DNA from: Bacteroidota bacterium
GTDB taxonomy: Bacteria; Bacteroidota; Bacteroidia; B-17B0; Aurantibacillaceae
Assembly: GCA_025963735.1 (NCBI GenBank)
Contig: JAOQAF010000073.1
Span: 1-32,179 of the forward strand
DNA: 32,179 nt
Direction: 5' to 3'
The number at the start of each line of letters is the position of its first letter. Position 1 is the first letter of the stretch. Shown in pieces: positions 1 to 32,179 of the stretch. A program made the position numbers and the translations under genes. Below the pieces are notes generated by a model. It made no database searches and was not told the DNA's origin. It was given only the letters and a program-made list of their open reading frames with translations.

Positions 1-18
1 CTCGTTATTATCTTAAAT

Positions 19-53
19 AAAAAAAGGCTGCCTCTTTTTGAGACAGCCTTTTT
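19..53 (-). terminator. Rho-independent terminator (probably bidirectional) downstream of the hsp20 gene
   Basis: aaaaaGGCTGcCTC-ttttt-GAGaCAGCCttttt: stem with one internal mismatch flanked by A- and T-tracts, directly after the hsp20 stop codon. Confidence 0.85.
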
Positions 54-54
54 G

Positions 55-510
55 TTAATTAATTTTAATTTCTTTGGATTCTTTCTTTTCAATTTCCTTT
101 TTTGGAATGGTGATGTAAAGAATTCCATCGGTATAATTGGCTGATATTTTTTCAGCATCTACTCTGTCTTCCGGCAAAGTAAAGGATCTGGTAAAGGATT
201 GGAAGGCAAATTCCTTGCGTACATATTGCCCGTCATCTTTCTTTTCTTCCTGCTTGTTTTCTTTTTGAGCAGAAATTAAAAGGAGATTGTCTTTTATTTC
301 AATTTTAAAATCCTTTTTTTCCATGCCGGGAACGGCCACTTCTAATTCGAAGTTATTCTCGGTGTCTTTAACATTTACCGCAGGCAATGTAAATTCATTT
401 TTTGCGACCGGACTAAAGATGTTCTTAGTGAAAAGATCATCAAACAGATCCGGGAACTCCGGGAAGAAACCTGGTCTTCCACCAAAGTTCGATTTAACTA
501 AGGTTTTCAT
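55..510 (-). CDS. Hsp20/alpha-crystallin family small heat shock protein
   Basis: 151 aa; LPAVNVKDTENNFELEVAVPGMEKKDFKIEIKDNLLLISAQKE and the SFTLPEDRVDAEKISANYTDGILYITIPKKE signature of alpha-crystallin domains. Confidence 0.95.
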   Translation of the reverse strand: MKTLVKSNFGGRPGFFPEFPDLFDDLFTKNIFSPVAKNEFTLPAVNVKDTENNFELEVAVPGMEKKDFKIEIKDNLLLISAQKENKQEEKKDDGQYVRKEFAFQSFTRSFTLPEDRVDAEKISANYTDGILYITIPKKEIEKKESKEIKIN

Positions 511-617
511 GACTTCAATTTTTTTTGGTTATACAATTAGTTTATTAATCCTCTCACCCGATAAGTTTCAAATAATGTACCAATATAAAAAATGGATATT
601 TTACCGTTAAAAGGGGT

Positions 618-662
618 TAAAAAACTGAAAAATTTTCATTTTCAATTCTGACAAATTTTCAG
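618..662 (-). terminator. AT-rich terminator-like hairpin downstream of the SpoIIE-phosphatase gene
   Basis: On the minus strand: CTGAAAATTT-...-AAAATTTTTCAG followed by TTTTTT, just after the stop of the 671-1906 gene. Confidence 0.55.
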
Positions 663-670
663 ATTATTAT

Positions 671-1906
671 TTAAAATCCCAGATCATTTATCTTAAGGGT
701 AAGCAGGGCAATATCGTCAGGGAAAGGGTGTTCGGCTTTATATTCTTCGGCGTAGAATAAAATTGCCTGATTAATGAAATCGGGTTTTGCCTTATTGTTT
801 ATTGAGATTATATTTTCAAGTCCTTCAACAGAAATAGATTCGCCATTATTATTAATCGTATCGGTTAATCCATCTGTATAACACATAAGGGTGAACTCCG
901 CTGTATAATTAAATATTTCAACATTCATGTTAGGCAAAGTATCTGTAATTCCAAGCAACGTACATCCTTTGGTCAATTCGAAAAAACGCTTTTCATAATA
1001 AAGAATGGGTGGGTTATGACCGGCATTAATATAAGTTAACTGCTGACTTTTTGTGTTTAATTTTCCTAAAAAAATAGAAAGAAATTTTTCATGCCGTGCA
1101 TTGTTAATTACACGTTTATTTATTTCAATAATCAGATCTTTTAAATTGTGGGTATAATTAATCAAACTATGAAGTGTAGCCTGAATGTTACTCATTAAAA
1201 GTGCCGCCGCAACTCCTTTTCCACTTACGTCGGCTATGCAAAAAATAAATTCGTGAATGTTTAACTGAATAAAGTCATAATAATCACCTCCTACCTGTTG
1301 GTGCGGAAGGTATTTAGCCGCAACCTGCAAATTTTCAGTGTCAGGAAACTCATGAGGAAACAACAATTTCTGCATGTTTTGCGCAAGCTCCAATTCTTTT
1401 TTTATTTGGGCTCTTTGAATATTTTCCTTAAATAACTTTTTGTTTTCAATCGCTACTACAATAATGTTGGTTAAGGTTTGAACAAATGGTAAATGTTTTA
1501 TAGCGGCACTCAATTCAAGTTTTTGCTGATTTACATCTCCAAGCAATACATAGGCCAATGCAGTTTGCTTATGATATACAGGCACTACTATTTCGAAACT
1601 TTTGCTTAGTTCACCCTTACTGAAAGTAATTGTTTCAATTTCAGTAATGTTTAAAAGTTCGGGTTCAAATTTTATATGGTTAAATTCTTCACCAATTCCA
1701 TATTTTAGAATGCATGTCCATTCAGTATCGTAACTAAATAGCACCAGTTTACCCACACCCAGCCGGTTCTCAAGAATATCCTGATAGAGATCAAGTAGTA
1801 TTGCAGTGGAGGAATTAGTATTAATGGCTTTGGTAACTTCAAGAAGCGCGTTCAGTTTTAAATCCTGAACCTGCTTTTGCTGCCATATTTTAGAATGATC
1901 TTCCAA
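671..1906 (-). CDS. PP2C-type SpoIIE family serine phosphatase with N-terminal GAF-like region (RsbU-like)
   Basis: 411 aa; ELAQNMQKLLFP...GGDYYDFIQL...FCIADVSGKGVAAALLMSNIQATLHSL...INAGHNPPILY...LMCYTDGLTDTIN are SpoIIE/PP2C motifs. Confidence 0.93.
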   Translation of the reverse strand: MEDHSKIWQQKQVQDLKLNALLEVTKAINTNSSTAILLDLYQDILENRLGVGKLVLFSYDTEWTCILKYGIGEEFNHIKFEPELLNITEIETITFSKGELSKSFEIVVPVYHKQTALAYVLLGDVNQQKLELSAAIKHLPFVQTLTNIIVVAIENKKLFKENIQRAQIKKELELAQNMQKLLFPHEFPDTENLQVAAKYLPHQQVGGDYYDFIQLNIHEFIFCIADVSGKGVAAALLMSNIQATLHSLINYTHNLKDLIIEINKRVINNARHEKFLSIFLGKLNTKSQQLTYINAGHNPPILYYEKRFFELTKGCTLLGITDTLPNMNVEIFNYTAEFTLMCYTDGLTDTINNNGESISVEGLENIISINNKAKPDFINQAILFYAEEYKAEHPFPDDIALLTLKINDLGF

Positions 1907-1912
1907 GGTATT

Positions 1913-2419
1913 TTAAATCAGGTAAACGGCCTCGCTGCCTTTTTTAGTAAAGTCGGCCTCAATGTGTTCCTGCAATGTAGTACTTAATGTTAAACCTACA
2001 TAATCTGCCTTTACAGGAAAACGGGTGTGACTTCTGTCTACTAAAATAACAGTGCTTAATTTCTTAACCGGTTTATCTAAAAATAATTTTACTGCGTAAA
2101 TTAATGTTTTACCACTGTTTAAAACATCGTCAACCAATATTGTTGTTTTATTTACAAAATCTTTTTCATCAAAATCAATTTGCGGAGTTCCGTCCCAGGG
2201 CTTGTCTTTATTAATTTTTATTTTGCCTAGCTGAATTTTTATCGGAGATATTTCCATCAATTTATCAGCAAGATTAGCCGCCACTTTATATCCGTTCCCT
2301 TCAATCCCGACAATTAAAAGACTTTTTTCGTTGTAGTTATTTTCATACACCTCAAAGGCCAAACGGTTCAGCTTTTGTTGGATTTGAATTTTATCTAATA
2401 TTTTAACTTTGTTATTCAT
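1913..2419 (-). CDS. Phosphoribosyltransferase domain protein (PyrR-like)
   Basis: 168 aa; PRPP-binding motif TILVDDVLNSGKTLIYAV; GIEGNGYKVAANLA; LVDRSHTRFPVKADYVGLTLSTTLQEHIE. Confidence 0.9.
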   Translation of the reverse strand: MNNKVKILDKIQIQQKLNRLAFEVYENNYNEKSLLIVGIEGNGYKVAANLADKLMEISPIKIQLGKIKINKDKPWDGTPQIDFDEKDFVNKTTILVDDVLNSGKTLIYAVKLFLDKPVKKLSTVILVDRSHTRFPVKADYVGLTLSTTLQEHIEADFTKKGSEAVYLI

Positions 2420-3300
2420 TAATAATTTTTTATTAAATGCTTTAAAGTTTCTTTTACCTTGTCATTAGGTTCTGTTAAAGGCAGACGCACATAGGGTTTG
2501 CATTTTTTTAATTCGCTTAGAGCAAATTTAATTCCTCCCGGATTACCGTCTGCAAAAAGCTGATCGGTAATATCCATAATTTTATAATGAAGTTTCTGAG
2601 CTTTTTCGAAGTCGCCTTTTAAACACAAACGAACCATCTCGCTATAATCATTTGGCAGAGCCTGGGCAACAACAGAAATAACACCAACACCCCCGGCAGC
2701 AATAATTGGCAGGGTTAAATTATCATCGCCACTTATTACCATAAAATCTTTGGGTTTGTTTTTAATCACTTTCATGATCTGTTCAATGCTCCCGCTTGCT
2801 TCTTTGGTGGCAACAATGTTCTTCAGGTCTTTTGCAATTCTAACCTGCGTTTCCCAGGTAACATTACTTCCGGTGCGGCCCGGTACATTATAAAGAATAA
2901 TGTCTTTTTTTGAATTTTCAGAAACAGCTTTATAATGCTGATAGTATCCTTCCTGATTGGGCTTGTTGTAATAAGGCGCAACAGAAAGAATAGCTTCAAA
3001 ATTTTTTAAATTGGTTTTTTTAATGGTTTCAACAACTTCCGCTGTATTATTTCCGCCGATACCCAATACAAGAGGAAGCTTATTGCCATTTGCTTTTACA
3101 ACCGTACTAATAGCTAATTCTTTTTCTTCCCGGGTTAGTGTAACGCTTTCACCTGTAGTTCCTAAAATAACAATGTATTCAACTTTACCGTGGTGTAAAT
3201 GTTTTACTATTCCTGAAAGAGATTCTGTATCAATATTTCCTTTTTTATCAAAGGGTGTAACAATTGCCACACCGGTACCTTTTAAGTTTTTGTTTCTCAT
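2419..3300 (-). CDS. dapA: 4-hydroxy-tetrahydrodipicolinate synthase
   Basis: 293 aa; GTGVAIVTPFDKKGNID, LGTTGESVTLTREEK, APYYNKPNQEGYYQHYKAV, ILYNVPGRTGSNV, VATKEASGSIEQ, VISGDDNLTLPIIAAGGVGVISV. Confidence 0.96.
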   Translation of the reverse strand: MRNKNLKGTGVAIVTPFDKKGNIDTESLSGIVKHLHHGKVEYIVILGTTGESVTLTREEKELAISTVVKANGNKLPLVLGIGGNNTAEVVETIKKTNLKNFEAILSVAPYYNKPNQEGYYQHYKAVSENSKKDIILYNVPGRTGSNVTWETQVRIAKDLKNIVATKEASGSIEQIMKVIKNKPKDFMVISGDDNLTLPIIAAGGVGVISVVAQALPNDYSEMVRLCLKGDFEKAQKLHYKIMDITDQLFADGNPGGIKFALSELKKCKPYVRLPLTEPNDKVKETLKHLIKNY

Positions 3301-3389
3301 AAATGTGTATATAAATATATATAAATATTTTGTGTGCTATTAGATCAATTGTTTCTGATAATTTTCAGAATACAAAAAGGAATAAGTAA

Positions 3390-4607
3390 TTATTTTAAAT
3401 TAAAATACTCTGTAGCCATTAGGGCGATTTCATTACCATAAGCTAAACTGGCAGTGGCCGCCGGACTTGGACTGTTAATTACATGCAGGGCGTTACCATG
3501 TTTTTCAATTTTAAAATCATCAAGCATATCACCTTCCGGACCTAAAGCCATGGCTCTAATTCCACAACGGCTTGCAACGATATCATCCATTTGTAAATCA
3601 GGAATTAGCTTTCGCAGTCTGTTAAGAAAATAAGTTTTACTAAAAGCGCCGCGATATTCATCCAGCCCAAAACGCCAGTGTTTCCCAAAAAACTTCCAGG
3701 TGCCCTTATATCCAAATGCCTCGGCCGTATCTTTTAAACTGAACGCTGTTTTTTTATACCCTTCACGGTCAAACACAAAAACCGCATTCGGTCCGCATTC
3801 GGTTCCACCTTTTATCATACGCGTAAAATGTACGCCAAGGAAAGGAAATTTTGGATTTGGCACCGGATAAATAAGGTTACGTACTTTACTAAGTCCTTTT
3901 TCTGTAAGGTCATAATAATCACCCCGGAAACCAACAATGGCGGCATCTGTCTTGGCACCTTCTTTTTTTGTTATTCTGTCGGCCTGTAAACCTGATGTTG
4001 TAATAATATATTTTCCGATAAATTTATCCGACTCTGTTATAACCGTTGTAAAGTTTGCGCTTTTTTCAAAACCCACTACTTTTTGTGAAGTAAGAACCTT
4101 GCTTCCGTTTCCTGTAGCATTTACAAGCTCGGCATATTTGCGGGCCACATCGCCGTAATCAATAATACCGGTACAACCCACCCAAAGCCCTGAAATTCCC
4201 TGGCAATGAGGTTCAATTTCTTTTATACGTTTTGAATCTATAATCTCAATATCCTCTACACCGTTGGCAATCCCGTTATTGTAAACTTTGTTCATGTGGG
4301 CCAATTCACCGGGATCTGTGGCAACAATAATTTTTCCGCAAATATCGTGCTGTATATGATGTTCCTGCGCAAACTTTACCAGTTCGCGCCGGCCTTCTAC
4401 ACAGTTACGCGCTTTATAGGAACCGGGTTTATAATATATACCGCTATGGATCACACCGCTGTTATGAGAAGTTTGATGTGCCGCCACTTCTTTTTCTTTT
4501 TCTAAAACTAATATAGTTTTGTTTGGGTGAATTCGGGTTAGTTTAAGCGCTGTGGCCAATCCCACAATGCCTCCGCCTACAATAATAATGTCGTAATTTT
4601 GATTCAT
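3390..4607 (-). CDS. lhgO: L-2-hydroxyglutarate oxidase
   Basis: FAD-binding MNQNYDIIIVGGGIVGLATALKLTRIHPNKTILVLEKEKEVAAHQTSHNSGVIHSGIYYKPGSYKARNC. I moved the start from 4733 to the internal ATG at 4607, because the longer ORF overlaps the divergent FAH gene. Confidence 0.92.
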   Translation of the reverse strand: MNQNYDIIIVGGGIVGLATALKLTRIHPNKTILVLEKEKEVAAHQTSHNSGVIHSGIYYKPGSYKARNCVEGRRELVKFAQEHHIQHDICGKIIVATDPGELAHMNKVYNNGIANGVEDIEIIDSKRIKEIEPHCQGISGLWVGCTGIIDYGDVARKYAELVNATGNGSKVLTSQKVVGFEKSANFTTVITESDKFIGKYIITTSGLQADRITKKEGAKTDAAIVGFRGDYYDLTEKGLSKVRNLIYPVPNPKFPFLGVHFTRMIKGGTECGPNAVFVFDREGYKKTAFSLKDTAEAFGYKGTWKFFGKHWRFGLDEYRGAFSKTYFLNRLRKLIPDLQMDDIVASRCGIRAMALGPEGDMLDDFKIEKHGNALHVINSPSPAATASLAYGNEIALMATEYFNLK

Positions 4608-4653
4608 AAAGCTTAACAAATGTATTAAATAATGAGTTAAAAAGAACTTTTTT

Positions 4654-4668
4654 GTTAAAGGCTTTAAC
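4654..4668. promoter_or_regulatory. Palindromic operator candidate in the lhgO/FAH divergent intergenic region
   Basis: GTTAAAG-G-CTTTAAC perfect 7-bp inverted repeat, nested in GAGTTAAA (4634-4641) ... TTTAACTC (4663-4670). Confidence 0.4.
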
Positions 4669-4694
4669 TCTAAATTTATATGATATATTAAACC

Positions 4695-5300
4695 ATGAAA
4701 ATTATTTGTATTGGCAGAAATTACGCTGAACACGCCAAAGAAATGAAGGCTGATCTTCCCACCGAACCTGTGTTTTTTATGAAGCCCGACACCGCTTTAT
4801 TAAAAGAGGAAGATTTTTATATACCAGATTTTACTAAAGATCTTCATCATGAGATTGAGCTTGTTCTTAAAATATGCAAAGCCGGAAAACACATTGAGGA
4901 GCAGTTTGCAGGCAAATATTATGATGAAATTGGAATAGGCATTGATTTTACTGCCAGAGACATTCAGACAAAATGTAAAGAAAAAGGCCTTCCATGGGAG
5001 AAAGCAAAGGCGTTTGATAACAGCGCACCAATTGGTAAATTTATTAGAAAAGAAAATATTGACTTAAACAATATAGGGTTTGAACTAACGGTTAACGGCC
5101 AATCACGGCAACGTGGAAATTCTAAAGATCTAATTTTTTCATTTGATAAAGTAATCAGTTATGTTTCACGTTTTGTAACTTTAAAAACCGGCGATCTTAT
5201 TTATACCGGAACCCCTGATGGGGTAGGACAGGTGCAAATTGGCGATAAACTGGAAGGGTTTTTAAACAATGAAAAGCTTCTGACCCTTACAATAAAGTAA
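4695..5300 (+). CDS. Fumarylacetoacetate hydrolase (FAH) family protein
   Basis: 201 aa; [85 protein letters not shown]. Confidence 0.95.
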
Positions 5301-5512
5301 TGTTAAAAAAAATTGCTTTTGGCACAGTAAGGTTTTATCAATACTGCATCCGGCCGTTATTGCCCAATGCTTGTCGCTATACCCCTTCATGCAGCGAGTA
5401 TTCCGTTCAGGCAATTGAAAAATATGGAGCTTTAAAAGGAAGTTGGTTAGGCATTAAAAGGATTCTCAGATGTCATCCCTGGGGGGGACATGGTTACGAC
5501 CCCGTACCATAA
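5300..5512 (+). CDS. yidD: Membrane protein insertion efficiency factor YidD
   Basis: 70 aa; [58 protein letters not shown]; overlaps the FAH stop (taATG). Confidence 0.95.
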
Positions 5513-5570
5513 CATGAGATAATTATTTTTAATGTGTAACTTTCAATCATAATATTATTATAAGACTATC

Positions 5571-6998
5571 ATAAGAAAATACACATATTTATTTTTTTTA
5601 ACCATTTGTTTTTCTTCGTGGTTGGCTCAGAATGTTACCATTAAAGGGAAAGCTCATTCTTCTTATGCAGGGAAGGTAATTCAGCTTTTTTATTTTACCG
5701 ATAATGTAACGCTTATTCCACAGAAAGAAAATCAGGACACCATAAAGAGTGACGGCTATTTTGAAATTTCTTTTTACTCAGACCATACGCAGCCTGTGAT
5801 ATTGAAAATTGAAAATGTAGTTTCGAAAATGTATGTTCAACCAGATTTTGTTTATGGTATCACATTCCCTGAACTGGATGAAAATCTTGACCGTAAGAAT
5901 GATGCTGAACTGTATGTTAACGTTGGGGTAATTGGCGCCGACAGTACTGAGCTCAATGCTCTTATTTTTGATTATCAGCAACAATACAATCAGCTTTTCA
6001 TACCCAAGAATGGGAAGTTTCTGGGAAGAAACGCGATGTTTAAAAGAGCTGATTCACTGAAGAAATTATGTGATGAAAGATACCGGAAAATAAATAATCC
6101 TTATTTTAAAAGTTATTGTGAATATTCTATTGCCTCGATTAATTCAAGCCTCTCACGCGGTGAAAATTTTCTAATTAATAATTATATTTTAAACAAACCT
6201 ATTCAGTACGCGCACTATGAGTACATGCAATTTTTTAATACTTTTTTTGCTGGATATCTTAATGTTGTGGCCTCATCCAAAAAAGGCCAATCGCTTTATA
6301 ACATCATTAATGTGAAAGCGAGTTATAGTTTGTTGAACGCTTTTTTAAAGGACGATAAATTATTGAAGAACGATTCATTGCGCGAACTTGTTATTATTCG
6401 TAATCTTTGGGATTTTTATTACAACGCCGATTTTTCACCTGATGCGATTGAAAAAATTATTTCAGATTTAAATCAGGCCAGCGTAGTTCCCCTTCACAAG
6501 AAAATAACTTCTACCATGCTGGTATATTTTAATAAAATGCAAGCCGGCACTGCGGCCCCTGACTTTGCGGCCAGAAGTAAAGATGGAACTATTGGTACAT
6601 TAAACACTTTTAAAAACCGATGGATTTATTTAAATTTTTTCTCAACTAAAAATATTGAAAGCCTTAAAGAGATGCCGAAAATTGCTTCTCTGAAAAAAAA
6701 GTTTGGCGACAAAATGGTTTTTGTAAGTGTTTGTCTTGACGACAGTCTTAGCTCATACCAGAATTTCGTAAAAAATAATCCTAAATACGATTGGAATATC
6801 TGGTTTAACTATGATAAAACCATCAGCAAAACTGCCAAGGAAAATTATTTTGTAACAGGTACCGAAGCGTATTTTCTTATTAATAATTTTGGATATCTGG
6901 CGCAGTCACCGGCACCGGCACCTTCAAAAGGTATTGAATTTAAATTGCACAGTATATTTAAAACAGGCGGTAAAAATACTAAAACCGGAATACGTTAG
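5571..6998 (+). CDS. Secreted thioredoxin-fold (TlpA/AhpC-like) protein lacking catalytic cysteines; 5' end uncertain
   Basis: C-terminal AGTAAPDFAARSKDGTIGTLNTFKNRWIYLNFFSTKNIESLKEMPKIASLKKKF is TlpA-like. The track start at 5622 is TTG; in-frame upstream sequence from 5571 encodes IRKYTYLFFLTICFSSWLAQ, a signal peptide, with no ATG/GTG/TTG. Confidence 0.75.
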   Translation: MRKYTYLFFLTICFSSWLAQNVTIKGKAHSSYAGKVIQLFYFTDNVTLIPQKENQDTIKSDGYFEISFYSDHTQPVILKIENVVSKMYVQPDFVYGITFPELDENLDRKNDAELYVNVGVIGADSTELNALIFDYQQQYNQLFIPKNGKFLGRNAMFKRADSLKKLCDERYRKINNPYFKSYCEYSIASINSSLSRGENFLINNYILNKPIQYAHYEYMQFFNTFFAGYLNVVASSKKGQSLYNIINVKASYSLLNAFLKDDKLLKNDSLRELVIIRNLWDFYYNADFSPDAIEKIISDLNQASVVPLHKKITSTMLVYFNKMQAGTAAPDFAARSKDGTIGTLNTFKNRWIYLNFFSTKNIESLKEMPKIASLKKKFGDKMVFVSVCLDDSLSSYQNFVKNNPKYDWNIWFNYDKTISKTAKENYFVTGTEAYFLINNFGYLAQSPAPAPSKGIEFKLHSIFKTGGKNTKTGIR

Positions 6999-7723
6999 TG
7001 ATCACAAAAATAAATACAACTTCCATATGGAAGGAGCAGGTGGCTTATGAGGACAATCATATTATTATTATAAATAAAATGCCCTCAGAGATTGTGCAGG
7101 GAGACAGGACAGGTGACATGCCATTAAGCGAAAAGGTAAAAAATTTTATAAAGGAAAGAGATAACAAACCCGGAAACGTATTTTGCGGTGTAATTCACAG
7201 GCTCGACAGGCCTGTAAGTGGTCTTGTTATTTTTGCCAAAACTTCAAAGGCCCTTTCGAGGTTTAACGAATTGTTCCGCGAAAAAACAATTGAAAAAACC
7301 TACCTGGCAGTAGTAAAAAATAAACCCGTAAAAGAAAGAGACGTGTTAACTCATTACATGATCAAAAATGAAAAGACAAATACGTCCAAAGCTTTTTTAA
7401 AAGAGGTGCCGCACAGTTTAAAAGCAATGCTTGAATATGAAATGGTTGCCTCTTCGGATAATTACCATTTGCTTAAAATAAAATTGTTAACCGGGCGGCA
7501 TCATCAGATCCGTTGCCAGCTCTCGACTATAGGTAGCCCAATTAAAGGTGACCTTAAATATGGCTTCAACAGAACCAATGAAGGAGGCTTTATACATTTA
7601 CACAGTTATAAAATAGATTTTATACATCCCATAAAAAAGGAGAAGGTAAGTATTAAAGCGCTGCCAGTCACTAATGATGCGGTATGGAATTATTTTTGTA
7701 AGATAGCGGAAAGTATTTTATAG
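6998..7723 (+). CDS. RluA family pseudouridine synthase
   Basis: 241 aa; VIHRLDRPVSGLVIFAKTSKALSRFNELFREKTIEKTYLAVV and LLTGRHHQIRCQLSTIGSPIKGDLKYG; GTG start overlaps the upstream TAG. Confidence 0.95.
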   Translation: MITKINTTSIWKEQVAYEDNHIIIINKMPSEIVQGDRTGDMPLSEKVKNFIKERDNKPGNVFCGVIHRLDRPVSGLVIFAKTSKALSRFNELFREKTIEKTYLAVVKNKPVKERDVLTHYMIKNEKTNTSKAFLKEVPHSLKAMLEYEMVASSDNYHLLKIKLLTGRHHQIRCQLSTIGSPIKGDLKYGFNRTNEGGFIHLHSYKIDFIHPIKKEKVSIKALPVTNDAVWNYFCKIAESIL

Positions 7724-7751
7724 TCTTCAGCGCAACTTACAAAGTGTTTGG

Positions 7752-8462
7752 TTAATTAGTTAATATATCTACAATATTGCTGATGCTGTTTCCGTGATGA
7801 TATTTCTTTTTTAAGCGGAACATTTTTATATCGCTAAGCAATTCATGAAAATCAAAGTTTAATCCAATGGACGTAAAAAACCCATCGAAATTAAAGTCCT
7901 TTACCTGATTGTAAATTGTTTTACGGTACCCGGCCATTCCTTTTAAGCCCATAAACCGCATGGGTTTAAACGTGGCCGATACTCCAAAATTGGCAAAAAT
8001 GAGCATGCCGGTTTCAGAGGATGTAACGGTGTTTTCAGTAATGTTTTTATTTTGAAACGTATTGTTGCCGCAGGCAATTTCAAGTGGCATTCCCAATGAA
8101 ATGAAACGGGTGTCAATATACATAATCTCTGAATTTATACTTCCGTAATTTAATTGAATGAGCCGTCCATATTCAATACTGTCGACCGTTTTTTTAAATG
8201 CCTTTAAACTTCCTTTCATGGAATAGTAACCAAGCGTAAAACGTAATTTTTCTTTTAATAAAACGCCTGCATCAAAACCGTTTATTGTTAATGCCTGGCC
8301 TTCCAGAAAGGCTTCGCGGTTATCAAGTTTAAATTGCGGCGTGATTAGCCTTATGCGTCTTATCCGAAGTGAATCTTTTATAAATTGATCCTCGCTAAGT
8401 GACTGCTGGGCGAGGCTTGTCAGACAAAGAATTATGAATATTAAAGGTAAAAGTGTTTTCAT
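7752..8462 (-). CDS. Hypothetical secreted, possibly outer-membrane beta-barrel-like, protein
   Basis: Signal peptide MKTLLPLIFIILCLTSLAQ when started at the internal ATG at 8462; amphipathic alternation (KLRFTLGYYSMKGSL, LIFANFGVSATFKPMRFMGLKGMAGYRKTI). Confidence 0.6.
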   Translation of the reverse strand: MKTLLPLIFIILCLTSLAQQSLSEDQFIKDSLRIRRIRLITPQFKLDNREAFLEGQALTINGFDAGVLLKEKLRFTLGYYSMKGSLKAFKKTVDSIEYGRLIQLNYGSINSEIMYIDTRFISLGMPLEIACGNNTFQNKNITENTVTSSETGMLIFANFGVSATFKPMRFMGLKGMAGYRKTIYNQVKDFNFDGFFTSIGLNFDFHELLSDIKMFRLKKKYHHGNSISNIVDILTN

Positions 8463-8557
8463 TTGCAACAGGATATGTTGCATTAAAAAAAGAAATTTTT
8501 ATTCCCAGCTGAAAGATTTAAAAAATGGGTATTAATTTGGGCGTAATTCCACAGCCC

Positions 8558-9397
8558 TTACTTAAAATTATTTTTAATAAAAGTGGTTGATTTAACAAAC
8601 GCTTCTTCAGAAAAAGCTTTCGCGTATTTAGGGTTACTTGGGTTGGCAAAACCATGAACAGCATTATATGAAATAACTTCCATAGGTTTTTTCAGTTCTT
8701 TCATTTTTTCTTCAAACGTGCTAATAACCTGTTTGTTTATCCACTGATCCTGTTCTGCAAACACAAATAGTACCGGTGCATTTAATGTTTTAAGTTTTTC
8801 CTTTTTTTCTTCCGGCATGCCGTAATACATCACGCACGACTTAGCCTGTTTGCCTGCAAGTATAGCGCACTGCAAGCTCCACCCTCCCCCAAAGCACCAA
8901 CCTATAGTGGCAATATGCGCTTTTTTACCAACGTAATTAAGCACACCCCTGATAACATCTTCGGCATCATCATAATTAACAGCCTGCATATACTTTGCAG
9001 CAGAATCGCGATCGGTTGCAACTTTTTTGTTGTATAGGTCAACAGCAATAACATTAACATTTTTAAGCTCCTTAAATAATTTTTCGCACTCCTGCTTTAC
9101 ATAATCATTCAATCCCCACCATTCATGAAATACAAAAATATATTTATCTGAATGTGAATCACATTTTATTTCGTAAGCCTGAGATTCTTTACCCGAGGGC
9201 GTTTTATAGGTTATCATTTTTCCGGAAGCGTCTGACAGGTGAAAGGGTTCAGGTTCAAGATGCGCTGCAATAAAATTTTTGTCATTTGTAAGTTGCGCAA
9301 ACGTTTCGCCGGCTAAGGATTTTGAACAGCAACTTTTCTGACCATACAACGATGTGACTATAAGCAGGCTAATAATAATATTAAAAGTTGTTTTCAT
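8558..9397 (-). CDS. Secreted dienelactone hydrolase family protein
   Basis: 279 aa; signal peptide MKTTFNIIISLLIVTSLYGQ; EWWGLNDYVKQECEKL, nucleophile motif ATIGWCFGGGWSLQ, FAEQDQWI, YNAVHGFANPS (Cys-Asp-His triad). Confidence 0.93.
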   Translation of the reverse strand: MKTTFNIIISLLIVTSLYGQKSCCSKSLAGETFAQLTNDKNFIAAHLEPEPFHLSDASGKMITYKTPSGKESQAYEIKCDSHSDKYIFVFHEWWGLNDYVKQECEKLFKELKNVNVIAVDLYNKKVATDRDSAAKYMQAVNYDDAEDVIRGVLNYVGKKAHIATIGWCFGGGWSLQCAILAGKQAKSCVMYYGMPEEKKEKLKTLNAPVLFVFAEQDQWINKQVISTFEEKMKELKKPMEVISYNAVHGFANPSNPKYAKAFSEEAFVKSTTFIKNNFK

Positions 9398-9413
9398 AAA
9401 TTTTATTTTAAAT

Positions 9414-9450
9414 AAAAAAACCCGGCCTGTATTATTGGGACCGGGTTTTA
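9414..9450 (-). terminator. Rho-independent terminator downstream of the OmpA-family gene
   Basis: aaaaCCCGG...CCGGGtttt perfect stem with flanking A/T tracts, between the stop at 9468 and the next minus-strand gene. Confidence 0.85.
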
Positions 9451-9467
9451 AAATAGTAAACGATTAA

Positions 9468-11537
9468 TTATTCTTCTTCTCCGTCTTCCGTTTCTTTTTT
9501 GGTATCATTACCTTTTGGAACACCCGGATTTTTTGGAGCGTTAGGATCAACATAATCAAAACTTAATATTTTGAAGGTTGTTCTGCGATTCTTCTGGTGT
9601 AAAGCTTCTTTTTCTTCTTTAGATTTAGCTGCCTTAATAGTAGCATCAGAAACCAGGGGCTGAGTCATACCTAAACCTTTAGCTGTTAAGCGTGCTGCAG
9701 GAATTCCCTTTTCTTTTACAAGATAATCAACACAAGATTGCGCGCGGGCAGTTGATAAAGTCATGTTACTAACGGCCTTACCACGTGTATCAGTGTGAGA
9801 GTTTAACTCAACAATAATTGTTGGGTTATCCTTTAAAATATTGTACAGGTAATTAAGTGAATCTTTAGACTCCGGTTTAAGCGCGGCGCTTCCTAATTCA
9901 TACTGAATTTCAGGCATTCTTAAATCAGGTATAACGGGCTTTACCATAAAGTCTGCCGTAAAATTAGTAGACTCATCTTTCCCAATTGTTGAAATGATTC
10001 TTTGATCTTTATTAGCTAAATAACCATCTTTTGGAAATGAAGGTGATTTAGAGTTTTTACTGGTTTCAGTTGAAACGGTGTAAGTTACTTTCTCTTTTAA
10101 TTTATCTAATTTATAAGTACCGTCTTTTGCGGTTGTGAATTCGTTTATAGATCCGTCAGAACCTATAATTTTTACCTTAACCCCTTCAACGTTTTCTCCC
10201 TTACCTTTACCGGTATTAGTATTTCCTTCGCTTAATACAACACCTTTCAGGTTAAAAACTAAAGGAGGTAAATTAAATGACCAGATATCATCGCTTCCTT
10301 TTCCGCCTTCGCGGTTACTGGTAAAATATCCTTTTTGTTTTTTTCCTTCATAAACAATTCCAAAATCATCGGCTGAAGAATTAAGAGGATATTTAAGGTT
10401 TTCAACCGGCTTGGTGAATTTACCATCGGCTCCTGCTTCTGCAACAAAAATATCCATACCACCCATTCCCGGGTGATAGTTTGATGAGAAGTATAATTTT
10501 TTATTATCGTCGGAAATGGTTGGATACATTTCATCTCCTTCAGTATTTACGCTTGGCCCCGCATTAACCGGCTGACCCCAGGTGTTCGCTTTCGCATCAA
10601 ATGAACAGCTCCAGATATCAGCGCCGCCATAACCGCCACTCATTTTTGAAGTAAAATATAAAGTTTTTCCGTCCGCTGAAAGTGAAGGATGACCAAATTG
10701 AACGGTATCATTATTAAAAGGTAAACGTTGTGCTTCGCCCCAGGTACTGCCTTGTTTTTTAGCCATGAACAAAGCACATTTGTTTTGTTTGTTTTTTTCT
10801 TCAGGGCAACGGGTAAAGAAAATCATATCTCCTTTTTTACTTACCCATCCGCGGCCTTCATTAACAGGAGAAGAAATTGCAGGTGGTAAAAGAACAGGAG
10901 TAGACCATTTTCCGTTTTTATCTAATTTTGTTTCATATACATCTGAGTGATTTGTGCCAAGGTTAATTTCCTGAGAACCTAATGCTCCCTCTCTGCGGGA
11001 TGTAAAAATTAATGTCTGATATTTTTTGTCGCTGTAGCTCGGAGCGTAATCGCTTTCTTTTGAGTTGATTAAGGACATGTTCTCAATTTTGTAACGTTGA
11101 GGAGCATCTTTCCACTGTTGTGCAAGTTCACACGATTTTACGCCTAAATCTCCTTTTTTACTGTCGCCGCCTTTTGATTTGTAGTTGTTATATTCTACAA
11201 TCGCTTCAGGATATTTTTGCTGAACTTTTAAAACTTCAGCCAAACGTAAATAAACTGTAGGATCATCAAAATTAGAAGCGATCGCTTTCTGATAGTATGT
11301 TTCAGCACCTTTGTAATCGTTAATTTCCTGACAAGCAATACCTGATTTGTAAAGGATCATTGGTTTCTTCTCTTTTGAAGCCTGACCATACACCTGCTTA
11401 TACATGTTTAAAGCATTAAAATACTGGCGGGCTTCGAAGCTCGCATCGGCTTTTTTTAATAGTTTTTGTGAAAATCCGGAAGCCATTAAAATAACAGTGG
11501 CTAAAGCTGTTAAAGTAAGTCTAGTATTGTGTTTCAT
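9468..11537 (-). CDS. OmpA family protein with TPR, PD40/WD40-like propeller and carboxypeptidase-regulatory-like domain (PorE-like architecture)
   Basis: 689 aa; TPR-like YFNALNMYKQVYGQ...YKGAETYYQKAI; PD40-type blades GHPSLSADGKTLYFTSKMSGGYGGADIW and MYPTISDDNKKLYFSSNYHPGMGGMDIF; CRD-like GENVEGVKVKIIGSDGSINEFTTAKDGTYKLDKL; OmpA-C IVELNSHTDTRGKAVSNMTLSTARAQSCVDYLVKEKGIPAARLTAKGLGMTQPL. Confidence 0.93.
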   Translation of the reverse strand: MKHNTRLTLTALATVILMASGFSQKLLKKADASFEARQYFNALNMYKQVYGQASKEKKPMILYKSGIACQEINDYKGAETYYQKAIASNFDDPTVYLRLAEVLKVQQKYPEAIVEYNNYKSKGGDSKKGDLGVKSCELAQQWKDAPQRYKIENMSLINSKESDYAPSYSDKKYQTLIFTSRREGALGSQEINLGTNHSDVYETKLDKNGKWSTPVLLPPAISSPVNEGRGWVSKKGDMIFFTRCPEEKNKQNKCALFMAKKQGSTWGEAQRLPFNNDTVQFGHPSLSADGKTLYFTSKMSGGYGGADIWSCSFDAKANTWGQPVNAGPSVNTEGDEMYPTISDDNKKLYFSSNYHPGMGGMDIFVAEAGADGKFTKPVENLKYPLNSSADDFGIVYEGKKQKGYFTSNREGGKGSDDIWSFNLPPLVFNLKGVVLSEGNTNTGKGKGENVEGVKVKIIGSDGSINEFTTAKDGTYKLDKLKEKVTYTVSTETSKNSKSPSFPKDGYLANKDQRIISTIGKDESTNFTADFMVKPVIPDLRMPEIQYELGSAALKPESKDSLNYLYNILKDNPTIIVELNSHTDTRGKAVSNMTLSTARAQSCVDYLVKEKGIPAARLTAKGLGMTQPLVSDATIKAAKSKEEKEALHQKNRRTTFKILSFDYVDPNAPKNPGVPKGNDTKKETEDGEEE

Positions 11538-11695
11538 ACTTTAATTTAGGGTTAATATGCTGCTAATATAGGAGTTTTTATTATAAAGAGAAAAAAAAAT
11601 AAATTTTTTACTTATATTTATTAAAATTGTGTTTTTGTATTTCAGCCACACGCTTTGTTAATTAAATTCTAAGGTATTTTCATCAAAAATTTTTA

Positions 11696-12814
11696 ATGTC
11701 AGGCATATATCTTCACATTCCTTTTTGTAAACAAGCTTGTAATTATTGCGATTTTCATTTCAGTACACGGTTAAATAATAAAGGGGATGTTGTAAATTCC
11801 ATTCTTAAAGAAATAGAAGTAAGAAAGGAATATCTTATCGATAAAAACCTTAAAAGTATATATTTCGGAGGCGGAACTCCGAGCCTTCTTACGAATACTG
11901 AACTGGCCATGATAATGGAACGTTTACGCGCCGGTTTTAGTTTTAATAAAGATATTGAAATTACACTGGAAGCTAATCCCGATGATATTAATAAAATAAA
12001 ATTAGAGGAGTGGGGCAGAGAAGGTATAAACCGTTTAAGCATCGGACTCCAAAGCTTTAATGAAGAGGAACTGAAATGGATGAACCGCGCGCATTCTGCC
12101 GTTGAATCGGTTAATTCGGTTAAAATGGCTCAGGATAAAGGATTCGAAAATATTTCAATTGACCTTATATATGGCAGTAAATTTCAAACGTTGCTTTCCT
12201 GGGAAAAAACCTTGTTACAGGCCCTTGATCTTTCAACCCGGCATATCTCCTCCTACAATTTAACCATTGAAAATAAAACCGTACTCGGAACAAAGCTCAG
12301 TAAAGGAAATGAGCCCGCTGTAAACGATGAACTTAGCAGTTCACAGTTTTTATTAATGCTGGAGATGCTTGCTGACAATGAATTTATTCAGTATGAAATT
12401 TCAAATTTTGGGAAGAAGAATTATTTTGCCGTACATAACACTAATTACTGGTTAGGTGAACATTATCTGGGCCTTGGCCCCTCAGCCCACTCCTTTAATG
12501 GTAACAGCCGTCAATGGAACATTAAAAACAATTCGCTTTATTCAGAACGTTTAAAAACAGGCAAAGCCTTTTTTGAAGTCGAGTCGTTAAGTCTGAAAGA
12601 AAAATATAATGAATATGTATTAACCCGTTTAAGAACCATATGGGGATGTGATAGCAAAGAAATAGAAGCACAGTTTGGTTTTTCTGTTGCTGATCATTTT
12701 AAAAAACTAATACGGAAGAAAAATAATTTCATAATAGAAAACTCCGGTGTTTTCACTCTAAACAAGGCGGGTAAATTGCAGGCTGATGGTATTGCGGCTT
12801 ATTTGTTTCTTTGA
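11696..12814 (+). CDS. hemW: Radical SAM family heme chaperone HemW
   Basis: 372 aa; GIYLHIPFCKQACNYCDFHFS, SIYFGGGTPSLLTNTEL, TLEANPDDI, NRLSIGLQSF, ISIDLIYG, YEISNFGK, GLGPSAHSF. Confidence 0.95.
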   Translation: MSGIYLHIPFCKQACNYCDFHFSTRLNNKGDVVNSILKEIEVRKEYLIDKNLKSIYFGGGTPSLLTNTELAMIMERLRAGFSFNKDIEITLEANPDDINKIKLEEWGREGINRLSIGLQSFNEEELKWMNRAHSAVESVNSVKMAQDKGFENISIDLIYGSKFQTLLSWEKTLLQALDLSTRHISSYNLTIENKTVLGTKLSKGNEPAVNDELSSSQFLLMLEMLADNEFIQYEISNFGKKNYFAVHNTNYWLGEHYLGLGPSAHSFNGNSRQWNIKNNSLYSERLKTGKAFFEVESLSLKEKYNEYVLTRLRTIWGCDSKEIEAQFGFSVADHFKKLIRKKNNFIIENSGVFTLNKAGKLQADGIAAYLFL

Positions 12815-12834
12815 TTCATAGAACTTTTTTAAGT

Positions 12835-12865
12835 TTTGGTTGGTTGTTTTTTTATTTTAAATTTG
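12835..12865 (+). promoter_or_regulatory. Bacteroidota-type sigma-ABfr promoter upstream of the 12891 gene
   Basis: TTTG (12835-12838), 19-nt spacer, TAAATTTG (12858-12865), matching the TTTG / TAnnTTTG consensus; start codon 25 nt downstream. Confidence 0.6.
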
Positions 12866-12890
12866 GAAACTAAATTTTAAACTGTATTGT

Positions 12891-13331
12891 ATGTTTGATT
12901 TAAAAACTGCTGTCACCAATATTGCCGAAAAGTGGAAATATAAAATGGAGGAAATCACTCCGGGTATTTTCAGAATGGATGTGGCTTTAAAAATGAAAGA
13001 TGATTCCTGGCGCTATCAATTTGTGTATATATGGATAATTGCCGGCCGGCATTTTGGCAAGGACGTTGTTTATATGAACAGCAGGTGTGGCGAATACAAC
13101 CCGAATCTTAACCATTATAAAATTATAAAGGAAAGTGGTTACGGAACATATGCCCAGGTTACCATTACTACCGATAAAAGGGCGGATGGTTCACCATGCG
13201 AAACGGTAATTGTGCAGGCCGTACAACCGGTGGAACTAACCAACGAAACTATTTTGAACGAGGTAATATATGACGTGGCATATAATGCCGATATTATTGA
13301 AGAAAGTTATTTCGGAGGAGATAATAACTAA
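12891..13331 (+). CDS. Hypothetical cytosolic protein
   Basis: 146 aa; no signal peptide; MFDLKTAVTNIAEKWKYKMEEITPGIFRMDVALKMKDDSWRYQFVYIW; good coding character, no family recognised. Confidence 0.75.
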   Translation: MFDLKTAVTNIAEKWKYKMEEITPGIFRMDVALKMKDDSWRYQFVYIWIIAGRHFGKDVVYMNSRCGEYNPNLNHYKIIKESGYGTYAQVTITTDKRADGSPCETVIVQAVQPVELTNETILNEVIYDVAYNADIIEESYFGGDNN

Positions 13332-13379
13332 GTTCAAAAAGGCCTTAAGCACGGAAAGCGAAAATGTGTCAAAGTTTTA

Positions 13380-13410
13380 TTTGTGCATTTCAGTATTTTT
13401 TGTTTACTTG
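13380..13410 (+). promoter_or_regulatory. Possible Bacteroidota promoter upstream of the lipoprotein gene
   Basis: TTTG (13380-13383), 19-nt spacer, TTTACTTG (13403-13410); the -7 element is imperfect. Confidence 0.3.
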
Positions 13411-13445
13411 CGGCGATTTAATCCTTCAAAAACATTAATTTGTCG

Positions 13446-14369
13446 ATGAATATTTATAGAAAAATGCTAAACAAAAAAATTCTTGCACCCTTAGTTTTCG
13501 GTGTAGTAACAGCCGGTATTTTTGCTTCGTGCGGAGATCCTAAAAAAGATGATTCAAAAGATGATATCGTGGAAGCGGTTGATACTGTGAAAGCTTCTGT
13601 GTTAAACGTAGGCGGAGAATTATTCAGCGTTCCCTCTCCTATACAAACTGCTCTTTTAATTCAAAAAAGCGGTATTACTTATGATAAGGCCGTTTTAAAC
13701 GCCTCCAATAAGGTAAATACTTTTTCAACTGATTACGCCAGGTCACTTAACCTTGGTATTTACGGCGCTGATCTTGGATACGTATCCTTATACAACCAAA
13801 CCCAGGATGCATTGGGTTATTTAGCTTCGGTTAAGCAACTGGCCGATAAGCTTGGAATTTCAGCGGCTTTCGATGCATCTACAATGGAAAGGATTCAAAA
13901 GAATGTAACCAATAAAGATAGTATGATGGTGTTGGTGGGTATTGCATACCGCGGAAGCGATGCTTATCTTAAGAATAATCAGCGTACTGATGTGAGCAGT
14001 CTTATTTTAGCCGGTGGATGGATTGAAAGTATGCATTTCTCTATTTCAGCCTATAAACAAAAACCTAATAATGATATTAAATACCGAATTGCCGAGCAAA
14101 GACAAGCTCTTGGAAGTTTAATAAAAATTTTAGGTAATAATAAAACCCAGGAAGTAGTTGATTTAACTGCACAATTAACTGAACTTTCCAAAATTTACGA
14201 AACCATTCAGTTTAAATATACTTTTGCCGCGCCTAAGGATGATACAGCTAAAAAAATGACATATATTAACAGCACCACTGAAGTGGTTGTTACAGATGAA
14301 CAGATCATTAAAATAAGCGACAAGATTACCGCGATAAGAAATAAAATAGTTAATACCACTCAATCCTAA
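13446..14369 (+). CDS. Predicted lipoprotein of unknown function
   Basis: ATG at 13446 (the track uses TTG at 13440); lipobox-like ILAPLVFGVVTAGIFASCGDPKKDDSKDD; helix-rich body. Confidence 0.8.
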   Translation: MNIYRKMLNKKILAPLVFGVVTAGIFASCGDPKKDDSKDDIVEAVDTVKASVLNVGGELFSVPSPIQTALLIQKSGITYDKAVLNASNKVNTFSTDYARSLNLGIYGADLGYVSLYNQTQDALGYLASVKQLADKLGISAAFDASTMERIQKNVTNKDSMMVLVGIAYRGSDAYLKNNQRTDVSSLILAGGWIESMHFSISAYKQKPNNDIKYRIAEQRQALGSLIKILGNNKTQEVVDLTAQLTELSKIYETIQFKYTFAAPKDDTAKKMTYINSTTEVVVTDEQIIKISDKITAIRNKIVNTTQS

Positions 14370-14391
14370 TTAATACTAATCATAATAAAAT

Positions 14392-14820
14392 ATGAAGAAA
14401 TTTGTTTTTATTTTATCAATTGTTGCCGCCTCCTCCTTTCTTAACAAGGCCAACGCGCAATGTGATACTATTGCCAATATCTGCGCCAAACATATTATTT
14501 CTACCTTCATTTCCGACGGACAGCAATACCGCGCCTTACTTTTAAATTCAGAAGAAACTGCAGAATTTCATTCCACTTTTTTTGGCGAGACTACTTATCG
14601 TATTGCTGCATGCAGCGGTACTTCCGATGGTAATTTAGTTTTTAATATCTATGATCAGGAACGCAATTTATTATTTACTAACCGTAAACAAAAAAATGCT
14701 CCTTATTGGGATTTCAAAGTAAAGTCCACTCTTGAAACTATTATCGAAGCCCAGTTAGACGCTAACAGAAATCCCGGGTCGGGCTGCGCGGTTATTCTTA
14801 TTGGTTTCAAGCAAAAATAG
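14392..14820 (+). CDS. Small secreted protein of unknown function
   Basis: 142 aa; signal peptide MKKFVFILSIVAASSFLNKANAQ; mature part has Cys pairs (CDTIANIC, AACSG, GSGCAV). Confidence 0.75.
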   Translation: MKKFVFILSIVAASSFLNKANAQCDTIANICAKHIISTFISDGQQYRALLLNSEETAEFHSTFFGETTYRIAACSGTSDGNLVFNIYDQERNLLFTNRKQKNAPYWDFKVKSTLETIIEAQLDANRNPGSGCAVILIGFKQK

Positions 14821-14855
14821 TATTTAACAGACGCATTTCATTATATGAAAAAATT

Positions 14856-14887
14856 AAAGGATAAAGTTCAGCTTTATCCTTTTTTTG
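14856..14887 (+). terminator. Rho-independent terminator after the 14392-14820 gene
   Basis: aaaGGATAAAG-ttcag-CTTTATCCttttttt: perfect stem, 5-nt loop, T-tract. Confidence 0.92.
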
Positions 14888-14907
14888 TATATTAGATTGC
14901 TTAACAA

Positions 14908-15387
14908 ATGAAGCGCATTTTTTTTATCATATTCCTGTTTGTTTCGGCAATTTCAATTGCTCAAAGTGAGTGTACCTTTATTAAAGATACGCTTACTGTT
15001 GCTAAAGAAAATAAAGTAGTAACTGCCGAGATGTTGCAAACCACATTTAAAAATAAAACCGTGGTTCAAATTATTAAAACTGAAGCGGGTAAATATTATC
15101 TAAAATTTATTGTGTTTGAAAATTTATATTTTAACAGGATTGATTTGCTTGAAATTAAATCGGGTACAAAAAGTTTTTATGCTAAAGAAACAACCCAATA
15201 CAGGCGTGATAAATATTCAGGTTTTTATCTGATAGAAATCTATAAAAATTATATAGGCACCCTAAGACAGGATGGAGTTACTTCCATTGTTTTTAATAAA
15301 GCCGAAACAATATTTACAAAGCAAGACTGCGAACTGATAAAACAAATGGCAAAATGTTTTTACGACGCAATTTCCCCCAAAAAATAA
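14908..15387 (+). CDS. Small secreted protein of unknown function
   Basis: 159 aa; signal peptide MKRIFFIIFLFVSAISIAQ; no recognised domain. Confidence 0.7.
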   Translation: MKRIFFIIFLFVSAISIAQSECTFIKDTLTVAKENKVVTAEMLQTTFKNKTVVQIIKTEAGKYYLKFIVFENLYFNRIDLLEIKSGTKSFYAKETTQYRRDKYSGFYLIEIYKNYIGTLRQDGVTSIVFNKAETIFTKQDCELIKQMAKCFYDAISPKK

Positions 15388-15396
15388 AAGAAAACT

Positions 15397-18300
15397 ATGA
15401 GTGAACGAATACTTAGAGCCCTGATGCAGATGTTTGCAATTATTGCAAAGGTCGACGGAATTAATAACACAGGAAGGCAAATCGTACAATCTTTTTTAAA
15501 GCAGCAATTAAGCCAGGAGCAGGTGCAAACTTATCTTGCCATTTTTGATGAGTATCTTGAATCACATCAGCAGGCCGGAAAAAAGAAAGAAGGAGCCGCT
15601 AAACGCACCTCTGTAAATTCAGTAAAAGTTTTAAAAATCTGTAATCAGATTAATCAGGAACTTGAACAGCCACAAAAAGTAATTGTGTTGCTGCGTTTGC
15701 TCGAATTTATTTATTCCAGTAACGAAATCTCGGAACAGGAATATGAATTTGTTATTACGGTGGCTGAGTCATTTAATATTCCGCTTGAAGAGTTTCAGGC
15801 ATTAAAATCATTTATTGAAGATAAATCTGAAGTAATTCCCGATTCTCCGAACCTTCTTGTAATTAATAATAAAGAAAAAGGATACGAGAATCACACCAAA
15901 CATATTTACAGCGAAACTATCACTCAGGACATTCGCATCCTGCAAATACAAAGCGTTGGCATGTACGTGCTTCGCATTTATGGCAATCTTGAGTTAATTT
16001 TAAACGGACAGGGCATTTCAAAAGAACGTGTTCATATTTTCACTCCGGGATCTTCTATCCGTTCAAGTAAAATAAAACCGATTTATTACAGCGATGTTAT
16101 AAGTCGTTTTTTAAGTGATGAATCGCAGGCTAAAATAACATTTGAAGTTAAAAACCTTGAATACAAATTTCCGGGCGGCAAGCTTGGCTTGCGTGATGTG
16201 AATATTAATGAAGACAGCGGTAAACTAATTGGAATCATGGGTGGTTCCGGTGCCGGAAAGTCCACCTTACTCAACGTTTTAAACAGCATGGAAACTCCTT
16301 CAGGAGGAGCTGTTAAAATTAACGGTAAAAATATTCATACAGAAAAAGAACAAATTAAAGGTGTTATAGGGCATGTAAGTCAGGATGACCTTTTAATTGA
16401 AGAACTAACGGTTTATCAGAATTTATTTTATAACGCAAAGTTGTGTTTTGGAAATTTAACCGATGAAGAAATAAGCAAACGTTGCAACGACCTTCTTGCC
16501 GATTTAGGTTTGAGCGAAACCCGCATGCTTAAGGTTGGATCTCCTCTTGAAAAAACAATTTCGGGCGGCCAGCGTAAACGTTTAAATATTGGTTTGGAAT
16601 TAATCCGTCAGCCAAGTGTTTTATTTGTAGATGAACCTACTTCGGGTCTTTCTTCCCGCGACTCTGAAAACATTATGGATCTTTTAAAGGAACTGGCGTT
16701 AAAAGGCAAACTTATATTTGTGGTTATACATCAGCCATCATCAGATATTTATAAAATGTTTGATAAATTAATGATTCTTGATGTGGGCGGTTATCCTATT
16801 TATTACGGAAACCCGGTTGATGCGGTGAGTTATTTTAAACGTTTGGTTAATCACGTTAATGCTGAAGAATCTGAATGCTGGAATTGCGGTAACGTAAACC
16901 CCGAACAAATATTTAATATCATTGAAAGCAAGGTATTGGACGAATACGGAAATTTAACGTATACAAGGAAGGTGAAGCCGGCTGAATGGAATGTTCATTA
17001 TAAAGAATTAATTGAAAGCAACATTCACGCTGAAAAAAAACATACAGAAATTCCGGCAAGTATTTTTAAAATCCCAAATGTATTAAAGCAGTTTAAAGTG
17101 TTTATCACGCGCGACGTAAAGAGTAAGCTTACCAATACTCAATACATGCTTATCAGTTTCCTCGAAGCTCCGTTCCTTGCATTCATTCTCGCTTTTCTTG
17201 TAAGGTATTATAATACCGATGATGAAACTTCCAAGGGATACATTTTCAATCAAAACTCCAACATGACAGCCTATATGTTTATGTCGGTTGTTGTGGCTTT
17301 GTTTGTTGGACTAACAGTTAGTGCCGAAGAGATCATTCGCGACCGTAAGATCAGAAAACGTGAATCATTTTTAAACTTAAGTCTTGGAAGTTATCTATGG
17401 AGTAAAATCATTATCATGTTTACACTGTCGGCTATTCAAACGTTAACTTTTATTATTGTTGGAAACCTGATCATGGGCGTTAAAGGTTTGTTCGTTGATT
17501 ACTGGTTAGTGTTGTTCAGTGCTTCATGTTTTGCCAACATGCTGGGTTTAAATATTTCTTCGGCTTTTAACAGCGCCGTTACTATTTATATTTTAATTCC
17601 GTTTTTAATTATACCTCAGTTATTATTGGCCGGTGTAGTTGTTAAGTTTGATAAATTAAATCCTCTTGTTGCAAAAGAAGGAGGCGTTTCTATTTATGGA
17701 GAGGCAATGGCAAGCCGCTGGGCTTTTGAAGCTCTTGCGGTTGATCAGTATAAAGAAAATGCATTCGGAAAAAGATTTTATCAGGTGGATAAAAGCCTGA
17801 GTGTTGCCAATTACAAAAACAATTACTGGAATGTGAAGGTTGACAACAAAAGAATTAAAATTGATAAAAATCTGAAAGAAGGAAAAAAACCGTCGGAGTT
17901 AAAAGCAGATATTGATATTTTAAGAAACGGTATTCTAACCGAAACGCTCAGTAATAAAGGACGAGTAAAGTGTCCGGTGGTTAATGATATAACTGTAGAA
18001 AAATACACTGCCGCTGTTTCGGCCGGGGTTAAAGATTATCTCACCGAATTAAAACGTTATTACCAATCTGTTGACAAGAAAGCGAGAGAGCTGAAAGATA
18101 AAATTACACATAAAATGCAGGATGAACTTGGCGGAAATCAGGCATTCGTTGACTTCAAAGATCAGTACGAAAATGAAAGCTTGTCGCGCCTGGTTACCAA
18201 TGCCAATGATTTTGGAAGCGAGGCCTGTCTTGAAAAAGACGGAAGATTTATTCAAACCATTGATCCCATTTTTGCTGATCCTACTGAATCTAAAATAGGA

Positions 18301-18483
18301 AGCGCGCATTTCTTCGCTCCGCGTAAAAATTTCCTTGGAAGATATTATTCCACATTTAGTTTCAATATCTGCGTCATCTGGCTCATGAGTTTTGTTCTGA
18401 TGATAACCCTATACTTCGATGTTTTTAAAAGAGTATTGGATGCCATTGGAAATATTAGTTTATTCAACAAAAAAAGAGCGTAA
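15397..18483 (+). CDS. ABC transporter ATP-binding/permease fusion (ABCG-like half transporter) with N-terminal TerB-like domain
   Basis: 1028 aa; TerB-like MSERILRALMQMFAIIAKVDG...SNEISEQEYEFV; Walker A IGIMGGSGAGKSTLL, signature ISGGQRKRLNIGLELI, Walker B PSVLFVDEPTSGLSS, H-loop VVIHQPSSDIYKMFD; C-terminal TM helices. Confidence 0.92.
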   Translation: MSERILRALMQMFAIIAKVDGINNTGRQIVQSFLKQQLSQEQVQTYLAIFDEYLESHQQAGKKKEGAAKRTSVNSVKVLKICNQINQELEQPQKVIVLLRLLEFIYSSNEISEQEYEFVITVAESFNIPLEEFQALKSFIEDKSEVIPDSPNLLVINNKEKGYENHTKHIYSETITQDIRILQIQSVGMYVLRIYGNLELILNGQGISKERVHIFTPGSSIRSSKIKPIYYSDVISRFLSDESQAKITFEVKNLEYKFPGGKLGLRDVNINEDSGKLIGIMGGSGAGKSTLLNVLNSMETPSGGAVKINGKNIHTEKEQIKGVIGHVSQDDLLIEELTVYQNLFYNAKLCFGNLTDEEISKRCNDLLADLGLSETRMLKVGSPLEKTISGGQRKRLNIGLELIRQPSVLFVDEPTSGLSSRDSENIMDLLKELALKGKLIFVVIHQPSSDIYKMFDKLMILDVGGYPIYYGNPVDAVSYFKRLVNHVNAEESECWNCGNVNPEQIFNIIESKVLDEYGNLTYTRKVKPAEWNVHYKELIESNIHAEKKHTEIPASIFKIPNVLKQFKVFITRDVKSKLTNTQYMLISFLEAPFLAFILAFLVRYYNTDDETSKGYIFNQNSNMTAYMFMSVVVALFVGLTVSAEEIIRDRKIRKRESFLNLSLGSYLWSKIIIMFTLSAIQTLTFIIVGNLIMGVKGLFVDYWLVLFSASCFANMLGLNISSAFNSAVTIYILIPFLIIPQLLLAGVVVKFDKLNPLVAKEGGVSIYGEAMASRWAFEALAVDQYKENAFGKRFYQVDKSLSVANYKNNYWNVKVDNKRIKIDKNLKEGKKPSELKADIDILRNGILTETLSNKGRVKCPVVNDITVEKYTAAVSAGVKDYLTELKRYYQSVDKKARELKDKITHKMQDELGGNQAFVDFKDQYENESLSRLVTNANDFGSEACLEKDGRFIQTIDPIFADPTESKIGSAHFFAPRKNFLGRYYSTFSFNICVIWLMSFVLMITLYFDVFKRVLDAIGNISLFNKKRA

Positions 18484-18536
18484 CTTTGTAAATCAAGATC
18501 ATAGTTTATAAGGTTATATTTTAAAGGATTTATTAC

Positions 18537-19409
18537 ATGCATCAATTTCCTGAAACGGAACTTATTCTTACAAAGGATAACCGCGTTTACCATATTAACT
18601 TAAAAGCGGAAGACATTGCCGACGATGTGATTGTTGTTGGCGATCAACATAGGGTGGCACAGATTTCAGCTTTTTTCAGTAAAGTGGATTTTAAAACCGA
18701 ACATCGTGAGTTTGTAACACATACCGGCATGTTTAATGGTAAAAGAATCACTGTATTAAGCACCGGCATTGGCACCGACAATATTGACATTGTTTTAAAT
18801 GAATTAGATGCCGCGGTTAATATCAATCCCGAAAAAAGAGAATTGAATTCAGGCTTACGTAAATTAAACATCATTCGGCTGGGTACAAGCGGGGCCCTGC
18901 AGGCCGATATTCCTGTAAACGGTTTGGTAGTTAGCTCTCATGGCCTCGGTCTGGATGGTTTATTGAATTTTTATGCCGACTGGAAATCCATTAATGAAGA
19001 TGATATCAGCGAAGCTTTTATTAAACATACCTCTTGGTTAAAAAACTTGCCTTATCCTTATTGTGTAAAGGCAAGCAATGTTCTTCTTAAAAAGTTCTCC
19101 GAAGGAAATCATGTAGGTATTACGGCAACAGCGCCGGGGTTTTACGGACCGCAGGGTAGGGAAATAAGACTTAAGGCGGCTGCAACCAACCTTAATGAGC
19201 TTTTAACTTCCTTTCGATTAAACGATCAGCGCATTACGAATTTTGAAATGGAAACTTCCGCATTGTACGGATTAGGAAAACTGCTGGGTCATAATTGTCT
19301 TACGGTTTGTGTGATAATTGCAAACCGTGTAAGAAAAGAATTTACGTCAGATTATAAAAAGAGTGTGGATGTATTGATTGAAAATTGTTTAAACAGATTA
19401 ACAAGTTAA
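18537..19409 (+). CDS. Nucleoside phosphorylase (uridine phosphorylase-like)
   Basis: 290 aa; DVIVVGDQHRVAQIS, HTGMFNGKRITVLSTGIGTDNIDIVLNELDAA, IIRLGTSGALQADIPV, NFEMETSALYGLGKLLGH. Confidence 0.92.
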   Translation: MHQFPETELILTKDNRVYHINLKAEDIADDVIVVGDQHRVAQISAFFSKVDFKTEHREFVTHTGMFNGKRITVLSTGIGTDNIDIVLNELDAAVNINPEKRELNSGLRKLNIIRLGTSGALQADIPVNGLVVSSHGLGLDGLLNFYADWKSINEDDISEAFIKHTSWLKNLPYPYCVKASNVLLKKFSEGNHVGITATAPGFYGPQGREIRLKAAATNLNELLTSFRLNDQRITNFEMETSALYGLGKLLGHNCLTVCVIIANRVRKEFTSDYKKSVDVLIENCLNRLTS

Positions 19410-19410
19410 A

Positions 19411-20244
19411 ATGAACAGAGCAGAACTTATAAAACAAATTAAGGCGAAACAATCATTTTTATGTGTTGGTCTGGATCCGGATATGACTAAGATACCGGCT
19501 TATTTAATGGAGGAGGAAGAAGATCCTATTTATACTTTCAATAAACAAATAATAGAAGCCACTGCACCCTATTGTGTGGCGTTTAAACCAAACAACGCTT
19601 TTTATGAAGCCTATGGTTTAAGCGGTATGGAAAGCCTTGAGAAAACCATTAAGTATATTAAAAGAAATTTCCCCGATCATTTTTTAATAGCTGATGCAAA
19701 GCGCGGCGATATTGGCAATACAAGCACTATGTACGCCCATGCTTTTTTTGAGCGACTTGAGGCCGATGCCATTACAGTTGCGCCTTACATGGGTATTGAT
19801 TCTGTAAAACCTTTTCTTCAGTTTGAAAATAAATGGGCTATAGTTTTAGGCTTAACAAGCAATGAGGGTTCGTCGGATTTTCAACTCTTAAAAATTGATA
19901 ATAAAGATCTTTATTTACATGTTATTGAAAAGTGCGCCAGATGGGGCAATGAGGGCAATATGATGTTTGTTGTCGGGGCCACCAAACCTAATATGCTTGC
20001 CGAGGTGCGAAAAGTTGTTCCGGATCATTTTCTTTTGGTACCAGGGGTAGGCGCCCAGGGAGGAAGTCTGGCGGAAGTTTGTAAATACGGACTTAATAAA
20101 GATGTTGGATTGCTTGTAAATTCAAGCAGAGGAATTATATATGCTTCGAGTGAAAAAGATTTTGATGTGAAGGCCGCGGCAGAAGCTAAAAAACTATCTG
20201 ACCAGATGAAAGAAATTATGAATTCGTCAAGGATTTATAAATAA
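19411..20244 (+). CDS. pyrF: Orotidine-5'-phosphate decarboxylase
   Basis: 277 aa; FLCVGLDPDMTKIP, VAFKPNNAFYEAYG, FLIADAKRGDIGNTSTMYA, APYMGIDSVKPF, LLVPGVGAQGGSL. Confidence 0.95.
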   Translation: MNRAELIKQIKAKQSFLCVGLDPDMTKIPAYLMEEEEDPIYTFNKQIIEATAPYCVAFKPNNAFYEAYGLSGMESLEKTIKYIKRNFPDHFLIADAKRGDIGNTSTMYAHAFFERLEADAITVAPYMGIDSVKPFLQFENKWAIVLGLTSNEGSSDFQLLKIDNKDLYLHVIEKCARWGNEGNMMFVVGATKPNMLAEVRKVVPDHFLLVPGVGAQGGSLAEVCKYGLNKDVGLLVNSSRGIIYASSEKDFDVKAAAEAKKLSDQMKEIMNSSRIYK

Positions 20245-20279
20245 GCGAATCAGTTTTAAAAAATATAAAACAAATTATA

Positions 20280-20597
20280 ATGGAAGAGAATAACAATAAT
20301 CAGAACCAACCACATTTAGATATAGAACTCAGCGAAGAAATAGCGGAAGGCATTTATTCAAACCTTGCCATCATCACACATTCGCAAAGTGAATTTGTAA
20401 TAGATTTTGTAAAAATTATGCCCGGAGTTCCAAAGGCACGCGTTAAATCAAGAATTTTACTAACGCCGCAACACGCCAAACGTCTTGCAAAAGCGCTGGC
20501 GGATAACATTGCCAAATTCGAACAGCAGCACGGAAAAATTAAAGATTTTGACACGCCTTTTCCAATGAACTTTGGCGGCCCTACAGCGCAGGCCTAG
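20280..20597 (+). CDS. DUF3467 domain-containing protein
   Basis: 105 aa; LDIELSEEIAEGIYSNLAIITHSQSEFVIDFVKIMPGVPKARVKSRILLTPQHAKRLAKALADNI. Confidence 0.9.
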   Translation: MEENNNNQNQPHLDIELSEEIAEGIYSNLAIITHSQSEFVIDFVKIMPGVPKARVKSRILLTPQHAKRLAKALADNIAKFEQQHGKIKDFDTPFPMNFGGPTAQA

Positions 20598-20642
20598 GGT
20601 TTATTGAAAAAGATTTTTTGGGGTGAATAAGTAATGACAGTA

Positions 20643-21554
20643 TTATTTTATCATCATGCTTCTTTTCACTAGGTAAGTGTAGAGTATATTATCGAAACCT
20701 CCGTTAATATCCGCATCAACCAGGTCTATCCTGTACTGATTGCATTTAATTTTCAGTTCCTCATGAAATTGGTTAACCGATTTAATATACTGCGCTTTTA
20801 TTTCAGTGGGATTTAATTTAATTTCTTCCTGAGTTTCAAGATCAATAAAATGATAGGGCCTGTTATCAAAATCAAATTCCAGCTCTTTGGTTTTGTCGGT
20901 TACATGAAATAATACAACTTCATGTTTTTTATATTTTAAATGTTGAAGTGCGGAAAATAATTCATCATTATTGGAATTACCTTCAAACATATCACTGAAT
21001 ATAATTACAAGTGATCGCTGATGAATTACTTCCGCCACCTGGTTTAAGGCCGAAGCCGCGGATGTAGATTTATTAGTGTCTTTATGTTCAAGCAAATCTT
21101 CAAGCGCTTTATAAATTAATTTTTGATGTGAAGGGCTGCCCTTAACCGGAAAATGTTTTTTAATTTCATCCTGAAATAGGGTTAACCCATATGCATCCCG
21201 CTGTTGTTTTAAAACTTCACATAATGCCGCAGCCGCGTAAACGCTGAACCGCAATTTATTATTTTCGCTTTCCAAGGGAAAAAGCATGCTGGAGGAAGTG
21301 TCAATAACAATCTGACATCTCAGGTTAGTTTCTTCCTCGTACCGTTTAATAAATAATTTTTCAGTTCTGGCAAATAACTTCCAGTCAATATGTCGTGTAC
21401 TTTCGCCTGTATTATAGAGTCTGTGTTCTGCAAACTCAACCGAGAAGCCATGGAATGGACTTTTATGCAGCCCCGTTATAAAACCCTCCACCACTTTTTT
21501 TGCCAGCAGTTCCAGGTTTTTAAAGGGTTCAATATGGGCTCTGTTAATAGGCAT
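20643..21554 (-). CDS. DUF58 domain-containing protein (vWA-like)
   Basis: 303 aa; GLHKSPFHGFSVEFAEHRLYNTGESTRHIDWKLFARTEKLFIKRYEEETNLRCQIVIDTSSSM is a DUF58 signature. Confidence 0.92.
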   Translation of the reverse strand: MPINRAHIEPFKNLELLAKKVVEGFITGLHKSPFHGFSVEFAEHRLYNTGESTRHIDWKLFARTEKLFIKRYEEETNLRCQIVIDTSSSMLFPLESENNKLRFSVYAAAALCEVLKQQRDAYGLTLFQDEIKKHFPVKGSPSHQKLIYKALEDLLEHKDTNKSTSAASALNQVAEVIHQRSLVIIFSDMFEGNSNNDELFSALQHLKYKKHEVVLFHVTDKTKELEFDFDNRPYHFIDLETQEEIKLNPTEIKAQYIKSVNQFHEELKIKCNQYRIDLVDADINGGFDNILYTYLVKRSMMIK

Positions 21555-21660
21555 GGAAGCCGTAAATTACCGATATTTTTTTGTTAAAAACTGTCATATT
21601 CAAAATATTTTTTTAATTTCGTAAAATTAATGATCCTCAAGGCAGGACGTGAGATTTTAT

Positions 21661-24600
21661 ATGAGAAAACATTTATTTTCCTTTTTATTTATTGCAGTTT
21701 CGTTTTTAACAATTCATGCTCAGATTGATACAAGTTTTTGGTTCGTAGCCCCTGATATATCTGCCACGCTTGGCGATTCTCCTATCACGCTTCACGTGCA
21801 AACCTACAATCAGGCCGCCACTGTTTATGTTCGTCAGCCTGCAAATCCATCAGGTGTAAATGCCATTTTAACCGTTGGCGCTTCCACCACTCAGATTTTA
21901 AACCTAACTCCTTCTATTACAGCTGTTGAAAGCGCCCCGGTTAACTCTGTAAGTGCAAAAGGTATTTACATTAGTTCTAACGCCAATGTTTCAGTGTATT
22001 ATACGATTGGTGCAGGTTCAAACAAAGAAATGATTAGCCTGAAAGGGCAAAGGTCTGTTGGCACTGATTTCTACACACCTGTGCCTAATTCATTAACCAC
22101 AGCGGTAACCTATACCGATGCCGGAGTGGGTTTTGATGTGGTTGCAATTGGCTCCGGTATAACCACTATTTTAATTACACCAAGGGCTGCCTGCGTAGGA
22201 AGGGCTAAAAATGTTACCTTTTCAAAAAGTCTTTCACAGGGCGAAACTTTTTCGGTGAGAGATTTAAATACCGTTAACCCTAGCCAGCTTGCCGGTTCTA
22301 TTATTTCTGCAGACAAGCCAATAGCAGTTACTGTTAGTGGTATTGTTCAAACAAACGGGGCCTGCGTTTCCAGTTATGCCGACCAGATTACGGCGAGCGA
22401 CCAGATTGGAAAAGATTATGTTATTCTCAGAAGTAATACCGGTTCTACAGATGTGGCTTATATCCTCGCCACCGTTAATTCAAGCAGTTTAACCATAACC
22501 AATTCAACGGCAACGGTTAACTGGCTTATTAATTTCGGAGAGACTTATTCGGTAAGCATCACAGATCCTATCACCTACATTAAATCTGATAAGCCCGTTT
22601 ATGTTTTACACGCGAGTGGATATGGCTGCAAGTTAAGCGCGGCTCAGGTTGCACCAGCGTATTGCGCCGGTTCCTATACTACTTCTTTCATTAGATTAAG
22701 CAGCGATTCATTAAATCTAAATGTGGTTACCCGCATCGGAAATCAGAATTCATTTACCTTAACTTCCAATGGCACCAATGTTCCTGTATCTGGAGCAAGC
22801 TTTACCACAGTGCCCGGTAGCGGAGGAAATTTAGTTGCCGCCCGTTTATTCTATCCTGTAGGTGCAATTCCTGTGGGATCACATAACGTATTAAAAAACA
22901 AACAGGATTTATTTGCACTGGGTATCCAGAATGGAAGTACCCTTGGTGGAAGTGCCTATGCCTATGGTTCTGAATTTGGAGCGAGCGCATTTGTATTTGC
23001 TAATACCGCGCCAACCGCAACCATTTGTTCAAATACTACATTTACCCTTAACGGCCAGGTAGGCGGCGGACCCAATACCGGTGTATATTCTTTCAATGGC
23101 TTTGGAACTCTTTCCGGCCCGGCGAATCAGATAACAAATAATGTTTACACGCCTAATCCGGTTGATACTAATATTAAGCCGGTTAAATTTATTTTATCGT
23201 CAACTGGCATTTGTCCTAACAAATCTGATACATTTAAACTTACCGTTAAACAGGCGCCCATTGTTAACGGCGGCTTTGATGTAAATGTTTGTTCAAATAA
23301 TCCAACGGTTCAGTTAAATGGAAATGTAATCGGTCCCACCAACCAGGGATTCTGGACTGTAATAGCGCCGGGTAACGGTACTTTTGTTCCAAGCGTTAAT
23401 AATTTTACAGCAACCTATAATCTTTCAAACACAGATACTGCACTTACAAGTATTAAAATTGTTTTAACCAGTACGAACAATGCAGGTTGTAACGCGGTTT
23501 CCGATACCATGAAAGTTTTTGTTAATAAGGCTCCGCTTGTAAAATCAAGCAATGTAAAACCCCTGGTACGTTGCGCTAATAATGCCAATGTATTTCTTAA
23601 CGGAACGGTTTCGGGTCCTACAACTTCTTCCGGAACATGGACAACTACCGGTACGGGATACTTTACGCCCAATAACCAGTCTTTAATCTGTAATTATATT
23701 CCAAGTGTATCTGATATTCTTTCAGGAACAGTTACTTTAAAATTAACCAGCAGTGGAGGTGCACCATGCAAGGCGGTTAGCGATAGTGTTAATGTAATAT
23801 TTACACAACCTGTAACCGTTAGCACCGGTGTTGATTTAAACAGTTGTACAAATAATCCGGTTGTTAATTTAAATGCAGTAATTACAGGAACAGCTACCAA
23901 TACAGGTATGTGGTCAGGAGGGGCAGGTGTTTATTCTTTATCAAACACTGCACTCACACCAACTTACACCGCCGCAGCTTCTGAGGTTGCAGCTGGCTTT
24001 GTTGTGTTAACCTTTACCACCACTAATAATGGTATATGTAACGGGGTATCTGACCAGGTAAGAATTGATTTCAGACAAGAACCGGCAGCCAATTTTACTG
24101 TGAATACAGTGTGTTTAAATCAAAATACAATTTTTACAGATCAATCAGTTAACACATCCGGTTTAGGGGCTATTAATAACTATAATTGGAATTTTGGTGA
24201 TGGTATTTCTTCAACAACGGTTAGTCCGGTGCATACATACTCAACCGCAGGTACATTTACCGCGCAATTGGTAATCAGCAGCACCTTTGGGTGTTATGAT
24301 ACGATCAGCAGGCCGGTTATTGTGCATGTTCTGCCGGTAGCGGGCATGAGCATCAGCAGGGCCTGCAGTGGTTCAGCCCAACAAATAACCTTTACCGATC
24401 AATCAACAATTCCGGCACCGGGAAGCATCGCGTCCACCGGTTATTATTGGGATTTCGGAGGATTTGGTTTCTCAATATCCAAAGACACTGCCATTGTTTT
24501 TCCATCACAGGGATTATACAATATAACACACGTTGTAACTTCAACCAATAATTGCGTTTCAACTATTACGCAATCGGTTAATATCACTCCAAAACCACAA

Positions 24601-25122
24601 GCCAAGTTTTTATATACCAACAACAATACTCAATCTCTTGAAACTAATATTGCGTTCATTGATTCTTCAAAAGCCGCTGTATCATGGACCTGGGATTTTG
24701 GTAACGGAACAACCAGCAACATACAAAATCCTATTGCCACTTATATAAGCAACGGCACCTACACTGTTTCTTTAACCATAACCGATCAGTTTGGTTGCGC
24801 CAATACATATACGGCCCAGGTGCGGATCTCCAACATCGTATCTGAAATAACACAATTGATCCCGAACATTATTTCGCCGAACAACGATGGAAAAAATGAT
24901 TTCTGGCGTCTTGATTTTATAAATGTGTTTTACCCTACAGCCGAAATAGAAATATTTAACCGGTGGGGCGAGTCGTTGTTTAAAAGCACGGGCTATTCAA
25001 ATGCCTGGGATGGAAGTTACAAAGGAAACCCTTTGCCTGTAGGCGCTTATTATTACACAATACAGCTCCACGACCCTAAGGATAGTAAGGTGATTAAAGG
25101 AACTGTAACATTATTAAAATAA
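21661..25122 (+). CDS. Giant T9SS-exported surface protein: IgGFc-binding-like N-terminal region, ~90-aa repeats, PKD domains, gliding motility-associated C-terminal (CHU_C) domain
   Basis: Start placed at ATG 21661 (signal peptide MRKHLFSFLFIAVSFLTIHAQ); PKD motifs YNWNFGDGISSTTVSPVHTYSTAGTF and VSWTWDFGNGTTSNIQNPIATY; tail IPNIISPNNDGKNDFWRLDFINVFYPTAEIEIFNRWGESLFKSTGYSNAWDGSYKGNPLPVGAYYYTIQL. Confidence 0.9.
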   Translation: MRKHLFSFLFIAVSFLTIHAQIDTSFWFVAPDISATLGDSPITLHVQTYNQAATVYVRQPANPSGVNAILTVGASTTQILNLTPSITAVESAPVNSVSAKGIYISSNANVSVYYTIGAGSNKEMISLKGQRSVGTDFYTPVPNSLTTAVTYTDAGVGFDVVAIGSGITTILITPRAACVGRAKNVTFSKSLSQGETFSVRDLNTVNPSQLAGSIISADKPIAVTVSGIVQTNGACVSSYADQITASDQIGKDYVILRSNTGSTDVAYILATVNSSSLTITNSTATVNWLINFGETYSVSITDPITYIKSDKPVYVLHASGYGCKLSAAQVAPAYCAGSYTTSFIRLSSDSLNLNVVTRIGNQNSFTLTSNGTNVPVSGASFTTVPGSGGNLVAARLFYPVGAIPVGSHNVLKNKQDLFALGIQNGSTLGGSAYAYGSEFGASAFVFANTAPTATICSNTTFTLNGQVGGGPNTGVYSFNGFGTLSGPANQITNNVYTPNPVDTNIKPVKFILSSTGICPNKSDTFKLTVKQAPIVNGGFDVNVCSNNPTVQLNGNVIGPTNQGFWTVIAPGNGTFVPSVNNFTATYNLSNTDTALTSIKIVLTSTNNAGCNAVSDTMKVFVNKAPLVKSSNVKPLVRCANNANVFLNGTVSGPTTSSGTWTTTGTGYFTPNNQSLICNYIPSVSDILSGTVTLKLTSSGGAPCKAVSDSVNVIFTQPVTVSTGVDLNSCTNNPVVNLNAVITGTATNTGMWSGGAGVYSLSNTALTPTYTAAASEVAAGFVVLTFTTTNNGICNGVSDQVRIDFRQEPAANFTVNTVCLNQNTIFTDQSVNTSGLGAINNYNWNFGDGISSTTVSPVHTYSTAGTFTAQLVISSTFGCYDTISRPVIVHVLPVAGMSISRACSGSAQQITFTDQSTIPAPGSIASTGYYWDFGGFGFSISKDTAIVFPSQGLYNITHVVTSTNNCVSTITQSVNITPKPQAKFLYTNNNTQSLETNIAFIDSSKAAVSWTWDFGNGTTSNIQNPIATYISNGTYTVSLTITDQFGCANTYTAQVRISNIVSEITQLIPNIISPNNDGKNDFWRLDFINVFYPTAEIEIFNRWGESLFKSTGYSNAWDGSYKGNPLPVGAYYYTIQLHDPKDSKVIKGTVTLLK
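22999..24078 (+). repeat. About four tandem ~90-aa coding repeats within the first giant protein
   Basis: Consensus by eye: CxNNPxVxLNGxVxGxTxxGxWTTxGTGxFxPxxxxxxxxYxxSxxDxxxGxVxLxLTSTxxxxCxxVSD; ~270 nt per unit. Confidence 0.7.
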
Positions 25123-25124
25123 TT

Positions 25125-26126
25125 ATGAGGACTAAGATTTTTATAGCAGTATTGTTTTTGTATGCCAGCGTTTCAATAGCACAACAACAGACTTTATACA
25201 GTAATATTATTTTAAATCAATACGTTTATAATCCTGCCTATGCCGGGGTATATAAAGGTGTTGAAATAAACGCCAATTACCGTCAGCAATGGGCGGGGTT
25301 TGAAGACGCACCTAAAACAGCCATCGTAAGTGCTTACGGAACTTTTAAAAAGAAACCCAACATGGCAGTGGGTGGTATGGTAATAAACGACAGAAGCGGA
25401 TTGATAGGACGCACAGCGTTTTACGGATCTTACAGTTACCATGTTAAGCTTGGTAAAAAAGTAAACCTTGGGTTTGGCCTTTCAATGGGTGGAGTTTCTT
25501 ACAACGTAAAGGTTTACAATGCAAAACCTTACGATAAGGATGACGAATTTTTAAAGTCGAATATTTTAAATGCCAACGCCTTTGATGCTAATGCCGGGCT
25601 TTATCTTTACAGTAAAAAATTCTTTTTTGGATTCAGCGGCCAGCAAATTCCAAATGCAAAAATTCGGTGGGTAAATACAATGGGGCGCTTAACCCCGCAT
25701 TACTATGCTATTTCGGGAGTGAATATTACTCTTGATAAAAAGAAAAAAGAGTGGGTGATTCAGCCGGCTTTACTAGCAAGGTTCAACAGTCCTGTACCCT
25801 ATCAACTCGAAGCGAATTTAAGACTCATTTATAAAAACATGTTCTGGATTGGCGGTAACTACCGTTTTGGAGCGTCGGCCAGTGGTATGTTTGGATGCAC
25901 CATAAGTAAGCTTGTAACTTTCGCGTATTCTTATGACTACGCGCTCACTTCATTGCAAAAATATTCTAACGGCAGTCACGAACTTTTATTAACTGTTTCT
26001 TTTGCTTCCAAAAAACAAAAAACAGCAAGCGATAAAGTTACGGATGCTGATGAAGAAGAATTTAATAATCTTGATAATAGCATTAAATCAAATTTAAAAA
26101 ACAAAAAGAATGAAGAGAAGAAATAG
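25125..26126 (+). CDS. PorP/SprF family type IX secretion system membrane protein
   Basis: 333 aa; QQQTLYSNIILNQYVYNPAYAGVYKGVEINANYRQQWAGFEDAPKTAIVSAYGTF...GGMVINDRSGLIGRTAFYGSYSYHVKL. Confidence 0.95.
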   Translation: MRTKIFIAVLFLYASVSIAQQQTLYSNIILNQYVYNPAYAGVYKGVEINANYRQQWAGFEDAPKTAIVSAYGTFKKKPNMAVGGMVINDRSGLIGRTAFYGSYSYHVKLGKKVNLGFGLSMGGVSYNVKVYNAKPYDKDDEFLKSNILNANAFDANAGLYLYSKKFFFGFSGQQIPNAKIRWVNTMGRLTPHYYAISGVNITLDKKKKEWVIQPALLARFNSPVPYQLEANLRLIYKNMFWIGGNYRFGASASGMFGCTISKLVTFAYSYDYALTSLQKYSNGSHELLLTVSFASKKQKTASDKVTDADEEEFNNLDNSIKSNLKNKKNEEKK

Positions 26127-29100
26127 ATTCCTGGTTGTACTGTTATTTTTTACTCTTAAAGTGTCAGTATCGTTTGCACAGATTGATACCGCTTTTTGGT
26201 TTGCGGCCCCATGGGTAACACCCGATCACCACTGGAAAGACAATTATGTTTTACATATTTCAAGCTTTAACAGTGCAAGTACTACTGTAAGGTTACGTCA
26301 GCCATCCGCAATCAGTCCTAATAGATACGATACCACTATAATTCTTGGACCCAATCAAACTTTTGATTATATTTTCTGGAGAGATAAATTAGCAGGGCCT
26401 TCCGAACTGGCTTTTGATTCACTGGAAGTTAGGCCGGCAAATACTGTTCTTCCTTATGGTTTTTATATTTCGTCCACTTCTAACATTACTCTTGTTTATG
26501 ATGTGGTAACAAGAGCTCCAAGTTTTTATAATCCCGAAACATTTTCATTAAAAGGACAAAATGGATTAGGTTTGGAATTCGTTTGTCCGTTCCAGACAAA
26601 ATGGTTTAACCAAACATTGGGTGGAGATTTAAACGGTGATGGAATTGTAACGCAGCCAAAACAACAAATTAATATTGTTGCATCTCAGCCAAATACAGTT
26701 GTATGGATTACGCCAAAGTGTAATGTTGTTGGTCATCCCGCAAACGTAACCTATAGTGTGCTGTTAACTAATTACGGAAGCGCCTATACGATTGAAAACG
26801 CGGTTCAAAACACAAATATAGCAGGTAATAATCTTTCAGGCTCGGTAGTTGTTGCCGATAAACCCATTTCAGTAACAGTAGCCGATGATTCGGTGAGAGG
26901 AGTAACGGGTTGTTTTGATTTAATGGGAGATCAGATTGTTCCCGTAGATATAGTGGGTACAGATTATATTTTAAATAAAGGATTTATGAATGCTGCCGAG
27001 CCCGACGGCGCTTATATTGTTGCAACCGACAATTTTACACAGATTACAATTAATGATGGTGTAACTACTACCACGTTAGTAAATAAAGGCGACACTTATT
27101 TTTATAAAACCACTCAGGCGCTTACTTATGTAAATGCCACCAAGCCTGTATATTGTTTACATGCAACAGGAAATGGATGTGAGCTCGGAGAGGCTTTATT
27201 ACCTCCTTTAAATTGCGCCGGCTCAAACCTGGTGGCTTTTTCAAGAAATACGGCTCAAAACTTCCATCTGAATATACTTTGTAAAAACGGGGCTCAAAGC
27301 ACCTTTACCTTAAATAATGCTACGTCATCTGTTACAGTGCCTATTACAGCAGCTGACTTTACCGTGGTACCTGGTACCGCTACTTTGGTAGGCGGACCAT
27401 ATTATGGCGCCCAGTTAAACCTGCAAAGCACTGCAGTTTTACCTGTAGGATCCTATACTATTGGAAATAACACCGATGTGTTTGCTCTTGGCGTAATAGA
27501 TGGGGGAACAAGCACAGGAACATTATTTCATTACATGTCCTCTTTTTTAAGAAAAACATTTGTACAAACAACAACTGTAACGCCGGTATGCGTGGGGCAG
27601 TCTCCCACGGTAGCCTTAACAGGAACTGTTTCAGGCGGTGCAATCACAGGTATTTGGACAACCTCCAACGGCACGGGTACTTTTTCTCCGTATACTTCAA
27701 CTGTTAATACTATTTCAACAATTTATACTTTGTCTAATAATGACACATTGTTGTCGAGCATTGATTTCTTTCTTACGTCAACTGGTAACTGTACACCTAA
27801 AACCAATTCTATGACGGTAACGGTTAATCAGCGGCCAAAATTGGTAATTGGAAGTAGTACATCCATGTGTAAAAATAACATTCAGCCCATTGTATTAACA
27901 GGCACGGTAAGTAATGCGCTTGGTGGAACCTGGAGTGGTGGTAACGGCGGGGCTTTTGGCAGTCCTGGTGTTAATACCACTTACACTCCTTCGGCCGCAG
28001 ATCTGGCCGCCAACAGCATCACCCTTACCTTAACTACTTCCGGACCTTTACCCGGGTGTTTAAACAGCTCTAAAAGTTTAACGGTTGGTTTTGTGAACCC
28101 CCTTGTGGTTTCTGCCGGACCAAGTACGTATGTGTGTACTAATTCACAAACCCTTGCACTGAATGGCAGTGTTACAGGCTTTACCAATACAGGCTTATGG
28201 AACACTAACGGTACAGGTATTTTTCAACCCGGCAGTGCCAGCCCAAGTGCAACCTATGTGTTAAGTGCCAGTGATTTAAGTTTAACCTCTTTAAGCTTTA
28301 CTTTAGTTTCTACCAACAATCAAATTCAAAACTGTAACGCGGTAACGGATAATATGGTGGTAAATATTATTGCCAAACCTTCGGTAACTGCGGCATCTGT
28401 TCAGCCTATCTGTGCCTCCTCTTTGGTGGTGCCTTTATCGGGAACCGTTAGTGGTTCCGCCAACCAGGGATTCTGGAGCACACCAAACGGTACTGGCGTT
28501 TTTACACAAATTGCCCCGGCAAATGCTTCCTATACTATGAGTGCCAATGATACGCTGTCAGGGAATGTTACTTTTGTGTTGGGTTCAACAGGAACAGTTT
28601 GCCCAACAGAAACCGATACAATTAAATTAATTATTTTAAAGGCCCCGGTAATTCAGATCAGTTCCTCAAGTCCAACTGTATGTAATAATACGCCCATATC
28701 CTTAACTCCTACCATTACAGGCGCAACATCTTATATCTGGAACTCGATAAGTAACGGAACCTTCACTCCTTTATCAGGAGCTATATCTGCGAGTACAACC
28801 GTGCTAAATGGCCAGTATATGCCCTCCGGCAGCGATGTATCTAACGGCAGCGTGGTCTTAACGCTTACCGCCTCCACAGGAAGTTGTTCGGCCTCCAAAA
28901 CATTTACGGTAGGTTTCCAACCTTCTCCTAAAGCCAATTTTAATTTTTCTCCTGTAAGGTGTAAAGATTCTCCGGTCGTATTTACCGACGGTTCTCTGCC
29001 AAACGGAACGTCCAACCTATCCTATAACTGGAACTTCGGGGTAAGTCCTACCTCGGTTTCAAGTTCTTCCAATCCTATATTTACCTACACCAATGTAGGA

Positions 29101-29967
29101 AGCTACATTGTAACGTTTACTGTAACTGGCACTAATAACGCGGTTAATCCGCCACTTCAATGTCCTGATACAACGAGTAAGCGCATAACAATTTATCCGT
29201 TGCCTTTGGTTGATTTTAGTTTTAATAATACATGTCAGGGATTAGGAAGTATTTTCAGAGATTCATCACGGGTATCTGTTGGAAATGTTGTGGCATGGAC
29301 CTGGCAATTTGGTGATGGCACCCCGAATGTATCAGTTAAAAATCCGGTGCATACTTATACTAACCAGGGAACTTACAATGTGGCTCTTACTGCAACCTCC
29401 AATTACTCTTGTCAGTCAACCTTAACCAAGTTGGTTACTGTTAATCCAGCCCCCAATGCCGAGTTTGGTATGACCAACAACCCGTCTGTAGCCCAAGAGC
29501 CGGTTTATTTTTCTGATTTTTCAACGCCTACCAATTCGATTACCAACTGGTACTGGGCTTTTGGTGATGAGGGATCATCAACCGCCAGTGCGCCTATTCA
29601 CAGTTATTCTGGCGCCGGTATTTTTGTAATTACCCTAACGGTGTTTGATAATAACGGGTGTTCAGATACAATAAGTAAATCAATTGAAATAACTTTATTA
29701 CCTCAGGTACCAACTGCATTTACACCAAATAATGATAATAATAACGATCTGCTGTTTGTAAAAGGCGGTCCCTTTGAAAAGATGGTGTTTAGAGTTTATG
29801 ATAGTTGGGGAGTTTTAATGTTTGAAACCACCGACCAGAAAACAGGTTGGGACGGTAAAAAAGACGGAGTAGATCAACCGCTTGGCGTATATGTGTGGAC
29901 CTTACAGGCCGATATGTATAATAACAGGCAGGTTAAAAAGAATGGTGATGTTACTTTAATCCGATAA
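26110..29967 (+). CDS. Second giant T9SS-exported surface protein: IgGFc-binding-like N-terminal region, ~91-aa repeats, PKD domains, CHU_C domain
   Basis: 1285 aa; signal peptide MKRRNRFLVVLLFFTLKVSVSFAQ; QIDTAFWFAAPWV parallels QIDTSFWFVAPDI of the first protein; PKD motifs VVAWTWQFGDGTPNVSVKNPVHTYTNQGTY and ITNWYWAFGDEGSS; tail PTAFTPNNDNNNDLLFVKGGPFEKMVFRVYDSWGVLMFETTDQKTGWDGKKDGVDQPLGVYVWTLQA. Confidence 0.92.
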   Translation: MKRRNRFLVVLLFFTLKVSVSFAQIDTAFWFAAPWVTPDHHWKDNYVLHISSFNSASTTVRLRQPSAISPNRYDTTIILGPNQTFDYIFWRDKLAGPSELAFDSLEVRPANTVLPYGFYISSTSNITLVYDVVTRAPSFYNPETFSLKGQNGLGLEFVCPFQTKWFNQTLGGDLNGDGIVTQPKQQINIVASQPNTVVWITPKCNVVGHPANVTYSVLLTNYGSAYTIENAVQNTNIAGNNLSGSVVVADKPISVTVADDSVRGVTGCFDLMGDQIVPVDIVGTDYILNKGFMNAAEPDGAYIVATDNFTQITINDGVTTTTLVNKGDTYFYKTTQALTYVNATKPVYCLHATGNGCELGEALLPPLNCAGSNLVAFSRNTAQNFHLNILCKNGAQSTFTLNNATSSVTVPITAADFTVVPGTATLVGGPYYGAQLNLQSTAVLPVGSYTIGNNTDVFALGVIDGGTSTGTLFHYMSSFLRKTFVQTTTVTPVCVGQSPTVALTGTVSGGAITGIWTTSNGTGTFSPYTSTVNTISTIYTLSNNDTLLSSIDFFLTSTGNCTPKTNSMTVTVNQRPKLVIGSSTSMCKNNIQPIVLTGTVSNALGGTWSGGNGGAFGSPGVNTTYTPSAADLAANSITLTLTTSGPLPGCLNSSKSLTVGFVNPLVVSAGPSTYVCTNSQTLALNGSVTGFTNTGLWNTNGTGIFQPGSASPSATYVLSASDLSLTSLSFTLVSTNNQIQNCNAVTDNMVVNIIAKPSVTAASVQPICASSLVVPLSGTVSGSANQGFWSTPNGTGVFTQIAPANASYTMSANDTLSGNVTFVLGSTGTVCPTETDTIKLIILKAPVIQISSSSPTVCNNTPISLTPTITGATSYIWNSISNGTFTPLSGAISASTTVLNGQYMPSGSDVSNGSVVLTLTASTGSCSASKTFTVGFQPSPKANFNFSPVRCKDSPVVFTDGSLPNGTSNLSYNWNFGVSPTSVSSSSNPIFTYTNVGSYIVTFTVTGTNNAVNPPLQCPDTTSKRITIYPLPLVDFSFNNTCQGLGSIFRDSSRVSVGNVVAWTWQFGDGTPNVSVKNPVHTYTNQGTYNVALTATSNYSCQSTLTKLVTVNPAPNAEFGMTNNPSVAQEPVYFSDFSTPTNSITNWYWAFGDEGSSTASAPIHSYSGAGIFVITLTVFDNNGCSDTISKSIEITLLPQVPTAFTPNNDNNNDLLFVKGGPFEKMVFRVYDSWGVLMFETTDQKTGWDGKKDGVDQPLGVYVWTLQADMYNNRQVKKNGDVTLIR
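27559..28923 (+). repeat. About five tandem ~91-aa coding repeats within the second giant protein
   Basis: Five units over ~1365 nt with the pattern LTGTVSG...GxWTTxNGTGxFxP...YxxSxxD...LTSTG..C; same repeat family as the first protein. Confidence 0.7.
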
Positions 29968-29969
29968 GC

Positions 29970-30965
29970 ATGAAAAAATTTAAAAGATATCTAATAGTAC
30001 TTTGTTTAGGAACCATGTCTTTATTAAAGGCCCAGGATTTTCACCTGAGTTTATATGACGCTGCTCCTTTATTTTTAAACCCTGCAATGACAGGCTTGGT
30101 AGACGGTAAAATGAGAGCGCACGCGCAATACCGTAATCAATGGAATTCAGTGGCTTATAAGCCGTATACAACCGCGCTTGTAAGTTTTGATATGCCTAAA
30201 GGCAAATGGGGCTTCGGTGGTCAGGTTACCAATATGCGCGCCGGGATAGGAAATTACAATGTGTTTCAGGCCCTTGGTTCTGTAGCTTATGCCGTGCCTT
30301 TAGATAAAAACAGGTTTCACAATCTTTCGCTGGGTTTACAGGCAGGCTTTACTCAAAAGAGAATGGAATATCAGGTATTTACTTTTGATAACCAGTGGAG
30401 CACAAAAGACGGGGGCTCATTTGATAAAGGACTGGGTAACAATGAAAATTTCAACAGTCAGGTGCAGTTTCAGGAAGCTGTTAACGCCGGTTTATTATAC
30501 TTCTACTCCAAACAGCAATCGCGTATAAATCCCTTTATTGGTTTAAGCGCTTTTAACCTTACCCAGCCAAAAGAAAGTTTTGTTGGTGGAAACAACCGTT
30601 TGCCGATGAGGTTATACGGGCATGCCGGGGTGAGAGTGAACGTGAGTGAATTATTATATTTTATTCCTAAGGTATTGGTTTATAAACAGGCAAATATTGT
30701 TCAGCAAACTTACGCGCTTGATGGAGGTTATTATTTTAAGGGAGAAAAGTTTTACGCACTGGCGGGTTATGTTTTCAGGGTAAACGACGCGAGTGTTGGT
30801 TACATAGGCTTTAAGAAAGATAATTATATCATGAAGGTGGGTTATGATTTTAATACTTCTTCACTAAGGGGTACAACAAAAACACGCGGAGCGTTTGAAA
30901 TATCATTAACATGGCTTGGTAAAAAAGGTAAAAATCAAGAAGTTAAAAATTGTCCAAGATTATAG
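29970..30965 (+). CDS. PorP/SprF family type IX secretion system membrane protein (second copy)
   Basis: 331 aa; AQDFHLSLYDAAPLFLNPAMTGLVDGKMRAHAQYRNQWNSVAYKPYTTALVSFDMPKGKWGFGGQVTNMRAGIG. Confidence 0.95.
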   Translation: MKKFKRYLIVLCLGTMSLLKAQDFHLSLYDAAPLFLNPAMTGLVDGKMRAHAQYRNQWNSVAYKPYTTALVSFDMPKGKWGFGGQVTNMRAGIGNYNVFQALGSVAYAVPLDKNRFHNLSLGLQAGFTQKRMEYQVFTFDNQWSTKDGGSFDKGLGNNENFNSQVQFQEAVNAGLLYFYSKQQSRINPFIGLSAFNLTQPKESFVGGNNRLPMRLYGHAGVRVNVSELLYFIPKVLVYKQANIVQQTYALDGGYYFKGEKFYALAGYVFRVNDASVGYIGFKKDNYIMKVGYDFNTSSLRGTTKTRGAFEISLTWLGKKGKNQEVKNCPRL

Positions 30966-30974
30966 AAATTATAT

Positions 30975-32179
30975 ATGTTTAAAGTCAGATCATTTTTCCT
31001 GTTAGTATTTGTTTTAATTGCTGCTGCGGGTTTTTCACAATCGAAAAAAATATGGATAGAGCTTGCAGATAATGCCTATGCAAAAAAAGATTTTGCAACG
31101 GCAGCTGTTTATTATGCTAAAGTGCTTGATGATACAACGGTTCTTAAAAGCTATGTGTTGCCTTACGAAACACAAATGGTTAACCTTAAAATGAAATCTC
31201 TTTTTAAGGTTCCTGAACTGAAAGTGTCTAAACGTAAAGACAGTACTAACCTTGCAAAGGATAATTTACAAAACGGAAGTAAATATGACTTTATCATGTA
31301 CCGTTTGGCCCAGAGTTACCGTCAGAATTTTGATTATAAACATGCCGCCGAACAATTTAAAAAATGTGTTGACAGGAAAGTTTATCCCGATGCCCCTTAT
31401 TATTATGGATTGTCTTTAATGTCGTTAAAAAAATACCAGGAAGCATTACAGGTTTTTGATGAGTATACTAATTCAGGTGCAGGTTCCGACTCTCTTATGA
31501 AAATGGCTTCAAAAAAGCAGTCTTCGTGTTACTTTGCTTTGGATACATTAAAGGGAAGAAAACTTATTAAAGTTAAAATGATGGATACCCTGGTTTTTAA
31601 CAGGGGTACAACCAGTTTTGCACCCATGTACTATTTGGGAAATAATAAATTAATTTTTACAAGCGCCCGCAAAGGTGGTGTGGTTACCGATCCTGAGAAA
31701 CAAGACTCGAGATATTACTGCGATCTGTATTATACAACTCTTGATGATACCATCTGGCAAAGACCGGTTAATTTTGGCCGTCCGGTAAATACTTCCCTGC
31801 ACGAAGGCGCTGCGGTTTTTACTCCGGAGGAGGTAATGCTATTTACCCGCTGGAGCGACAATAACCGCAACGAATCTTTTATTTATATGGCCCGCACACT
31901 CGAAGGCCGTTTTTATGAAGCCATGAAATTAGGAACTAATATAAATGTACCCGGCTTTAAATCGCAACAACCATTTGTAAGTAACGATGGCCGTATATTA
32001 TATTTTTCATCCAACAGGCCGGGAGGTAAAGGTGGAATGGATCTGTGGATGGCACCTATTAATGAAAACGGATTTATTGGTGAGGCTAAAAACCTTGGCG
32101 CGCCTGTAAACACACAGGGTGATGAAATTACCCCGTTTTTTCATGACCTTAGCCATACTTTTTACTATAGTACTAATGG
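30975..32179 (+). CDS. Partial: secreted TPR + PD40-propeller protein, PorE/OmpA-like, truncated by window end
   Basis: Read by hand because it is absent from the ORF track: ATG at 30975, MFKVRSFFLLVFVLIAAAGFSQSKKIWIELADNAYAKKDFATAAVYYAKVLDD..., then QQPFVSNDGRILYFSSNRPGGKGGMDLWMAPINENGFIGEAKNLGAPVNTQGDEITPFFHDLSHTFYYSTN; open to the last base. Confidence 0.88.
   Translation, partial: MFKVRSFFLLVFVLIAAAGFSQSKKIWIELADNAYAKKDFATAAVYYAKVLDDTTVLKSYVLPYETQMVNLKMKSLFKVPELKVSKRKDSTNLAKDNLQNGSKYDFIMYRLAQSYRQNFDYKHAAEQFKKCVDRKVYPDAPYYYGLSLMSLKKYQEALQVFDEYTNSGAGSDSLMKMASKKQSSCYFALDTLKGRKLIKVKMMDTLVFNRGTTSFAPMYYLGNNKLIFTSARKGGVVTDPEKQDSRYYCDLYYTTLDDTIWQRPVNFGRPVNTSLHEGAAVFTPEEVMLFTRWSDNNRNESFIYMARTLEGRFYEAMKLGTNINVPGFKSQQPFVSNDGRILYFSSNRPGGKGGMDLWMAPINENGFIGEAKNLGAPVNTQGDEITPFFHDLSHTFYYSTN

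Follow-up and report, generated by a model that had tools for sequence, protein, structure and literature searches.

Units composed of a substrate, its carrier and PorE are known in two model Bacteroidota. PorP-type barrels hold type B substrates of the Type IX secretion system (T9SS), and PorE links them to the cell wall (PMC9143113). In the PorE-PorP-PG1035 assembly of P. gingivalis, a substrate with a type B C-terminal sorting domain (CTD) is held on the PorP barrel, which binds PorE; PorE in turn contains TPR and propeller domains together with an OmpA-like domain that binds peptidoglycan (PMC9143113). In F. johnsoniae, a PorE homologue is encoded alongside a type B substrate and its carrier in five operons, for which static display is proposed, and secretion of a type B substrate there requires the cognate carrier; Fjoh_3952-3951-3950 and the other type B substrate-SprF-PorE operons resemble the present locus in joining a substrate, its cognate carrier and a PorE-like protein (PMC12618676). 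The general scheme of a type B substrate, an SprF/PorP protein and a peptidoglycan-anchored PorE is already published (PMC9143113, PMC12618676). The features that appear to be new here are the joining of two pairs into a composite unit and the swapping of one tip: P. gingivalis has one pair, whereas the present operon has two pairs together with one PorE-like gene that scores below the PorE cut-off, and the available portions of the F. johnsoniae report describe neither a double pair nor head exchange.

The window analysed here is one whole contig (C133) of 32,179 nt, of which the cassette occupies the right-hand third. Its five plus-strand genes are, 5' to 3', g1, PorP1, g2, PorP2 and a PorE-like gene that is cut by the contig end, and the junctions between them are a 2-nt gap, a 17-nt overlap (26110-26126), a 2-nt gap and a 9-nt gap. 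All five ORFs of the preliminary description were recovered with the gaps and overlap it had given, and Pfam and NCBIfam profiles uphold its gene types, with PKD and CHU_C/TIGR04131 domains in both large proteins, PorP_SprF in genes 2 and 4, and TPR and PD40 in gene 5. Its term "giant" was generous: the two substrates have 1153 and 1285 aa, and some CHU_C proteins elsewhere in the genome reach 2700-2900 aa. The longest ORF of g1 opens with GTG at 21649; we consider ATG at 21661 the better start because the signal peptide comes right after it. The features are as follows.

21661..25122, plus strand: g1, a surface protein with signal peptide, IgGFc_binding-type head, repeat stalk, PKD and type B CTD (CHU_C)
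24859..25119, plus strand: type B C-terminal sorting domain of g1, grouping with the CTDs of other PorP1-side substrates
25125..26126, plus strand: PorP1, a carrier of the PorP/SprF family; its C-terminal tail is charged, lacks Cys and varies in length among relatives
26110..29967, plus strand: g2, a surface protein with IgGFc_binding-type head, repeat stalk, PKD and type B CTD
26182..27528, plus strand: exchanged part of the g2 head (about aa 25-473; breakpoint about aa 460-480)
29704..29964, plus strand: type B C-terminal sorting domain of g2, grouping with the CTDs of PorP2-side substrates
29970..30965, plus strand: PorP2, a PorP/SprF-family carrier, predicted as a 14-stranded barrel with a C-terminal tail ending in invariant CPR[LI]
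30951..30962, plus strand: PorP2 tail codons, Cys328-Pro-Arg-Leu
30975..32179, plus strand: PorE-like gene, N-terminal 401 aa (TPR, PD40); the other 302 aa, with OmpA, lie at the end of contig C70 (L232:1498-2406, minus strand)

Across the same genus and family, 41 loci repeat the five-gene order with similar lengths and tight junctions, and 35 of these have all five genes or nearly so. Near-identical lengths and junctions in so many loci argue that the cassette is not a chance arrangement, and the synteny comparison that had been proposed as a check indicates that it is inherited together. All named relatives are metagenome-assembled genomes of uncultured Bacteroidota; likewise, a scan of GTDB species for PorP2 returned 79 loci, all in metagenome-assembled Bacteroidota, and IgGFc_binding-type genes occur in 81 of 150 relative genomes. 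Beyond close relatives, where PorP2 is 45-50% identical, the arrangement is a three-gene unit of large protein, PorP2-type carrier and PorE-like protein (L210-L229), counted only where the upstream sequence is intact; four candidates on truncated contigs (L192, L194, L196 and L200) are probably cut cassettes and were set aside. In distant relatives, the heads of these units differ very strongly from the g1 and g2 heads.

A probable wall-anchored display unit

By their sorting domains, g1 and g2 are predicted T9SS type B substrates. Both exceed the cut-offs of TIGR04131 (70.2 bits for g1 and 40.1 for g2; cut-off 35) and PF13585 (84.1 and 48.9; cut-off 27). Both also carry an N-terminal IgGFc_binding domain (PF17517) that the preliminary description did not mention, the only two such domains in the source genome. 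Searched alone, the heads score 76.0 bits (g1) and 98.4 bits (g2) against a cut-off of 25.6; hmmscan with full-length g1 did not list the domain, while the g1 head by itself does score. The family takes its name from an animal protein, and we do not read the profile match as immunoglobulin Fc binding. The predicted structure of the g2 head domain ends at about residue 477 (pTM 0.85), and neither sequence search nor fold search returned a confident solved analogue for it. The stalks of the two proteins (within 21649-25122 and 26110-29967) are built of repeats, each about 80-90 residues long, in which the pattern LNG-V-G-TN-G-W recurs; these match no Pfam model above cut-off, the PKD domains close to the end being the sole recognised part.

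The OmpA C-terminal domain that the preliminary description expected beyond position 32179 is on another contig. A search with the C-terminal half of a relative's protein locates the remainder of gene 5 at the terminus of contig C70, in the same genome, with 87% identity and an OmpA match at E=2e-22. Rejoined, the gene encodes 401 + 302 residues, compared with roughly 702 in relatives, which also have OmpA, and the domain order is TPR, PD40 propeller, CarboxypepD_reg and OmpA. This domain content, in a cassette inherited together, bears out the PorE-like identity that had been proposed for gene 5. Even at full length, relatives score only 325-362 against the PorE model NF052230, below its curated cut-off of 600, and we therefore call the protein PorE-like rather than PorE. 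Loci that lack g1-PorP1 still have a PorE-like gene after their PorP2-type carrier, so that PorE service to PorP2 is better supported than service to both pairs. A separate TPR/PD40/OmpA protein of PorE-like architecture is encoded elsewhere in the window (9468-11537, minus strand).

Taken as a whole, the cassette is probably best explained as a Type IX-secreted, wall-anchored display unit whose distal g2 tip is exchanged by recombination. The operon most likely works like the PorE units of F. johnsoniae and P. gingivalis, but with two substrates. Both g1 and g2 would be exported through SprA, after which their sorting domains would collect g1 onto PorP1 and g2 onto PorP2, the C-terminus remaining attached; attachment by the C-terminus would make the N-terminal head the distal tip. 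The PorE-like protein would tie at least the PorP2-g2 assembly to peptidoglycan via its OmpA domain; on this scheme, display is predicted to be static and not to involve gliding. What the sequences themselves show is the gene content and its conservation, carriers that are not sisters, agreement of CTDs with carriers, discordance of the head alone, and copies in which the same stalk bears different heads; we infer secretion, static anchoring, attachment by the C-terminus, selection and a ligand.

Carriers and the PorP2 tail cysteine

Both carriers are members of the PorP/SprF family (TIGR03519/PF11751; 224.9 for PorP1 and 158.9 for PorP2, cut-off 90.55), and they align only weakly with each other. 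The predicted model of PorP2, of modest confidence (mean pLDDT 66), has the 14 strands of a FadL/PorV-like barrel followed by the tail, and among solved structures it matches 8gl6_F, a carrier chain of the T9SS translocon (TM 0.61). The tail ends in CPR[LI] in 35 of 35 complete cassette PorP2 copies and in all 30 of the further PorP2-type carriers examined, and its cysteine is the sole one after the signal peptide in most cassette copies. PorP1 copies have neither the tail cysteine nor CPR[LI], ending in a charged tail of variable length.

The invariance of this cysteine in all complete PorP2-type carriers is a point in favour of a different reading, in which the locus encodes a mobile adhesin for gliding, of the SprB-SprF kind, and a disulfide at the tail cysteine links PorP2 to a GldK track. 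SprB-SprF does share with the cassette a type B CTD, a cognate PorP/SprF carrier and a cysteine in the carrier C-tail. Tail cysteines link SprF and PorG to GldK, and PorG of P. gingivalis has a single cysteine (PMC12635249); the source genome contains both SprA and a GldK with cysteines, the two components covered by our check of the gliding machinery. However, no PorE gene adjoins sprF, and SprB is a repetitive, moving protein of 669 kDa; in F. johnsoniae, a PorE-like gene in the operon goes with static substrates (PMC12618676). Moreover, the SprF tail carries Cys-X-Cys, whereas PorP2 has one cysteine (CPRL/I) and PorP1 none. We consequently think a gliding system unlikely and favour static display. 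A covalent PorP2-GldK link is a testable idea rather than a finding, and the invariant single cysteine of PorP2-type carriers would offer a direct test of whether disulfide tethering reaches beyond SprF and PorG.

Two other PorP loci of the source genome may be recorded here. On contig C232 (L009), a PorP gene lies directly before GldK and further genes, as in the usual core Type IX operon, and its product falls on the PorP1 side of the PorP tree on a long branch. On contig C211 (L007, L231), a shorter second GldK-like protein follows a PorP with a tail ending in SCPSF, which could be a separate carrier-track pair.

History of the g2 head

Trees of ten parts from 27 genomes, with rpoB as reference, set the g2 head apart. 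It has 3-6 of 24 splits in common with any other part, whereas the other parts have 9-20 in common among themselves, and placing it on the tree of the other cassette genes costs 835 log units of fit relative to its own tree. The corresponding losses on the cassette tree are 22 for the g1 head, 19 for the g1 stalk, 26 for PorP1, 21 for PorP2 and 10 for the PorE-like gene. The loss of 133 log units for the g2 stalk means that exchange is not strictly confined to the head, and rpoB loses 172, a disagreement that leaves room for some transfer of whole cassettes. Among the parts of the cassette, only the N-terminal head of g2 thus appears to have a foreign history, as if tips had been traded while the mount was kept.

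The change of affinity lies inside the gene. Window scans place it at about residue 455-470 of g2, and similarity plots cross at about aa 480 in L074, a locus of genus g6 with a head like that of genus g1 and a stalk like that of its own genus. In genome G033, a second g2-like gene follows PorE; across the first 1400 nt the two copies share 55-78% identity per 100 nt, but their last 2400 nt are 96-100% identical, giving identical stalks with different heads, at a locus in a metagenome-assembled genome that could hold a misassembled repeat. In G019, an assembly of roughly 20 contigs, a complete g2 precedes the head of a second copy, and the contig stops at the head/stalk junction; at least 240 nt at the start of the contig with PorP2-PorE are identical to the end of g2, the pattern that a collapsed repeat would produce, and the second copy is accordingly deduced from the contig break. 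Contig breaks inside g2 are suggestive as a general sign of repeats. An extra upstream module in G003 was considered as a recent donor and rejected, having only about 66% nucleotide identity to the g2-PorP2-PorE part.

Most probably, the anchor half is inherited as a block, and the g2 head moves from lineage to lineage, and from copy to copy inside one genome, through homologous recombination where head and stalk meet. That the CTD, carrier and wall anchor stay fixed while the head is repeatedly replaced from extra head copies beside the operon is a scenario to which we give an even chance. Extra g2-like copies in G033 and G019, together with deep head types that recur across genera, might instead reflect hidden paralogy, that is, several old g2-like genes and differential loss with no recombination within the gene. 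We regard this as quite improbable, because whole-gene paralogy cannot explain a switch inside g2 when the stalk, CTD, PorP2 and PorE of the same loci keep a common history, and an identical stalk with a different head inside one genome (G033) also speaks against it.

Read from alignments and trees, the discordance of the head shows exchange, rather than adaptive selection or programmed switching. In the source species no recent swap is visible, since its head type is common to its two nearest relatives. Selection for diversity at an exposed binding surface is a likely reason for exchange of the head, which, as the part under change, is also where contact with a host, prey, phage or neighbour is likely. 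In other phyla, surface proteins are diversified by recombination between copies, with a variable exposed domain on a conserved anchor. The cassette resembles these in its variable exposed domain, conserved anchor and extra copies as possible donors; it differs in having a Type IX sorting domain and carrier as the conserved anchor, and in that the variation is seen between loci and not as switching within a strain. Our literature searches, to which most subscription papers were out of reach, found no report of head exchange in Type IX substrates, nor any on IgGFc-type Bacteroidota proteins. If true, Type IX display with an exchangeable tip would let C-terminally anchored surface proteins of Bacteroidota mirror those systems in which the C-terminal tip varies and the N-terminus is conserved. 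A possible replacement of the other head occurs in L061 (G014), whose g1 is longer (1526 aa) and has its head on a long branch.

Origin of the two substrate-carrier pairs

The bodies of g1 and g2 are paralogous as far as the last PKD domain (about 1060 aa aligned by BLAST, 32% identity), and their heads are sister clades. The sorting domains follow the carriers instead: the CTD tree, although individual short branches have modest support, splits nearly as the PorP tree does, with g1 among PorP1-side and g2 among PorP2-side substrates, and the CTD and PorP distance matrices of ten substrate-carrier pairs from the source genome are correlated (Mantel rho 0.68, permutation p 0.0005). This agreement supports the earlier proposal that each PorP is dedicated to the adjacent large protein. 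Because CTD and carrier travel together and bodies do not, the same pattern opposes duplication of a complete module. Co-evolution of carrier and neighbour among orthologous cassettes is uninformative on this point, since in partial correlations every part except the g2 head correlates with the others and all of these share one history. As sorting domains track carriers while heads move freely, carrier specificity could be tested by CTD swaps.

A simple tandem duplication of the giant-PorP module followed by ordinary divergence, the origin suggested in the preliminary description, would account for the homologous bodies and sister heads but is very improbable indeed, since PorP1 and PorP2 belong to separate old clades, one in each half of the PorP tree, where further carriers from this genome also occur on both sides and between them, since forced monophyly of PorP1, PorP2 and the carriers of the three-gene units (the decisive test, as it includes PorP2's obvious relatives) is 103 log units worse and rejected (AU 1.6e-6), since g1/g2 homology ends before the sorting domains, and since the three-gene unit with a PorP2-type carrier occurs alone elsewhere. 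Assembly from parts would fit better: a unit of the substrate-PorP2-PorE type would have come first, and a g1-PorP1 pair would then have been added upstream, the body of g1 being paralogous to g2 while its sorting domain and carrier derive from another PorP lineage. How the g2 body arose is less settled than the origin of its anchor, because the heads in the distant units are so divergent.

Other arrangements of related genes were seen among the relatives. In L181 and L182 (genus g8), a divergent three-gene unit adjoins the cassette in opposite orientation; its first protein (2092-2671 aa) has a different head type, and its PorP nests with the PorP2 of genus g8. In a distant member of the class (L087:1-20000), five IgGFc_binding-type CHU_C proteins lie in tandem with no PorP between them.
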